This document shows, in pieces, positions 1-64,000 of a stretch of DNA of 64,000 nucleotides (position 1 is its first letter; each line of letters opens with the position of its first letter). The translations under genes and the position numbers were made by a program. The DNA lies in the NCBI GenBank assembly GCA_030644725.1, contig CP130629.1, positions 496,001 through 560,000 on the forward strand, given 5' to 3'. Under the pieces are notes generated by a model. It was not told the origin of the DNA. It saw nothing but the letters and a program-made list of their open reading frames with translations, and searched no databases. The DNA comes from Candidatus Electrothrix communis (GTDB taxonomy: Bacteria > Desulfobacterota > Desulfobulbia > Desulfobulbales > Desulfobulbaceae).

Positions 1-1056
1 CTGAGGCGAGGAGTGCATCAGGTTCGTGATGGCGATCTTGAGCATAAGATCAGGAAGGATTTGGTCTGTAATGAGTTTTCCGACCTGGCGGACTTATTTA
101 ACGGTATGACGATCAGTCTCGGAAGCAGCCGAAAGAAGTTGGCGGACTATAATAAATCCCTTGAAAACAAGGTGGATGAGCGAACCCGTGAACTCAAGGA
201 AGCCCAGGATATTATGATTCGGCAGGCCCATGAGGCAGGAATGGCTGAAATGGCTGTCGGGGTGCTCCATAATATCGGCAATGCCATCACCCCGGCGAAA
301 ATCAGCGCGTCCATGCTGATTACCCGTTTGAAAAACAGCCCGTTACGGAATAATTTGGCGCGGGTTCTGCATTCGTTGCGGGATATGCTGGAGTTGTCTC
401 AGGGCGATGTCGGCGAAGATCGGAGTCTGAGAATGCAAAAGATCCTTGAGCTTATTCCGAAATCCATTACCGAAGAGTACGGGCAAGTAGAAACCGCGTT
501 GGAAAAAATTTGCGATAAGCATAACCATATCGAGGATATTATCCGTTTGCAAAGGCAGTATGCCCGCATTCCTCTGGGGGCTCAGCAGCATCTTGATATC
601 AACCGGGTAGCTCGGGACGCTTTGGAAATGCTTCAGGAGTCGTTGCAACAACGGGACGTAGACGTGGAGCTGGTGTTCCAGGATGTTCCTCTGGTGCGAC
701 TTGAGGAAGTGCATTTTTTACAGATCCTTGTCAATTTGATTAAAAATAGTTATGAGTCTTTTGATGGGGGTAATGTAAAAAATAAAAAGATAATATTGAC
801 TTCCTTTTTAGAGGGTAACGAGTCGCATAATGTGGTACTTTCGATTAAAGATAATGGCTGTGGCTTTACGGAAAAAGAAAAGGAAAACTTTTTTCGTTTC
901 GGCTACAGCACCAAGGCCAGAGGCTCAGGATTCGGGCTCCATTCCTGTGCCAACTATCTCATCGCCAACAACGGTTCCATTGACGCCTTCAGTGCCGGTC
1001 CCGGTATGGGCTCCGAGTTTATCTTACGCTTACCGACTGACACCTCCCTGGAATGA
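1..1056 (+). CDS. Sensor histidine kinase, 5'-truncated by window edge
   Basis: This is the C-terminal part of a two-component sensor kinase that autophosphorylates on histidine; no stop separates it from the window start, so the sensor domain lies upstream. Counting from the GTG at 13, residues 1-40 look like the end of a HAMP linker and 40-75 are coiled coil. The H-box (GVLHNIGNAI) carries the likely phospho-acceptor His86. A HATPase domain follows with an N-box (LVNLIKNSYES) and G-boxes (DNGCGF, then GSGFGLH). The next gene, 24 nt downstream, is a hybrid kinase/response regulator, so the two probably work in one phosphorelay. The stimulus is unknown. Confidence 0.85.
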   Translation: MRRGVHQVRDGDLEHKIRKDLVCNEFSDLADLFNGMTISLGSSRKKLADYNKSLENKVDERTRELKEAQDIMIRQAHEAGMAEMAVGVLHNIGNAITPAKISASMLITRLKNSPLRNNLARVLHSLRDMLELSQGDVGEDRSLRMQKILELIPKSITEEYGQVETALEKICDKHNHIEDIIRLQRQYARIPLGAQQHLDINRVARDALEMLQESLQQRDVDVELVFQDVPLVRLEEVHFLQILVNLIKNSYESFDGGNVKNKKIILTSFLEGNESHNVVLSIKDNGCGFTEKEKENFFRFGYSTKARGSGFGLHSCANYLIANNGSIDAFSAGPGMGSEFILRLPTDTSLE

Positions 1057-1080
1057 AAAAATGTACGGAGATCTCTCAAG

Positions 1081-3198
1081 ATGATAAACGGCAATAACCG
1101 AATATTGATCATTGATGATGATCAGGATATATGGACGTCATATCAACTCGTTTTACAACCGAACAGCCAGGATGAAACATCCAGTCTCAGTCAGCTTAAT
1201 GCTCTGCTTCTGGCAGAGAATCCGCTGGAGAACCTGATTTCTTCTGAAGAGACCCCTGATTTTGAGCTCTTCTATGCCTCTCAAGGCCGGGACGGCTATG
1301 CAATGGTCAAGCAGGCTATTCATGATAAACAGCCGTTTGCCATCGCCTTTGTGGACATCCGGATGCCCCCTGGTTGGGATGGTATGGAAACTGCGACTCG
1401 CATTCGGAAATTTGATCCGGATATTGAAATTGTTATTGTAACGGCCTATTCTGACCGTTCGCGTGAGGAAATTGCCAGGGCTGTTGGAACGCTTCATAAG
1501 CTACTTTTTTTTCGTAAGCCTTTTGATCCAGAGGAGCTTATGCAGGTGGCAGTTTCTCTTTGTTATAAATGGAATACGGGGAAAAGGGAAGACGAGCAGC
1601 GGAGGGAGTTGCAAACTATTCTCGACACCAGTCCGGCAGCTATTTTCAGTATTGATCAGAAGGATCGGGTCATTGCCTGGAATCAGGCGGCTGAAAAAAT
1701 CACCGGTTTTTCAGCTAAGGAAGTTAAGGGGAAGGCATGTGTTTTTCGGGAGATCTCTGAAGATTCCTTTTGTCATACCTGTGAAGCGCGAGGCAATCCT
1801 CAGAGCCGGGTACCGGATCGTGAGGTGAAGATCACCGCAAAGGACGGCACCTCGAAGATTATCTCTCTCTATGTTGCTCAGGTTGCCTTGGAGAGAGAGA
1901 ACGGTGCAATGACGATCTGCAGCTTTTGGGATATCACGGCCCTCAAAGAGGGAGAAAGAGCCCTTTCTGAAAGCAACCAACAGTTGAAAGAAAAGATAGC
2001 CACCAATGAACGCCTGCGGACGGAAAGTTTGCGTTTGCAACAGGAGCTCCATCAGGCCCAGAAGATGGAGGCCATTGGCCTCATGGCAGGAGGAGTGGCC
2101 CATGATCTGAATAATATCCTGGCATCCATTGTCGGCTATCCCCAGCTGATACGATTTCAGCTGCCTGATAACCAAAAACTGCACGAGCTGGCCCTGGCTG
2201 TTGAAGAGGCCGGTGAACGGGCTGCTGCGGTGGTTGATGATCTTTTGACGGTGGCACGGGGAGTGGCTGTGGTCAAGCAGGTCGCTGACCTGAACACGCT
2301 GGTTGAAAATTATCTTGCCTCGACAGAAGCAAAGGAAGTGCATAAGCTCCATCCCGAGGTCATGCTGTCCGTTGACCTGAATTCGCAACCTTTGTACATC
2401 AACTGTTCATCGATTCATATCGCGAAATGTCTTATGAATTTAGTAAATAACGCAGCAGAGGCCATCGAAGGAAAAGGAGAAGTCGTTATTGCGACGAGCA
2501 GACAGGAAGTTGCAGAGAATTCGAGCAATTCTGCCTGTACGATACAGTCGGGCCAATATGCTGTCCTGCGTGTTCGTGATAATGGGCCGGGGATATCGGA
2601 AGAAGACCAGGAACGGATTTTTGAGCCCTTTTATACCAAGAAAACTATGGGGCGAAGCGGTACCGGCTTGGGTCTGGCAGTGGTCTGGAATACTGCTCTG
2701 GATCATAACGGCTCAGTGACCGTGAGCAGTACACAGGGGCAGGGGACGAGTTTCACCCTTCTTTACCCTCTGACCGACGAGGAAGCCCCCCGGATTCAGG
2801 AAGCTGAGCCCGGGCTTGAAGAGTTGACCGGCACCGGAACTGTCATGGTGGTGGATGATGATGTCCGGCAGCTTAACCTTGCCTGCGGTATGCTGAAGGT
2901 CCTTGGCTATGAAGTCATAAAGGCATCCAGTGGTGAAGAGGCTTTGCAGCTCTTGGCTGATCAACCAGTGGACTTATTGGTCCTGGATATGCTCATGCCG
3001 GGCATGAATGGTCGCCGTACCTATGAAGAAGCAAAGAAGCTCTATCCGGCGCAGAAGGCTATCATCTCCAGCGGCTTTGCAGCGGATAAGGAAGTGCGAA
3101 AAACCCTGAAGATGGGAGTTGGTAATTTTATTAAGAAGCCGTATACGCTCAAACAATTGGGTCTTGCGGTCCGTGATGAGTTGGCATCCTCACGATAA
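1081..3198 (+). CDS. Hybrid histidine kinase: REC-PAS-HisKA-HATPase-REC
   Basis: The 705-residue cytoplasmic protein has a receiver domain at each end. REC1 (about 1-160) has an acidic pocket (IDDDQD), phospho-acceptor Asp92 and conserved Lys146 (RKPFDP). A PAS domain spans about 171-290 and contains three closely spaced cysteines, one in a CxxC (CHTC, 231-234). HisKA carries His341 (GGVAHDLNN) and the HATPase has DNGPGI and GTGLGLAV boxes. REC2 fills about 585-703 with VVDDD and LVLDMLMPG. No membrane segment is visible. A kinase core between two receivers suggests multi-step phosphotransfer, with the preceding kinase as likely partner. The output is not evident because there is no DNA-binding or GGDEF domain. 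Confidence 0.9.
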   Translation: MINGNNRILIIDDDQDIWTSYQLVLQPNSQDETSSLSQLNALLLAENPLENLISSEETPDFELFYASQGRDGYAMVKQAIHDKQPFAIAFVDIRMPPGWDGMETATRIRKFDPDIEIVIVTAYSDRSREEIARAVGTLHKLLFFRKPFDPEELMQVAVSLCYKWNTGKREDEQRRELQTILDTSPAAIFSIDQKDRVIAWNQAAEKITGFSAKEVKGKACVFREISEDSFCHTCEARGNPQSRVPDREVKITAKDGTSKIISLYVAQVALERENGAMTICSFWDITALKEGERALSESNQQLKEKIATNERLRTESLRLQQELHQAQKMEAIGLMAGGVAHDLNNILASIVGYPQLIRFQLPDNQKLHELALAVEEAGERAAAVVDDLLTVARGVAVVKQVADLNTLVENYLASTEAKEVHKLHPEVMLSVDLNSQPLYINCSSIHIAKCLMNLVNNAAEAIEGKGEVVIATSRQEVAENSSNSACTIQSGQYAVLRVRDNGPGISEEDQERIFEPFYTKKTMGRSGTGLGLAVVWNTALDHNGSVTVSSTQGQGTSFTLLYPLTDEEAPRIQEAEPGLEELTGTGTVMVVDDDVRQLNLACGMLKVLGYEVIKASSGEEALQLLADQPVDLLVLDMLMPGMNGRRTYEEAKKLYPAQKAIISSGFAADKEVRKTLKMGVGNFIKKPYTLKQLGLAVRDELASSR

Positions 3199-3225
3199 TT
3201 AGAAAAATCAGAAAAAAAAGAGAGC

Positions 3226-3480
3226 ATGATTGATCAAGATATAAGTGAGCAAAATATAACTGAGCAAAGCATAACTATCTCCATCAGAGATGAATATATA
3301 GAGCTGTACAAACTCCTTAAGCTGGCAGATTTGGCTGCCAGCGGCGGGGAAGCAAAATATATGATCAGTGAAGGGCTGGTCCGGGTGAACGGAGAGCCGG
3401 AAAGCAGAAAGCGGAGAAAGACCAGGGTGGATGAGACCGTGCAATGCAACGGGGTAGAGATACGAGTCATTGCCGAATGA
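3226..3480 (+). CDS. S4-domain RNA-binding protein, YbcJ-like
   Basis: This 84-residue protein is almost entirely one S4 fold. The core EYIELYKLLKLADLAASGG, MISEGLVRVNGEPE and RRKTRV segments match the small stand-alone S4 family (YbcJ), which binds structured RNA. The first 18 residues contain a QNITEQSIT-type near-duplication and are probably a poorly conserved tail. It sits 27 nt after the hybrid kinase and may be cotranscribed with it, but nothing links the functions. The family assignment is good; the RNA target is unknown. Confidence 0.8.
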   Translation: MIDQDISEQNITEQSITISIRDEYIELYKLLKLADLAASGGEAKYMISEGLVRVNGEPESRKRRKTRVDETVQCNGVEIRVIAE

Positions 3481-3557
3481 GGATCTATTCTCCGGTGGAC
3501 TTTTGCGGTGTATTGCGCTAAATATCCTTCCTTGAAATCGATCAATCTTTAGGAAAT

Positions 3558-3618
3558 GTAGGGGCAGACCTGTGTGTCTGCCCGGCATGAAGGGGCGAAC
3601 ACATAGGTTTGCCCCTAC
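3558..3618. repeat. Intergenic repeat, family B (GGGGC...GCCCC type)
   Basis: Two imperfect inverted half-units (GTAGGGGCAGACC / GTCTGCCC and AGGGGCGAACAC / GTTTGCCCCTAC) fill the gap before purB. Related sequence occurs at 16820-16894 and, more diverged, at 5106-5157. The role is unknown; it resembles dispersed REP-like palindromic elements. Confidence 0.6.
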
Positions 3619-3651
3619 GGCACCCGAATTAATAATACTCAATCGAAAGAT

Positions 3652-5094
3652 ATGAACAGAGATATTTATCAGGAACCCTTGGTTAGCCGATATACTAGCC
3701 CGGAAATGCAAGAGCTCTTTTCCGAGCGTTTTAAATTCACCACTTGGCGTCGTTGCTGGATCGCCCTGGCAGAGGCTCAGCATGAACTGGGCCTGAAAAT
3801 GGTTACCCAAGAGATGATTGACGAGCTCAAGGCCCATGCCGAAGATATTGATTTTGAGGTTGCCGCAGCCAAGGAAAAAGAGATCCGTCATGATGTGATG
3901 GCCCATGTCTACGCCTATGGTCTGCAATGCCCTAAGGCTGAGGCCATTATCCATCTGGGCGCCACCTCCCAGTTTGTGGTCTGTAATACCGACCTGATCA
4001 TCCAGAAAAAGGCCCTTCAGCTGATTAAAAAGACCTTGATCAACACCATTGCCAATCTTTCCTCCTTTTGCCGCGAGTATAAGGATATGGCCACCCTGGG
4101 CTTTACCCATTATCAGCCTGCCCAGCCCACCACCGTGGGCAAGCGTAATACCCTTTATATTCAAGATCTGCTCATGGATCTGGAGTATATCGAGGCCTTG
4201 GAACAACAGGTCAAGGCCAGAGGAGCCAAGGGCACTGTGGGGACTCAGGCTACCTTCCTGGAGTTATTCCAGGGTGATCACGCCAAGGTGCGCGAATTGG
4301 ATCGGCTGGTTTCCGAGAAACTGGGCTTTGCCACGGTTTTTGCGGTCACCGGCCAGACCTATCCTCGTAAACTGGACATGAAAACCGCAGAGACCCTGGC
4401 TGGTATCGGGACCTCAGCTCATAAATTTGCCGTGGATGTCCGTCTGCTCTCCAACCTTAAGGTTCAGGAAGAGCCCTTTGCCAAGAAGCAGGTGGGCAGC
4501 TCGGCTATGGCCTATAAGCGCAATCCCATGCGTTCGGAACGGATGACCGGCCTGGCCCGCAAGCTCATGGGGCTGCCTGCCAATTTTGCCGCCACCGCAG
4601 GCAATCAATGGTTTGAGCGCACCCTAGACGATTCCGCCATCCGCCGGATGGATATGGCCCAGGCCTTTCTCCTCACCGATGCCATCCTCAAGCTGTACGT
4701 CAATATCACCAGCGACATGGTGGTCTATCCCAAGCAGGTGGAACGCTATCTGCGAGCGGAGCTGCCTTTTATGTCCACAGAAAAGATTCTCATGGCCTGT
4801 GTCGAGCAGGGCAAGAGCCGCCAGGATATGCATGAGGTCATCCGTGAGCATTCTGTTGCAGCCGGTTTGGCTGTGAAGGAGCAGGGCTTGGAGAATGACC
4901 TCCTAACCCGTTTGGCTGATGACGAACGAGTGCCTTTTGCCCTGAATGAGCTGGAAGCGATGATCGGTAATTACCAGGAATTTACCGGTAGGGCTGCTGA
5001 GCAGACTGATGAGTTTCTAGATGAGGTGGTGGGGCCGATGCTGGAGAAATACCAGGATCAGCTCGGCGGGATAGATTCTTCGCTTAAGGTGTGA
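3652..5094 (+). CDS. purB: Adenylosuccinate lyase
   Basis: PurB is a cytosolic enzyme that removes fumarate from SAICAR and from adenylosuccinate in purine synthesis. The 480-residue protein is an aspartase/fumarase-superfamily member. Visible active-site elements are RHDVMAH (80-86), the general-acid region GFTHYQPAQPTT (150-161) with His153, and the flexible signature loop GSSAMAYKRNP (282-292) carrying the catalytic serines. Length and motifs resemble the ADSL subgroup that includes the animal enzyme. The stop overlaps the start of the next gene (TGATG), suggesting translational coupling. The ATG at 3652 lacks a strong ribosome site, but the homology begins there. Confidence 0.96.
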   Translation: MNRDIYQEPLVSRYTSPEMQELFSERFKFTTWRRCWIALAEAQHELGLKMVTQEMIDELKAHAEDIDFEVAAAKEKEIRHDVMAHVYAYGLQCPKAEAIIHLGATSQFVVCNTDLIIQKKALQLIKKTLINTIANLSSFCREYKDMATLGFTHYQPAQPTTVGKRNTLYIQDLLMDLEYIEALEQQVKARGAKGTVGTQATFLELFQGDHAKVRELDRLVSEKLGFATVFAVTGQTYPRKLDMKTAETLAGIGTSAHKFAVDVRLLSNLKVQEEPFAKKQVGSSAMAYKRNPMRSERMTGLARKLMGLPANFAATAGNQWFERTLDDSAIRRMDMAQAFLLTDAILKLYVNITSDMVVYPKQVERYLRAELPFMSTEKILMACVEQGKSRQDMHEVIREHSVAAGLAVKEQGLENDLLTRLADDERVPFALNELEAMIGNYQEFTGRAAEQTDEFLDEVVGPMLEKYQDQLGGIDSSLKV

Positions 5095-5375
5095 TGGAGA
5101 CGACAGGTGAGGGGGGCGAGGCACCAAGGGAACGGCGTGCCGTTGCCCCTACTACAGGGTTGCTGCATGATAGTATGCAGACCTTTTATCTCAGAGTGCG
5201 CCCTGATCGGATTGCTCTGTTTCGCTTCCTGCTGGAAGGCTACGACGGTCTGGCCGTCCTCTCCACAATGGATGCGAAACAGGGGCTGGTCAGGCTGATT
5301 GTGCCGGAGTCTAGGTATGCGGAGCTGTGGCTGTTGTTGTTTGCCATTTGCCAGGATCTGTGTCCCTCAGTATAA
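5094..5375 (+). CDS. DUF4911 domain protein
   Basis: This is a small protein of unknown function. The recognisable DUF4911-like part starts at the internal ATG 5175 (MQTFYLRVRPDRIALFRFLL) and runs to the end, rich in Leu and Arg. The upstream start at 5094 overlaps the purB stop and has an AAGG motif 4 nt before it, but the first 27 residues are encoded by a GGGGC/GCCCC repeat-like element. Either the repeat has been taken into the reading frame or translation really starts at 5175. The family has been seen beside purine or RNA-metabolism genes; I infer no specific function. Confidence 0.6.
   Translation: METTGEGGEAPRERRAVAPTTGLLHDSMQTFYLRVRPDRIALFRFLLEGYDGLAVLSTMDAKQGLVRLIVPESRYAELWLLLFAICQDLCPSV
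5106..5157. repeat. Diverged family B intergenic repeat inside a reading frame
   Basis: The stretch runs from GAGGGGGGCGAGGC to CGTTGCCCCTAC and contains the palindrome CGGCGTGCCG. It resembles the repeats at 3558-3618 and 16820-16894, but lies within the 5' end of the DUF4911 frame. Confidence 0.4.
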
Positions 5376-5447
5376 GAAAAGGTGCCCTGGGAGCCTCATG
5401 AATAATCGCTCGTACCATGCGAATGCAAATGCACAGCCGCTTTTTTC

Positions 5448-5476
5448 TTGACGATATGCTGTGCATGTATTTTAAT
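5448..5476 (+). promoter_or_regulatory. Candidate sigma-70 promoter for the cytochrome gene
   Basis: TTGACG at 5448-5453 and TTTAAT at 5471-5476 are separated by 17 nt, upstream of the small cytochrome gene with a leader of about 170 nt. The rest of 5376-5655 is AT-rich and shows no gene. The -10 match is moderate. Confidence 0.35.
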
Positions 5477-5655
5477 CCCTTACAAGATAATTTAAAGAGT
5501 TGCTTGCAATTCTATATGCTGCCAGCAGCAGAATGTTGAGCCTGAAATTGATCCTTTAAACAAGGCGTGCTGTTGCGGTCGGCTTGGTCTTAATCGCAGC
5601 CTGTATTAACTTATTTTACAGTCTGTTTTAACTTATATCATTAAGGAGAAAACTT

Positions 5656-5949
5656 ATGAAGTTATCTGTAATTGGCCTTGTTGCTGTGTCTCTGTTATTT
5701 GCTGGATCTGCTTTTGCGGTTGATATAGAAGCTGCTAAAACGGCGACAGCGAGCTGCAATGGCTGTCATTCAGGTGCGATGGCTGTCAAGTTTGCGGATG
5801 TAACAAACAAAGATGCTGAGGCCATTAAAGCTGCAATCGTTGATGGTCTGGATACGGACGCGACTGGGGTTATGCCCAAACAGGACTTAGGAGATCAGCT
5901 TGACAACGTTGTCGAATGGATCGCAGCAGGGGCTCCTGAAAGCGAATAA
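5656..5949 (+). CDS. Small periplasmic monoheme c-type cytochrome
   Basis: The 97-residue precursor has a clean Sec signal peptide (residues 1 to about 21, ending SAFA). The mature part has one heme-attachment motif, CNGCH, near residues 34-38. A later methionine (TGVMPKQD) is the probable distal heme ligand, as in class I cytochromes c. The short form fits a soluble periplasmic electron carrier. Translation is supported by AAGGAG 9 nt before the ATG. The gene stands alone between an AT-rich promoter region and a hairpin. The redox partners cannot be deduced from the neighbours. Confidence 0.88.
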   Translation: MKLSVIGLVAVSLLFAGSAFAVDIEAAKTATASCNGCHSGAMAVKFADVTNKDAEAIKAAIVDGLDTDATGVMPKQDLGDQLDNVVEWIAAGAPESE

Positions 5950-5995
5950 TACGTGTTTGACGCGCTTGATCTGAACTAAGTGCGTAAGTAGCATG

Positions 5996-6019
5996 AAGGG
6001 CAGGCACTCGCCTGCCCTT
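5996..6019 (+). terminator. Hairpin after cytochrome gene
   Basis: A 10-bp perfect stem (AAGGGCAGGC / GCCTGCCCTT) with an ACTC loop lies 46 nt past the cytochrome stop. No clear U-run follows, so it may stabilise the 3' end rather than terminate. The remaining stretch to 6441 holds no convincing gene. Confidence 0.5.
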
Positions 6020-6441
6020 GAGTCTGCCAAGGTTTTTCAACTTTCCTGTCATCAATTCCTGTATAGATTGTCCTTGCCGCATTCCCTCTGATTTCCTTTC
6101 TTCTTTATATCCATCAGAATAAGCCGTAAACTGTCCATCCCGTGCATTCAGCAGGGGACCTGTCCCGCTTCAATCAATGTCGAAGCTGTTCCTCCTGTTA
6201 AGGCTAAATGTCTTGTATGATTTTAAATACTTTAGGTCTGGCAGCTTAGGTCACCGGGATCTGTATATCCCTACGTTCAAGGTGAAAGTTTTGTTTTTCC
6301 AGTTGCTTATGTGTAAGCAAGGTGGTAGGATGCTCCTTGTATACAAGGCAGGGAAGGATTCCTCTTGGGACTGTTTGTCGCATTACTCATGAAGGGCGGT
6401 GCCGAATCCGGCACCAAATCTTAACCGCAGGAGAAGATGCA

Positions 6442-6732
6442 ATGAGTGAGAAGGAACTGTATCGGCAGAAAATGAAGGCCCGGTTGGATGAATTAATGGC
6501 GGATATCGACAAACTCAAAGCCAAGGCAGCCGGGGCGTCAGCAGATGTGAAACTGAAATTGACCGAGCATATTAGGGATATCGAAGTGAAGGTCGACGAG
6601 GGCAAGGAAAAACTGGCCGAACTCGGGAACACCAACGAGGAGCGATGGGAGTCGGTCAAGGAAGGGGTCGAGTCTGGCTGGGAGGCATTGAAGCACGCTG
6701 TCAAGGACGTTTCATCCAAGTTTAAGGAATAA
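6442..6732 (+). CDS. Small charged coiled-coil protein, sll1863-like
   Basis: The 96-residue protein is nearly all helical, with heptad-like Leu/Ile/Val spacing and alternating Lys and Glu (MKARLDELMADIDKLKAK; EKLAELGNTNEERWES). It has no signal peptide, membrane span or cysteine. The ATG at 6442 is preferred over in-frame codons upstream because CAGGAGAAG lies 6-8 nt before it. It resembles short stress-associated coiled-coil proteins of the sll1863 type; that resemblance is from general appearance only. The function is unknown. Confidence 0.7.
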   Translation: MSEKELYRQKMKARLDELMADIDKLKAKAAGASADVKLKLTEHIRDIEVKVDEGKEKLAELGNTNEERWESVKEGVESGWEALKHAVKDVSSKFKE

Positions 6733-6851
6733 CAGCCCTGCCTGACTGTACATCGCCCGGAGAGAATGCACTGTATTGTATCCGGGCTTTCGTTGTGGCG
6801 GTGCTCCCCGTTTTCGCTAACGAAAACTACCTTGATATTTGGAGTTTATAC

Positions 6852-7184
6852 ATGGCTACAATAAGAACTACCGCCAATCACCCCGATGGATTTCAAGATT
6901 CGCCTTGGTATGAGATAGAGCAACATAAGATATACCCGACAGTATTTCATCCTGATGGCTGGAGCGGCTTGCCTATGTATGAAATAAAGGGTAACAAAAT
7001 CTATCCGGCAGTGTCTCACCCTCATGGTTGGTCAGATCTTCCCTGGTACGAAATCAAGGGCGATAAAATTCACTGCGCAGGAAGCCACCCGCAAGGCCAG
7101 CAAAGTCTGCCTTGGTATGAAATCGTTTCATCACTACAGCCTCATAGACACTATCTTCCCGGTCAATCATTCTTTTTCGGGTAG
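6852..7184 (+). CDS. Tandem 23-residue repeat protein (HPxGWxxLPWYEIKGxKIYP)
   Basis: The 110-residue protein consists of three full 23-residue repeats (10-32, 33-55, 56-78) plus a partial fourth starting at 79. Each unit has a His-Pro-x-Gly turn, a Leu-Pro-Trp-Tyr-Glu-Ile strand, a short polar turn and a Lys-Ile-Tyr-Pro strand, implying repeated beta-hairpins. The tail after residue 95 is unrelated. The start is the ATG with GGAG seven bases upstream. There is no signal peptide. The aromatic-rich units suggest a compact closed beta array; such repeats occur in small uncharacterised bacterial proteins. I do not recognise a function. Confidence 0.65.
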   Translation: MATIRTTANHPDGFQDSPWYEIEQHKIYPTVFHPDGWSGLPMYEIKGNKIYPAVSHPHGWSDLPWYEIKGDKIHCAGSHPQGQQSLPWYEIVSSLQPHRHYLPGQSFFFG

Positions 7185-7273
7185 TACACACCGACGGCAG
7201 ATTACGATATCCCAATGGGAACGGAAAGGCACATGGCACATCGGGCACCTTTTCCACTCCCATCATACAATCA

Positions 7274-8956
7274 TCACTTCTTTTGCATCTTCGCCCAGCT
7301 ATCCCGCAGGGTAACAATTCGATTAAAGACCGGCTTGTCCGGGCTGCTCTCCTTACTGTCTAAACAGAAATACCCCTGCCGCTCAAATTGTACCCGATCC
7401 TCCAAGGCGATATCGGCTAGGTAAGGTTCCAGGATACTATTTGCCAGCACCTGACAGGAATCAGGATTGAGGAACTCCTTAAAATCTTTTTCCTTGTCCG
7501 AGTCTGGGTTTTCCACGCTGAAGAGGCGGTCATAGAGGCGCACTTCAGCCGGGATGCCATGCTTGGCTGAAACCCAGTGGATGGTCCCTTTGACCTTGCG
7601 TCCGTCTGGGGCTGAGCCGCCTCGTGTCTCGGGATCATAGGTGCAGTGCAGCTCCACCACTTCGCCGTTTTCATCCTTGATGGCCTTGTCACAGGTGATC
7701 AGATAGGCGTAGCGCAGGCGCACTTCCCGTCCCTCAGTGAGACGGAAAAACTTCCTCGGCGCATTCTCCAGATAGTCGGCGCGTTCAACATAGATCTCCC
7801 GGCTGAAGGGAACCTTGCGGGTGCCCATCTCCGGGTTCTGGGGATGATTCTGCGCTTCCAGTTCTTCTTCCTGCTCTTCCGGGTAATTGGTGATCACAAT
7901 CTTGAGCGGGTCAAGCACACCCATTACTCTAGGCGCATGCACATTCAGATCATCGCGCACCGAATTTTCCAGCACACCCATGTCGATCCAGGAATCACGC
8001 TTACCCACCCCGATGGTGTCACAGAAATTACGGATGGAGGCCGGGGTATAGCCGCGCCGCCGCAGGCCGGAGATGGTCAGCATTCGAGGGTCGTCCCAGC
8101 CGTCCACGTAGTTTTCATCCACTAGCTGGAGGAGCTTACGCTTGCTCATCACGGTGAAGTTAATGTTCAGGCGGGCAAACTCATACTGGCGCGGGCGGCA
8201 GGGTGTGGCTAGGGTATCAAGAACCCAGTCGTAGACAGCCCGGTTGTTCTCAAACTCCAGGGTGCAGATGGAGTGGGTGATCTGCTCGATCATGTCGGAC
8301 AGGCAGTGACAGAAATCGTACATCGGGTAGATGCACCAGGTGTCGCCGGTGCGGTGGTGATGCTTGTTCATGATCCGGTAGATGGCCGGGTCGCGCATGA
8401 TCATATTGGGCGAGGCCATGTCGATCTTGGCCCGCAGGGAGCAGGTGCCCTCGGCCAGTTCGCCGTTTTTCATTTGCGCAAAAAGAGCGAGGTTCTCCTC
8501 CACCGAGCGGTCGCGGTACGGGCTGTTTTTGCCTGGCTCGGTCAGGGTGCCCCGGTATTCGCGCATATCCTCCGCGTTGAGATGGCAGACATAGGCCTTG
8601 CCCATCTTGATCAGCTGGACCGCGAAGTCGTGGAGTTGGTCGAAATAATCTGAGGAAAAATAAAGATGCTCGCCCCAGTCAAAGCCCAGCCAGCGCACGT
8701 CCTCCTGGATGGCATCCACGTATTCAGTGGATTCCTTGCCCGGATTGGTGTCGTCAAAGCGGAGATGACAGACCCCGTTGTTCTCCTTGGCAATGCCGAA
8801 GTTCAGACAGATGGACTTGGCATGTCCGATATGCAGGAAGCCGTTGGGCTCCGGCGGGAATCGGGTGACGATGTTGCTGTGTTTGCCGGATTTGAGGTCT
8901 TCGGCGATGATTTGGCGGATGAAGTCTAGGGGTTTTTCGGTGATGGTGTTATTCAT
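7274..8956 (-). CDS. glnS: Glutaminyl-tRNA synthetase
   Basis: GlnS charges tRNA-Gln with glutamine in the cytosol. The 560-residue protein carries the class I signatures: HIGH at 42-45 within [15 protein letters not shown], and a KMSKS equivalent, VMSKRKL, near residue 270. The C-terminal part has the anticodon-binding beta barrels ([20 protein letters not shown]). Having GlnS suggests direct charging of tRNA-Gln rather than only the GatCAB route. The next gene upstream on this strand belongs to the accessory region, so this marks the core/accessory border. No clear ribosome site precedes the ATG. Confidence 0.97.
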
Positions 8957-9020
8957 ATTAAGATGAGTCTATTCGATAGTTAGAGGAGATTTATTATGCT
9001 GCTGAGCGTGTAGTAGCTGG

Positions 9021-9557
9021 TTATATGGAGAATGTTAGTATTATAATGGCTAGTGTTAGCATCGACAGATAAAGTATATAGTTGTGAAATTGAATTGCTG
9101 AATGAAAAATATCTATGAGTTTTTCTTTCCCTGAAAGGTTAAATCCATTTTGGATATTTGGAACTGGAAAAGTTTTGAATGTTCGTTCTGTCAATGCTTG
9201 AGAAAACTCATCGCCTTGTAAAAATCTTTCAAGTTGATTGTAGCGATGAGTATATACCTTTTGGATACTTTTGAATAGAGAGTCCAATATCCAGAATAGC
9301 AGAATTGTTATTGTAGAGTACACTATGAAGATAGTTTTTTGTTTGTCCGCAGCAAAAAAAATAAAGGTAGAAAAGACAGTAATGGACCACCCTTTTATAG
9401 TGAACAGGATTCCATCATATGTTCTAATACCATTTTGGAGTATTTCTATCTCTTGTTTTAATAATTCAAATTTGTATTGGAATTCATCATTCATTTGAGC
9501 CTTCCGTAGATATCGAAGTTGGGCAATCGAAACAGTATCATCTTCTGTTTTAATCAT
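9021..9557 (-). CDS. Three-TM membrane protein of unknown function
   Basis: The 178-residue protein has a soluble N-terminal helix region (about 1-50, rich in Glu, Lys and Gln), two membrane helices at about 53-70 and 76-94, an amphipathic cytoplasmic stretch (KSIQKVYTHRYNQLERFL) and a C-terminal helix at about 158-177. No catalytic motif is visible. Its ATG overlaps the stop of the broken Uma2 gene (ATGA), so they once formed a translational unit; Met22 is an alternative start. Codon use is more AT-rich than in glnS. The topology recalls small membrane proteins found near defence genes, but I cannot assign a family. Confidence 0.6.
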   Translation of the reverse strand: MIKTEDDTVSIAQLRYLRKAQMNDEFQYKFELLKQEIEILQNGIRTYDGILFTIKGWSITVFSTFIFFAADKQKTIFIVYSTITILLFWILDSLFKSIQKVYTHRYNQLERFLQGDEFSQALTERTFKTFPVPNIQNGFNLSGKEKLIDIFHSAIQFHNYILYLSMLTLAIIILTFSI

Positions 9558-10031
9558 TTACGGATATTCGAAGGAAAATCAGAACATATCCGTGATGTTA
9601 TAATCCTACCTTCATAGGTAAAGAATTCCATCTCACCGCTCTCATCACAGAACCACACCTCCTTTGCACCCTTGGCCAAGATACAGCTCTCTTTTTTCTG
9701 CCATCTCTCCCTTTGTATTACCGGGCGAGATAACCTCAATACATATTTCCGGTGCCATACTGTACGGTGTTTCGAATCCGTGCTGACTGATAAACTCAGC
9801 AGAAGCCCAGGCAACGTCCGCTACTTTGATGTTTTTTGAGGTCTGAATACTGACCTCAGCAGAGACCTCGCCTTCCTTCAGGAGCAGCATGAGTTTCATA
9901 GCAATCTTAACCTGAAGATTGCCGTGCAGATTCGATGCCGGTGTCATGACAATGTTTCCCCACTCATTGAGTTCTACCTTAAAGGGTATATTTTGCAGAG
10001 ACGGGTGTTCGAGAACCTGATTCCATTCCAT
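9554..10031 (-). pseudogene. Frameshifted Uma2-family (DUF820) nuclease-like gene
   Basis: The N-terminal frame (10031 down to about 9680) reads as a Uma2/DUF820 protein of the restriction-endonuclease-like fold: MTPASNLHG, VADVAWAS and a core EICIEVISPGNT with the typical Glu-x-hydrophobic-SPGN motif. At about 9678 the frame shifts: KRELYL continues in the other frame as AKGAKEVWFCDESG to the stop at 9554. Removing one T restores the expected ELYLAKGAKEVWF sequence, so this is a single-base insertion or a sequencing error. An intact version would be about 158 residues. Uma2 proteins are common in multicopy families; their role is unresolved. Confidence 0.75.
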
Positions 10032-10147
10032 GGGTACCTCTTTTCTGCATTTTTTATTATTGCAGGCTTGCCAGGCCGAGATGGATGTTTATCGGTGAAG
10101 AATTTAACATCTCCTTTTTGCTCTGGCAAGAAATCATGTGTTTCCCG

Positions 10148-10362
10148 CTACTCCTGCTCCACAAACGGCATCTGCTCCTGGATTACATCAAGCCACTGGC
10201 CCTGATTCTTACAGTCCACCCAGATAGTCAGGTTGGTCGCCGCACAGTGGTCATGATTTCCGGGATGCTGCCTGCCAACCCTCCGTCTTCGTTAACGGTG
10301 GTCAGCCAAAACAGTCTACACTTTTTGTTAATATCTTTGATATAGGGCCTGTTTTCCCGCAT
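10148..10362 (-). pseudogene. Frameshifted remnant of a small unknown gene
   Basis: Two adjacent minus-strand frames join into one plausible 70-residue protein. It starts at the ATG at 10362 (MRENRPYIKDINKKCRLFWL), continues through VNEDGGLAGSIPEIMTTVRR, then shifts by one base near 10235 to TNLTIWVDCKNQGQW and ends FVEQE at the TAG 10148. Neither half alone is long enough to look coding. I do not recognise the family. The rest of 10032-10393 shows no gene. It lies beside another frameshifted gene, which suggests local decay or poor base calling. Confidence 0.4.
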
Positions 10363-10393
10363 CAGATTTTTTGTCGTTTTTTTGAAAGCGAGG

Positions 10394-11320
10394 TTAAGAT
10401 TTTGTTTGTAGGTACAAGTCTAGGGCGTAGTCTAATAATTTCTCAATATCATGATTATCTTCATAGATTCCCTTAAAGATGATTTCTTTGATATTTTTCC
10501 ATATCCAGTGGGCAGTCAGAGTATACTCCCGATCATCTTTGAATTGATCCTCAATTATTTCAAAGTGTGCAAAATACGCCAACCGTAGATAAGAATCCAG
10601 GTTATGTTTCGAAATTTGTTTATCGGTTATTTCTTGCAATAATCTGACGGTTTGTTTTTTAAGAACAACCTCGAATGTTTCTATAATCTTCCTTCGTTCG
10701 TAGGTTAAAACGTCCCTGTTAAGATTGGTTAGTTTGATCGTCTGATATGCCCTTTCAAATTTTTCTTCATTGACTTCTTTTTTGCTACGAGGAATGAGTT
10801 GACCGGTACGCTGAACAGAGAGAAAACTTTGAGGGTAATCAACTTCAGGATGGAGTAGATACGGCTTTTCATTAACCAAATACGGATGATTGGCTTTCAT
10901 TGCTTCAAGATCCAAATTTCCGTCTGCAAGGAATTGAGGTTCTTTTACTCTACTCTTTTTACCCGACTTGGGCATAACGCGGGAGGGCACGGCAACTGGA
11001 AATTTATCGTCTTTGGCATTGTTGCATTTTGTACAGACAGGCAATAAATTGCTCCATTCATAGCCCAGCCAATAATAGCTATAGCTGCCTTTTTTTGGGC
11101 GATAATGCTCTACGGTAAATTCATCATCACCCATCATACGCTCGCAATAGGCACATTTGTTATGGTAGAGTTTTTTTAGTTCCTGTTTGACGGCAGTGTT
11201 GTAAATACGTCCATCAAATTGATGTTCGGATTGCTTTGAGAGTAAGTTTTCTTTCTTTTCTGCAAAGCCTTGTTGTAAAGCCGTAGGAGGGGCGTGAAAG
11301 TCCTTATTAACCTTTCTCAT
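10394..11320 (-). CDS. HNH endonuclease, PtuB-like partner of ATPase
   Basis: This 308-residue protein has a zinc-supported HNH nuclease core: Cys56 and Cys59 (CAYCE), His72 (VEHYRPK) and Cys96/Cys99 followed by Asn (CTKCNNAK). This matches HNH proteins that pair with an AAA ATPase in Septu (PtuB) and in some retron defence systems. The long helical C-terminal half probably binds the partner. The start is ATG 11320, inside the end of the upstream ATPase gene (14-nt overlap) with AGGAGAA upstream; the longer frame from 11407 lies wholly within the ATPase gene. The overlap implies coupled translation. Expected role: nucleic-acid cleavage triggered by the ATPase during infection (inference). Confidence 0.82.
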
Positions 11321-13082
11321 CGTCTCTCTTCTTTTCTCCTGTTTCAGGAAAGGTAAAGTTACGTGCCAAACGCTGAAGTTCCTCCGCAAGAGCATTCTTT
11401 TCAGCAACAGTGTGATAATGATCTGCGGTTTCTATCGGTTCGTCATTGTCATGGGTGATCGGAAAAAGATGCTCCACATCAAAAATTGGCGAGGTTAAAA
11501 TGGAGTTAGGTAGGAGATTGCTGATATTTTTTTCTAAGGCAGTCAATCGTTCGACTTCAATGCCTTTCTCGATACTTCGATCGACCTTCAAAAAAACAGA
11601 ATGCAGGGGAGCACCGAGTAAGGGAATAGGGCTATGGGTTGAGGCAATAAACTGGACATTGGGAAAGACTTTTGACAATAGACTTGGGAGTTCTCGTTGC
11701 CATTTTGGATGCAGATGCAAGTCTAATTCATCAATGAGAACAATGCCGAATAATTCTTTTGGTGCATAGGTTATATCGGTATCCTTTTCTTCCGGGCGTA
11801 TTGTTTTCGACAGGTTGATGCCCTTTTTGTGTTGCGTGTCCCATAGTCTCAAATAAATATCCCCGACCATGGCTACAATACTTTTTATTCCTGAAGCCAA
11901 ATGTTCGTATTCCACCGGATCAAAATTTTCATTCTGTTTTTGCTCTGCTCCGGCCTTTTCGTAATATAAGATTTTTCTTTGTTCTTTATCTAATTCTATC
12001 TTGTCGAGAGAGGGAATAAGTGTTTGTAACATCGTACCCAACTCTGCAAATTTAGTTGGTGCATCATAATGGGATATGAGCAGTTCTGCCTCGATGTTCT
12101 TCAACACACCGTCGGTATGAAATAAATTATAGGTTGCTGTACTATTTTTAGCCTGCTGCTTATGACTATCCTGGGCCTGAATTTCTAAACGAGAGGGGCC
12201 ATAAGCTGCTAAGGCCTGTAAGGAGCGAAAGAACAACGGTTGGTCAATGTTATTGATGACTTGAATCACCCTGTCAGGGTGATAATCTTTTGTATAATTT
12301 ACTGTGATTTTCGATTCTTTATTTTGTGGGATAATGATATCTTCCCTATCTCCATACAGCCCTATGGCTAAGGCTTTGAGGAAACAGGTTTTGCCAAAGC
12401 CGTTTTCTCCGGTTAGAAATACCCAGGAGGGGTTTTTCGGGAAATCATTGAGTTGAGCATTTTTGATGCCTTGAAAATTTTCTATTTGAAAGCCGTTGAG
12501 ATACACCCGTTTGATTTTTTGTTGGCTTCGATATGCATTAATACGTTGTAATGATTCTTGAAAGAGTTCTTCTTTAATTAAAGATAAAGGAATATTATCA
12601 GTATCTGCGAGTTCTTTTTTTAAAAATTGAAAGAGGATATCAAGGGCTTCCGGGATTCCAGAACGGAAGTTCCTGTCGATAGGATAAAGATTTATTTGTT
12701 GAGTATGGCAAGATTCTGGAAAAATATTCGGGTTGTGTCGTTCTACCACATTAGCAAAACTTTGAATGAGGTTGTTCCAAAATTGATTTGCAGCTGTGGA
12801 TTGGGAATGCAGATGCATACCGATATTCCACCCGCCAGATGTGTTGATGCCGAATTGCACATTATTTATGAAATGTTTGTGCTTATTACCTTGAGCGAAA
12901 TAAATGTTCACCCAACCGGATTCGGGATTATCGTAAAACCAGCGTCCTTTGTTTAATACTTTCTCATCACTCGCAGGTCGAAAGAGGAAATTAGGAGTGT
13001 CTCGATATTTCGATTCATTCCTATAGTTGAGCAAAAAGTGCAATAACTCCTCATGGAGATTGATCAACGTGTTATTTTTCAT
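11307..13082 (-). CDS. AAA/ABC-type ATPase with novel N-terminal domain, PtuA-like
   Basis: This 591-residue protein is an SMC/OLD-type ATPase. Walker A is GENGFGKT (225-232), preceded by the family start [16 protein letters not shown] signature-like LASG lies near 396-399, Walker B is [13 protein letters not shown] with Asp451/Glu452, and the H-switch is STHSP (481-485). Residues 1-190 form a separate domain rich in Trp, Asn and His ([27 protein letters not shown]) that I cannot match to a known PtuA architecture. The gene heads a two-gene operon with the HNH nuclease. By family knowledge, ATPase plus HNH is the Septu arrangement. No reverse transcriptase or msr/msd RNA is visible beside it, so this is not an obvious retron. 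Confidence 0.82.
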
Positions 13083-13202
13083 TTGTATCTGCTTTTGGGG
13101 GCATTACTGTTTTTTATTGGTCTGATATTTTATGTCATCCTGTACATGTCGAAGGGATTGTACGCTGATATCTCATGCCGAATTCGGGACTCAAAACACA
13201 CC

Positions 13203-14924
13203 TCACTCAGTCTGAAACACCCGGAACCCCTGATTCCCGAAACAGTAGATCACAAATTTAGAAATCTCCGCCTTTGGATACTCCGCACGTAAACCCTCGG
13301 CATAGCCGTCAATCTGCTCTGTATCTTCAACCCGCACCTGGAAGTCCTCAATGCTTGTCTTCATCTTCCTGAACTCAGTATTAGAAAAGTACTTGAATTC
13401 AACCACCCAGCGCAGGCCCGCATATTTTTCATTATACTTGCCCACAAACTCCAGATCGCTTCGCCCTTGGGGATAGGAACGCTCCACATGCCAGACAAAC
13501 CAGCGGGAAAGAAAGCGGCTGCACAGCTCGTAAAAGGTGGTGCGGTAGAAGTTTTCGTTCACCTGCTGAAAGATAGCCTCGGGCAGCTGGGAAACATACT
13601 CTCGCCAATACCCGGAAAAAAGCTGTTCCAAATTTGGTTGATTGGCAAAGGCCTGCATGATCTCGGCATAGCGGGTGGACACGTCGATATGATGAATCTC
13701 GTTAAAATACTGAACAAAGATGGTGCGCATGTTCATGTTGGGCAGGCAAAGGAAAAAATCATCTTTTCGAGTCAGCATGCCGAGATAAAAGAACGAGATC
13801 GGAAAGAATGACGGCTCAAAGAACTGGTACATATTGAACTTCTCGACCAGAAAGGTGTCGTCAAAGGCGATGGAGTTATGCAGAGTCAGCTGGTTAACGA
13901 ACTCCTCGGTCAGGGCCGGATTAGAGGCGGTCAGGCGGCGTACCCAAGAAATATCAGTCTTCAGATTGAGGTCGGTCAGATGCTTGGGAATGGTTTTATG
14001 ATTCTGTAGCCAGTTGAGGAAGTAGAGCACCGAAGTCGAATTATACAGGCTTTCTTCGTCACTGCTGATGAGGTGGTAGCCGTTGTACTGATTTTTCATC
14101 AGCGTACCCACCTCGGAACGGGTGGTCGGATCAAGCTCCTGATCCTGAAAGACCGCATCCACCAAGGTGTCGGTCTCGGCCTGGGTGAAACCCAGCATGT
14201 TTTCAAATTGTGGGTCCAAAGTCAGAAAGGTGGCCACATTAAAGCCCGAGGCCATGTCGTCCATGGTGATGGGCAATACCCCGGTGATAAAGACATTAGC
14301 GATGCTCTGCGTTTCCCGGCCCTGTTTCAGGGTCTTGAAAAAGGTTTTGAAAAAGCCGTTGTCCGCTGTTAATTCACGGTAAAGCTGATCCTTATTGGCC
14401 GTGACCAGTTGATTGGCAAAATTATCGTATTCGTCAATGATGATGTATAAGGGCGGCAGCTTGTATTTTTTTATATAACTGATCAGTTTGCCCAGGCAGT
14501 CAGATACCGGAGCATCAGTGTCAATCTCGGGCATATTCTTGAGCAGGGCATATTCATTGCGCATATACTTGATCAGATAATTGCAATGCCCCTTGAAGCT
14601 GCGCTCAATAGCATCAAGGGTTTTTCCCGGTTCGATAACGGAAAAATTCAGATGCAGGATAAAACAACTGTTCTGCTTGCCGGTGGGGTGCTGCCCTATC
14701 CAGGTAGGGCCGAAGAGTTCGCTGAAGCGGTCTGCTGTATTGAGGTCGTAATAATGGTTGAGGATGGAGCAGAACAGGGATTTGCCAAAGCGTCGCGGGC
14801 GGAGAAAGACCGGATTATTCACCTGCTCCAGCTCGGCAAGCCAAGAGGTTTTATCGACAAAATAGCCGTTCTTTTCTACCAGCTCAGCGTAGTTGGCAAT
14901 GCCGTAGAGGATGCGTTTTTTCAT
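13203..14924 (-). CDS. AAA-ATPase-like protein with PD-(D/E)XK nuclease domain
   Basis: The 573-residue protein belongs to the widespread AAA-ATPase-like plus PD-(D/E)XK_9 family. The N-terminus carries the hallmark ILYGIANYAELVEKNGYFVDKT, a Walker A-like RPRRFGKS (42-49) and a Walker B-like LYIIIDEYDNFAN. The C-terminus carries a nuclease-like core, GRSDLEFVG then RWVVEFKYF. Members occur in many copies in anaerobes and their function is unproven; a selfish or defence role is suspected. It is read in the same direction as the Septu-like operon but separated from it by 120 nt. The region 13083-13202 between them holds no gene and presumably the promoter of the ATPase/HNH pair. Confidence 0.88.
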   Translation of the reverse strand: MKKRILYGIANYAELVEKNGYFVDKTSWLAELEQVNNPVFLRPRRFGKSLFCSILNHYYDLNTADRFSELFGPTWIGQHPTGKQNSCFILHLNFSVIEPGKTLDAIERSFKGHCNYLIKYMRNEYALLKNMPEIDTDAPVSDCLGKLISYIKKYKLPPLYIIIDEYDNFANQLVTANKDQLYRELTADNGFFKTFFKTLKQGRETQSIANVFITGVLPITMDDMASGFNVATFLTLDPQFENMLGFTQAETDTLVDAVFQDQELDPTTRSEVGTLMKNQYNGYHLISSDEESLYNSTSVLYFLNWLQNHKTIPKHLTDLNLKTDISWVRRLTASNPALTEEFVNQLTLHNSIAFDDTFLVEKFNMYQFFEPSFFPISFFYLGMLTRKDDFFLCLPNMNMRTIFVQYFNEIHHIDVSTRYAEIMQAFANQPNLEQLFSGYWREYVSQLPEAIFQQVNENFYRTTFYELCSRFLSRWFVWHVERSYPQGRSDLEFVGKYNEKYAGLRWVVEFKYFSNTEFRKMKTSIEDFQVRVEDTEQIDGYAEGLRAEYPKAEISKFVIYCFGNQGFRVFQTE

Positions 14925-14942
14925 AGGCGGTATTGGGGGGAG

Positions 14943-16544
14943 CTACATCAATATAACGATCAGGTTAAGCAATCCGATCATGAATCCGAGCAGGGCCCCG
15001 AACAGGTTAATGTATTTAAACTGCTCCTCCATGATAGAGAGAAGAAGGCCCTCAAGGCGCATCAGGTCAAGGGAATCCACCTTTTCCGTGACCATTTCCC
15101 TGATGTTCAGGGTATGCACTAGGCCCGGTACTTCCCGAACCAGCATTTTATTGGCTGTAAGGACGATGTACTCGGTGATGCCGTTGCGGATTCCTGCTGG
15201 CATCAGGTTTTGGAGAATGCCCAGCGGCCTGGATGTCATTCGATCCACCATCGTATTGATGACCTTGTCCAGCAGTTCCCCTGTCTGTTCAGAGCGAAGA
15301 ACCCTGGACAGCTCATTAATAAGGTTTCGGCGCATTGCCTCTGCCTGGTCTTTATTCAGAAGCAGGGCCGCACAATCGGCAAGCGGGAGACGTCCCTGGT
15401 CAATTATTTTCTCAAATTGTTCTCTGACGGCATCGGAGATCATCTGCTGCATTTTTTCCGACCCGAGCATCGCCATGACTTTTTCAGCAAGCTGGTAACA
15501 GATCGCCTCCTGCTTTTCCTGCTCAACATGGACCAGCAGGTTGGCCAGTGGGGTGGACAGGAAGGCCTTGGTCTGGTCAGCCAAGGCGCGGCCTGCTCTT
15601 TCCTGGATGTCAGGTTGTTGCAGCCATTCAGCTAAGTCATCTTCCTTTTGTTCCAGCCAGGTACGGATGGTCCCGTCCATGTTGTCTACGTCAATAAATC
15701 CTTTGGCCATAGCTGCCATGGGGCCGAGACCGTCGATGAAATTTTCTATTCCGCCTTTTATGGCGATAATGATACGGTCGCGCATGGCGGGCTCAGCCAG
15801 CATATCCGCTGTCCGGCGGAGGAGCTGCGGAGCCTGTTGCTCAACCGTTGCGCAGATGAGCTGGACCAGTTCTGCCGGGAGAAAATCTTCTACTGCCTTG
15901 CCTGATACTGCTGCTTCGGTCAGTCCTTCCTGTATCCGCCGAGCAAGGAGCTTGGTGTTTTCAGGGGAGGTGGCCATCTTTTCAAGGCAGGCCTCTGTAA
16001 AGCGGTAAAAGCCTTTTCGGTCCTCTGCCTGGAGGATTTCATCAAGCCTGCGGCTACCGAATTCCGCCAACTGTTCAGGGACAACCTTGTCTAGGGTTTC
16101 CCGAAACTGGTCAGAGTCGATATAGGTTCGTACCCCAGATCGCAGCTGGTATTTCAGGGTTCTGAGGCCGATTCGGGCATAGGCCCTGAAGCGTCGGGGA
16201 ACCACGGTCTGGATCGGACCTAAATCTCGGACCAAGATGTCCTGAACCTGAACGTCCACGATCTGATGGAGATGATCCTGAAAAGGCTCTGCGGACAGGG
16301 CCGTACCGATATCTGTTGCGGTGAGCAGTTTTTCACCGACCATGTCGCCGATATTCTCGGCAAGTTCATGGCGCTTGGAAGGGATGATACCTGGGGTCAT
16401 GGGGACCCGTTTGCCCAGAATGTACCAAGGATTCAGGGGGCGAAAGAGCATGCGGATTGCTACCTTATTAGTCAGGTAACCAATAAGGGCACCGAGCAGA
16501 GGCGGGCCAGCGTAGGTGAGAAGTTGCGTTGTTGAGAAAGTCAT
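14943..16544 (-). CDS. DUF445 family membrane protein
   Basis: The 533-residue protein belongs to DUF445 (YheB-like). The N-terminal membrane segment contains the family signature PPLLGALIGYLTNKVAIRML and FRPLNPW, followed by PMTPGIIPSKR. The middle is long and helical, and a C-terminal hydrophobic helix (GALLGFMIGLLNLIVILM) probably returns to the membrane. The start is put at ATG 16544 (MTFSTTQLL); the 22-codon extension upstream is translated from the dispersed intergenic repeat and is rejected. Function is unknown, though the family is envelope-associated in Bacillus. It ends 18 nt before the start of the PD-(D/E)XK gene and could be read into it. Confidence 0.85.
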   Translation of the reverse strand: MTFSTTQLLTYAGPPLLGALIGYLTNKVAIRMLFRPLNPWYILGKRVPMTPGIIPSKRHELAENIGDMVGEKLLTATDIGTALSAEPFQDHLHQIVDVQVQDILVRDLGPIQTVVPRRFRAYARIGLRTLKYQLRSGVRTYIDSDQFRETLDKVVPEQLAEFGSRRLDEILQAEDRKGFYRFTEACLEKMATSPENTKLLARRIQEGLTEAAVSGKAVEDFLPAELVQLICATVEQQAPQLLRRTADMLAEPAMRDRIIIAIKGGIENFIDGLGPMAAMAKGFIDVDNMDGTIRTWLEQKEDDLAEWLQQPDIQERAGRALADQTKAFLSTPLANLLVHVEQEKQEAICYQLAEKVMAMLGSEKMQQMISDAVREQFEKIIDQGRLPLADCAALLLNKDQAEAMRRNLINELSRVLRSEQTGELLDKVINTMVDRMTSRPLGILQNLMPAGIRNGITEYIVLTANKMLVREVPGLVHTLNIREMVTEKVDSLDLMRLEGLLLSIMEEQFKYINLFGALLGFMIGLLNLIVILM

Positions 16545-16555
16545 TTTTTTTTTGT

Positions 16556-16760
16556 AGAGTTTATATGAAAGTTCCGAGTAACTCCTTGGGGTTAAACGAT
16601 AATCATTCATTTTTTATTGTCTCACCCCCCCCCAAAAAAAAAGGGGGGGAGATGGGAGTTTATATGAAAGTACCGGCGACTCCTTGGAGTCGCCTGAACA
16701 ACTTTCATGTTATGTTGTCCCTCCCCAGAGGGGAGGGATGGGTGTTATATCGTAAAAGAT
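16556..16760. repeat. Intergenic repeat family A, two tandem units
   Basis: There are two copies of a roughly 95-nt unit. Each begins GTTTATATGAAAGT(A/T)CCG, continues with a self-complementary CGACTCCTTGGAGTCG core (degraded in the first), then AACTTTCATGTT and a CCCTCCCC...GGGGAGGG hairpin. The first unit has a run of C and A between C- and G-tracts at 16629-16650. Further copies lie at 61379-61575 (two units), 45713-45752 (partial, inverted) and 39461-39530 (degenerate). All are intergenic. Confidence 0.85.
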
Positions 16761-16819
16761 TTAAAAAAATAAAGTCAGTGATTTTTAAAAAGTAAGCCCT
16801 TCGTTTTTGGAGCAGGGCT

Positions 16820-16894
16820 GTAGGGACAGCCCCCGTGCCTGTCCTTTATTTCCTGGGGTGGTATGAGGGGCGGACACGCAGGTTCGCCCCTATA
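16820..16894. repeat. Intergenic repeat family B copy
   Basis: Two GGGxC/GxCCC half-units (TAGGGACAGC/GCCTGTCC and GAGGGGCGGACAC/GTTCGCCCCTAT) match the layout of the element at 3558-3618. With the family A copies it fills most of the 540-nt gap between the divergent DUF445 and CooC-like genes. No gene is seen there. Confidence 0.6.
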
Positions 16895-17087
16895 GGAAAG
16901 AAAAGATAAAACATAGTTATGATTCCGTCCACCGGGAATCATAAGGAACATCTTTTTTCCTTTCCGTTTCACTTGGAAACAACGAACCTTTAGGGTATAG
17001 TTCATCACTGTATACATGTGATTGATACTGTTTCATGACAGTTATGACAGGAATTTTTTATATTCAAGGCAATCTCAAGGCAATTCA

Positions 17088-17855
17088 ATGACCAAAGTTA
17101 TAGCACTCGCTGGTAAGGGTGGGACCGGCAAAACAACAACCTCGGCCCTGCTGTTGAAATATCTCGTCGCCCGCAAAATGACCCCGGTTCTTGCTGTGGA
17201 CGCCGATGCAAATGCAAATCTCAATGAGCTGGTCGGGCTCGACGTGCAAACAACCCTAGGGCAAATCCGTAAGGAGCTGAAGGGCGATATGCCTACAGGT
17301 ATGAGCAGGGACCAGTACATGGAGATGAAAATCCATCAGGCCCTGATCGAAGAGACGGGTTTTGATCTGATGGTGATGGGCCAACCCGACGGGCCGGGCT
17401 GTTATTGCGCAGCCAACCAGTATTTAGCCATGACTATGGACAAGCTGGCGGAAAACTACAAATACATTATCGTGGACAATGAGGCAGGGATGGAACATCT
17501 GAGCAGGATGAATCTATGCAGTATCGATTACCTGCTCATTGTTTCCGATCCTTCTGCCCGTGGCATCATGACGGCCCGGCGGATTGCCGATATCACCGGT
17601 CCGCTGAAGCTGGAAGTCAAGCACCAATATTTACTGGTCAACCGGGCTCCTGATCCGGTTCCACCGGCTCTGCAAGCAAAGATTGACGAGGCTGTTGCCG
17701 AGGCTGATATGGATTTGGCAGGGATTGTTTCCTCCAGTGACGACCTGATTGATCAAGAACTGAGCGGGGCCTCGTATTTGGAGCTGGCTGAAGACAGTAA
17801 GGTCATTGAGCAGGTCTTTGCTGTCTTTGATGCTATCTTCGAGGATGCGTCGTAA
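17088..17855 (+). CDS. CooC-like nickel-insertion ATPase (MinD/ArsA superfamily)
   Basis: The 255-residue P-loop protein starts MTKVIALAGKGGTGKTT, a deviant Walker A (GKGGTGKT, 9-16) typical of CooC/MinD ATPases. AVDADANANLNE is the switch I region. Cys105-Tyr-Cys107 in GPGCYCAAN is the CxC metal-binding pair conserved in CooC, which matures Ni-containing carbon monoxide dehydrogenase. No CODH gene is in the window, so the client is elsewhere or differs. The start is ATG 17088; the in-frame extension upstream has no family similarity. It precedes ftsE by 93 nt on the same strand but is probably a separate function. Confidence 0.88.
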   Translation: MTKVIALAGKGGTGKTTTSALLLKYLVARKMTPVLAVDADANANLNELVGLDVQTTLGQIRKELKGDMPTGMSRDQYMEMKIHQALIEETGFDLMVMGQPDGPGCYCAANQYLAMTMDKLAENYKYIIVDNEAGMEHLSRMNLCSIDYLLIVSDPSARGIMTARRIADITGPLKLEVKHQYLLVNRAPDPVPPALQAKIDEAVAEADMDLAGIVSSSDDLIDQELSGASYLELAEDSKVIEQVFAVFDAIFEDAS

Positions 17856-17914
17856 CACCATCCAGTATATTTTTAAAATTTTTTAAAAAAGTTAAACATA
17901 GTCTAACCTTGATA

Positions 17915-17931
17915 CCTGTCCATTGGACAGG
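17915..17931 (+). promoter_or_regulatory. Hairpin at the ftsE translation start
   Basis: CCTGTCC and GGACAGG pair perfectly around an ATT loop. The 3' arm merges with the only purine-rich ribosome-site candidate (AGGGCGG) before ftsE, so folding could limit ftsE translation. This is inference from sequence alone. Confidence 0.4.
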
Positions 17932-17948
17932 GCGGTTCATTGCGTTTT

Positions 17949-18812
17949 ATGATCACAGAAGAAGATGAACAGGCCATGATTGAGCTAATTCGGGTCAGTA
18001 AGGTGTACCCCCCGGATATCCAAGCTCTCGCAGATATATCCCTGCGGATCAATAAGGGGGAAATCTGTTACCTCACCGGCATGAGCGGGGCCGGAAAAAC
18101 CACCCTCCTTCGTATGCTGTGCGGGATTGATACGCCGGATCGGGGCTATATTGAAGTTGCTGGCAAAGAACTCAATAAATTATCAGGTGCGGAAATGCAG
18201 GCCTTGCGTCGGAGTATTGGGGTGGCATACCAGGATTTTAAACTGCTGCCCGAAAAAACCGTGGCCCAGAATATTGCCTTTTCCATGGAAGTGGCCTACC
18301 GGAGCAGGTCGTTTATCCGGCAACGGACCAGTACCTTATTATCGCAGCTTCGCCTTTCAGATAAGGTGAATACCCGGGCCGGGAAGCTTTCTCGGGGAGA
18401 ACAGCAACGGGTGTCCATTGCCAGGGCCGTAGCTAATGATCCGGTGCTTATCCTTGCTGACGAGCCCACCGGTAATCTTGATACTGAGACCACTGAGTTG
18501 GTTATGGCTCTTTTTCATCATTATAACGAAAAAGGGACGACATTGCTTATCGCCACCCATGATCATTCCATTTATAATTATCCGGGCAGCAAAGTTGTCA
18601 CCATTGAACAGGGACGGATGCTTGTTGCCGGTGAGTCGAATGGTTCCGGCGAACCCGCTGAACCCACCGCATCGATCGATACGACAGGTACCGTAGCGCC
18701 CGACACCACTCTGAAGGCAGCCGAAAGCGGCCATCAGGACGATAAGCTCAGAGAACAGATTATCATCAACAGGGGTCTTGGGCATGTAAGGCGAAAAGGG
18801 GCGGCAGTATGA
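17949..18812 (+). CDS. ftsE: Cell-division ATP-binding protein FtsE
   Basis: FtsE is the ATPase of the FtsEX complex, which couples division to peptidoglycan hydrolase activation at the inner membrane. Motifs are Walker A GMSGAGKT, the Q-loop YQDFKLLP, the signature LSRGEQQRV, Walker [13 protein letters not shown] and the switch His in IATHD. The protein is longer than the usual 220 residues: a 60-residue hydrophilic tail rich in Thr, Ala and Gly follows the ABC core. The start is uncertain: ATG 17949, TTG 17940 (best spaced to GGGCGG) or ATG 17976, where family homology begins. The stop overlaps the ftsX start (ATGA). Confidence 0.93.
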
Positions 18813-19696
18813 AGTTTCTCTTTGCAGTTCTCAGTCAGACCAGGCGCAATCTTGTTGAGACCTGGCGCAGCCAGCTCCTTTCCCTGGTGACTATCACCCT
18901 GTCTGTCCTGATCTTCGCCTTTTTTTATTTGGTTTACATGAATGCCCTGCATGCCGGTGACCTCTTAAATAATGATCTCCGCCTGATTGTTTATCTGGAA
19001 GAGCAACCGGATCATTCTTTGCAAGAGGAATATCGCCATAAAATTGAAAAATTTGATCAGGTTGAAAGGATAGAGTTTGTTTCTCGCTTAGAGGCCTATG
19101 ATCGTTTTAAAGAACAACTGAATGAGAATCAGGATGTTTTACAGGAAATACCCCATGATTTTCTGCCTGCCTCCATTGAGATCTTTCCCAAGAGAAGCCT
19201 GGATACGCTGTCGCGGATAAAACTCTTTTCCGAATACTTGCAGTCTCTTCCGGGGGTGCTCAAGGTGCAGTATGGTCGGGAGTGGGTGGAGCGTTTTTAT
19301 TCCTTTATTCAGTTGCTCCGTATTATTGTCCTCCTTTCAGGTATGCTGCTCATCTTGACCACAACCTTTATGATGGGGCATTCTATTCGTCTGACCATGT
19401 TGACCCGAAAAAAAGAGCTGGAACTCTTGCGCCTGGTAGGTGCTTCGGATCATTACATCCGCTTCCCTTTTTTCCTAGAAGGTGCCATTCTTGGGGCCCT
19501 CGGGGCCGGGACCGGACTCGGGGCACTTTATCTCCTGTTTAGCTGGATTCAGCTTCGTTTCGGCGGACAGGCAATGCAAGGGATGTTCACCTTTAATTTT
19601 TTCAGCGGAACATCTGTTGGCATGATTGTTTTATTGGCTATACTCCTTTGTGCAGGGGGAAGTTTTACCTCAACCCGCAAGATTCTCAATCTGTGA
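18809..19696 (+). CDS. ftsX: Cell-division permease-like protein FtsX
   Basis: The 295-residue inner-membrane partner of FtsE shows the FtsX topology. It has an N-terminal helix (about 24-46) and a periplasmic domain with the family strand pattern DLRLIVYLEE, VERIEFVSRLEAY, PASIEIFPK and LPGVLKVQYGREWV. Three more helices follow (near 170-190, 220-245 and 268-285). The LTRKKELELLRLVGAS loop between membrane helices is the expected coupling surface for FtsE. It overlaps ftsE by 4 nt and ends 2 nt before envC, so the three are almost certainly one operon. Confidence 0.93.
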   Translation: MKFLFAVLSQTRRNLVETWRSQLLSLVTITLSVLIFAFFYLVYMNALHAGDLLNNDLRLIVYLEEQPDHSLQEEYRHKIEKFDQVERIEFVSRLEAYDRFKEQLNENQDVLQEIPHDFLPASIEIFPKRSLDTLSRIKLFSEYLQSLPGVLKVQYGREWVERFYSFIQLLRIIVLLSGMLLILTTTFMMGHSIRLTMLTRKKELELLRLVGASDHYIRFPFFLEGAILGALGAGTGLGALYLLFSWIQLRFGGQAMQGMFTFNFFSGTSVGMIVLLAILLCAGGSFTSTRKILNL

Positions 19697-19698
19697 GT

Positions 19699-20901
19699 AT
19701 GAATGTCTGCACATTACAGCGTCTTTTTTTGCTTCGCTTTTTTCTCCCGTTTCTCTGTGTTTTCCTTTGCCTGGGAGAGTGTTTGGGAGAGGCGGTCGAG
19801 TCAGATGAACAGAATAAGGTGAGGATCCATATCGGGGAGTTGCAGCATGATATCAAGGTCCAGCTTGATAAGATTCAGCAGACAAATGAGGCCGAGTACG
19901 AGATTCTTAATCAGCTGGATGCCATAAACCGTAAGCTTGCTCGGCAGAAGGAAAAAGCAACGGTTCTGCAACGACGATTAGCTGAACAAAAAAAAATATT
20001 ACAGGGGCTAAAGGAGAAGATTGAGCAGGCGGAAGAGAAGCGAAGCAGTCTTCAGGGGCATATGTTGAAGAGGCTCCGTTCCTTTTACATGATGGGGAAG
20101 CTCGGCATGCTCAATGTGACTTTTTCTAAGAGGGAGCTTCCTGAGCTGATGCTTTTTTCCGATTCATTTGATAATCTGGTTGCGTATGATAAAGATATTG
20201 TCGTGCAATACCGAGATGCCATGAGTGAATTGGAGCAGGCCGTGCTCTCGCGTGAACTAGAAAAATCATTACTTGAAGAGCTGGTTCGTCAGTCTGAAGA
20301 GGAACAACAGGTACTCTTTGTCCTGCGTGCAGAACAAAAGCAGTTGCTGGATGTGGTCAAGCAGGAAAAAAGCCTCTATCAGCTGGCTGTTGATGAGATG
20401 CACCAGGCTGAACAGGACTTACATAATGACTTGATGAGGCTCCGGATTGAGGAGAAGCTTGATAAGGAACAGGGGCTTCTCTTGGGAAAGGGAAGATTGT
20501 CCTCCCCTGTCACCGGTACAGTACTCTATCGTTTTGGAGACAATATCCAAAGCGGTTTGAGACAAGGGGATGCCATGAAGGGTATAACCGTTGCCATTGA
20601 ACCGGGAACCTCAGTGCATGCCGTGTACAGGGGCAAGGTCGTGTTTGCCGATTATAAACGCGGGTACGGCAATGCTGTTATTATTGATCACGGGGGGAAT
20701 TATTTTACCATTACAGCCCGTCTCGATGAAATTTTTATCCATAAGGGAGATAGGGTTGAACAGGACCAGGAGGTCGGTACGAGTGGCGATATTGCAACGC
20801 TTTATGACCCTGGCGTGTACTTTGAAATTCGACATGGCAATACGCCGCTGGACCCCTTGGAATGGCTTCGGATAGACAAAAGTTCGACAAATAAATTTTA
20901 G
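19699..20901 (+). CDS. envC: EnvC-type murein hydrolase activator
   Basis: The 400-residue protein has an N-terminal hydrophobic signal (LFLLRFFLPFLCVFLCLGECLG), a long periplasmic coiled coil (about 45-270) and a C-terminal LytM/M23 fold (about 285-390). The zinc-binding residues of active M23 peptidases appear lost: the first site reads MKGITVAIEPGTSV, without the HxxxD pattern, and the second reads VYFEIRHG in place of HxH. This is the EnvC condition, in which the domain activates amidases instead of cutting. Direct linkage to ftsEX supports that role. The ATG at 19699 starts 2 nt after the ftsX stop; longer frames overlap ftsX. Confidence 0.9.
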   Translation: MNVCTLQRLFLLRFFLPFLCVFLCLGECLGEAVESDEQNKVRIHIGELQHDIKVQLDKIQQTNEAEYEILNQLDAINRKLARQKEKATVLQRRLAEQKKILQGLKEKIEQAEEKRSSLQGHMLKRLRSFYMMGKLGMLNVTFSKRELPELMLFSDSFDNLVAYDKDIVVQYRDAMSELEQAVLSRELEKSLLEELVRQSEEEQQVLFVLRAEQKQLLDVVKQEKSLYQLAVDEMHQAEQDLHNDLMRLRIEEKLDKEQGLLLGKGRLSSPVTGTVLYRFGDNIQSGLRQGDAMKGITVAIEPGTSVHAVYRGKVVFADYKRGYGNAVIIDHGGNYFTITARLDEIFIHKGDRVEQDQEVGTSGDIATLYDPGVYFEIRHGNTPLDPLEWLRIDKSSTNKF

Positions 20902-20968
20902 CACCTTGGGTCGAATAGCTGGATGGGTGTTAATTTGTATAATTTTAATATGTTAATTTCAGGTTGAA

Positions 20969-20991
20969 GTGTTTTTTTGAACACGTTTTTT
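20969..20991 (+). terminator. Weak hairpin plus T-run after envC
   Basis: GTGTT and AACAC flank a T-rich loop and are followed by GTTTTTT, 67 nt after the envC stop. The stem is short, so read-through to the protease gene is likely. Confidence 0.35.
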
Positions 20992-21053
20992 GGAGCGGCT
21001 CATGATTTTTTGTTAGGGGCTTGGTGCATATTTATTTCATCTCCTTGATTTTT

Positions 21054-22382
21054 ATGAAAAGAAAATTTTTACAGCTCGTTCTGCTCTTGCTCTGCATCAT
21101 TTCTGCTTATCCGGTGTATTCCGAAACCGGGAAAGGGCAAAAGGAAGCAGAGACCTATCAACATCTTGAGACCTTTGCCAATGTGCTTGATCTCTTACAG
21201 AAGCATTATGTGGACAAGGTGGAGAATAGTGATGTCCTCCTAGGGGCTATCAATGGCATGCTGAGTTCGCTTGATCCCCACTCGTCATATATGTCACCGG
21301 AGGATTTTAAGGAGCTTCAGGAGGACACCAGAGGGAGCTTTAGCGGGATAGGTATTGAGGTGACGGTTCGTGACGGAGTGTTGACCGTTGTTTCGCCGAT
21401 TGCCGGTACTCCTGCTTATAAGCAGGGTGTGGAGGCCGGTGACCAGATTGTCAGGATCAACGATATATCCACCCGAGGTATGACCTTGCCGGATGCAGTG
21501 AAGATACTGCGTGGAAATCAAGGGGAAAAAGTTGCGATCACTATCAGGCGTGCTAGCCTCAATGAGCTGCTCGATATGGTATTTGTGCGTGATATTATAC
21601 CGAACCACTCCGTGATTGCGCAGAAACTTGGAGAGGGCTTTCATCGTATTCAGGTTACAAGTTTTCAGGCCACCACCACTCCTGATTTTAAGAAGGCCTT
21701 GCGCAAGGCGGCACAGGAAGGGGTGATTCAGGGGATTGTTCTTGATCTGCGTAATAATCCTGGAGGGTTGCTTGATCAGGCTGTGCAGCTTGCTGATGTT
21801 CTCCTTGAAAGTGGCGTTATCGTGACCACAAGAGGGCGTGAAAAAGAAAATGATATGCATTTCGAGGCACGACGCGGAAAAATTCGATATACCTTTCCGG
21901 TGGTTGTGCTGGTGAACGGAGGATCCGCCAGTGCTTCTGAAATTGTTGCGGGTGCCTTGCAAGATCATAAAAGGGCTTTAATTCTCGGCACAAGAACCTT
22001 TGGTAAAGGATCTGTACAGACAGTCGTTCCTCTGCCCAACGGAGCAGGTGTCCGGCTAACCACTGCTCGTTATTATACTCCGAGCGGGAGATCTATTCAG
22101 GCAACCGGGATTGTGCCGGATATGATTATTCCCTATGAGGAGAAAGAGATAACAGGACAGGGGAACGCCCCTCATACTCGCCTGCGAGAAGAAGACTTGC
22201 CGCATCATTTTGAAAATAGCGATGATACAGAGGTTGATAAGCAGGAGCAAAAAAAGAAGAAAAAACATCAGCCGGAAAATCTTTCCATAAATGAAGATTC
22301 TGCCCGGTTAGCAAAAGATAACCAGCTGCATGCTGCTCTATTTATTCTGAAAAATACGGTGGGTCCATTGCAGAAACCCTGA
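21054..22382 (+). CDS. S41 C-terminal processing protease (CtpA)
   Basis: The 442-residue periplasmic serine protease has a signal peptide (KRKFLQLVLLLLCIISAYPVYS), an N-terminal helical region with the family segment LDPHSSYMSPEDF, and a PDZ domain (GSFSGIGIEVTVRDG to EKVAITIRR). The S41 core follows, with catalytic Ser in GGSASASEI and Lys in FGKGSVQT. The highly basic C-terminal tail (KQEQKKKKKHQ) is unusual. CtpA proteases trim periplasmic proteins and tune peptidoglycan hydrolases, which fits the ftsEX-envC neighbours. The start is ATG 21054, which gives a normal signal peptide; TTG 21021 or GTG 21024 behind AGGGG are alternatives. Confidence 0.93.
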   Translation: MKRKFLQLVLLLLCIISAYPVYSETGKGQKEAETYQHLETFANVLDLLQKHYVDKVENSDVLLGAINGMLSSLDPHSSYMSPEDFKELQEDTRGSFSGIGIEVTVRDGVLTVVSPIAGTPAYKQGVEAGDQIVRINDISTRGMTLPDAVKILRGNQGEKVAITIRRASLNELLDMVFVRDIIPNHSVIAQKLGEGFHRIQVTSFQATTTPDFKKALRKAAQEGVIQGIVLDLRNNPGGLLDQAVQLADVLLESGVIVTTRGREKENDMHFEARRGKIRYTFPVVVLVNGGSASASEIVAGALQDHKRALILGTRTFGKGSVQTVVPLPNGAGVRLTTARYYTPSGRSIQATGIVPDMIIPYEEKEITGQGNAPHTRLREEDLPHHFENSDDTEVDKQEQKKKKKHQPENLSINEDSARLAKDNQLHAALFILKNTVGPLQKP

Positions 22383-22432
22383 GAAAGCTCAGCCGGGTAT
22401 GATCGTTTCTTTACTATGATCTCGGTTGTGAC

Positions 22433-22463
22433 TTGACAAAAAACTTTTTCTTGAATATATAAT
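22433..22463 (+). promoter_or_regulatory. Strong sigma-70 promoter before tRNA-Gly
   Basis: TTGACA at 22433-22438 is followed after 17 nt by TATATA (22456-22461), overlapping TATAAT at 22458-22463. It lies 100 nt upstream of the tRNA gene and is the best consensus match in the window. Confidence 0.75.
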
Positions 22464-22562
22464 CAGTTCTTAATGTGCTGATGTTAAGGGTCATCAAGAT
22501 GGACAGGGTGTATGGAAAATCCATGAGGTGGCGTTAATGCAGTGCTGGTAGCAGATGTGGGT

Positions 22563-22638
22563 GCGGGTGTAGCTCAGTTGGCAGAGTACAAGCTTCCCAA
22601 GCTTGGGGTCACGGGTTCGAACCCCGTTACCCGCTCCA
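22563..22638 (+). tRNA. tRNA-Gly (anticodon CCC)
   Basis: The cloverleaf is complete: acceptor GCGGGTG/TACCCGC, D-arm GCTC...GAGT, anticodon stem CAAGC/GCTTG with loop TTCCCAA giving anticodon CCC, T-arm ACGGG-TTCGAAC-CCCGT, discriminator T and an encoded CCA at 22636-22638. It reads GGG glycine codons. It stands just upstream of rimP, where Escherichia coli has metY, so a tRNA leads this operon here too. Confidence 0.93.
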
Positions 22639-22707
22639 TCAGTTACCTGGAGCATGTGTTGGCAGTAGATGTCAGCATAGCTTTTAACAGTTTCGGGATG
22701 TTGCGAA

Positions 22708-22731
22708 AGTGGGCTTTGCCCGCTTTTTTTT
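22708..22731 (+). terminator. Rho-independent terminator after tRNA-Gly
   Basis: AGTGGGC/GCCCGCT with a TTT loop is followed by a run of eight T. It lies 70 nt past the tRNA and could separate it from rimP or act as a partial attenuator of the operon. Confidence 0.75.
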
Positions 22732-22878
22732 ATTGTTTTGTCGGAGATATGCCCAGTTTTGATAATTTCGTCGATATAATAGGGACGAAGGGTGTAAAAG
22801 ACAATCAGGGTTGCTAAGCTTTGCGACCTCTGCCTCTGAGAAAACAAAATATTTTTATAGTCGTTGTGAAGGTGCTGT

Positions 22879-23346
22879 GTGGGTACGGATCGAGTAGTCA
22901 GAATAGTGGAGAATTTTGCCACCCCTCTTCTTGACGAGATGGGGTTAGAGCTGGTGGAAGTGCAGTTCAGGCAGGAATCCGGCTGGAAACTGCGACTGTT
23001 CATTGACCGGAATGAAGGGGTGAATGTTGACGACTGTGCCTCTGTCAGTAGACAGGTAGCAACCTATCTGGAAGTCGAAGACATAATAGAGCATGCGTAT
23101 ACCCTTGAGGTTTCATCGCCGGGAATAGAACGCCCGCTGAAACGTTTAGAGGATTTTGTTCGTTTTTCCGGGAAGAAGATCAGGGTGAAACTCAGTGAAC
23201 CTGTTGATGATCAGCATGTTTTTTGTGGTATCTTGACAGGTGTGGATGAAGAAAAAAATAGTATAACGTTGGCGGTGGACGGCTCCGACGCGAAACAGAT
23301 GGTGATCGACCTGAGAGCTGTTGCACGAGCACGTCTGAGCCTCTAA
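22879..23346 (+). CDS. rimP: Ribosome maturation factor RimP
   Basis: RimP is a 155-residue cytosolic factor needed for 30S subunit maturation. The N-terminal domain shows the family pattern PLLDEMGLELVEVQF, LRLFIDRNEGVNVDDC and YTLEVSSPGIERPL, followed by the C-terminal SH3-like part (IRVKLSEPVD, FCGILTGVDEE). It starts with GTG behind GAAGG. It is the first protein gene of the translation cluster, 55 nt before nusA. Confidence 0.95.
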   Translation: MGTDRVVRIVENFATPLLDEMGLELVEVQFRQESGWKLRLFIDRNEGVNVDDCASVSRQVATYLEVEDIIEHAYTLEVSSPGIERPLKRLEDFVRFSGKKIRVKLSEPVDDQHVFCGILTGVDEEKNSITLAVDGSDAKQMVIDLRAVARARLSL

Positions 23347-23401
23347 CGGCTCTGAATATCTGGCCTTACTATATGCAGCAAAGGTCGAAGGTGGAGAAGA
23401 A

Positions 23402-24961
23402 ATGATGTCTGGTGGGGAAAATTTAAAGCGTATACTTGATCAGATTTGTCGAGATAAGGGCATTGATCGTGCATTATTGGTGGATGCCATTGAGGAAGCT
23501 GTGCGATCCGCAGTGCGAAAAAAATTCGGCGGTCGACGTGATATAGAGGTGCAGTTCAACGATGAACTCGGTGAAATTGAGGCTTTTCAGTATCGTACAG
23601 TGGTTGACGATGTTTGGGATGAGGATACCGAAATTCATATTGACGACGCAAGAGTACTTGACCCGGATATCGAACTTGAGGATGATCTTGGTGAAAAGAT
23701 GGAGAACATTGCCGAGCTCGGTCGTATTGCAGCGCAGTCAGCCAAGCAGGTTATTATTCATCGTCTCAGGGATGCGGAAAGAGAAGTTGTTTTTGAGATG
23801 TTCCGAGATCGTGAAGGCTCTATAGTCAACGGTATTGTTCAGCGCTTTGAACGTGGGAAGATGGTCATAAATCTCGGTCGAACTGATGCTGTGTTGCCGC
23901 GTGAAGGGCAGATCCCCAAACGATCCTTTAAGCAGGGCGATCGGATTCGGGCCTATCTTCAGGAGGTTCGCCAGGAGTCCCGTGATTCCCAGTTGATCCT
24001 GAGTCGAACCTGTAATGAATTTCTTATCAAGCTGTTTGAGCTCGAAGTTCCTGAGATTGCAGAGGATATTGTTAAAATTATGGGTGCTGCCCGTGAACCG
24101 GGCTTTCGTGCAAAAATTGCCGTTACCTCAACAGAATCTGATGTTGATCCGGTTGGCGCCTGTGTGGGTATGAAAGGGGCAAGGGTCCAGAATGTGGTGC
24201 AGGAGCTTCAGGGCGAACGCATTGATATTGTACCCTGGAGCCCGGACCCGGCGAAATACGTCTACAATGCCCTGGCCCCGGCCGAAGTAAGTATGGTAAT
24301 CGTTGATGAAGATCAGCACTCCTTGCTGGTCGTTGTCCCAGATGACCAGCTGTCATTGGCTATAGGTCGGCAGGGACAGAACGTGCGACTTGCCTCGCGT
24401 CTATTGAGCTGGCGTATTGATGTGAAGAGTGAACAGCGCTATGAGAATCTCGGCAAGTCGGGATACAAGAGCCTGTTGGTCATTGACGGGGTTGATGAGG
24501 CAAAGGCGGACAAATTGGTTGCAGCTGACATCCATTCAGCAAGGGATTTTGCCGAAGCTGATATTGAAAGCATTATGCGATTTGTCGGTGTTAGTGAAGA
24601 TCAGGCTGCTGTTTTGAAACTCCAGGCTGCGGATATCCCCGTGACAGCAGACAGCCCTTTGGATGAAGCAGAACGTCTATTTTCCACACCGGTTGAGCAG
24701 GAAGAAGAAACCTCGGGTGACGAATTGGGCAATATGATCATTGATGACGAGTCTGCGCCTCAGCAGGCTGTCAATGAGGAAGGGAATTTCGAAGAAGCAA
24801 TGCCCGGGAATACGGTTGATCAGGATGATATGACTGGAAATATTCCGGAGCAACTTGTCGATGAGCAGGAGATGTTGCCCCCGCATGAGTCGTCTCTGCA
24901 CGAATCGTCTCCATCTGAGTCGTCACCGCACGACACAGTAGACGGTAACAGGCTGTCTTGA
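23402..24961 (+). CDS. nusA: Transcription elongation/termination factor NusA
   Basis: NusA binds RNA polymerase and nascent RNA to control pausing, termination and antitermination. The 519-residue protein has the N-terminal polymerase-binding domain (1 to about 125), an S1 domain (GSIVNGIVQRFERGKMVINLG), two KH domains (CVGMKGARVQNVVQEL and AIGRQGQNVRLASRLL) and C-terminal helix-hairpin-helix repeats (GVDEAKADKLVAA, GVSEDQAAVL). The last 75 residues are an acidic, low-complexity tail ending in repeated HESS/PHES-type motifs, which is unusual for NusA. GGAG precedes the ATG. YlxR and infB follow closely. Confidence 0.96.
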   Translation: MMSGGENLKRILDQICRDKGIDRALLVDAIEEAVRSAVRKKFGGRRDIEVQFNDELGEIEAFQYRTVVDDVWDEDTEIHIDDARVLDPDIELEDDLGEKMENIAELGRIAAQSAKQVIIHRLRDAEREVVFEMFRDREGSIVNGIVQRFERGKMVINLGRTDAVLPREGQIPKRSFKQGDRIRAYLQEVRQESRDSQLILSRTCNEFLIKLFELEVPEIAEDIVKIMGAAREPGFRAKIAVTSTESDVDPVGACVGMKGARVQNVVQELQGERIDIVPWSPDPAKYVYNALAPAEVSMVIVDEDQHSLLVVVPDDQLSLAIGRQGQNVRLASRLLSWRIDVKSEQRYENLGKSGYKSLLVIDGVDEAKADKLVAADIHSARDFAEADIESIMRFVGVSEDQAAVLKLQAADIPVTADSPLDEAERLFSTPVEQEEETSGDELGNMIIDDESAPQQAVNEEGNFEEAMPGNTVDQDDMTGNIPEQLVDEQEMLPPHESSLHESSPSESSPHDTVDGNRLS

Positions 24962-24976
24962 GGTTGTAAGAACGAG

Positions 24977-25198
24977 GTGAAGAAAAGGCATATCCCGATT
25001 CGTACCTGTAAAGGATGCGGTCGGAAGGCCGAGAAAAATGAGCTTGTTCGCTTGGTATGGTGTGAGGGCGCCTTGCAGGAGGATTTGGACGGCATAATGT
25101 CCGGTCGGGGGGTGTACAGCTGCAAAGATGAGCAGTGCAGGAATCGGCTGGCAAAGAAGAAAAAAATGCTGAGGCGAGCATTTCGCCTTCATGGATAA
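24977..25198 (+). CDS. ylxR: YlxR (DUF448) nucleic-acid-binding protein
   Basis: The 73-residue protein has the YlxR signature [23 protein letters not shown] and [12 protein letters not shown], with two CxxC-like pairs and a very basic C-terminus ([13 protein letters not shown]). YlxR proteins bind RNA and lie between nusA and infB in many bacteria, as here. It starts with GTG 15 nt after nusA; AACGAGG is the ribosome site. Confidence 0.9.
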
Positions 25199-25262
25199 CT
25201 TAACGTGTAACTTAGAACTTGAGTTAACGCAATACCAAGAGAAAAGGTTACGGGAGTACTTG

Positions 25263-27932
25263 ATGAGCAGAGTCCGCATTTACGAACTGGCAAAGGAAGC
25301 CGGTCTCAAAAGCAAAGAGCTGGCAGATAAATTGATAGATATGGGATATCCTGTCAAGAGCCTCAGTTCTACGGTTGACGACGATATGGCTGCCGATATC
25401 CGCCGTAAAGTGTTGGGCAAGGCAACTGCTGAAGTTACCGAAAAGCCGATAGGGATGAAAAAACAAAAAGCTGTGGTACAAAAAAATAAAAATGCAACAG
25501 TGGTACGACGTCGTTCAAAAGCGTTGAAAGATGAGATTGCCAAAAAGGCTGAAGAGAAAGAGCAGGACGGTAAAGATAAGGTGAGAGCTGCATTGAAAGA
25601 TGAGGTGTCCGCGACAGCAGATACGGTATCGGAAGCGGAGCGTCTTGATCAAGAGCAACCTGTGAAAAAGGCAGGGGAAGCTGTTGCAGAAGGCGATAGA
25701 GAAGGGGCGAAGACTGCCACTTCAGAAGCAGCAGCACAGGGGGGCAGCGAGGAGAATGTCGGAAATAAGGCTCCGATTAAACAGGAGCCGAAGCGTGCCA
25801 AAGGACTTGCAAAGATTGTTGGCCGGGTAGAGCTGAATCTCAAAGATACAGAGAAGCCCGCACCCCGTCGTAATGCTCCTCGACCGAGCAGAGGGGGGAG
25901 AAAGGGTGGGCAAGCCGCTCCGTCCCCGGCAGCCCAGAATCCGACGCCAGCTGCAGGGCGCGGAAAGGACCGCAAGAAAACCAAGCGCGTTGTCGAGATA
26001 GAGACAACTCCTGATAAGGCTAAAAAGCCAGGTAAAACAGCCCGAAAGGGGCGTCAGCGAGTTGATTTTTCCGGCGGTGGCGGCGGCGATTATAATCAGT
26101 CGTACAGGGGGCGGAGGAAAAAAGACAAACGCCGTAAAAGTAAGGTTTCTTCCACGCCGGTGACAGAGAGTAAGGCTATTAAAAGACGGATTAAAGTCTT
26201 TGAAAGCATCAATGTCGGTGATCTCGCAAAACGGATGGGTATCAAGGCCAATGAGGTCATTGCAAAATTGATGGGGCTTGGCGTGATGGCCACCCTCAAT
26301 CAGTCCCTTGATCTGGATACAGCAACCTTGGTGGCAGCGGATTTCGGCTATGAGGTTGAGCAGGCCATGACTGAAGAGCTGGGGATCGAGGCTCTGCAGC
26401 AAGAGGAAAAAGGTGGAGAGAGACACCCGCGTTTTCCTGTGGTCACTGTTATGGGTCATGTTGATCACGGTAAGACATCTATTCTGGATGCTATCCGGAG
26501 AACAGATGTTGCCGAGGGAGAAGCTGGTGGTATTACCCAGCACATCGGTGCCTATCATGTGCAAGCCCCGTCTGGAGATATTACCTTTGTTGATACACCC
26601 GGCCATGCTGCTTTTACGGAAATGCGTTCCCGTGGTGCCAAGGTTACGGACATCGTGGTGCTTGTTGTTGCGGCTGATGATGGGGTTATGAATCAGACCA
26701 AGGAAGCCATTGCCCATGCCAAGGCGGCCGAGGTGCCCATTGTCGTGGCAATTAATAAGATTGATAAGGATAATGCCGACCCGGCACGTGTTATTCGTGA
26801 GCTGGGTGATTTTGGACTGATTCCCGAGGATTGGGGTGGGGATACGATCTTCTGCGAGACCTCGGCCAAGAAAGGCCTTGGTATTGAAGAGTTACTGGAG
26901 AATGTTCAGTTGCAGGCCGAAGTTCTTGAATTGACAGCTGACTCGAATCGGAAGGCCAAAGGAACGGTGATCGAGGCGCAATTGCATAAGGGCAGAGGCT
27001 CTGTTGCAACGGTCCTGGTGCAGGAGGGAACCCTGCGCACTGGTGAGTATTTTATTGCCGGACAATACAGCGGCAAGGTACGCTCGCTGATTAATGATCG
27101 CGGTGAACTGGTTGACGAGGCAGGTCCTTCTCTTCCTGTTGAGGTTCAGGGATTATCCGGTGTGCCACAGGCTGGTGACGAGTTCCTGGTGGTTACGGAT
27201 GAGAAAATGGCGAAATCGGTCTCCGATGTCCGTCAGCTCAAAGTTCGTGAATCGGAATTGGCCTCTGTATCTAAGGTTTCATTGGATAATCTGTTTGAAA
27301 AAATGGCTGAGCAGGAGATGAAGGAATTGCGTGTTATTCTTCGTTCCGATGTTCAGGGAACATTGCAGGCCTTTGGTCAGGCAGCGGCAAAATTATCCAC
27401 CGATGTTATCCGGGTGCGGGTGCTCCATGAAGGAACCGGTGCTGTCACGGAAAATGACATTCATCTTGCTTCAGCATCTGATGCGATTATCATCGGCTTC
27501 AATGTCCGTCCTGCGGTCAAGGTCAAGGAGCTTGCTGAGCAGGAACATGTTGATATTCGCACCTATGATGTTATCTACCATGCCTTGGAAGATATTGAAA
27601 AGGCTATGGTGGGCATGCTGGAACCAGAATATGTGGAACGCGTCATCGGAACCGCCGAGGTCAGAGATACCTTCTCCGTGCCCAAGATAGGTACCATTGC
27701 CGGTTGTTTTATTATTGACGGCAAGATCGAACGCAATGCAGGTATTCGGGTTCTTCGTGATTCAGTGGTTATATTTACTGGAGTCATTGATTCGCTCAGG
27801 CGTTTCAAAGACGATGTCAAAGAAGTCGCCACCGGCTACGAGTGCGGAATCGGAGTGGAAAATTATAACGATATCAAAATCGGCGATACCCTTGAGGCCT
27901 TTCTTATGGATGAGGTCGAGGCAACTCTGTAA
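25263..27932 (+). CDS. infB: Translation initiation factor IF-2
   Basis: IF-2 is the GTPase that brings initiator tRNA to the 30S subunit. It has 889 residues. The start is ATG 25263 ([20 protein letters not shown]), supported by GGGAG; the longer frame from 25191 overlaps ylxR and lacks family similarity. The N-terminus has a small IF2N helical domain and then a long Lys/Ala/Glu linker to about 320. A second IF2N domain ([19 protein letters not shown]) leads to the G domain ([27 protein letters not shown]), and the C-terminal domains bind fMet-tRNA. The 66-nt gap from ylxR implies one transcript. Confidence 0.97.
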
Positions 27933-27970
27933 TCTGGCAACGGGCCGGGAAAGATTTTAAGGCGGAACTC

Positions 27971-28363
27971 ATGGAATTTGATTTTAATTTACCAGGGCTG
28001 GGACGACCGAAAAGTTCGCGTCCCGAGAGAGTTGCTGAGGCAATTCATCAGGAACTCTCTATCCTGTTACAGCAGACAGTTCGTGATTCCAGGCTGAGTG
28101 GGGTGTGTCTCTCCAAGGTGCAGATGACACCTGATTTGAGGCGGGCCAAGATATACTACTCGCTTCTTGAGGGCAGCTCTGCCTCGGCAGCCCAAAAGGG
28201 AATGGAGAGAGCGCGAGGTTTTTTTCGCTCTCATATCGCTAAAACAATGGACCTTCGTCATGCTCCTGAATTAGTGTTTCTTTTCGATGACAAGCATAAG
28301 GAGATCGAACGGCTCGATCAACTTTTTGTGCAGATTGATCAGGAAAAAGAAAAAAAGGAGTAA
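27971..28363 (+). CDS. rbfA: Ribosome-binding factor A
   Basis: RbfA is a 130-residue KH-like factor that assists 16S rRNA 5'-end processing and 30S maturation. Family segments are SRPERVAEAIHQELSILL, LSGVCLSKVQMTPDLRRAKIYYSLL and LRHAPELVFLFD. GGCGGAAC precedes the ATG. A run of Lys and Glu codons ends the gene, and its GGAG serves the next start. Confidence 0.95.
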   Translation: MEFDFNLPGLGRPKSSRPERVAEAIHQELSILLQQTVRDSRLSGVCLSKVQMTPDLRRAKIYYSLLEGSSASAAQKGMERARGFFRSHIAKTMDLRHAPELVFLFDDKHKEIERLDQLFVQIDQEKEKKE

Positions 28364-28364
28364 C

Positions 28365-29381
28365 GTGAGTAAGAGAACAGCTCGTCAGGCTATTGCATCT
28401 GTTAATAATTTTGTTCTCGCCACCCATGTCGGACCGGATGGCGATGCCCTTGGGTCAACGTTCGGCCTAGCCCATATCTTAAAGATGATGGGCAAAGAGG
28501 TGATCTGCTATCTTGAGCAGCCTGTTGCTGACGTGTATAGTTTTCTGACTCCACACCTTCCCATTGAAACCGATTTTGAGCGTGTTGTGGCTTTTGCTGA
28601 TAAATGCGGTGATGATGTTATGGGCATTGCTTTGGACTGCGGTGATCTGGGACGGTTAGGAGAGAAGGGAGGGGAGCTGAACAATATTCAACCCTTTCTG
28701 GTGATTGATCATCATCAGGGCAATAAGGGCTTTGGGGATCTGCATTGGGTGGAGCCGCATCGTTCATCCACCGGTGAGATGATCTATGACTTGGCCGAAG
28801 AATTGGGCGTTGCAGATCAGTTGTCCAGAGAGGCGGCAGAATGCCTCTATACCGCCATTGTTACGGATACCGGGTCCTTTCGTTATGATTCAACCACAGG
28901 GCACACCTTTGCCGTTGCCGGTAAATTGATTGATCGTGGCGTGACCCCTGCCACTGTTTGTCAGAAGATTTTTGATAATGCCTCCTTTGGCAGTCTGCAA
29001 TTGACACAGGCTGTTCTCGCTAGCTTACAAACCTTTCTTGATAATCAGGTTGCGGTTATCCGGGTGACGCGGGAAATGCTGCAACAGACCGGAACAACCT
29101 ATGAGGATTCCGAGGGTCTGATTAATTTCCCCCGCTCCGTCAAAGAGGTCAGGGTTGCTGTCTTTTTAAAAGAGGGAGAGCCGGGGACCGATCAAATTAC
29201 CATCAGCCTGCGGGCCAAGGGAGATTGTGATGTTGCCAAGGTGGCGGCTCAATTTTCTGGAGGAGGGCATCGGAACGCAGCCGGTTGCCGGGTCCAGGGG
29301 AAAACTATGGATGAGGTCTGTGCCATGCTGATTCCGGCGCTTGAGCAGGCTCTCCAGCAGAAAGAGAACGATCAGGTATGA
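28365..29381 (+). CDS. nrnA: DHH phosphoesterase, bifunctional oligoribonuclease/PAP phosphatase (NrnA-like)
   Basis: The 338-residue DHH/DHHA1 enzyme degrades nano-RNAs and pAp in the NrnA family. Metal-binding motifs are DGDALGST, DCGDLG and DHHQGN, then DTGSFRYD; the C-terminal substrate motif is GGGHRNAAG. It starts with GTG 1 nt after the rbfA stop, with AAGGAG overlapping that stop; the longer frame from 28287 runs through rbfA. The position between rbfA and truB is common in Desulfobacterota and Firmicutes. Confidence 0.93.
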   Translation: MSKRTARQAIASVNNFVLATHVGPDGDALGSTFGLAHILKMMGKEVICYLEQPVADVYSFLTPHLPIETDFERVVAFADKCGDDVMGIALDCGDLGRLGEKGGELNNIQPFLVIDHHQGNKGFGDLHWVEPHRSSTGEMIYDLAEELGVADQLSREAAECLYTAIVTDTGSFRYDSTTGHTFAVAGKLIDRGVTPATVCQKIFDNASFGSLQLTQAVLASLQTFLDNQVAVIRVTREMLQQTGTTYEDSEGLINFPRSVKEVRVAVFLKEGEPGTDQITISLRAKGDCDVAKVAAQFSGGGHRNAAGCRVQGKTMDEVCAMLIPALEQALQQKENDQV

Positions 29382-30187
29382 CAGGAAAAACATCTGCTGT
29401 TGCCCAAAATGGGCAGGAGCCTGTCACTGGAGTCCTCCTGGTTGACAAGCCTGTTGGGCAGAGTTCTTTTGCTGTGGTCAAGAAGGTACGCTGGCTGCTG
29501 GGAATAAAAAAGGTCGGGCATGCAGGGACCTTGGATCCCTTTGCCAGCGGTTTGCTGGTTATCTGTGTAGGCCGACCTGCGACCCGAGAAATTGATGCCT
29601 TTATGGTCGGGCGGAAGACTTATCAGGCAGTGTTGCAGCTGGGCAAGGAAACTGAGACACAGGATCCTGAAGGCGAGGTCACGTCAGTCAGGCCGGTGCC
29701 CTTATTGTCTGTCGAGGAAATTACGGGTGTAACCAAAGAGTTTGTCGGGCCGCAAATGCAGGCACCTCCACCGTACTCGGCTGCAAAGCATAAGGGCAAG
29801 CCCTTGTATCATTATGCCCGTCAAGGGATTATGATCAAGAAGGAAGCCAAACCGATTGAGATTTTTTCCTTACAGGTTGATGGCTACGATCCTGCAAGCG
29901 AACAGTTAACGATAACCGTTACGTGTGGTAAGGGAACCTATATCAGGGTGCTTGCTGCTGATATAGGTGAAAAGCTTGGTTGCGGTGCCTATCTCACCGC
30001 CCTGCGCCGTACCCAGAGCGGCGGCTTTTCTGTTGATGAAGCCATTGACGGAGAGGGTTTGTTCCGTAGTGATTGCAGTGAGGATTCGGGTTATGATGTT
30101 GGATCCGATCTACTGATGAGCAAGATGCGCACGGTTGAGCAGGCTTTAGGAAAACACGCAAAGCACTCCATCCAGGATAACGCATAA
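29378..30187 (+). CDS. truB: tRNA pseudouridine-55 synthase
   Basis: TruB makes the universal pseudouridine 55 in the tRNA T-loop. The 269-residue protein carries GVLLVDKPVGQSS, the catalytic motif HAGTLDPFASGLL with the nucleophilic Asp, the YxA motif (KTYQAVLQLG) and the RNA-binding KGTYIRVLAADIGEKLG segment. It overlaps nrnA by 4 nt (ATGA). Confidence 0.96.
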   Translation: MTGKTSAVAQNGQEPVTGVLLVDKPVGQSSFAVVKKVRWLLGIKKVGHAGTLDPFASGLLVICVGRPATREIDAFMVGRKTYQAVLQLGKETETQDPEGEVTSVRPVPLLSVEEITGVTKEFVGPQMQAPPPYSAAKHKGKPLYHYARQGIMIKKEAKPIEIFSLQVDGYDPASEQLTITVTCGKGTYIRVLAADIGEKLGCGAYLTALRRTQSGGFSVDEAIDGEGLFRSDCSEDSGYDVGSDLLMSKMRTVEQALGKHAKHSIQDNA

Positions 30188-30197
30188 AAAAGACATT

Positions 30198-30220
30198 CAT
30201 TTCCGCAAAGGGCGGAAATG
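30198..30220 (+). promoter_or_regulatory. Hairpin in the rpsO leader
   Basis: CATTTCCGC and GCGGAAATG form a 9-bp stem 10 nt after truB and 128 nt before rpsO. It has no T-run, so it may be an RNA-processing or autoregulatory structure; S15 commonly binds its own leader. This is inference. Confidence 0.4.
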
Positions 30221-30347
30221 GTGCATTGTTCCCCATATTTCTTTCCTCGGATATGGAAACCAGGAGCAATTTGATTCCAGACTTTGGCGAGGCTGAGGAA
30301 AAGAAGGCTTTGCCTAGAGCGGAAGGACAACATTTTGGAGGTGCGTA

Positions 30348-30617
30348 ATGGCACAGAGTACAGCAAAAAAAGAAGAAATTATCAAGAAGTTCGCAACCAA
30401 GGAGGGTGATACCGGTTCTCCTGAGGTACAGGTTGCTTTGATTTCAGATCGAATCACCTACCTGACCGATCATTTCAAGAGCCATGCCAAGGATCATCAT
30501 TCCCGTCGTGGTCTGCTGAAGTTGGTTGGTCAGCGTCGCAGCCTGCTGCAATACCTGAAGAAGAAAGATGTCAATCGGTATCGTTCCCTGATTCAGGAGC
30601 TGGGTATCAGGAAGTAA
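30348..30617 (+). CDS. rpsO: 30S ribosomal protein S15
   Basis: The 89-residue primary rRNA-binding protein S15 shows the family core [47 protein letters not shown] and [15 protein letters not shown] lies 6 nt before the ATG. It precedes pnp as in most bacteria, with a strong terminator between. Confidence 0.97.
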
Positions 30618-30649
30618 TGCATACCTTGTTGCGATTCTTTTGATGGGGT

Positions 30650-30692
30650 AAATTTTTCCTGTTACGCTTTGTTGTGTAACAGGAAAAATTTT
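30650..30692 (+). terminator. Rho-independent terminator after rpsO
   Basis: AAATTTTTCCTGTTAC pairs with GTAACAGGAAAAATTT around a 10-nt loop. The T-run on the plus strand is short (TTTT), but the symmetric A/T flanks allow termination in either direction. The gap to pnp (30693-30948) shows no gene. Confidence 0.75.
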
Positions 30693-30948
30693 ACTGTATC
30701 AACGCGACTTGAGCAGTTCCCTCCTTCTAAAAAAGCCAAAATACGTTCCAAACGATTATAAAGCTTTTTATGAGCCCATTTATTCTTGCTCGCAGGAACA
30801 GGCTTTCCCATATTTTAAATTATCAAGCTGAAAAAATAATACAAAGATCCGACTGGCGGGTCTAAGAAGAAACACTGTCCCGAGCAGGTAACGTAGTTGC
30901 TCAAAAAATGTGAATGCAGCCGGGATAGCTGAACGCAAAGGAGTTTGC

Positions 30949-33039
30949 ATGTATACAAAGAAGGAAGTCGAGATCGGCGGACGCTGTATGTCCTTTGAGA
31001 CCGGTAAGATAGCAAAGCAGACCAGCGGTTCCGTTGTGGTAAACTGCGGCGATACCATGGTTCTTGTCACCGTGGTTGCAGATAAAGGGACAAAAGATGC
31101 TGGCTTTCTGCCCTTGACCATTGAATACCAGGAGCGAATGTATGCTGCCGGACGTATTCCGGGCAATTATTTTCGTCGAGAAATCGGTCGCCCTTCGGAA
31201 AAGGAAATATTAACCTGCCGACTTATTGATCGTCCTTTGCGTCCGCTTTTCCCCAAAGGGTATATGTCCGAGACCCAGGTGATTGCGACAGTCTTTTCAG
31301 CTGACCAGGAGATTGACCCGGATATTTTGGCCATGAACGGTGCTTCTACGGCACTTTCCATTTCCGATGTACCCTGGGCAGGTCCTATGGCTGCGGCCAG
31401 AGTCGGTTATGTTAATGGTGAGTATATCCTGAATCCTACAGCAAGCCAGCTGGAAAAATCCTCCATGAACTTGATAGTTGCCGGAACCGAGACCGCTGTG
31501 GTCATGGTGGAAGGTCGGACTGGTGAGTTGAGTGAAGAGGTTATTCTTGAGGCGATCTTTTTTGCCCATCAGGAGATTCAGCCACTGATCACCATGCAGA
31601 AGGCTTTGCAAGAAGAGATCGGTAAGAAAAAACGGGAAGTTATTGCTCCTCATGTCAACGAGCCCCTGAAGGCAAGGGTTGAGGAAGTTGCAGCCTCTGG
31701 AATGGATGAGCTTGTTACCATTGCCGGTAAGATTGAACGCGGTGCTCGATATGACAGCCTGAAAACCGAGGTCCTTGCTGCAATTGATGAGGAACTGTAC
31801 GAGAACGACGGCGAAGTTTTCAATCTCCTGGGTGCATATAAGAAAAATATCATGCGCGACCGAATTGTCAATAAAGGGCTGCGCTTAGATGGCCGTAGCT
31901 TTGATCAGGTCCGCCCCATCGAGTGTGAAGTTGGTGTTCTGCCCAAGGCCCATGGTTCAGCGCTGTTCACCCGAGGTGAGACCCAGGCTATGGTTGTCGG
32001 CACCTTGGGGTCTGAGCGCGATGAACTGCATGTGGAGAGCCTGAAAGGCGATACTTACCGTCGCTTCATGATGCATTATAATTTTCCTCCTTTCTGCGTA
32101 GGCGAGGCTCGTTTCATGCGCGGCCCTAGTCGTCGTGATATCGGGCATGGTACCCTTGCTCGACGCGGTATTGAAACGGTGTTGCCTGATGCGGCTGATT
32201 TTCCGTACACCATGCGTGTGGTTTCTGAGATCCTGGAATCTAACGGTTCCTCTTCTATGGCCACGGTCTGCGGTGCAAGTCTTGCTCTGATGGATGCTGG
32301 TGTGCCTATCAAGGCCCCGGTCTCCGGTGTTGCTATGGGCTTGATCAAGGAAGGCGACAAGGTGGTTGTGCTCACTGATATCCTTGGTGATGAGGATCAT
32401 CTCGGTGACATGGACTTCAAGGTTGTGGGCACGGCTGAGGGTATTTCTTCGCTCCAGATGGATATCAAGATTGACGGCGTTGATCGCGAGATTATGTCCA
32501 GTGCCTTGGCCCAGGCCAAAGAGGGACGTCTCCATATTCTGGGCAAGATGGAAGAGGCACTTGGCATTCCGCGAAAGAATGTTGCTGAGCATGCGCCCAA
32601 GTACGTCACCATAAAGATCAATCAGGATAAGATTCGTGATATCATCGGACCGGGCGGTAAAGTGATCCGGGAGATGACAGCGGAGTTTGATTCCAAGATT
32701 GATGTGGATGATGACGGGACGATCAAGATCTTTTCCAAGAGTACGGAGTCGGCCGAGGCTCTGGTGGCCCATATCGAAGGCATGACTGCTATGCCCGAGA
32801 TCGGAAAGATCTATAACGGTCTTGTGAAGACCATTAAGGATTTCGGTGCCTTTGTGGAAATTCTGCCCGGTACGGACGGAATGGTCCATATCTCCGAGCT
32901 GGCTGCGGAACGAGTCAATAAGGTGACTGATGTCTTGCAGGAAGGCGAACGGGTCAATGTCAAGGTTGTTGATATTGACGGACGTGGTCGCATTCGCTTG
33001 AGTCGCAAGGCTGCTCTGGCGGAAGAAGCAGAGGCGTAA
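30949..33039 (+). CDS. pnp: Polyribonucleotide nucleotidyltransferase (PNPase)
   Basis: PNPase degrades RNA 3' to 5' by phosphorolysis. The 696-residue protein has two RNase PH domains. The second contains the active-site segments [15 protein letters not shown] and IFSDILGD-like [19 protein letters not shown] domain ([20 protein letters not shown]) and an S1 domain ([20 protein letters not shown]) follow. The start is ATG 30949 ([11 protein letters not shown]) with AAAGGAG 7 nt upstream; the frame extends 13 codons further without support. Confidence 0.97.
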
Positions 33040-33079
33040 CCCCCTCCTGCTTGCTGCGTGAGCTTGCTGCGAAAGTTGG

Positions 33080-33121
33080 CTCAGGGAACTGAATGAAGCT
33101 GGGATCAGTTCAGTTCCTGAG
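33080..33121. terminator. Inverted repeat between convergent pnp and regulator gene
   Basis: CTCAGGGAACTGAA pairs with TTCAGTTCCTGAG (one bulge). It spans the stop codon of the minus-strand regulator at 33105. It may terminate or protect both convergent messages, although no T-run is present. Confidence 0.45.
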
Positions 33122-34403
33122 CGGCAAGCGGAATGATTTTTGCGAGTTGCATTTTGGTCAGGGCCTGATTACCGTCTTTATCCAGAACGGCAATGAGATG
33201 AAAAGGAACAGTAGATTCAGCTCCAGAGCCGCAGATAATGATAATTGCATCCTCCGTTTTTAGCGTGAGTTCGTTGCAGGCATTCAGCCCTGAGCATTCG
33301 GCCTTCTCATGAGCAGAGCGAAAGACATCGTTAAATACTGCGCCAATCCGAGCAATATTAAAGTTTGAATCAAGGCAGTCAGTAGCAATTGTCTCTCCGC
33401 TGAAATCCATTATCCCTGCCCCCTTATAACCTTTTATCCCTCGAAGTCTCTTCAGGATTGATTCAAGACTGGTGGTGCAGCCTTCTGTTGAACAGCAGGC
33501 CAGCGGGGTATTGTTTTTCTCAGCAGCAGCCGGTGGTTGAGCATAAGTATGAGCAGCTGGAGCTGTTACTACTGGTTCAATGGTCGGTTCTTCTGCCGGA
33601 TTACCAGCCGGTTCGTGCTCTTCCTCTTCTTCATCCTTGATTGCCTGACGCCAGTCTCCTTCAAATGCTCTGCGATGATTTTCTCCATGATCGGTCTGGG
33701 GAGGGAATCCCAGACTTTTTCCTTCCTTGACCTCATCTTTCATCTTCATGGCATCCATAATTATGGACATCAGTTCCCCTTTTATTCTTCGCCGAATTTC
33801 TAGCTTGGGTAATGCTTTGATCTTAAAGCTCACATTGTCCATAGCGATCAGGCGACAAGCCGCCTCGTATTCTTGTAGGCCCCCGTATTCAGCATCATAG
33901 AGCTTGCCCTGATGAATGTACAGCAGACCTTTATTTTTCGGTGATGTTCCGACTTCAAGCAGGCAGGTCTTTTCGTCCATTTCCAACAGCTGTAAAAATG
34001 ATCCCACCGAAACGCCTTTGAGATTTCCACTGGCAATATCTTCGTTGAGAATGTTGGTAACGATTTTAACCAATTGTTTGACTCGGATCGGCTTCAGTAA
34101 AATTTCTCGGACTCTGCCTTCCAGCTCGGCAACTTTTTCTTCGTCTTTACATCCTGTAATAACAACAATGGGAATGCTCGGATGGAAATTCTCTATATAT
34201 TCAATGAGGTGCCATCCGTTTATCTCGCCCGGCATAATGAGGTCCGTCACGAGCAGGGAGATTTCTACCTGGCTCAATATTTCAACAGCCTCTTTGCCGT
34301 TACTGGCATAGACAGGGGTGAAAAAATCGCCGTAATTCTTCAGTTGCTCTTCGAGCAAAGCCAGTGCAAACAGATCATCATCAACGACCAGTATATCGTA
34401 CAT
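33105..34403 (-). CDS. Response regulator with REC, PATAN (DUF4388) and Roadblock/LC7 domains
   Basis: The 432-residue soluble protein combines three signalling modules. The receiver domain (1 to about 120) has DILVVDDD and phospho-acceptor region LLVTDLIMPG. A DUF4388/PATAN-like domain covers about 130-225 (SFLQLLEMDEKTCLLEV, GLLYIHQGKLYDAEYG). An acidic, Pro/Ala-rich linker with EEEEHEP follows. A Roadblock/LC7-like domain fills about 305-430 (LKRLRGIKGYKGAGIMDFSGE, AIIIICGSG). Roadblock proteins regulate MglA-type small GTPases in polarity and motility. No kinase or GTPase gene adjoins it, so partners are elsewhere. The gene is monocistronic and convergent with pnp. Confidence 0.85.
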   Translation of the reverse strand: MYDILVVDDDLFALALLEEQLKNYGDFFTPVYASNGKEAVEILSQVEISLLVTDLIMPGEINGWHLIEYIENFHPSIPIVVITGCKDEEKVAELEGRVREILLKPIRVKQLVKIVTNILNEDIASGNLKGVSVGSFLQLLEMDEKTCLLEVGTSPKNKGLLYIHQGKLYDAEYGGLQEYEAACRLIAMDNVSFKIKALPKLEIRRRIKGELMSIIMDAMKMKDEVKEGKSLGFPPQTDHGENHRRAFEGDWRQAIKDEEEEEHEPAGNPAEEPTIEPVVTAPAAHTYAQPPAAAEKNNTPLACCSTEGCTTSLESILKRLRGIKGYKGAGIMDFSGETIATDCLDSNFNIARIGAVFNDVFRSAHEKAECSGLNACNELTLKTEDAIIIICGSGAESTVPFHLIAVLDKDGNQALTKMQLAKIIPLAAQELN

Positions 34404-34931
34404 GTTTTACTCCTTATCTCAATAAAATCAGAATGTTATTTCGTCTGATTTTTTGATTTGATAATGTGCGGACCGATTGAATGATGAGGGGGTTTGTTCT
34501 CATAATGTGTTCAGGCAGCGCTGGTCAGCTGCTCGTAACGGGAGATTGCTGATAGGATAATTCTATGGTAGTATTTTCGGCTGAGAGATACTTTGCTTTA
34601 GACCCTATCATTAAACTGCTTATTTCTTGAGCAGAGACATTCAGTCTTTTACCCAAAGAGAAACCGGAGAAATGCGCAAAGGTTTTCTCTTTCTTATCCG
34701 CTTGTGGAATTTATTATTAACGTAGTTGGACTATCTAAACGACTATCACAGAAAAAAGTGACAATCAAATATAATTTTTGTACCGGGAGCGTGTATACGT
34801 TCTATTTTTAACGGAAGAGTGAATTATATCAGCAAAATGCTTCTTGTCTTCGACAAGGCGGGAAAACCTGGAGGTTTTTTAGTCTGAATCGAATTCAATA
34901 ACATAAACAAACAGGAAAACAAAGGAAAATT
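34404..34931. other. Intergenic region with serA leader hairpins
   Basis: This 528-nt divergent spacer holds no convincing gene. Near its right end CTTGTC/GACAAG (34843-34857) forms a hairpin with a TTC loop. Then AAAACC/GGTTTT (34863-34878) forms a short hairpin directly followed by TT and AG. The pair sits 52 nt before serA and resembles a weak attenuator. No riboswitch fold that I know is recognisable. Confidence 0.45.
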
Positions 34932-36131
34932 ATGACCACCTGCCCGATTGCGATAATGAATGCTGTTGCCTCAGAAGGATTGGAGATTTTTGGTGATAAG
35001 TATCAGCTAGATGCTGATTCGAAAGAGGCCTTAGGGCTTGTTCTGCGCAGTTCTCCGGTTGATCTGAATGAATTTCCGAACCTGGTGGCCATTGCCAGGG
35101 CCGGGGCCGGGGTGAATAATATCCCGGTGGATGAGGCTTCAGAGCGCGGAATTTGCGTGTTCAACACGCCCGGTGCCAATGCCAACGCCGTGGTTGAGTT
35201 GCTTTTCACCATGTTGGGGATTTCTCTACGCAATGTGCAGCACGGAATGGCCTTTTGTGAGGGATTACAAGGGGATGATGAAGGAAAACTTAATGCTGAG
35301 GTAGAGGCCCAGAAAAAAGGCTTTAAGGGGATGGAGATGTCCGGCAAGACCTTAGGAGTGATCGGGCTTGGCCAGATCGGGGTGCGGGTAGCCAATATGG
35401 GCATTCACCACAATATGCGGGTGATCGGCTATGATCCCTATCCGGTTATGGATAATATTCATGACTTGCTGCCGGATGTGGAACTGGCCAAGGCGCGTCG
35501 GGATTTGTTGGCTCAGGCTGATTTTGTTTCCGTGCATGTACCTTTGAATAAAAACACCAAGGGGCTGGTGAATCAGGAGTTTATCGACTTTATGAAAGAG
35601 GATGCCCTGCTCTTTAATTATGCTCGCGGCCCGGTGGTTGATGAGGACGCAGTTCTTGAGGCCCTTGAGAGCGGCAGGATTGCTGGTCATATTTCGGATT
35701 TTCCTTCACCCAAGCTGATCAATCATGAAAAAATTCTCCTGACGCCCCATCTTGGTGCCTCCACTACGGAGTCGGAAGAAAACTGTGCTTGCATGGCCGT
35801 GAAAGAGCTCAAGGGCTATCTGGAGTACGGCAATATCACGCATAGTGTGAATTTTCCCAATGTGGAGAGTATCCCCACGGTCTGGGTCCATACCCGCCTG
35901 ATTGTGATTAATAAGGATGCGCCTGGAATGATTGGTCTTATGAGTAATATCCTTGGTCAGCACGGTATCAATATTATGAGCTACACCAATAAGAGTAACG
36001 GCACTATGGGGTATAATATTATTGATACGGCCACGGCTGTTTCGCCGGAGGTCTGCAAGGAGATTGAGGCGGTTGAGGGTGTGGTCAGGACTCGGGTTAT
36101 TCCGTTGAAGAACGGTTCGGACGCGGACTGA
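34932..36131 (+). CDS. serA: D-3-phosphoglycerate dehydrogenase
   Basis: SerA oxidises 3-phosphoglycerate with NAD+, the first step of serine synthesis. The 399-residue protein has the substrate-domain motif RAGAGVNNIP, a Rossmann dinucleotide motif GLGQIG (145-150) with Asp168 as the NAD-binding acid (GYDPYP), catalytic Arg232 (ARGPVVDE) and His273 (TPHLGAST). A C-terminal ACT domain (about 325-395: IVINKDAPGMIGLMSNILG) would sense an amino acid, typically serine. The canonical Arg-Glu-His triad has Asp256 (ISDFPSP) near the usual Glu position. AAAGGAAA precedes the ATG. It appears monocistronic. Confidence 0.94.
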   Translation: MTTCPIAIMNAVASEGLEIFGDKYQLDADSKEALGLVLRSSPVDLNEFPNLVAIARAGAGVNNIPVDEASERGICVFNTPGANANAVVELLFTMLGISLRNVQHGMAFCEGLQGDDEGKLNAEVEAQKKGFKGMEMSGKTLGVIGLGQIGVRVANMGIHHNMRVIGYDPYPVMDNIHDLLPDVELAKARRDLLAQADFVSVHVPLNKNTKGLVNQEFIDFMKEDALLFNYARGPVVDEDAVLEALESGRIAGHISDFPSPKLINHEKILLTPHLGASTTESEENCACMAVKELKGYLEYGNITHSVNFPNVESIPTVWVHTRLIVINKDAPGMIGLMSNILGQHGINIMSYTNKSNGTMGYNIIDTATAVSPEVCKEIEAVEGVVRTRVIPLKNGSDAD

Positions 36132-36239
36132 GCAAGCTTAAACTTAATGCTTTACAGGTAAGGATTTATCTGTCCTCCAAAAGACTTGAGCTGCGATTGA
36201 GCAAGGCTTTTGGAGGTGGAGGGGGACTCTGAGAGATCG

Positions 36240-36377
36240 GGGGTAATTGGGGACACATGTTTGAAAACCCATAGATGTAACGTTTGAACATCTACTCTAT
36301 GACGAGTGGGTCTTTTCGCCCGTTGACACAGGGTGTGAAAAAAGGGTCGCGAGCTTATGCTAGCGACCCTTTTTTTT
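36240..36377 (+). terminator. Structured segment ending in a strong terminator
   Basis: GGGTCGC (36344-36350) pairs with GCGACCC (36363-36369) and is followed by eight T: a strong terminator 213 nt after serA. Upstream, CCCA...TAGATGT / ACATCTA...TGGG (about 36269-36311) forms another stem. The segment could be the long serA 3' UTR or a small RNA with its own terminator. No promoter is clear. Confidence 0.6.
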
Positions 36378-36429
36378 ATGGGCAATTTGTTGGGTGTGTA
36401 CGGAGTGCGTGACCCGGTTTTTCTTTTCA

Positions 36430-36628
36430 TTACTGACTATAAACGGTATGATGGTAAAGTTTGCGCGAACCTCTAACGGACAGAGAAACAGGGCATGTTC
36501 GCACATGTTGAAATCATTTTGTTTTTTTGATAAAAAGTAACTTTTGCTCTTTGTAGAAGTGCTTTAAAAGTGAGGTTCGCGCAAATGTAGTATTTTGTCA
36601 TTTTGTAACAGGATGTTATAGATTGACA
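36430..36628 (+). promoter_or_regulatory. CRISPR leader with perfect inverted repeat
   Basis: This AT-rich region abuts the first repeat and has no coding potential. TTTGCGCGAACCTC at 36460-36473 is the exact reverse complement of GAGGTTCGCGCAAA at 36571-36584, giving two inverted 14-nt arms 97 nt apart. TTGACA lies immediately before the first repeat (36623-36628). Its position 5' of the repeat end GTCACC, with handle-like ATTGAAAC at the other end, sets transcription left to right. Confidence 0.7.
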
Positions 36629-38140
36629 GTCACCCCCCGCACGGGGGGTGTGGATTGAAACCTCTTTACAACCTGCGCAAGCAACCCAGCGGACAACGTC
36701 ACCCCCCGCACGGGGGGTGTGGATTGAAACATACCGGCCGGGATTATCCTATATATCAGACCGCGTCACCCCCCGCACGGGGGGTGTGGATTGAAACGCA
36801 CGGTCCAGTGACGATTTAAAACGCCTGGAAGGTCACCCCCCGCACGGGGGGTGTGGATTGAAACCTAATATACCGTTATGGGTGTCAGATTTTGATTGGT
36901 CACCCCCCGCACGGGGGGTGTGGATTGAAACATTGGTTGCCCGATTCATTGGTTGCCAGATTGAGTCACCCCCCGCACGGGGGGTGTGGATTGAAACATA
37001 TTCCCAATGATTATCGAGCGCATCGTTCACGGGTCACCCCCCGCACGGGGGGTGTGGATTGAAACATTGGTTGCCGGATGCCAATTATTATTTGGTGGCG
37101 GTCACCCCCCGCACGGGGGGTGTGGATTGAAACTCTCCGGAACCTGTCATCATTAGGGTCTCGGCTAGTCACCCCCCGCACGGGGGGTGTGGATTGAAAC
37201 ACCGCGACTGAGTATCCCGGCTCGGTCGCGGTTGGTCACCCCCCGCACGGGGGGTGTGGATTGAAACACCTGTTCATGGTCGGATTTTTTTATTGAGGAG
37301 GTCACCCCCCGCACGGGGGGTGTGGATTGAAACCAACAAAGAGCACTGATAGACGGAAGCATGCCGTAGTCACCCCCCGCACGGGGGGTGTGGATTGAAA
37401 CATCATTAAGTTTCTCATGGCTGGCTCCGGTTTTGGTGTCACCCCCCGCACGGGGGGTGTGGATTGAAACATTGTCTATCTCATTAATCATCTCATAAGC
37501 CGCAGTCACCCCCCGCACGGGGGGTGTGGATTGAAACCTGCTTCTGCTCCGGCTGGAAGCTACAAGATGCTGTCACCCCCCGCACGGGGGGTGTGGATTG
37601 AAACTGATACCACAATCGAAGGGTTTATGCGCTTTGTCGTCACCCCCCGCACGGGGGGTGTGGATTGAAACTCCTACTCATGATATCCCCTAAATTGGTC
37701 CGATAAGTCACCCCCCGCACGGGGGGTGTGGATTGAAACAATTGGATGCTGAATGTGAGCAAAAATGTACTGGTGTCACCCCCCGCACGGGGGGTGTGGA
37801 TTGAAACTCCGGATCTTCCGTGTCCGGATCTTCCGTGTCCGTCACCCCCCGCACGGGGGGTGTGGATTGAAACATTGCCTCTATGAGCTGCTTGCCGGAC
37901 AGCTGGCGTCACCCCCCGCACGGGGGGTGTGGATTGAAACAGATAATTTATTTGAATCCTTAGATAATGTAGTGTCACCCCCCGCACGGGGGGTGTGGAT
38001 TGAAACTGGAGAATACAAAAGCTCATGGACTTCACAGCTAGTCACCCCCCGCACGGGGGGTGTGGATTGAAACATTGGTTGCCCGATTCTCAACGGCGAT
38101 TCCCAAGGTCACCCCCCGCACGGGGGGTGTGGATTGAAAC
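36629..38140 (+). CRISPR. Type I-C-like CRISPR array, 23 repeats and 22 spacers, no cas genes in window
   Basis: The 33-nt repeat begins GTCACCCCCCGCACGG and ends GTGTGGATTGAAAC, with a CCCCCC-GCAC-GGGGGG palindrome; this matches type I-C repeats. All 23 copies look identical, including the last at 38108-38140. Spacers are 31-36 nt. Repeat starts: 36629, 36698, 36765, 36832, 36899, 36965, 37033, 37101, 37168, 37235, 37301, 37369, 37438, 37505, 37572, 37639, 37707, 37775, 37841, 37908, 37974, 38041, 38108. Spacers 5, 7 and 22 share the 5' sequence ATTGGTTGCC, and spacer 19 is a tandem repeat. No cas1, cas2 or effector gene lies within 20 kb on either side in this window, so the array must use cas proteins encoded elsewhere or be inactive. 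Confidence 0.97.
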
Positions 38141-38249
38141 GGTCTGGCAACTTCAGCATGGGGTAAAGTCGGATAATGGATTTTATGTTAAGCAGGAGGA
38201 ATGTTGGCCATGGTATATTCTTATCTATACAGTATGTTACAAGGAAGTT

Positions 38250-38447
38250 ATGAGTCTAGTTAACTGTAGCATTGCTTGGATTGCTTTTGGCGTGATAAAC
38301 TATCTGATTAAGTTTTTGAAGTATAATAAGGATTGGAAAAAAGAAGGGAGTCAAGTTTATTTCGTTGCTGTTCTTGTATCTGCTTTAATAGTTGGGCCAA
38401 TAGGGCTGTTTTTCACACTTATCAACCCTAAAGGGAAACCATCTTGA
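38250..38447 (+). CDS. Small two-TM membrane protein beside CRISPR array
   Basis: The frame gives a 65-residue protein with two membrane helices, about 5-23 (NCSIAWIAFGVINYLIKFL) and 37-57 (VYFVAVLVSALIVGPIGLFF), joined by a basic loop (KYNKDWKKEG). AAGGAAG lies just before the ATG. A nested 20-codon frame from 38201 with a strong AGGAGG overlaps this start, which could couple translation. I do not recognise a family. The in-frame upstream extension runs into the CRISPR repeat and is rejected. It may be real, but it is short. Confidence 0.45.
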   Translation: MSLVNCSIAWIAFGVINYLIKFLKYNKDWKKEGSQVYFVAVLVSALIVGPIGLFFTLINPKGKPS

Positions 38448-38524
38448 TGATTGTCGGGTCTGTACCTGATTTCCCTGTTTGTTTACAGAAGCAGTTTTAA
38501 AAATAACTGGTAAAAAAAGAAGTG

Positions 38525-39367
38525 ATGAAACGTCAGCAAGATAGTTGTCGTGAGAAAAGACCTTCCCATGCCCATTGGCGAGGCAGATTGCATGAAGTAA
38601 TCTTCGAAGCCGATACCCCGGTCGGGAAAGGATTTGACGTCGTACTGATCGGCTGCATCCTGGTCAGCGTCGTGACGGTTATGCTGGACAGTATTGACCT
38701 GTTTCGTGCCCAGCATGGCATCCTGCTCTACAGGATAGAATGGTTTTTTACCCTTATTTTTACTGGAGAATATATTTTACGATTGCTTTGTGTTGGCAGG
38801 CCGCTCAAATATGCGATCAGCTTCTACGGGGTGATTGATCTGCTCGCAATCATCCCGACGTACGTCAGCCTGTTTTTGCCCGGAACGCAGTATTTGCTTG
38901 TTATCAGGATTCTACGGATACTCCGTATCTTTCGTGTTCTGAAGCTGGCAACCTACCTCGGTGAGGCAAACCACCTTGTCAAGGCACTTCAGGCGAGCAG
39001 ACGCAAGATTTCCGTCTTTCTCTTCACCGTATTTACCTTGGTTGTCATCTTCGGCTCACTGATGTATGTCATTGAGGGCGGAGAAAATGGGTTTACCAGC
39101 ATCCCGCGCAGCATCTACTGGGCAATCGTGACCATGACCACGGTCGGATACGGGGATATTTCGCCGCAGACCATAGTTGGTCAGGCATTTTCTTCAATAG
39201 TGATGATTCTCGGTTATGGAATTATCGCCGTGCCCACAGGTATTGTAACGGTGGAAATGTCGCAGGCTTTCAGCCGTAAGGTATCAACGCAGACCTGTCT
39301 GCAATGTAGCGCTGAGGGGCACGATACAGATGCCAAGTACTGTAAATTCTGCGGGGCAGAACTGTAA
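38525..39367 (+). CDS. Voltage-gated potassium channel with C-terminal zinc ribbon
   Basis: The 280-residue protein has six membrane segments. S4 carries regularly spaced positive residues (Arg128, Arg131, Arg134, Arg137, Lys140), the mark of a voltage sensor. The pore loop contains the K+ selectivity filter TVGYGD (206-211), and S6 follows (VMILGYGIIAVPTGI). Residues 258-276 form a CxxC-x11-CxxC zinc ribbon in the cytoplasm (CLQC...CKFC), an uncommon appendage that may sense metal or redox state or mediate assembly. GTG 38522 is an alternative start. It is monocistronic, unlinked to other transporters. Confidence 0.9.
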   Translation: MKRQQDSCREKRPSHAHWRGRLHEVIFEADTPVGKGFDVVLIGCILVSVVTVMLDSIDLFRAQHGILLYRIEWFFTLIFTGEYILRLLCVGRPLKYAISFYGVIDLLAIIPTYVSLFLPGTQYLLVIRILRILRIFRVLKLATYLGEANHLVKALQASRRKISVFLFTVFTLVVIFGSLMYVIEGGENGFTSIPRSIYWAIVTMTTVGYGDISPQTIVGQAFSSIVMILGYGIIAVPTGIVTVEMSQAFSRKVSTQTCLQCSAEGHDTDAKYCKFCGAEL

Positions 39368-39460
39368 TATTGCCTTTCTTCCTGATCACCTTCCTTTCCC
39401 CATGAAAAAATCAGGGCATTTTTTCGCCCGATCATGTTTAATGGGCCGCATTCATTTTTT

Positions 39461-39530
39461 ATATACAAAGAGCTGGCGGCTCACCCAAGTCGCCAACCAG
39501 CTTTCATGCTTTGTTGTGACCACAGGTCAT
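39461..39530. repeat. Degenerate family A intergenic repeat
   Basis: ATATACAAAGAGCTGGCGGCTC through AGTCGCCAACCAGCTTTCATG and CTTTGTTGTGACC aligns with the family A unit at 16660-16720, but the central palindrome is broken. It lies between the channel and aconitase genes. Confidence 0.5.
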
Positions 39531-39567
39531 GACCGTGAGATATTTTTAGTTTTAAGGAGAATTTGTT

Positions 39568-41499
39568 ATGGGACAAACCGTTGCGGAAAAAATACTGGCT
39601 GCTCATCTGATTGAGGGCGAATTGAAAAAAGGTGAAGAAATCGGGCTGCGTATTGATCAGACCCTGACCCAGGATGCCACCGGCACCATGGCCTATCTGG
39701 AGTTCGAGGCTATCGGTATTCCTCGTGTCCAGACCGAGCTGTCAGTGAGCTATGTAGATCATAATATGCTCCAGTCGGATTTTAAAAACGCTGACGATCA
39801 TATATTCCTCCAAGGAACGGCCCGTAAATTCGGTCTCCATTTTTCACCGCCCGGCAACGGTATCTGTCATCAGGTCCATCTGGAGCGCTTCGGTGTTCCC
39901 GGCAAAACCCTGCTGGGTTCTGATTCCCACACCCCCACCGGCGGCGGTATGGGCATGCTGGCCATGGGCGCAGGCGGGTTGGATGTGGCTATGGCTATGG
40001 CTGGAAAACCCTTTTATCTGGTTATGCCGAAAATCTACGGCATCAAGCTCACTGGTAAATTGCAGCCCTGGGTGGCAGCCCGTGATGTCCTGCTGGAAGT
40101 CCTGCGTCAGCTCACGGTCAAGGGCGGGGTAGGGTTTGTTATGGAGTATTTCGGACCGGGCGTGGCCGAGCTGAGCCTGACTGATCGGGCCACCATCACC
40201 AACTTTGGTGCTGAGCTGGGAGCTACCTCTTCCGTCTTCCCTTCAGATGAGAACACCAGGAAATATCTGGCTGCTCAGGGCCGGGAAGAGCAATGGCAGG
40301 AGCTGGTAGCTGATGCCGATGCCGAGTACGACCAGGTGCTGGAGATTGATATGTCCACCCTAGAGCCCATGATCGCCTGTCCCTCATCCCCGGACAATGT
40401 GGTCAAGGTCAGCGAGGTCGCGGGCAGACCTCTGGCGCAGGTGCTGATCGGCTCCTGTACCAACTCTTCCCTCCGTGACCTGACCGCTGTGGCAAAGATC
40501 ATGGAAGGTCGGGACGTGCATCGTGATGTGAGTTTCGAGATAAATCCGGGTAGTCGTCAGGTTATTGAGAACCTCACCGATCAAGGCGATGTTATGCCGC
40601 TGCTCAAGGCCGGGGCGCGGATTCATCAATCTGGCTGTCTCGGTTGTATCGGCATGGGCCAAGCTCCGCCCACCGGCATGAATTCTCTGCGAACTGTTTC
40701 GAGAAATTTCCCTGGACGATCTGGCAATAAGGGCGATCAGGTTTATTTATGCAGTCCAGAAGTTGCTGCGGCTTCAGCCGTCAAGGGCGTGATTACCGAT
40801 CCCCGAGATCTGGGTGAATATCCTACCTTTGAGCTGCCTGCGACCTATCTTGCCGGTGATGAGCGGATCGAAAAGCCCTTGGCAGAGGAAGAAAGTGCCA
40901 AGGTGGACATCGTGCGCGGACCCAATATTGCTCCCTTTCCGGAATTCAAGCCGCTGCCGGATATCTGGAAGGGCAAGGTGGTTTTGAAATTGGCTGATAA
41001 TATCACCACCGACCATATTATGCCTGCTGGCGCAGCGATCCTGCCCTTGCGCAGTAATATTCCTGCCATCAGCGAGTATGTGTTCTCTCAGGTGACAGAT
41101 AGTTTTTCTGCGGATATAAAGGCAATCACTGACTCGGGCTCTTTCGGAGCGGTGATCGGTGGTGATAACTACGGTCAGGGCTCCAGCCGGGAGCATGCTG
41201 CCTTGGCACCGCGTTATCTCGGGGTGCAGGTCAAGCTTGTCAAGAGCTTTGCCCGGATTCACAAGGCCAACCTGATTAACTTCGGTATCCTGCCCCTGAC
41301 CTTTGTCAATCCTGATGATTACGATAAGGTGGAACAGGGAAGCGAGATAGTTATTCCCGGCATTCGCGAGGCTGTGGCCTCCGGTGCAGAGACCCTTACC
41401 CTGGAAATAGACGGTAAGCCTGTTCAGGCCCGTTGTGAGCTTTCCAAACGGCATCGAGAGATCATGGTCGCTGGTGGTCTGCTGAACTGGGCCAGGTAG
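39568..41499 (+). CDS. Aconitate hydratase
   Basis: Aconitase isomerises citrate and isocitrate in the TCA cycle, run either way in anaerobes. The 643-residue protein is the short form common in Desulfobacterota, not the roughly 890-residue AcnA. Cluster-binding cysteines are in GSCTNSS and GCLGCIG; substrate-domain motifs are LLGSDSHTPTGGGMG near the N-terminus and, in the swivel domain, NYGQGSSREHAALAP. AAGGAG precedes the ATG. It is followed by a terminator-bearing gap and is probably monocistronic. Confidence 0.93.
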   Translation: MGQTVAEKILAAHLIEGELKKGEEIGLRIDQTLTQDATGTMAYLEFEAIGIPRVQTELSVSYVDHNMLQSDFKNADDHIFLQGTARKFGLHFSPPGNGICHQVHLERFGVPGKTLLGSDSHTPTGGGMGMLAMGAGGLDVAMAMAGKPFYLVMPKIYGIKLTGKLQPWVAARDVLLEVLRQLTVKGGVGFVMEYFGPGVAELSLTDRATITNFGAELGATSSVFPSDENTRKYLAAQGREEQWQELVADADAEYDQVLEIDMSTLEPMIACPSSPDNVVKVSEVAGRPLAQVLIGSCTNSSLRDLTAVAKIMEGRDVHRDVSFEINPGSRQVIENLTDQGDVMPLLKAGARIHQSGCLGCIGMGQAPPTGMNSLRTVSRNFPGRSGNKGDQVYLCSPEVAAASAVKGVITDPRDLGEYPTFELPATYLAGDERIEKPLAEEESAKVDIVRGPNIAPFPEFKPLPDIWKGKVVLKLADNITTDHIMPAGAAILPLRSNIPAISEYVFSQVTDSFSADIKAITDSGSFGAVIGGDNYGQGSSREHAALAPRYLGVQVKLVKSFARIHKANLINFGILPLTFVNPDDYDKVEQGSEIVIPGIREAVASGAETLTLEIDGKPVQARCELSKRHREIMVAGGLLNWAR

Positions 41500-41787
41500 A
41501 TGAAAGAGGGGAGGTGTTTCTGGTTGTTTTGCGTATTTTACCTGCTGGACAGCCAATAAAAAGAGTCGGTAGTAAAATTGATACCTATTGAAAATATTAG
41601 ATAATTTTATTTTTTATTTAATTTAATGATAAAACGTATCTTTTTTATGTGGCTCAATTTTTCTGGTCTTTTCTTGTAAAAAAACTGTACAGATTGCTTG
41701 GCAAGTATGATGGGTGTTTTTGAAGATAAATGGTTAAGTCGTTTATTTTTAATGGTATTGCTTCATATTTTCTTTTTTGAGATGGTG

Positions 41788-41803
41788 TGGCACAGTCTAT
41801 GCA
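41788..41803 (+). promoter_or_regulatory. Candidate sigma-54 promoter
   Basis: TGGCAC-AGTCT-ATGCA matches the -24/-12 consensus (TGGCAC-N5-TTGCW) with GG and GC at the required 10-bp spacing; the one clear deviation is A for T at the first position of TTGC. A start site near 41813 would fall just before a terminator. Confidence 0.55.
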
Positions 41804-41812
41804 ACAAAAAGG

Positions 41813-41872
41813 GTGTTCTTCATCTCTTCTTTTTGGCCGGCTCTTCCTCTTTTGGTGGAGCCGGTTTTTTTT
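41813..41872 (+). ncRNA. Putative short sigma-54-dependent RNA or leader attenuator
   Basis: From the predicted start near 41813 to the end of the T-run is about 60 nt. The RNA would have a pyrimidine-rich single-stranded 5' part (UUCUUCAUCUCUUCUUUUU) and a terminator hairpin. It could be a small regulatory RNA or a prematurely ended leader of the molybdoenzyme gene, whose ATG is 160 nt downstream. No ORF here has a ribosome site. Confidence 0.35.
41835..41872 (+). terminator. Rho-independent terminator
   Basis: CCGGCTC (41837-41843) and GAGCCGG (41858-41864) pair around a T/C-rich loop and are followed by eight T. It is 340 nt past the aconitase stop. The rest of 41500-42031 is AT-rich and without a gene. 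Confidence 0.8.
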
Positions 41873-42031
41873 ATTCCTCCCCCTCCTTTTTTCTGAGTAT
41901 TGCCTTTAAGACAAAGGTATGTTAGAGAAGATTGGCTGCTCTTGTCTTTTTTTGCACGTAATTACTTTAGCCTGGATACATTATCCAGAACGCATTCTTT
42001 TCATCTCTGTTTTCATCCCTGAATCTTGCCC

Positions 42032-44155
42032 ATGAGCACAAAGATTATTCAAAGCGTCTGTCGTATCTGCCACGGCGGCTGCGGTGCCCTGATTACTGTT
42101 GAGGACGGCAGGGTTATTAAAGTTACCGGAGACCCTGATTCTCCCATGAGTAAGGGGTGGATGTGTATTAAGGGGATGTCTACCCCAGAGATCGCCAATC
42201 ATCCTGATCGACTGACCAAGCCGCTGCGTCGGAAAAAGAGCGGGGGGTGGGAGGCGTTATCCTGGGAGGATGCTCTGGACGAGATCAGCGAGCGGCTAGA
42301 GGCCATTCGTCGAAAGACAGGTCCGGAATCCATTGCGTTAGGGCAGGGCACAGGACGACATCATTATCTGCATACGGTTCGCTTTGCCAATGCCCTGGGT
42401 ACACCTAATTGGTACGAACCCGGCCTGGCGCAATGCTTTATTCCCCGAATCTCGGTATCCAATCTGACCTATGGCGGTTTTGTGGTCGGGGATTATTACG
42501 GCAAGGTCAAACCGAAATGTATCCTGTTCTGGGGGCATAATCCACTGGTCTCCAGCGCGGACGGCGAGCTGGCTGTCGTTGCCAAACGTTGCCTGGATCA
42601 GGGCACAATCGGTATTGCTGTTGATCCCCGCCAATCCGAGACAGCTCAGCGTTGCCGGCTTTGGTTGCCAGTGCGGCCCGGCACTGATGCAGCCCTTGCC
42701 CTGGCCATGATCCATATCATTATTCGTGATAATCTGTATGATCATGAATTTGTCGAGCAATGGACAACCGGTTTTTCCGAGTTAACAGCGGCAGCGGAGG
42801 GATGCACTCCGGAATGGGGCGAGCAGATCACCGGTGTCCCGGCCTCCCGGATTGGTGAAGCGGCAAGGCTGTATGCCACCACGAAACCGGCCATTCTGGA
42901 TTGGGGCCTCGGGATCGAGCAGAATACCAATTGCCTTCAGACAGTGCGAGCCATTGCCTGTCTCCGAGCCTTGACCGGGAATATCGATGTGCCGGGCGGT
43001 GATATCCTCGGCATGAATATCCTGAACGCTTATCCGACCCTGGCTCATACCCTGCCCAAGGGGACCAGGGCAAAACGTCTCGGTGCGGATACCTATAAGC
43101 TGCTGGGAGGTTGGCGGGCCTTTATGCCCTCCGCCCATATCCCGACCCTGCTGAGGGCAATACAGCATAGCGAGCCCTATCCGGTCCGGGGAATGCTGGT
43201 GTTCGGCGGTAATCCCCTGCTGACCTTGGCGAACAGCAGACAGGTGCATGATGCCCTCTGTTCTCTGGATCTGCTGGTGGTGACAGACCTGTTCATGACA
43301 CCGACCGCAGCAATGGCGGATTATGTGTTACCTGCGGCCTTTTGGCCGGAAGTGGAGCAGGTGATAGGCTATCCCCTGGTAGCGGAAAATATGGTCTTTG
43401 CCCAGCAGAAGGCGACCCGGCACGGTGAATGTCGGCAGGACGAGTGGATTATGGATGAGATCAGCAAACGGCTCAGCCTGCCCGGCTCGGAAGAGAGCTT
43501 GACCGATGTCATCAATCAGCGCCTTGCCCCGCTGGGCATGACCTATGAACAGCTTCAGGAAAAAGGTTGGGTCTATCCCGAGCATATCTATTATAAATAT
43601 CAGGGAAAGGGTTTCAGGACTCGATCAAAAAAAATTGAGCTCTCCAGCTCTGCTTTGGCCCGTTTAGGTTACGACCCCCTTCCTTCGTATCAGGAGCCGC
43701 CGGAAAGTCCGGTCAGTCGTCCTGATTTACGGGAATCTTTTCCCTATATTCTTATAACCGGAGCCAGGAAACGGGAATTTTTTCATAGTGAGCAGCGACA
43801 GGTGGCCTCTTTGCGCAGGCTCCGCCCGGAACCGCAGGCAGAATTGCATCCGGACCAAGCCCAAGAGCATGATATCCAGACTGGTGATTGGATTGTAGTC
43901 AAGTCACCCAGGGGCAGCATTCGGGTGAAGGCCTTGGTAACCGATAAGATGCGATCTGGAACGGTCAGTGTGGAACACGGCTGGTGGTTCCCGGAAAAAG
44001 AGGGGCCGGATTTCGGCTTTCTTGAGGCAAACGCAAATGTGTTAACCAATAACGGACCGCCCTATGATCCGGCCTTTGGTACCTATCAGTTGCGCGGATT
44101 GTTGTGTACCGTGCAGAAGGAGGATATCAAGGGGGCTGGCAGTGCGAGTTGCTAA
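42032..44155 (+). CDS. Molybdopterin-dependent oxidoreductase, DMSO reductase family
   Basis: The 707-residue protein is a catalytic subunit of the DMSO-reductase/formate-dehydrogenase type. It starts with a [4Fe-4S] motif, Cys-Arg-Ile-Cys-His-Gly-Gly-Cys, with the fourth Cys in WMCIKG. The molybdopterin domains follow (GQGTGRHHYLHT, FWGHNPLVSS, GGNPLLTLANS) and the C-terminal cofactor-binding domain is about 580-695 (ILITGARKREFFHS, VEHGWWFPE). Cys in GLAQCFIPR is a candidate Mo/W ligand. There is no Tat signal, so it is probably cytoplasmic. Iron-sulfur and membrane subunits are not adjacent. The substrate cannot be named. Its 3' end overlaps the next gene by 14 nt. Confidence 0.88.
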   Translation: MSTKIIQSVCRICHGGCGALITVEDGRVIKVTGDPDSPMSKGWMCIKGMSTPEIANHPDRLTKPLRRKKSGGWEALSWEDALDEISERLEAIRRKTGPESIALGQGTGRHHYLHTVRFANALGTPNWYEPGLAQCFIPRISVSNLTYGGFVVGDYYGKVKPKCILFWGHNPLVSSADGELAVVAKRCLDQGTIGIAVDPRQSETAQRCRLWLPVRPGTDAALALAMIHIIIRDNLYDHEFVEQWTTGFSELTAAAEGCTPEWGEQITGVPASRIGEAARLYATTKPAILDWGLGIEQNTNCLQTVRAIACLRALTGNIDVPGGDILGMNILNAYPTLAHTLPKGTRAKRLGADTYKLLGGWRAFMPSAHIPTLLRAIQHSEPYPVRGMLVFGGNPLLTLANSRQVHDALCSLDLLVVTDLFMTPTAAMADYVLPAAFWPEVEQVIGYPLVAENMVFAQQKATRHGECRQDEWIMDEISKRLSLPGSEESLTDVINQRLAPLGMTYEQLQEKGWVYPEHIYYKYQGKGFRTRSKKIELSSSALARLGYDPLPSYQEPPESPVSRPDLRESFPYILITGARKREFFHSEQRQVASLRRLRPEPQAELHPDQAQEHDIQTGDWIVVKSPRGSIRVKALVTDKMRSGTVSVEHGWWFPEKEGPDFGFLEANANVLTNNGPPYDPAFGTYQLRGLLCTVQKEDIKGAGSASC

Positions 44156-45530
44156 AGAAGTAATCCGGCTTGCAGAAGCTTTTGCGGACTTTTCTGCTCT
44201 TTTTTTTGCTGTAATAGCTGCTTATTGTATTTATGTTGAATTTGTCGGTAACTCTCTTCCCGGAGGGCCTGTCAGCTACTGTCGGCTTGGTTTGTTCTCT
44301 GGAGTTTTTGGAACACTGACTTTCTATTTCACCGGCCTGTATCGCCATCAGGCCAGCATGATGAACCTGCTTGAGACCAGGAAGGTTATTAAAACTACGC
44401 TGTTGCTCTTTCTGCTGCTTATCCTCTATACTTTTTTTGCCCGAGCAGAGTATTCAAGAATCACTCTCTGTCTTGCGCTCATCTTGGCACTTCCTCTTCT
44501 CTTATTCGGGCGATTTGTTTTTTTTAAATTTAACCAATACCTTTACTTGCGTGGAGTAAATATTCGGCGGGTGTTGATATATGGCGCAGGCCCTCCTGGC
44601 CGATTGCTCTTTCAGTCCATTTTGAATACCCCTAAGTTAGGGTATGACCCCATTGGTTTTTTTGATCCTGATGGAGACAAAGAACAGATCCAGGAACTTT
44701 GCTCGCAGGACCCGGACCGTATTCTTCTGCTGGCCAGCTCCGAGCAATGCGTTCAGGCGATTGAGGAGCACAAGGTCCAAGATATCTTTTTAAGTTCTCA
44801 GATGAATGGGGAAGAGCTGTATACCTTGCTGGCTTTTTGTCGAGATCGTCAGGTTGCCTTTCACATTGTCCCTTATTTGCAGCCGTTATTTACGGAAAAG
44901 GTCGAGCTGAGCTCAATAAATGGCATTCCCCTTGTTTCTTTTAAGGCGCAGCCACTTGAAGTTGTTGAGGATTGGCTAAGGAGAGGTGTTGATCTGGTTT
45001 TATCCGCCTTGTTTCTGCTTATTACTGCTCCGTTTACTCTGTGCATGGCCTTGCTGATCAAGCTGGACTCCCAAGGCCCTATTTTTTTCAGACAGACAAG
45101 AATTGGTAAGGACGGTGCGCCGTTTATCATTTATAAATTTCGAACTATGTATACTGATGCCCCTGTTTTTCATCATTCACCGACTGAGAGTACTGATGCC
45201 AGGATTACCCGTGTGGGGAGATTTTTGCGGAAAATGAGCCTGGATGAGCTGCCCCAGTTTCTCAATGTCCTGGAGGGAACCATGAGCTTGGTCGGGCCAA
45301 GGCCAGAGATGGAGTTTATTGTTAAAAATGCCTATAACGATCTGTACCGTCAACGTCTTCGAGTCAAGCCCGGTATTACCGGTATCTGGCAGATCAGTGC
45401 GGATAGGACCCGAGAGATTCATGAAGATATTTCCTATGATTTGTTTTATATAGCCAATAGATCCTTGCTCTTGGATATGCTCATTCTGATCAGGACGGTA
45501 CCGGCTCTTTTTATGATGAAGACCCATTGA
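44142..45530 (+). CDS. Polyprenyl-phosphate sugar phosphotransferase (exopolysaccharide type)
   Basis: This 462-residue membrane enzyme starts sugar-chain assembly by moving a sugar phosphate to undecaprenyl phosphate. Four N-terminal membrane helices (to about residue 130) are followed by a CoA-binding-like Rossmann region (RRVLIYGAGPPGRLLFQ). A further helix leads to the bacterial sugar transferase domain: GPIFFRQTRIGKDG, YKFRTM, KMSLDELPQFLNVL and SLVGPRPE. The GTG at 44142, behind GGGGG, overlaps the molybdoenzyme gene; the longer frame from 44064 lies inside that gene. No other polysaccharide genes are nearby. Confidence 0.9.
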   Translation: MRVAKEVIRLAEAFADFSALFFAVIAAYCIYVEFVGNSLPGGPVSYCRLGLFSGVFGTLTFYFTGLYRHQASMMNLLETRKVIKTTLLLFLLLILYTFFARAEYSRITLCLALILALPLLLFGRFVFFKFNQYLYLRGVNIRRVLIYGAGPPGRLLFQSILNTPKLGYDPIGFFDPDGDKEQIQELCSQDPDRILLLASSEQCVQAIEEHKVQDIFLSSQMNGEELYTLLAFCRDRQVAFHIVPYLQPLFTEKVELSSINGIPLVSFKAQPLEVVEDWLRRGVDLVLSALFLLITAPFTLCMALLIKLDSQGPIFFRQTRIGKDGAPFIIYKFRTMYTDAPVFHHSPTESTDARITRVGRFLRKMSLDELPQFLNVLEGTMSLVGPRPEMEFIVKNAYNDLYRQRLRVKPGITGIWQISADRTREIHEDISYDLFYIANRSLLLDMLILIRTVPALFMMKTH

Positions 45531-45601
45531 GAGAGGGCCGAAAGGTGCTCGTGCGGAAAGACATTCACTTGGGGTTTTGGGCCTGAGATTATATTTTCAA
45601 C

Positions 45602-45629
45602 TTGACAGGCGTATTTCTCGCCGTAATAT
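45602..45629 (+). promoter_or_regulatory. Sigma-70 promoter of the mla operon
   Basis: TTGACA (45602-45607) and TAATAT (45624-45629) are 16 nt apart, about 145 nt before the predicted mlaE start. A weak GAGCG/CGCTT stem with a T-run follows at about 45654-45677. Confidence 0.6.
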
Positions 45630-45712
45630 GTGAATAGCTATTCACTATAAAAATGAGCGCTTCATCGCTTGTTTTTTGATTATTTTTGTTACGGGTAGGA
45701 AAAGAGGAATGC

Positions 45713-45752
45713 TGGTTGGGTGACTCCAAGGAGTCACCGGTACTTTTATATA
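45713..45752 (-). repeat. Partial family A repeat, inverted
   Basis: Read on the minus strand this is TATATAAAAGTACCGGTGACT, CCTTGGAGTCACCC, matching the first half of the family A unit. It sits in the leader of the mla operon between promoter and mlaE. Confidence 0.7.
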
Positions 45753-45774
45753 AATTAACAGCTGGATACGTCCC

Positions 45775-46587
45775 TTGCAGGAATCCAAAACGACATTCTG
45801 GGCCAAGCCCTTTTTTTACCTCGGTGATAACTGCCTCTATCTGCTTGCTGACTTGGGCAGGATGGGGATGTTCTTATTTGCTGCCTTAGCTGGCCTTTTC
45901 AAGCGCCCTTTTCGAGGGAAAGAGCTTCTTAAGCAATTGCATTTCATAGGAGCTGGTTCCATAGTTGTGGTGTTTTTCACTGCCTTGTCCTCCGGTATGG
46001 TGCTCGGACTGCAAGGCGTGTACACCCTGCAAAAGTTTGGTGCCGATGGTATGCTGGGCTCCGGGGTCGCTCTCACCTTGATTATGGAGCTCGGTCCCAT
46101 TCTGACAGCCTTGATGGTTGCTGGACGGGCTGGATCTGCCATGTGTGCGGAGATCGGCATCATGCGGATCTCTGAGCAGATTGATGCCTTGGAGTGTATG
46201 GCTATTGATCCTTTTCGCTATCTCATTACACCCAAGTTCTTAGCTACAATTATTTCCGTGCCCCTGCTCACAGCCATGTTTGACGTTGTGGGTATTTATG
46301 GCGGGTATCTTACCGGTGTGAAATTGATGGGTGTGAGCTCCGGCTCTTTCTTTAACGGCATGATGAACAGTGTCACGAATCACGATATTCAGCTCGGACT
46401 GATTAAGTCCTTTGTGTTTGCCTTTCTGCTGGTTTGGATCAGTACAGGACGCGGCTATTTTGTCTTGCAGATCCGAGGGGCAGGGTTTGGAGCTGAAAGC
46501 GTCAGTAAGGTGACTACCCAGGCAGTTGTTCTTTCCTCGATTTCTGTTTTAATCTTTGATTACCTGCTCACAGCAGTGTTGCTTTAA
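45775..46587 (+). CDS. mlaE: Mla ABC transporter permease MlaE
   Basis: MlaE is the inner-membrane permease of the phospholipid transporter that keeps outer-membrane asymmetry. The 270-residue protein has five to six hydrophobic segments and the family signature ALMVAGRAGSAMCAEIG with ISEQIDALECMAIDP. It starts with TTG at 45775; the leader carries only a weak GGA ribosome site, so the start is less certain. It opens the operon mlaE-F-D-A-C. Confidence 0.93.
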   Translation: MQESKTTFWAKPFFYLGDNCLYLLADLGRMGMFLFAALAGLFKRPFRGKELLKQLHFIGAGSIVVVFFTALSSGMVLGLQGVYTLQKFGADGMLGSGVALTLIMELGPILTALMVAGRAGSAMCAEIGIMRISEQIDALECMAIDPFRYLITPKFLATIISVPLLTAMFDVVGIYGGYLTGVKLMGVSSGSFFNGMMNSVTNHDIQLGLIKSFVFAFLLVWISTGRGYFVLQIRGAGFGAESVSKVTTQAVVLSSISVLIFDYLLTAVLL

Positions 46588-46617
46588 AAAATTTAAGGTG
46601 ATTTTAAGGGGGCAAGG

Positions 46618-47463
46618 ATGGTTGCTGAAATGGAAAAAGAGTTGGTAAAAGATCACTCGACAGAGGGAGACAGAGTGGCGGACAGTACCCCGGCTGTTGA
46701 GTTTATTGACGTTGTTAAATACTTCGGGGAATGGGGCCAGAGGCATAGGGTGTTGCATGGTGTCAGTTATTCGGTTCCTCGGGGGAAGACCACTGTTATT
46801 GCAGGGGGCAGCGGCCAGGGTAAGAGTGTGACGCTCAAACTGGTGCTCGGCTTGCTGAAACCGGATTCTGGTCGGATTTTGGTGGATGGTCAGGATGTCA
46901 CCCGGTTAAGAGGGAATAAACTTCGCGACCTGCGGATGAAATTCGGGGTGTTGTTTCAGGGAGCGGCTTTGTTCGATTCCCTTTCTGTGTTTGAAAACAT
47001 CGCTCTGCCACTCCGGGAACGAACTCGCTTGACGGAACAGGAGATTGAGGAACGGGTTGCTGCCACCTTGAAGACCTTGGAACTCTTTGGCCATGAAAAG
47101 AAATTCCCAGCCCAGCTCAGCGGTGGTATGCAAAAACGGGTTGGTTTAGCCAGAGCCTTGCAACTTGAACCAGAGATCGTGCTCTTTGATGAGCCGACAA
47201 CTGGGCTTGATCCGGTGATGACCCAGGAAATCTATGATTTGTTTCGACGGACACAAGAGAAACTGGGGTATACCGCAATTATTGTCAGTCATGATATTCC
47301 CAAGGTTTTTGACTTGGCAGATCAAATTGTCCTGCTGAATAAAGGGGAGGTTGATGTCTTTACTGATGTTGCGCAGATCAAGGATTCAGAAAAACCCTAT
47401 ATTCGCGAGTTCGCGGAGATGACTCTCGGGGATTTGTTCGAAGCCGACAACAAGAAGTGCTGA
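46618..47463 (+). CDS. mlaF: Mla ABC transporter ATP-binding protein MlaF
   Basis: The 281-residue ABC ATPase has Walker [10 protein letters not shown]-loop FQGAALFDS, signature LSGGMQKRV, Walker [13 protein letters not shown] and switch His VSHD. The [17 protein letters not shown] combination is typical of the MlaF branch. The N-terminal 25 residues are an acidic extension ahead of the usual start region ([11 protein letters not shown]). It lies 30 nt after mlaE. Confidence 0.94.
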
Positions 47464-47539
47464 GCAGCAGAGCTCATGCAGTTTTGGGAATTTTTTAATT
47501 TTTTTAAAATTGTTTAATTGGAGTTTTAGGGAGTGTGAG

Positions 47540-47989
47540 GTGAATAATTCTCGTTTAGAAATAGTCGTTGGTCTCTTTCTTGTTCTGGGTTTTGCCGCCT
47601 TTGGCTGGCTTGCCCTTCAGCTTGGCGAGGTTTCTTGGCTGGGGGAGGGGAGTACCTACACCTTATATGCTGAGTTTGAAAATGTTTCAGGCGTGAAAGC
47701 TGGCGCTGAGGTCCAGATAGCTGGAGTCACGGTAGGAACGGTGTCTGAACTGCGTCTGAGCAAAGATGATGTTGCCGTTGCCACCCTCAAGTTGAATAAG
47801 GATATCCGTTTGGCCAAAGATTCTATGGCCTCGGTCAAATCTCAGGGGATTATTGGTGATAAAATTATTCAGATTTCTCCGGGTGGTGATGAGAAGATGT
47901 ATCAGGCCGGTGATGTCATTGTGGATACAGAGTCTTCAGTTGATCTGGAGTCGTTGATTTCCAAGTTCGCTTTTGGCTCTGTTAAATAA
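47540..47989 (+). CDS. mlaD: MCE-domain phospholipid-binding protein MlaD
   Basis: MlaD is anchored in the inner membrane by one N-terminal helix (LEIVVGLFLVLGFAAFGWLAL) and exposes an MCE domain to the periplasm (YTLYAEFENVSGVKAGAEVQIAGVTVGTV; KSQGIIGDKIIQISPGG). Hexamers form a lipid channel on MlaFE. The 149-residue length is typical. The start is GTG 47540, with GGAG 8 nt upstream. Confidence 0.93.
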   Translation: MNNSRLEIVVGLFLVLGFAAFGWLALQLGEVSWLGEGSTYTLYAEFENVSGVKAGAEVQIAGVTVGTVSELRLSKDDVAVATLKLNKDIRLAKDSMASVKSQGIIGDKIIQISPGGDEKMYQAGDVIVDTESSVDLESLISKFAFGSVK

Positions 47990-48080
47990 CGATATTCTTG
48001 AAACGGTCCGGGACGGATTGCAACCTTACTCGTTAGATTAAGGTCATTTTTTATTAGAAAGCGGAACGTAGGAGGCGGCA

Positions 48081-48845
48081 TTGTATGCCGATCGATTCAT
48101 GGGAAGGATATTTCGAGTATTCTTTGTCTGTTTATTTATTTTGGGGAATTGCGGTCTGCTGTATGCAGCAGATGGCGAGGTGGATTTTCTTGATGATGCA
48201 TTTTATGACGAACCGCTTGAAGAAGATGCTGACAAAGATCCCTTTGAAGGAATTAATCGGGTAGTTTTTACCTTTAATGATTATGCTTTCATGTGGATTT
48301 TGAACCCTCTTGCAACCGGATACAGCAATCTTCTTCCAGCAGATATTCGGGGTTCCATAGCAAATGTTTTCTACAACCTGCAGGAGCCGATGCGTTTTGT
48401 CAATAGCTTGTTGCAGGCACGTTTTTCCGATGCTGGCACTTTATTGACTCGGTTTACTGTGAATTCTGTTGGCGGGGTTGGCGGGCTCGGAGACCCTGCT
48501 GCCGAGCTGGGTTTTTCGCGAACAGAGGCGACCTTTTGCCAAACTATGGATAAGTGGGGTGTTCCAGATGGTATTTTTTTAATGGTACCGATTATGGGAC
48601 CGACAACCCTGCGTGATGTCTCCGGCAAGATCATTGATAGATTTTCCCTCACACCTCTTTACTATAATTGGGCAGCAGGTTGGGAGGAGTCCGTTGGTAT
48701 TTTTATGGGAAAAGAAGTGAATAACCTCTCTTTGCATCTTGGCGAGTATGAAATGATGAAGGATATGAGCGTTGATCCTTACGTCGCTGTCCGAGATTTT
48801 TATTTTCAGCAACGTGAACAAGCGTGGAAAACTTATCCGCGTTAG
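48081..48845 (+). CDS. mlaA: Outer-membrane lipoprotein MlaA (VacJ)
   Basis: MlaA removes misplaced phospholipids from the outer leaflet and passes them to MlaC. The 254-residue precursor has a hydrophobic signal (FRVFFVCLFILGNCGLLYA) and an acidic linker. The MlaA core follows: DPFEGINRVVFTFND, LLPADIRGSIANVFYNLQEP, FTVNSVGGVGGLGDPAAELG and FLMVPIMGPTTLRD. The lipobox is poor (LGNC), so lipidation is uncertain. TTG 48081 is 5 nt from AGGAGG; ATG 48099 is an alternative. Here mlaA is inside the transporter operon, whereas in E. coli it is separate. Confidence 0.93.
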   Translation: MYADRFMGRIFRVFFVCLFILGNCGLLYAADGEVDFLDDAFYDEPLEEDADKDPFEGINRVVFTFNDYAFMWILNPLATGYSNLLPADIRGSIANVFYNLQEPMRFVNSLLQARFSDAGTLLTRFTVNSVGGVGGLGDPAAELGFSRTEATFCQTMDKWGVPDGIFLMVPIMGPTTLRDVSGKIIDRFSLTPLYYNWAAGWEESVGIFMGKEVNNLSLHLGEYEMMKDMSVDPYVAVRDFYFQQREQAWKTYPR

Positions 48846-48906
48846 ATAAATAAAAGTGAATAGCGGCTTGAAAGACAGATTGCCGTTGTCAACATAAGGT
48901 GAGAAT

Positions 48907-49515
48907 ATGCAGAATGTTCGATGTTTACTTTTTTGTTTATTGATTATTTCGTTTTTGGGTCAAATCGCCGTTGCTGCTGCCCCTGATCCTACAGAACAAC
49001 TGGAGCCGGTTATTAATGGAATAATCAGTCAGTTAAAGCGCCCTGGTTTCAGAAAGGAAAGCATTAAGCATCAAATCCTCCAAATTAAGGAACTGGCCTC
49101 AGAGCGTTTCGATTTTTTAGAGACGTCTAAATGGGTTCTTGCAAAAAAATGGAGGAGCATGAGTGAAGAGGAACGGAATCAGTTTTCTTCTTTATTCGCA
49201 GAATTAATTGGATATGGTTATATCGGTAAAGTGGATGATTATATTAGCAAGGAAATTAAATTTGTTGGCCATGATTTTACTGAAAGTAATAAGAATAGGG
49301 CTTTGGTAAATACCCTATTGGTCGGAGGGGGAAAGGAGGTATCCATAAAATATTCTATGATCTTGAAAGGAGATAAGTGGATGGTATTCGATATTTTTGC
49401 TGAAAGAGTTAGTTTGGTGCGCAATTATAGAGCTCAATTCAAGGCCGTGTCACAAGATCGGTTGATACCGGAGTTAGAAAAATTGATCAAAGAAATGGAG
49501 GCCGGGGAAAAGTAA
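48907..49515 (+). CDS. mlaC: Periplasmic phospholipid shuttle MlaC
   Basis: MlaC (Ttg2D/toluene tolerance family) carries phospholipid between MlaA and MlaFED across the periplasm. The 202-residue precursor has a signal peptide ending QIAVAAA. Family segments are FDFLETSKWVLAKKWRSMSEEERNQFSSLFAELI, the GYIGKVDDY region and VSIKYSMILKGDKWMVFDIFAERVSLVRNYRAQF. Ribosome site AAGGTGAG precedes the ATG. Confidence 0.93.
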   Translation: MQNVRCLLFCLLIISFLGQIAVAAAPDPTEQLEPVINGIISQLKRPGFRKESIKHQILQIKELASERFDFLETSKWVLAKKWRSMSEEERNQFSSLFAELIGYGYIGKVDDYISKEIKFVGHDFTESNKNRALVNTLLVGGGKEVSIKYSMILKGDKWMVFDIFAERVSLVRNYRAQFKAVSQDRLIPELEKLIKEMEAGEK

Positions 49516-49567
49516 GAGGAATGCGGAACACCCCGGAATTAATTAAACTTGAATAACAGCGATAAGT

Positions 49568-49936
49568 ATGAGTAATTTGATGTGGCTGGTTTTTATATTC
49601 TTAGTGATGGTTTTGGTTGTTTCTGTGCTTTGGTTTATCTGGAGGCTGCGCCATTTCTCCCAATCGTATAATCAAACCGTTCTTGATGATAAATTATTGC
49701 AGAACATGCTCGGGGATGAGGCCTTATCCAAGGAGTTGAAAAGTGCGTTAGTCGGTAAAGCAAGCGGTGCAAAGTACCCGACAACCTCTTCTGCTTCCTC
49801 TGCCGATGCAGAGGAAACGAGAGAGGGGAATACGCAGGCAGACCCTGTTCGTTCTGATAAGAAAAGAGAGGTACTGAGCAGTATTGGCCAGCAATCTTCG
49901 AAACAACAAGCTATAAAGAGAGAGGAAAAAATATGA
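49568..49936 (+). CDS. Single-TM protein in the mla operon, unknown function
   Basis: The 122-residue protein has one N-terminal membrane helix (MWLVFIFLVMVLVVSVLWFIW), a short helical domain (LDDKLLQNMLGDEALSKELKSAL) and a disordered Ser/Ala/Glu tail. It overlaps the following LolA-like gene by 4 nt (ATGA), so the two are probably translated together. I do not recognise it. Its placement suggests an accessory part in outer-membrane lipid or lipoprotein transport. Confidence 0.6.
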   Translation: MSNLMWLVFIFLVMVLVVSVLWFIWRLRHFSQSYNQTVLDDKLLQNMLGDEALSKELKSALVGKASGAKYPTTSSASSADAEETREGNTQADPVRSDKKREVLSSIGQQSSKQQAIKREEKI

Positions 49937-50742
49937 CACGTGTGCTGTCATTCTTCTTCTTTTTCTTCCTCCTGGCCCTGCCTGTACAGTTACTTTGTGC
50001 TGCCCTGGAACCTCTTGCTCCATCAGATACGTCTGGTCCTGATGCGTCGTTAGACGTGGATCAGGTTATCAAGAAGGTTGAGGATAATCTGAACGGCAAG
50101 ACTGCTGTCATGGCAATGAGCATGGTGGTAAAGACCAAGCGGGCCGAGCGCACCATGAAGATGAAGAGCTGGTCAGTCGGCAATACAAAATCGTTTATTA
50201 AGATTTTGTATCCGGGAAAAGATAAGGGAATTACCTTTTTAAAGCTCGACAATGCCATGTGGCAATATGTGCCTCGCATTGAAAAGACTATAAAAATCCC
50301 AGCATCTATGATGCTCCAGAGCTGGATGGGCAGTGATTTTAGCAACGACGACTTAGTGCGAGATAGCTCGATCAGTGAGGACTACACCAAGAAACTGCTC
50401 GGGGAAACCGAGACCGAGTATCGGGTGGAGCTTTTACCCCATCCAGATGCCGCAGTAGTTTGGGGGAAGATTATCTTTGCCGTCTCCAAGCAATATTTTC
50501 TTCCCACCACCGTGCAGTATTTTGACGAGGATGATGCTCTTATCCGGGTGATGAGCTATACAGATGTTCAGCAGCTCGGAGATGATGGAGACCGTTTTTA
50601 TCCTATGGCCTGGACAGTGACTCCTCAGGAGTCTGAAAAGGCTGGTCATGAAACCGCCATAACGATTACTGAAGCGGTCTTTGATAGTGAGGTCGAGCCC
50701 TCGTATTTCAGCAAAAGGGCGCTCAAGAGATTTAGCAAGTAA
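49933..50742 (+). CDS. LolA-like outer-membrane lipoprotein-sorting family protein
   Basis: The 269-residue precursor has a signal peptide with a Phe-run (VLSFFFFFFLLALPVQLLCA). The mature part has the LolA/LolB-like half-barrel pattern: VDQVIKKVEDNLNGKTAVMAMSM, SWSVGNTKSFIKILYPGKDKGITFLKL and MWQYVPRIEKTIKIP, then MGSDFSNDDL. Such proteins bind lipid or lipoprotein acyl chains in the periplasm. As last gene of the mla operon it may hand over lipids; it is not the general chaperone LolA itself as far as the sequence shows. Confidence 0.82.
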   Translation: MTRVLSFFFFFFLLALPVQLLCAALEPLAPSDTSGPDASLDVDQVIKKVEDNLNGKTAVMAMSMVVKTKRAERTMKMKSWSVGNTKSFIKILYPGKDKGITFLKLDNAMWQYVPRIEKTIKIPASMMLQSWMGSDFSNDDLVRDSSISEDYTKKLLGETETEYRVELLPHPDAAVVWGKIIFAVSKQYFLPTTVQYFDEDDALIRVMSYTDVQQLGDDGDRFYPMAWTVTPQESEKAGHETAITITEAVFDSEVEPSYFSKRALKRFSK

Positions 50743-50809
50743 GCACGTGAAGATTGAGCCGACAGAGCTTCCTTCTGATTCAATATGATAGAGTGATTGA
50801 GGGATATCT

Positions 50810-50830
50810 CTCCCGCCATGAAAGCGGGAG
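50810..50830. terminator. Hairpin between convergent mla and hslUV operons
   Basis: CTCCCGC and GCGGGAG pair around CATGAAA. It stands 68 nt after the LolA-like stop and may end the mla message, though the following GTTTCTGC is a poor T-run. Confidence 0.45.
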
Positions 50831-50906
50831 GTTTCTGCAAAGCCTGTCTGCGCCTGCCTGGTGCGCACTGTGCGAGACCAGCCGGTTGAGCGCGATATTC
50901 AAAAAT

Positions 50907-52367
50907 CTATAAAATATACCTGCTCAAATCTTCATTATCGGAAATATCAAGTAACTGCTTCTGTACATATTCCGGTGTAACAACAAAGGTCCGCTCTTCA
51001 CGCTCTGTGGCATCAAAGGAGAGCTCGTCCAGGACACACTCTATGACCGTGTGCAGGCGGCGTGCTCCGATGTTTTCGGTCTTTCTATTGACCTCCACAG
51101 CGATTCGTGCCATTTCCCTGATAGCCTCTTCTTTAAACTCCAGTTCTATACCTTCGGTAGCCATCAGGGCCGTGTATTGCTTGATTAAGGCATTTTCCGG
51201 CTCTGTGAGAATACGAAAGAAGTCTTCTTCGCCAAGAGCATTCAGATTGACCCGAATAGGAAAGCGTCCCTGTAATTCCGGGGCAAGGTCTGAAGGTTTA
51301 TTGGCATAGAAGGCTCCAGAAGCAATAAAAAGGATGTGATCTGTGCGGACCGGACCGTATTTGGTGGTTACGGTGGAGCCTTCAACAATGGGCAACAGAT
51401 CTCGCTGGACCCCTTCCCGAGAAATATCAGGAGATCCTGAACCAGAGCCGCTCCTGGAGGCGATTTTATCTATCTCATCAAGAAAGATAATCCCGGCCTG
51501 CTCGGTTCGCTGTATTGCTTTTTCAGTCACGCTTTCTATATCAACCAAGCGCTGGGATTCTTCTTTTTTCAAGTACTCCAAGGCGTCTGGGACCTTGAAT
51601 TTTCGCTCCTGCTGCTGACCAGGAAAAATCTTAGAAAAGGCGTCCTGTAGAGAGGACTGCATGTCTTCCATCCCGGAGGCGGAAAAAACTTCTACAACCG
51701 GTCCCTGGGGCTTTTGGGTGGTTACATTAAGTTCAACCGTGCGATCATCCAGTTCTCCGCTGTGGAGCATTCTCCGCAATTTTTCACGGGTTTTTGCTGC
51801 GGAGTCGGCTTGCTTTTTTGTCGCAGCGTTGTCCGCTTCGAGAGAGGCCGTATCCTTGCCAAAGGCGTCATTATAGGATAACGAAATGACACCGCCTTTC
51901 TCGTCAGTCTCACCCTTCTCAGCAGTGTCGCGCTTCGGAACCGGTGGCAGCAGGAGATTGAGCAGGCGTTCTTCAGCTGCTGATGCCGCCTTGGCGGTCA
52001 CGCCTTCCTCTTCCTCCTTGGTCACCATATTGATGGCCAACTGAAGGAGATCCCGCACCATGGATTCAACATCACGGCCCACGTAACCCACTTCGGTAAA
52101 TTTTGAGGCCTCAACCTTGATAAAGGGAGATTGGGCAAGGGTAGCCAATCTTCGCGCTATCTCGGTCTTCCCGACACCTGTGGGGCCGATCATGATGATA
52201 TTTTTTGGGGCAATTTCCTCGCGTAGAGGAGGGAGGACCTGCTGGCGCCGCCAACGGTTGCGGAGGGCTATAGCAACGGAACGCTTTGCGTCACCCTGAC
52301 CGATAATATACTGGTCGAGTTTCTGGACGGTCTGTTTCGGTGTTAACGAATTCAACTCACTCATCAA
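50907..52367 (-). CDS. hslU: HslU ATPase, unfoldase of the HslUV protease
   Basis: HslU unfolds substrates and feeds them to HslV. The 486-residue AAA+ protein has Walker A GPTGVGKT (61-68), the pore loop in [19 protein letters not shown], Walker [13 protein letters not shown], sensor/arginine segments (LQGRFPIRV) and the C-terminal tail ending SRYIL that docks into HslV. It is about 40 residues longer than usual because of a charged, Ala/Glu-rich I domain (about 130-230). It follows hslV on the same strand. Confidence 0.96.
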
Positions 52368-52434
52368 TATTCAGAAGGTAGAAGGATTTTTCAAAGGATA
52401 GGATTCGGACAGGTGATGTAGGCACATGGTCTTG

Positions 52435-52968
52435 CTAGACCTTTTCCACGATAAGATTATGATTGGTATACACGCAGATGGAAGCCGCGATAGCCATTGA
52501 TTCACGCGCGACAGATTCAGCATCCAGGTCGGAGTGGGCGATCAGCGCGGCTGCCGCTGCCTGGGCAAAGGAGCCACCCGAACCGATAGCCAGGATGCCG
52601 TTATCAGACTCAATCACATCGCCGCTGCCGGAGAGCAGTAAGGATGTTTTTTCATCAACAGCAATCATCATTGCCTCAAGCCGGCGCAACATTTTGTCGG
52701 TGCGCCAGTCCTTAGCCAGCTCAACCGAGGAACGCATCAAATTGCCGTTAAACTGCTCCAGCTTCTGCTCCAGCCGGTCATACAGGGTAAAGGCGTCAGC
52801 TGTTGAACCGGCAAACCCGGTAATCACTTTATCATGGTAGAGTCGGCGAACTTTACGCGCATTATGTTTGATGACGGTCTGTCCAAGCGAGACTTGACCA
52901 TCGCCCGCAATGACTACCTCTCCCTTATGGCGTATTGCCAGAATTGTTGTCGATCGTATTTTTTTCAT
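52435..52968 (-). CDS. hslV: HslV peptidase subunit of HslUV
   Basis: HslV is the threonine protease of the HslUV complex. From ATG 52968 the protein has 177 residues, the family length. A short propeptide (MKKIRS) precedes the catalytic Thr in [10 protein letters not shown]. Other motifs are [34 protein letters not shown] and [15 protein letters not shown]. The longer frame from 53067 adds 33 unrelated residues and is rejected. hslU follows after 67 nt. No CIRCE element was seen upstream. Confidence 0.95.
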
Positions 52969-53156
52969 GTGTGTAATTGTATTATTCGGTTTCTTTCGGC
53001 AAAACTCTACAAAAGCCCTGAAATAGAGATTTTTACGCAAGGCTTGAGAGGGGCAATACCTCCGCACCTGTAAGGTCGAGTGAGGAGGCTATGCATTTAT
53101 TATACGAATGCAGCATTGACCTGTTCTACAGTAAACATCAATTTGGTTTATGCCAC

Positions 53157-53762
53157 TCATAAAAGTCTGTTCCGCTTTCTTTGTGAGCTGCCTGCAAAAT
53201 GACCGATCAACCAGCCAAGGAGTAAAACCCCGGCCCCGGATAGAAACCACATGATTTTATTAAATTCTTGAGAAGCCTTGTATTCGTCCTTCATCTTATT
53301 GCATTCACTGAGGCCCAAAGCAAGTTTTTCTTCAGCCGATGTTTGCAATTTTTCAAGCTCCTCACTGCTGGTTTGCTGGAGTGCTTTAATTTGCTTCAAG
53401 TTACGGGTCAGCTTTTCATTCTCTGTTTTGAGCTGATCATTTTCTTTACGCAGCTCTTCTACCTGTTGCACTGGCGGCTTTTCATCACTTAAATATCTTT
53501 TCAGCATCCAGCCTTCTGTACCGCCTGGAAGCCGCACCTTGGCCCAGTTTCCGTTTTCTTCCAAGAAATCTAACTTATTACCGTCTTTAACGAATTTCAT
53601 TATCTTATACTTTTCACCCCTGCCGCGCCGTACCGGTATGTCAAGATCAGGGCGTACAAATTTAACCTCTGCCGCTATTGCTGTGCCTGCGAGCAGGACA
53701 ATAAGCAGAGATAGGAGAAAAAAGGGCTTGGGCAGATGTTCATGTTTTTTTGTAACCGTCAT
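53157..53762 (-). CDS. SH3-domain envelope protein (TIGR04211/YgiM-like)
   Basis: The 201-residue protein has a signal/anchor segment (FFLLSLLIVLLAGTAIAA), a bacterial SH3 domain (about 32-92: LDIPVRRGRGEKYKIMKFVKDG, GNWAKVRLPGGTEGWML), a coiled coil (about 96-160) and a C-terminal membrane helix (MWFLSGAGVLLLGWLIGHFAG) with a basic tail. That order is the YgiM/TIGR04211 layout. A peptidoglycan-related role is likely but unproven. It is read toward hslV from 190 nt upstream. Confidence 0.82.
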   Translation of the reverse strand: MTVTKKHEHLPKPFFLLSLLIVLLAGTAIAAEVKFVRPDLDIPVRRGRGEKYKIMKFVKDGNKLDFLEENGNWAKVRLPGGTEGWMLKRYLSDEKPPVQQVEELRKENDQLKTENEKLTRNLKQIKALQQTSSEELEKLQTSAEEKLALGLSECNKMKDEYKASQEFNKIMWFLSGAGVLLLGWLIGHFAGSSQRKRNRLL

Positions 53763-53869
53763 ATTTTTCCTCTAAAAAATATTTCATTGCTAAGCTGTGG
53801 GTCTGATACCCCGCTGCTTGCGGTGTAACAGCAAAACAACTTTTTACACTTTTTACACTTTTTATATAT

Positions 53870-53891
53870 ACTCCGCCCCTTGGGGCGGGGT
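53870..53891. terminator. GC-rich hairpin downstream of MFS gene
   Basis: CCGCCCC-TT-GGGGCGG, flanked by further pairing bases, lies 14 nt past the stop of the minus-strand transporter. On that strand it is followed by AT-rich but not T-only sequence, so termination strength is unclear. Confidence 0.5.
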
Positions 53892-53904
53892 CGTTAATTG
53901 TTCA

Positions 53905-55158
53905 TTAAGAGCGGATGTGTTGCGTTGATACGATTAAAACGCCAATCATAAGGACAAGAAGGACCGAAATCGTTCCCAAAACCGGAAAAACAAGAGGGAG
54001 ACCCCAGCCTTGTTCAGTAATTTTAATCAGCTTTACTGATAAGGCTCCTACGCCGAATGTAAGAATAAACTTCATGCCGTATGCAGAGCTGCGCATCCAG
54101 GCAGGAGTCAATTTGGCTACCAAGGTGTTTTCCAAGGGCTGCATCCCGAGCAAGAAAAAAGAATGCAGGGCTGCCAGCAGAATCAAGGGCATATCAGTTG
54201 CCGTTCCGATCAAAAAGGCAAAGGGTATGGTTATCAGGTGAAATCCCAGATAACTGTGCCTGAGATCAAAGCGTTCGCCGAACCTACCGCCTATATACTG
54301 GCCGTACATCCCGACCAGATAGAGAATGCCGATGGTCATTGTGGCGACCACATTACCCGATATTGTGCTGTCCTGAAACAGGTTATTCACAGCCATGACC
54401 ACTACCGGAAGATTGCGTTCGAATAAGGCAGGCAGGGTGACAGTTGCTCCTCGATAAATCACTCCTCCCAGCATCATACAAGTGAGGAGAACAAGAAAGC
54501 CTTTCCATGCTGTAAATTTCTCTTTCTCTCCTTCCCGCTCTCGGAGTGATGGCGTGGAGTTTTGCTGTTCATCTGTTTGTTGCCTACTTGTTTGCGCATC
54601 TGCTGTTGCCCTGTTTGTGAGCAAAAGAAAAAATATTCCTGCGATATTCATCAGCCCTAAGCAGAGATACACTGCCTGAACCCCGAACAACCAGTTGATC
54701 AGTCCTGCTAACAGAGGCCCCATAGCAAGGCCGAGGCTACCGAAGATCCCGTTGATTGCCATGGCAGAAGCTGTACGGCGGGGAATACTCGTTGCTATCC
54801 AACCGAGGCCAGCCGGATGATATATTCCAGAAAAAAACCCAATGCCGACTAGGGCGAGTTGAAAGGCTGAGGGATTGTCGGAAAAGGTGGCAGCGGCGAG
54901 CCCGGAACAGCCCCCACCAAGATAAAAGAGCGCCAATAATGGCCTGGGGCCGAATTTATCGGCCAGCATTCCCCAAGGAAGAGCGGTTATCCCAAACAAG
55001 AGGTACATCCAGAACCCAAGATCAAGCGTAGCGGCAAGATCAATCCCGAAATGTTGCGAGAGGGGGAGAGCAAGAGCCGGAAAAACCAGCATATTAAAAT
55101 GGCTGAGGAAATGACCGTAACCGGTGGTGCTCAAAATGGCGCGTTCCTGCGTATTCAT
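53905..55158 (-). CDS. MFS transporter, fosmidomycin-resistance-like
   Basis: The 417-residue inner-membrane protein has twelve hydrophobic segments in two halves split by a charged loop (about 195-215). The N-terminal half has GYGHFLSHFNMLVFPALALPL, the MFS loop MLADKFGPRPLLALF and FFSGIYHPAGLGWIA, which match the Fsr-like subgroup. The substrate is unknown. It ends the unit that begins with the lytic transglycosylase gene 17 nt upstream. Confidence 0.85.
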   Translation of the reverse strand: MNTQERAILSTTGYGHFLSHFNMLVFPALALPLSQHFGIDLAATLDLGFWMYLLFGITALPWGMLADKFGPRPLLALFYLGGGCSGLAAATFSDNPSAFQLALVGIGFFSGIYHPAGLGWIATSIPRRTASAMAINGIFGSLGLAMGPLLAGLINWLFGVQAVYLCLGLMNIAGIFFLLLTNRATADAQTSRQQTDEQQNSTPSLREREGEKEKFTAWKGFLVLLTCMMLGGVIYRGATVTLPALFERNLPVVVMAVNNLFQDSTISGNVVATMTIGILYLVGMYGQYIGGRFGERFDLRHSYLGFHLITIPFAFLIGTATDMPLILLAALHSFFLLGMQPLENTLVAKLTPAWMRSSAYGMKFILTFGVGALSVKLIKITEQGWGLPLVFPVLGTISVLLVLMIGVLIVSTQHIRS

Positions 55159-55175
55159 GTAAAATTATCTGCTGC

Positions 55176-56747
55176 CTACTCCTGTTCTTCGTTTTCAGGT
55201 CGATCAAGGAAATATTCGTATGCTTTGAAATATTTGTATATATTGCGAACATACTGAGCAATATTTTTATTCTCCTCTAGGTGTATAGCTGTTTCCACAT
55301 GGTTAAACCAGATGTCTGGATTATAACCGGCTAAGGCGGCCTTTTTTCTCGCTGCCATGACCTGTTGCGGGCTGGACTTGTAGGCCGCAATTGCCATCAG
55401 GTTTCGATTCAGCTCACTCAACCTCGGGGAGGAAAAATAATGGTCAGCTAAGAAACGGAGATAGCGGGCAGCCGTCTGGATATTATGCTCCGGTTTTTGG
55501 ATTTGCTGTGGGTCTGCCTGTAATCCTTCCTGAAGGACAACAGCTGGGTTGATTCCCATCAACCCCACCTTACCGTTCTCGCCGAGTCGGGACGGATCAA
55601 GCTGTGATTCCTGATAGGCAAGAGCTGCTAATAAGAGAGATGGAACGGTGTATTTTTCACCATATTTTTCAAAGAATGCAGCCTTGCTGTGATATCGTTC
55701 CAGGGCAGGCAGGGCCAAGCTGTTTTTGAGAAAACCATCCTTGTTCCGATAATACTCCGTTAAGCTGAGATGTCCATCCTGGGGAAGATAGCTGTTCTTT
55801 TTAAAATAGCTTATACTTTCCTGGAGTAAAAAGCTGTCAGACCGGACTGCCCAGGAGATTTCTTTGGCGGTCCGCAGCGCGATTTTATTATGCAGTCGTA
55901 GATTATGAAAAATCGTTGCCCAAAATTCGGCGACATGACTGTCCACCACTGTCATGGGCAACATGCCGGTCGCTGTCATCTCTAAGAGATCTTCGTCTTC
56001 AAGAAAGGTATCAGCGATGTGAAGAGTCACTGATTTTCTTCCGATGGAGGTCAGGGTGTTATTCAATTTTTGCAGACTGGTAGCATAGGGGCTGTCCTCG
56101 CGAACAGTAATTTCCTGGCCGGATAAATTGAAAATGCTTTTAAACTGCGGTGAATTCGGTCCTGTTACCAGAATCTCTTGGTTTTCCGCAGCAACCGGAG
56201 AAATAAAGGTAACGCGTTCCTCCTGTTCAGGCGGCAAGAGCAGGTCAGCGACTGCAATATCTCCTTTGCCTGCCAAAAGGTCTTCAACCAGACGTTCTTT
56301 GGGGGTTGGCAAGAAAATAATCTCCATTTTTTTGTCCCCGAGCACCACCTGGTCATTAAGGAATTGTTCATAGCGTCTGAGTATTTTGGAGCTCAGGCCC
56401 AACGCCTGATCATTTGCCTGAAAGAAAAAGGTTCGTGAAAAGGGGAGCAGCACCCGGAGTTGCCCGCGCTTCAACATGCTGTCAAGATCGCCGAGCCTGG
56501 TCTCGCGCTGGCGGGGCGGAACATGGACGTCTGTAAAGAGTTCTGTTTGGATTGCTTTGGCCTCTTTGTGTTCGCTCTGGACTCTCTCCGTCTGCTCGCC
56601 CTGCTCATTCTGTTCAGCTATTTCGAGTGCCCCCTTGCTGCCGCCGCGATCAAGGGCGGAGAGGAACAGCACAACCAGAACAAAACCGAGCACAGCGAGT
56701 TCTAAATGTATAACCAGTTTGTTGATACTCATCTGTCTGGACTTCAT
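55176..56747 (-). CDS. MltF-like lytic transglycosylase
   Basis: The 523-residue protein has an N-terminal membrane anchor (11-30), a low-complexity Glu/Gln linker, a periplasmic solute-binding-like domain (SBP_bac_3, about 90-315: QLRVLLPFSRTFFF, DIAVADLLLPPEQEERVTF) and an SLT domain (about 350-500). Catalytic Glu380 is in ALAYQESQLDP, followed by GLMGINP in place of the usual GLMQLTP-like sequence. This order is that of MltF, which cuts peptidoglycan glycan strands. A multi-heme or amidase partner is not visible. The binding domain may sense muropeptides (family knowledge). Confidence 0.88.
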   Translation of the reverse strand: MKSRQMSINKLVIHLELAVLGFVLVVLFLSALDRGGSKGALEIAEQNEQGEQTERVQSEHKEAKAIQTELFTDVHVPPRQRETRLGDLDSMLKRGQLRVLLPFSRTFFFQANDQALGLSSKILRRYEQFLNDQVVLGDKKMEIIFLPTPKERLVEDLLAGKGDIAVADLLLPPEQEERVTFISPVAAENQEILVTGPNSPQFKSIFNLSGQEITVREDSPYATSLQKLNNTLTSIGRKSVTLHIADTFLEDEDLLEMTATGMLPMTVVDSHVAEFWATIFHNLRLHNKIALRTAKEISWAVRSDSFLLQESISYFKKNSYLPQDGHLSLTEYYRNKDGFLKNSLALPALERYHSKAAFFEKYGEKYTVPSLLLAALAYQESQLDPSRLGENGKVGLMGINPAVVLQEGLQADPQQIQKPEHNIQTAARYLRFLADHYFSSPRLSELNRNLMAIAAYKSSPQQVMAARKKAALAGYNPDIWFNHVETAIHLEENKNIAQYVRNIYKYFKAYEYFLDRPENEEQE

Positions 56748-56865
56748 AATGTTTTTCTCCGAGAGTTTCTGCTTTTCTTATTCATGGGTTGCTGGAAATA
56801 TTCTCAAATATTCTCTTTGCCGCGAGAGGCCACGTTAGAAATGAGCAAATCAGTAAAACATTGAA

Positions 56866-58197
56866 TTAGTGAAGGCCGTACAGGTGCGGAAAGAGCATAA
56901 TCGAGAGTAAAACCATAACCTGAAGAAGAATAAAGGGCAGAACTCCCTTGTAAATATCAAGGGTCCGTACTTCCGGAGGACACACGCCTTTCAAATAGAA
57001 CAGCGAAAAACCGAACGGCGGGGTTAAAAATGAAGTTTGCAGATTCATAGCGATCAAAAGAGCAAACCACATTTTATCAATGCCCACTGTTTCAGCAACC
57101 GGAAGAAGGATAGGAACGACAATATAGGATATTTCTATAAAATCAATAAAAAAACCAAGAAACATAATTGCTGCCATAGAGAGCAATAAAAAACACCATT
57201 TTTCACCGGGTAAATTGATTAATAATTCTTCGACCAGCATGTCGGCCCCGGTAGAGACAAAGACCATAGAAAAGGCTGTTGCTCCGATAAGAACAGCAAA
57301 AACCATGGCTGTGATTCTGACTGTTTCGCGACAGGAATCCAGCAGGATCTGCCAACGCAGTTTTCTGTACATTGCCGCCAACAGCATGGCTCCCAGGGCA
57401 CCCACTGAAGCGGACTCGGTTGGCGTGGCAACACCGGCAAAGATGGAACCCAGCACCAGAATGATCAGGGCCAGGGGAGGCAGGATGGCAATCAATGCCT
57501 GTTGCCACGAAATTCTATTCTTCTCAGCAGGAAGATGGAGAATCGGGGCAAGATCGGGCTTCAGGGAGCTGAGAAGGAGGATATAGGCAATATAGCTTGC
57601 CACCAGGACCAGCCCCGGCTTGAGGGCCGCATGAAAGAGATCTCCCACAGGGAGTTGGAACACATCGCCGAGAATAATCAGGACAATGGAAGGAGGAATA
57701 ATTTGGCCAAGGGTCCCGGAAGCGCAAATAGTGCCGGTAGCCAAAGACTTGTTATAGCCGTGTTTGAGCATCACTGGCAGAGAGATCACCCCCATAGCGA
57801 CCACAGATGCTCCCACCACTCCGGTGGATGCGGCCAATAAGGTGCCGACAAGGACCGTGGAGACGGCCAGCCCGCCTCGCACCCTACCGAAGAGGAGGCC
57901 CATAGACTCAAGGAGCCGTTCTGCTAATGCTGATTTCTGAAGAATAATTCCCATCAGAATAAACAGCGGAACGGCCATGAGAATGGTATTGGTCATTATG
58001 GAGTAGATCCGAAAGGGCATCATAGAAAACATGAGAAAAAAATCTTCCATGATGTCGAGGAGGGCTGGATCCGGCTGAAGCTCAGCAACTGCCCCGATGA
58101 AACCAAAGAACATTGCTGCGGCCCCGAAAGAAAATGCCACCGGATAGCCAAGAAGCAGAAGCAGTAGGGCGGCAAAGAACATGATGATGCCGATCAT
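56866..58197 (-). CDS. dctM: TRAP transporter large permease (DctM)
   Basis: The 443-residue membrane protein has about twelve helices and typical DctM segments: PLFILMGIILQKSALAERLL, GTLLAASTGVVGASVVAMGVISLP, ASGTLGQIIPPSIVLII, GVATPTESASVGALGAML and NLQTSFLTPPFGFSLFYLKG. With DctQ it imports an organic acid or similar solute using an ion gradient. It overlaps dctQ by 4 nt. Confidence 0.94.
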   Translation of the reverse strand: MIGIIMFFAALLLLLLGYPVAFSFGAAAMFFGFIGAVAELQPDPALLDIMEDFFLMFSMMPFRIYSIMTNTILMAVPLFILMGIILQKSALAERLLESMGLLFGRVRGGLAVSTVLVGTLLAASTGVVGASVVAMGVISLPVMLKHGYNKSLATGTICASGTLGQIIPPSIVLIILGDVFQLPVGDLFHAALKPGLVLVASYIAYILLLSSLKPDLAPILHLPAEKNRISWQQALIAILPPLALIILVLGSIFAGVATPTESASVGALGAMLLAAMYRKLRWQILLDSCRETVRITAMVFAVLIGATAFSMVFVSTGADMLVEELLINLPGEKWCFLLLSMAAIMFLGFFIDFIEISYIVVPILLPVAETVGIDKMWFALLIAMNLQTSFLTPPFGFSLFYLKGVCPPEVRTLDIYKGVLPFILLQVMVLLSIMLFPHLYGLH

Positions 58198-58727
58198 CTA
58201 CCTACCTCTTGCATGTCGGCCTCTTGTGTGCCTGCCTTTTGAAATCTTCGGATATTACGAAGAATATACCCAATTGCGGAGAAGAGCAGGAAACTGAAGG
58301 ACAAAGGAATCATTCCTTTGATCAGCCAACGATAAGGGAGCCCGCCGGGATCTTCGGAGATTTCTCCGATCAGCCAGGAATCATGAACAAAGGTGAAAGA
58401 ACCTGCTGTAATGAGCAGGGCCAAAGGGAGAAGAAAGAAAAACGTGCCGAATATATTGATAACTGCTTTTGCGCGGTCACTGAAGCGCTCAAAGAGAAAG
58501 TCAACCCGTACATGGGCCTCCGCCTTCAGGCTGACGCCCATGCCGACTAAGATAATAATTGCAAAAAAATGCCACTCCATCTCCTGCATGGCCACAGAGG
58601 AATTATGAAAAAAATAACGCATTATGACGTCAAACGAGACGTTCAAAACCATGAGCAGGAGGAGGAGGGACAGTGCCCCTTCTACAAGATTGATAGTTTT
58701 TTCAATAAACTTTTCTAGAGCACCCAT
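58194..58727 (-). CDS. dctQ: TRAP transporter small permease (DctQ)
   Basis: The 177-residue protein has four membrane helices and the DctQ pattern FDVIMRYFFHNSSVAMQEMEWHFFAIIILVGMGVSLKAEAHVRVDFLFERFS. The C-terminal 20 residues contain a Glu/Gln repeat (GTQEADMQEV). The binding protein usually joined to it is absent here; a DctP gene occurs 3.8 kb away on the other strand. Confidence 0.93.
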   Translation of the reverse strand: MGALEKFIEKTINLVEGALSLLLLLMVLNVSFDVIMRYFFHNSSVAMQEMEWHFFAIIILVGMGVSLKAEAHVRVDFLFERFSDRAKAVINIFGTFFFLLPLALLITAGSFTFVHDSWLIGEISEDPGGLPYRWLIKGMIPLSFSFLLFSAIGYILRNIRRFQKAGTQEADMQEVGR

Positions 58728-58776
58728 ACTTCACACTTCTCCGTGTACATCTCCATGCATTTCTTTCTGTACCTCT

Positions 58777-58806
58777 CGATAAGCCAGCTTACTAGCTGGC
58801 TTATCG
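58777..58806 (-). promoter_or_regulatory. Perfect 13-bp stem-loop in the dctQM leader
   Basis: CGATAAGCCAGCT and AGCTGGCTTATCG pair without mismatch around TACT, 50 nt upstream of dctQ. No T-run follows on either strand, so it is more likely an operator palindrome or an RNA stability element than a terminator. Confidence 0.6.
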
Positions 58807-59053
58807 AACACCTCTCTTTTGGGAAAGGCCCTACTGATGCCTGCTATTTGAGCATACTTTCCTATGAAGTTCAAGTTATGCATGTCTTCTTCTCTCCAGA
58901 GTCTGTCGCTGCTGGCATGTCAGGTAAGTGTAGCTCTGCGTAGTCAGAGTTTATAGATTCATTTATTCATTATTGTGTATTATTATTAAATTGATACACC
59001 TGTTTTCTCTTTGGTTTGTCCGGTGTTTTTCCTGTTTAGTTTCTATTCAGCTA

Positions 59054-59082
59054 TTGACTGACCGGCAAACAATTCATATAGT
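59054..59082 (+). promoter_or_regulatory. Sigma-70 promoter upstream of ftsH
   Basis: TTGACT (59054-59059) and TATAGT (59077-59082) are 17 nt apart, leaving a leader of about 300 nt before ftsH. No heat-shock sigma-32 sequence was recognised. Confidence 0.55.
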
Positions 59083-59391
59083 ATGTTCTTCAATATACAA
59101 GTTAATCCAATTCGTATTCTGTAAATCCATTTTATACCCTTATCCTACCGTTTTTTTGTATGTGTTGTTTTGGTGAAGATTTTTTGCGGTATCTTTTGTT
59201 CTGCAAAATGCCATATTGTGTGGTAGTGATTTAAGCTGACCTTGTGCTGTACTGAAGCTGTACTGAAAATGAAAGAGAGATATTGGATTATACTGCGCAT
59301 TCAATCAATCTGAAAAAAGACAATTACTTGGTCTGCATGAACCTAGAGACTTTTCAAGCAGTAACTTACTAACTCCTCACGTAATATAGGA

Positions 59392-61278
59392 ATGAATACT
59401 TATAAGAATCTGAGCATGTGGCTCGTGATCGGTCTGACAGCAATCCTTCTGGTGAATCTTTTTAATCAGAAGACCGAGTCACGTCTTCCTATGACATATA
59501 GTCAGTTTTGGACCAACGTTGAAACCGGAGCGATACGGAAAGTGACTATTCAGGGGGGAAAGGTCTTGGGATTTGCATCTGATGGGCAACCTTTTTCCAC
59601 AGTGACCCCGAATGATACTGAACTCATACCCATGTTGCGCGAATCAGGGGTTGATATCTTAGTGAAAGAGCCGGATCAGGAATCCTTATGGATGTCTATT
59701 TTTATTTCCTGGTTTCCCATGCTACTTTTGATCGGTGTCTGGGTCTTTTTTATGCGACAGATGCAGATGGGCGGTAACGGCAAAGGCGGAGCTCTCGGTT
59801 TCGGAAGAACACGAGCAAAGTTGCAGGAAGAAGGAGAGGTGAAAATCACCTTCAAGGATGTTGCCGGAATTGATGAAGCCAAAAACGAGCTCGAAGAAAT
59901 TGTTGAGTTTTTGAAAGATCCAGAAAAATTTACTACCCTGGGGGGACGAATTCCCAAGGGCGTGTTACTGGCCGGTTCTCCAGGCACCGGTAAAACCCTG
60001 TTGGCCAGGGCCATTGCCGGAGAGGCTGAGGTGCCGTTTTTTACCATTTCAGGCTCTGATTTTGTCGAGATGTTTGTCGGTGTCGGTGCCTCTAGGGTTC
60101 GGGATTTGTTCACACAGGGTATGAAAAATGCGCCCTGTATCATCTTTATTGATGAGATTGATGCGGTGGGACGGCATCGCGGTGCTGGTCTGGGCGGCGG
60201 TCATGATGAGCGCGAGCAGACTCTGAATCAGTTGTTGGTGGAAATGGATGGTTTTAATGCCAACGACGGGGTTATCATTATCGCGGCCACCAATCGACCT
60301 GATGTTCTGGATCCGGCCCTGCTTCGTCCCGGTCGTTTTGATCGCCAGGTTATTGTGCCAGTTCCTGATATCAAAGGTCGTCAGTTGATCCTGGAGATCT
60401 ACGGGAAAAAGACAAAATTGGCTGATGATGTGGATATGGCGATTATTGCCAGAGGTACGCCAGGCTTTTCCGGTGCTGATCTTGAAAACCTAGTCAACGA
60501 GGCAGCCTTGGTTGCGGCCCGTCAGGGAGCAAAAGAAATCACCCTTGATTTTCTGGAAACGGCCAAGGATAAGATCATTATGGGCGCAGAGCGCAAGTCC
60601 ATGATCATTCCTGAGAAGGAAAAAAAGATCACTGCCTATCACGAGGCCGGACATGCCATTGTGGCTCGTTTGCTGCCGGGAACAGATCCCATTCATAAGG
60701 TGACGATTATTCCACGCGGCAGGGCGCTAGGTTTGACCATGCAGCTGCCTATTAATGAAAAATACACCCATTCTAAGCAGTTTCTCTTGAATAATATCGC
60801 CATTCTGTACGGCGGTTGGGTGGCGGAGAGGGTTGCTTTCGGCGAGATCACTACTGGTGCTGGCAATGATATTGAACGGGCAAGCGAACTGGCCCGCAAG
60901 ATGGTCTGTGAGTGGGGCATGAGCGATGAGCTGGGACCTTTAGCCTACGGTAAAAAGGACGAACAGATTTTCCTTGGTCGAGAAATAACTCAGCACCGTG
61001 ACTACAGCGAGGACACAGCCCGCAAGATTGATGAGGTGGTGAAAAATATTATTCTAGATGCCACCACAGCCACCACGATATTGTTGGAAGAAAATATTGA
61101 TATCTTGAAAGCTGTTGCTGACGAGTTACTGGAAAAAGAAACCATCACTCTTGAAGATATTGATCGCATTATTAAAGAGTTGGAGGGTAAGGCGGAAGCC
61201 GCCGCAACCGCAACCGCTGTTCCTGCGGAAGAGGGAGCAGAGCAGGAAGGTGCGGAAGAAACCGTTGCAAAGGCATAA
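59392..61278 (+). CDS. ftsH: ATP-dependent zinc metalloprotease FtsH
   Basis: FtsH is a membrane-anchored AAA protease that removes misassembled membrane proteins and regulators. The 628-residue protein has two N-terminal helices (7-25, 103-121) around a periplasmic domain, then the AAA module with Walker A GSPGTGKT (195-202; Ser replaces the usual first Pro), pore motif [11 protein letters not shown], Walker [12 protein letters not shown] and the SRH region. The peptidase follows with zinc motif HEAGH (417-421). The C-terminal tail is an Ala/Glu repeat. It is followed by a strong terminator. Confidence 0.97.
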
Positions 61279-61347
61279 ACAGCCTCCCCTTAAGCGGTGG
61301 AAGCTGCGTCTTCCCGTACAGTATGTACAGTAAGTAAAGCAATAATG

Positions 61348-61378
61348 AAGGCACAGGATTCTCCTGTGCCTTTTTTTT
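61348..61378 (+). terminator. Rho-independent terminator after ftsH
   Basis: AAGGCACAGGA and TCCTGTGCCTT pair around TTC and are followed by a T-run. It is 70 nt past the ftsH stop. Confidence 0.9.
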
Positions 61379-61575
61379 GTTTTATATGAAAGTACCGGGT
61401 GACTCCTTGGAGTCGCCCGACTCAACTTTCATGTTTTGTTGTCCCTCCCCAGAGGGGAGGGATGGAAGTTATATGAAAGTACCGGTGACTCCTCGCAGTC
61501 ACCTAGCCCAACTTTCATATTTTATTGTTTCGCCCTCAAGGGGCGAGATGGGAGTTTATTATAGAAAAAACTCCT
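61379..61575. repeat. Intergenic repeat family A, two tandem units
   Basis: Two units each start TATATGAAAGTACCGG(G)TGACTCC and contain a GACTCC(T/T)GGAGTC-type palindrome, AACTTTCAT(G/A)TTTT and a closing CCCTCCCC...GGGGAGGG or CGCCCTC...GGGGCG hairpin. They match 16556-16760 over most of their length and lie between the ftsH terminator and folP. Confidence 0.85.
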
Positions 61576-61615
61576 ACCGGAGTGCTTGGTTATGAGAATT
61601 TATGAGGAGAGCGGT

Positions 61616-62422
61616 ATGAATACAACACAGGTTATGGGAATCCTCAATGTAACCCCGGATTCCTTTTCCGACGGTGGGGAATTCACCGGCGAGCAGGCTG
61701 TTACAGAGCAGGTGAAAAAAATGCTTGCCGACGGCGTGGATATAATCGATATCGGCGGCGAATCCACTCGTCCTTTTGCCGAGCCTGTGGCTGAGCAGGA
61801 AGAGCTGGATCGGGTCATTCCGGCGATTCAGGTCGTCCGTACTCTCTCTTCTGCAATTCCCATCTCCATTGACACCACCAAGGCCAAGGTGGCAGCTGCG
61901 GCCCTTGAGCAGGGGGCCACGCTCATTAACGATATCTCAGCCTTGCAGCAGGACCCTGATATGGTCACCGTGGCGCGTGAGAGTCAGGTGCCAATTATTA
62001 TTATGCACATGCAGGGAACACCCGAAAATATGCAGCTTGCTCCCCAATACGAAGATGTTGTTACTGAGATCTGTGCTTTTTTTCGCGAGCGGACCAGCTG
62101 GATGGAGAGCCAAGGGATTGCCAAACAACGTATTATTCTTGATCCCGGCATCGGTTTCGGCAAGACCCTTGCCCATAATCTTGCGATTTTGCGCAATGTT
62201 GGAGCTTTTAAACGACTCGGTTTCCCGGTCCTGATCGGCCATTCCCGCAAGTCCTTTTTGGAAAAGCTGCTCGGTACCCCGGTTGCACAACGGGATTGCC
62301 CCAGCGCGGTCATTTCCGCCCTCTGCGCCCAGCAGGGTGCGGATATCCTGCGGGTGCATGATGTGGCAAAAACTATTGCAGCGGTCCGGCTCGCCGAGGA
62401 ACTCGGTCAAACTTTAGCATAA
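61616..62422 (+). CDS. folP: Dihydropteroate synthase
   Basis: FolP condenses p-aminobenzoate with dihydropterin pyrophosphate in folate synthesis; it is the sulfonamide target. The 268-residue TIM-barrel shows VMGILNVTPDSFSDGG, DIGGESTRPFA, PISIDTTKAKV, LINDISALQQD and the C-terminal GHSRKSFLEKLLG. The start is ATG 61616 with GAGGAG upstream; the longer frame from 61586 has no family support. In many bacteria folP follows ftsH, as here. Confidence 0.95.
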   Translation: MNTTQVMGILNVTPDSFSDGGEFTGEQAVTEQVKKMLADGVDIIDIGGESTRPFAEPVAEQEELDRVIPAIQVVRTLSSAIPISIDTTKAKVAAAALEQGATLINDISALQQDPDMVTVARESQVPIIIMHMQGTPENMQLAPQYEDVVTEICAFFRERTSWMESQGIAKQRIILDPGIGFGKTLAHNLAILRNVGAFKRLGFPVLIGHSRKSFLEKLLGTPVAQRDCPSAVISALCAQQGADILRVHDVAKTIAAVRLAEELGQTLA

Positions 62423-62569
62423 TCAAGCCACTCACAATCCATTGCAGCGATGAACCGGTTATGTAGCGAATGATCAAGTATCCGGCGCAGCTACCCAGAA
62501 TCAAGGCGCATATAACGAGACGACTCCGTGCGCGTCTGGTGGATCAACAGAAAGTAATCAGGAGATTCT

Positions 62570-63646
62570 ATGAAATTCATCGTAAAAACAGCTCTTGCAG
62601 TTGTTCTGCTCAGCGCTTTCTCAAGCCATCCGGCCTTAGCTGCCAAAACCGTGAAATGGAAACTGGCTGAGACCTGGCCCTCAACCCTAACCCCGCTGGC
62701 CTCGCCGCCTGCCCTGGTGGCCAAGATGGTCAAGGAGATGAGCGGCGGAAAATTTATCATCCGGGTGGAAGGCAAGGAAAAACACAAGGCCCCGCTGGCA
62801 GTCCTGGATATGGTCAAGGGTGGACAGTATCAGATGGGCCATAGCGCCTCCTATTACTGGAAAGGCAAGGATGTCAATACGATTTTCTTTACCACTCTTC
62901 CATTTGGTATGACCGCAACGGAACAGTATGCGTGGTTTTATTACGGGGACGGCATGAAATACATGCAGCAGGTCTATGATCGTTTTAAGGTCGATAGCTA
63001 TCCGGGCGGTAATACAGGAGTGCAGATGGGGGGCTGGTTCAAAAAGGAGATCAACTCCTTGGCTGATCTGAAGGGCCTGAAGATGCGGATTCCCGGTCTT
63101 GCCGGTGAGGTTTTTGCCAAGCTGGGTGTCAATGTGACTAACATTCCTGCCGGTGAGCTGTACACCTCCCTGGATCGCGGCGCCATTGATGCCCTGGAAT
63201 GGGTGGGGCCAGGTGTGGATATTAAGATGGGTTTTCATAAGGTGGCTCCATATTATTACACAGGTTGGCATGAGCCTGCCTCGGAGATGCAGTTTCTCAT
63301 TAATAAGCGGGCCTATAAAAAGCTTACGCCGGAGTTTCAGGCCATGCTGCAAACAGCCATGAAGGCGGCTTCCGCTGATATGTATTATGAGAATTTTGCT
63401 GAGAGCGCTGAAGCCTGGGACAAGATGAAGACCGAGTACCCTGATATCAAGATCAAGACCTTTCCTCTGCCTGTCCTCAAGGCCATGAAAAAGGTTACAG
63501 ATGAGGTGCTGGGGAACTATGCAGCTGAGAATCCTCTGTTTAAGGAGATTTTGGCTTCGCAGCGGGCATTTATGAAAAAGGCCCGGAAATGGACGGTTAT
63601 TTCTGATTATAACTACATTAAAACTACTCTGGAGCTGGAGCAGTAG
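62570..63646 (+). CDS. dctP: TRAP transporter solute-binding protein (DctP)
   Basis: The 358-residue periplasmic protein has a signal peptide (FIVKTALAVVLLSAFSSHPALA) and the DctP fold: VKWKLAETWPSTLTPL, MVKEMSGGKFIIRVEG, the signature LADLKGLKMRIPGLAGEVFAKLGVNVTNIPAGELYTSLDRGAIDALEWVGP, and a conserved Arg (RIPG) that normally binds a carboxylate. It probably works with the DctQM permeases on the opposite strand at 56.9-58.7 kb. GAGATTCT lies before the ATG. Confidence 0.93.
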   Translation: MKFIVKTALAVVLLSAFSSHPALAAKTVKWKLAETWPSTLTPLASPPALVAKMVKEMSGGKFIIRVEGKEKHKAPLAVLDMVKGGQYQMGHSASYYWKGKDVNTIFFTTLPFGMTATEQYAWFYYGDGMKYMQQVYDRFKVDSYPGGNTGVQMGGWFKKEINSLADLKGLKMRIPGLAGEVFAKLGVNVTNIPAGELYTSLDRGAIDALEWVGPGVDIKMGFHKVAPYYYTGWHEPASEMQFLINKRAYKKLTPEFQAMLQTAMKAASADMYYENFAESAEAWDKMKTEYPDIKIKTFPLPVLKAMKKVTDEVLGNYAAENPLFKEILASQRAFMKKARKWTVISDYNYIKTTLELEQ

Positions 63647-63670
63647 GTTCACGGTTCTGCATTCTTCCTC

Positions 63671-63707
63671 AAAAAAAAGGCCGCACAGGAAAATTTCCTG
63701 TGCGGCC
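63671..63707 (-). terminator. Terminator between convergent genes
   Basis: GGCCGCACAGGA and TCCTGTGCGGCC pair perfectly. Read on the minus strand the stem is followed by eight T, so it ends the partial minus-strand gene; it may also protect the dctP message. Confidence 0.85.
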
Positions 63708-63774
63708 TAGCGGACAATCAAACGTCCGGTTTTTTGTTTTACGGTGTAGCTACATACTCACTCACTAGTTCTTC

Positions 63775-64000
63775 TTAGTTGGCGTAGCCAGCGTCGTATT
63801 CTTTTGCACGCTCAAGCCGTAATTTCTTGTCAGCATCGTTTTCCTGCCCGATGGACCATTTATGGTTCTCGCTATTCTTTACTTCTTCGAGCATTTTTGC
63901 AAGCTCACCAGCCAGTTTCTGGGCATCTTTGTTCTCACTATGCTTGCCCGCTTCAATGACTTCTTCCAGTTCCGGGATGTACTTGCCGTACCAGTGCTTG
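63775..64000 (-). CDS. 3' end of an unidentified gene, cut by window edge
   Basis: An open minus-strand frame enters at the window end and stops at TAA 63775-63777. The 74 visible residues are charged and helical (IPELEEVIEAGKHSENK, AGELAKMLEEVKNSEN, then WSIGQENDADKKLRLERAKEYDAGYAN). There is no cysteine, membrane segment or known motif. The strong terminator at 63671-63707 fits as its end. I cannot name the family from this fragment. Confidence 0.6.
   Translation of the reverse strand, partial: KHWYGKYIPELEEVIEAGKHSENKDAQKLAGELAKMLEEVKNSENHKWSIGQENDADKKLRLERAKEYDAGYAN

What the first reader, a model, noticed from the sequence alone, without database searches (positions are those of the whole stretch)
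10394..13082. Septu-like ATPase/HNH pair with an unexplained 190-residue N-terminal domain
The ATPase has intact Walker A (225-232), Walker B and H-switch, and the HNH partner has an intact CxxC-H-CxxC core. The genes overlap by 14 nt. ATPase plus HNH is the established Septu arrangement, but residues 1-190 of the ATPase (Trp/Asn/His-rich, with GWVNIYF and GWNIGMHLH motifs) are not part of any PtuA layout I know. The domain may be a sensor or trigger specificity module, making this a variant or new subtype.
Basis: partly seen in the sequence, partly recalled or inferred. Interest (0 to 1): 0.8.

Follow-up and report, generated by a model that had tools for sequence, protein, structure and literature searches.

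The report
Septu defence pair with extra domain
This is a two-gene bacterial anti-virus system of the known Septu type, whose ATPase carries an extra front domain that an existing Septu model already covers but whose job is still unknown.

Summary
In detail: a 591-aa ATPase (11307-13082, -) and a 308-aa HNH protein (10394-11320, -) overlap by 14 nt, with intact motifs at the stated residues. The pair is Septu type I by gene content. PADLOC PtuA1 model PDLC00287 matches the ATPase end to end (residues 6-571, 258.9 bits), and PtuB1 model PDLC00316 matches the HNH protein (188.9 bits). No reverse-transcriptase match lies within 0.8 Mb.
The 190-residue N-terminal domain is real. It has no Pfam match and no solved relative. 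But PDLC00287 already contains it, so it is a known though apparently undescribed PtuA1 branch, not a layout outside Septu.
New here: the domain also occurs alone, as a 168-aa gene in a groundwater deltaproteobacterium. The window's own genome has a second Septu of ordinary short layout. In the phylum sample 2 of 395 genomes carry the domain.
Structure predictions failed (pLDDT 38 and 41), so "sensor" remains inference. Best reading: an ordinary ATP-gated PtuA-PtuB nuclease with an added regulatory module; ordinary as a system, modestly interesting for the domain.

The parts
11307..13082 (-). ptuA: PtuA-type ABC/AAA_21 ATPase with N-terminal domain, 591 aa
   Evidence: PDLC00287 residues 6-571, 258.9 bits; PF13304 58.4 bits
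12513..13082 (-). N-terminal domain, residues 1-190 of PtuA
   Evidence: PDLC00287 positions 4-180 with residues 6-188, 21.6 bits, E 1.9e-5; similar to the standalone 168-aa protein L006:1501-2007; no Pfam match at E<=10
12387..12410 (-). Walker A GENGFGKT, residues 225-232
11880..11900 (-). ABC-signature-like LASGIKS, residues 395-401
   Evidence: aligns with LSDG/LSxGxK of other PtuA, G398 invariant in 7 sequences; the name 'signature' is recalled
11706..11738 (-). Walker [12 protein letters not shown], residues 449-459
   Evidence: IDE...HLHP invariant in 7 aligned PtuA-like ATPases
11628..11642 (-). H-switch STHSP, residues 481-485
   Evidence: H483 invariant in 7 sequences
10394..11320 (-). 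ptuB: HNH endonuclease, 308 aa from ATG
   Evidence: PDLC00316 residues 1-291, 188.9 bits; TIGR02646 60.0 bits, cut-off 52.15; PF01844 26.0 bits
11024..11155 (-). HNH core CxxC-H-CxxC (C56, C59, H72, C96, C99)
   Evidence: all five invariant in 3 aligned PtuB
11307..11320 (.). 14-nt ptuA/ptuB overlap

Best explanation
A Septu type I anti-phage operon. PtuA is an ABC-type ATPase that should assemble with the HNH nuclease PtuB and hold it inactive until infection; PtuB then cuts nucleic acid (DNA or tRNA in studied relatives) and stops phage production. The extra N-terminal domain belongs to an existing, apparently undescribed PtuA1 branch (PADLOC PDLC00287) and most likely acts as an add-on regulatory or trigger-recognition module. 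Shown here: gene content, intact motifs, model membership, distinctness of the domain, its occurrence as a separate protein. Inferred: assembly, ATP gating, target, and the regulatory role of the domain.
For: End-to-end PADLOC matches for both proteins. Residues 191-591 alone also prefer the domain-bearing model (244.3 against 131.4 bits for the next). Motifs intact. Genes overlap by 14 nt. The pair sits in a low-GC block (600-base windows of 33-47% from 8900 to 13399; glnS flank up to 59%, right flank 48-55%) in a glnS-DUF445 interval where PtuA and PtuB gave no match in 6 of 6 congeners whose fetched stretch holds both flanks, nor in 1 with a cut contig. The domain exists as a lone 168-aa protein with no PtuA- or PtuB-like neighbour, so it may be an independent module. 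The same genome has a second Septu without it. Literature: Walker A/B of PtuA and the H-N-H motif of PtuB are both needed in Septu EcB88, which cuts tRNA-Tyr (PMC13096335, passages); Ec83 msDNA holds PtuAB inactive and its loss frees it (PMC12948488, passage).
Against: No phage assay. The domain's own match to PDLC00287 is modest (21.6 bits), and it adds only about 15 bits to the whole match. Only one fused and one lone example are in hand; the lone gene could be a remnant of a lost ptuA. No fold could be predicted, so nothing direct says regulator rather than scaffold. The equivalog models NF041760 and NF041761 are far below cut-off (95.8 of 500; 72.6 of 150). The low GC is not unique: windows at 5300-6499 are also 45-47%.
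Confidence: 0.6

Rival explanations
1. The N-terminal domain is structural: it helps PtuA oligomerise or dock PtuB, and senses nothing.
For: Solved PtuA-PtuB is an oligomer (6:2 in the table of PMC12948488, passages). The domain is fused directly ahead of the ATPase core, and that ATPase core prefers the domain-bearing model.
Against: The domain also exists alone: none of 10 neighbouring ORFs tested matches a PtuA or PtuB model at E<=1e-5 and no HNH-like pattern or PtuA-like Walker B is in the 14.5-kb locus; a transporter-type ATPase, pstB-like by eye, does lie nearby. The second PtuA in this genome lacks the domain.
Confidence: 0.25
2. The N-terminal domain is a second catalytic or toxic domain fused to PtuA, released or activated with the nuclease.
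For: A lone 168-aa copy in another genome could be a self-sufficient enzyme. His10, Glu12, His126 and Glu176 are among 40 columns shared by the two sequences.
Against: No enzyme family matched. Of the 40 shared columns 26 are hydrophobic, aromatic, Gly or Asn and no recognisable catalytic set was seen (two sequences only).
Confidence: 0.1
3. Septu type II / retron I-A whose reverse transcriptase is elsewhere or lost.
For: The HNH protein exceeds the TIGR02646 'retron system putative HNH endonuclease' cut-off. The genome does have reverse transcriptases.
Against: None of the 7 PF00078 matches lies closer than 1.55 Mb on the linear contig, or 0.81 Mb if the contig is circular. No Rfam match in 7000-18000.
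Confidence: 0.03
4. The long N-terminus is an artefact: a separate gene or untranslated leader read into ptuA.
For: The lone relative exists as a separate gene. The ATG at 13082 has no strong ribosome-binding site by eye.
Against: The PADLOC PtuA1 profile has the same order and spacing (profile positions 4-565 against residues 6-571). The frame is open throughout in a one-contig genome.
Confidence: 0.03

Closest known systems
Septu type I, PADLOC PtuA1 model PDLC00287 with PtuB1 model PDLC00316
   Same: Both proteins match nearly end to end; N-terminal domain present in the model.
   Different: The window's domain is divergent from the model (21.6 bits against 110.7 for the lone deltaproteobacterial copy).
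Canonical Septu PtuA (PDB 8ee4, 465 aa; that it is from E. coli is recalled)
   Same: ATPase core: residues 443-496, with Walker B and H-switch, align with 312-365 of the chain.
   Different: Walker A lysine is residue 43 in Septu EcB88 PtuA (PMC13096335, passage) and residue 231 here: about 190 residues more in front.
Retron I-A effectors PtuA/PtuB (Ec78, Ec83; PDB 9vh1, 9e8z)
   Same: PtuA ATPase plus HNH PtuB.
   Different: They work with a reverse transcriptase and msDNA; none lies near here. In the alignments shown for Ec78 and Ec83 chains the Walker A lies near residues 93-101, so their front extension is shorter.
Second Septu of the same genome (L101:2709-4582, G000 C1 about 1139208-1141081)
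   Same: PtuA (PDLC00271, 307.7 bits) followed by PtuB (PDLC00332, 176.4 bits).
   Different: 418-aa PtuA starting directly with the ATPase; no N-terminal domain.

Membership tests
Septu type I | PtuA ATPase matching a PtuA1 model | tested here: met
   PDLC00287, 258.9 bits, residues 6-571
Septu type I | Adjacent HNH PtuB matching a PtuB1 model | tested here: met
   PDLC00316, 188.9 bits, residues 1-291; 14-nt overlap
Septu type I | Intact Walker A, Walker B, H-switch and HNH residues | tested here: met
Septu type I | Phage defence dependent on both activities | not testable with these tools
   needs a phage challenge
Septu type II / retron I-A | Reverse transcriptase gene in front of ptuAB (PMC8565338, passages) | tested here: not met
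   7 PF00078 matches in the genome, the nearest 1.55 Mb away (0.81 Mb if circular)
Septu type II / retron I-A | msr-msd RNA | tested here: inconclusive
   no Rfam match up to E 1 in 7000-18000; many retron RNAs may not be in Rfam
Septu type II / retron I-A | NCBIfam equivalogs NF041760 / NF041761 above cut-off | tested here: not met
   95.8 of 500 and 72.6 of 150 bits
DUF4268 (PF14088), considered for the N-terminal domain | Sequence or profile similarity | tested here: not met
   no such Pfam match at E<=10; hhalign of A1 against 5 DUF4268 domains: probability 0.2%; weak test, A1 has two rows

The most novel reading that the evidence does not exclude
The N-terminal domain is a mobile infection sensor or inhibitor of its own: fused to PtuA it takes the gating role that msDNA plays in retron-Septu, and as a lone gene it works in trans. 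That would be a protein-triggered Septu branch already hidden inside a PADLOC model.
Probability: 0.2. Interest if true: 0.65.

Novelty: new member of a known kind. Interest (0 to 1): 0.33.

Why it matters
What switches stand-alone Septu on is not settled in the sources I could read: in PMC13096335 a candidate trigger was tested and not confirmed (passage). A PtuA branch with a separable front domain, in a genome that also holds an ordinary Septu, is a clean place to ask whether added domains set the trigger. The lone copy of the domain makes it testable by itself. As a system it is ordinary Septu.

Tried and rejected
Retron reading: rejected, no reverse transcriptase near, no Rfam match.

More relatives of the N-terminal domain: none in plasmids or phages; none in viral contigs (and a degenerate DNA pattern, whose single hit L098 I judge chance: by eye the matching frame is a short one closed by stops and lies opposite another ORF). 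One in genome contigs, the already known lone copy. Within the phylum: window domain 1 of 297 genomes, its own; a PDLC00287 match reaching into the first 150 profile positions in 2 of 395, its own and G322 (at most 3 candidates a genome were scored, so misses are possible); A1 profile 1 of 257 in the class, its own; the lone protein 1 of 63 in the class of G322, itself. meant to draw new genomes but every match it listed was in a genome already, so it adds nothing. PtuA relatives begin at query residue 174 or later in 27 of 27 plasmid records and at 212 or later in 7 of 7 phage records. Among the loci then in hand, minus five copies of the window or L006 loci left out, the A1 profile hit only L006. 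PtuB model PDLC00316 at E<=1e-20: 2 of 395 genomes, its own and G222, whose PtuA is cut by the contig end.

Weak database rows in the domain, taken as chance: PHROGs E 0.22 and 0.32; PDB 5frf at query 143-195, E 0.98; FliG E 8; for the lone copy Lipocalin_7 13.7 bits, cut-off 25.4, and gastrotropin E 0.46.

Fold: two AlphaFold2 jobs with two-sequence alignments gave pLDDT 38.2 and 41.0, too poor to use. The second suggests helix, five strands, three helices only as a hint. A Foldseek search with it gave 0 matches at E<=0.001; weak AriA rows there are not used. DUF4268 resemblance, a lead from memory, was not supported.

Promoters and terminators: no more than in shuffles.

Full report
What is there. 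On the minus strand, ptuA (11307-13082, 591 aa) is followed by ptuB (10394-11320, 308 aa from its ATG), overlapping by 14 nt. The N-terminal region is asparagine-rich (12.6% against 5.7%), carries 4 Trp, and is not notably His-rich.

What the pair is. PADLOC's PtuA1 model PDLC00287 matches PtuA from residue 6 to 571 (profile 4-565 of 584, 258.9 bits), and PtuB1 model PDLC00316 matches PtuB from 1 to 291 (188.9 bits). Of the 25 best models shown for PtuA (of 127), 24 are PtuA1 and 1 is the retron I-A ATPase; of the 25 shown for PtuB (of 70), 21 are PtuB1, 3 PtuA1 and 1 the retron I-A HNH. Pfam gives AAA_21 and HNH; NCBIfam TIGR02646 is above its cut-off for PtuB. The best PDB sequence matches of PtuA are chains named PtuA, retron ATPase or AAA family ATPase. 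The genome has 7 reverse-transcriptase (PF00078) matches, none closer than 1.55 Mb on the contig or 0.81 Mb if it is circular. PADLOC's paper defines Septu type II by an RT gene in front of ptuAB (PMC8565338, passages), so by gene content this is type I.

The N-terminal domain. Alone, residues 1-194 match only PDLC00287 in PADLOC (21.6 bits, E 1.9e-5, profile 4-180), no Pfam family at E<=10, no PHROG better than E 0.22, and no PDB chain worth naming: the two-row profile A1 gave one row, at E 8. Residues 191-591 still prefer PDLC00287, 244.3 bits against 131.4 for the next model, so ATPase and domain belong to one PtuA1 branch. I found no description of the domain in the paper library (searches; listings, plus passages of PMC8565338, PMC11555353, PMC11811056, PMC11980606, PMC12948488 and PMC13096335). 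Three structural papers on Septu and retron-Septu were not held, so absence from print is not established.

The domain alone. The phylum search found a second match to the model's N-terminal part: a 168-aa ORF that scores 110.7 bits to PDLC00287 positions 6-156. It lies in a deltaproteobacterial groundwater MAG, record JACRNL010000006.1. Its neighbours, named by eye from translations, look like housekeeping genes, including a phoU-like gene and phosphate-transport-like genes. None of the 10 neighbouring ORFs that I sent to PADLOC matches a PtuA or PtuB model at E<=1e-5; the pstB-like transporter ATPase among them matches other ATPase models. No frame in the 14.5-kb locus has an HNH-like cysteine pattern or a PtuA-like Walker B. 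The lone protein aligns with the window domain at 24% identity, BLASTP E 6e-6 for a single pair, local score 81 against at most 58 in 2000 shuffles. So the domain can stand alone, or that gene is a remnant of a lost ptuA; I cannot tell which.

Distribution. Within the phylum sample 2 of 395 genomes have a match reaching into the domain. PtuA relatives on plasmids (27 of 27) and phages (7 of 7) start after it. Other phyla could not be searched beyond one genome-contig scan, which found only the lone copy, and the plasmid, phage and viral collections. The domain's true range is therefore unknown.

Setting. The pair is in a low-GC block (33-47% in 600-base windows from 8900 to 13399), between glnS (up to 59%) and a right flank of 48-55%; windows at 5300-6499 are also 45-47%. 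The interval lies between glnS and a DUF445-like gene (both names recalled from the sequences, not from a call). In six congeners whose fetched stretch holds both flanks, and in one with a cut contig, PtuA and PtuB gave no tblastn match at E 1e-3, and other open frames are present. The same genome has a second Septu of canonical layout about 630 kb away: a 418-aa PtuA (PDLC00271, 307.7 bits) and PtuB (PDLC00332, 176.4 bits).

How it likely works. In Septu EcB88 both ATPase and HNH residues are required (PMC13096335, passages). The nuclease targets tRNA-Tyr in Septu EcB88 and retron Eco7, whereas E. [quoted passage not shown] PMC13096335). In Ec83, msDNA keeps PtuAB inactive until infection (PMC12948488, passage). 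By analogy PtuA here gates PtuB with ATP; the added domain, replacing neither ATPase nor nuclease, is best read as a regulatory or trigger module. A scaffold role is the main rival. Two structure predictions were unusable, so nothing here separates these.

Verdict. Observation confirmed; Septu assignment confirmed at model level; novelty of the layout not supported; role of the domain open.

Noticed in passing
G000 C1 about 1139208-1141081 (L101:2709-4582): A second Septu pair of canonical short layout in the same genome (PDLC00271 and PDLC00332).
   Followed up: yes
9554-10031 (-): Uma2-family gene looks frameshifted: its 128-aa frame ends at 9645 and Uma2-like reading seems to continue in another frame (9554-9814); longer open frames with a 90%-identical match are in congeners L092 and L096.
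   Followed up: partly
9021-9557 (-): 178-aa protein matching the PADLOC candidate family PDC-M50A (51.4 bits), in the same low-GC block as the Septu pair.
   Followed up: no
13203-14924 (-): PF09820 AAA-ATPase_like plus PF08011 PDDEXK_9 protein, present at 92-99% identity in 3 of 7 congeners' fetched stretches (L091, L092, L097).
   Followed up: partly
L091:4162-8013: A 1284-codon open frame fills the same glnS-DUF445 interval in a congener; the interval looks like a variable spot for accessory genes.
   Followed up: no
L028:400-1929: Another ABC-type ATPase (510 aa, AAA_21) with a different front extension of about 195 residues before Walker A.
   Followed up: no
G000 C1, 2.06, 2.31, 2.41, 3.66, 4.11 and 4.54 Mb: Seven reverse-transcriptase matches, five of them above the Pfam cut-off, far from the window.
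   Followed up: no
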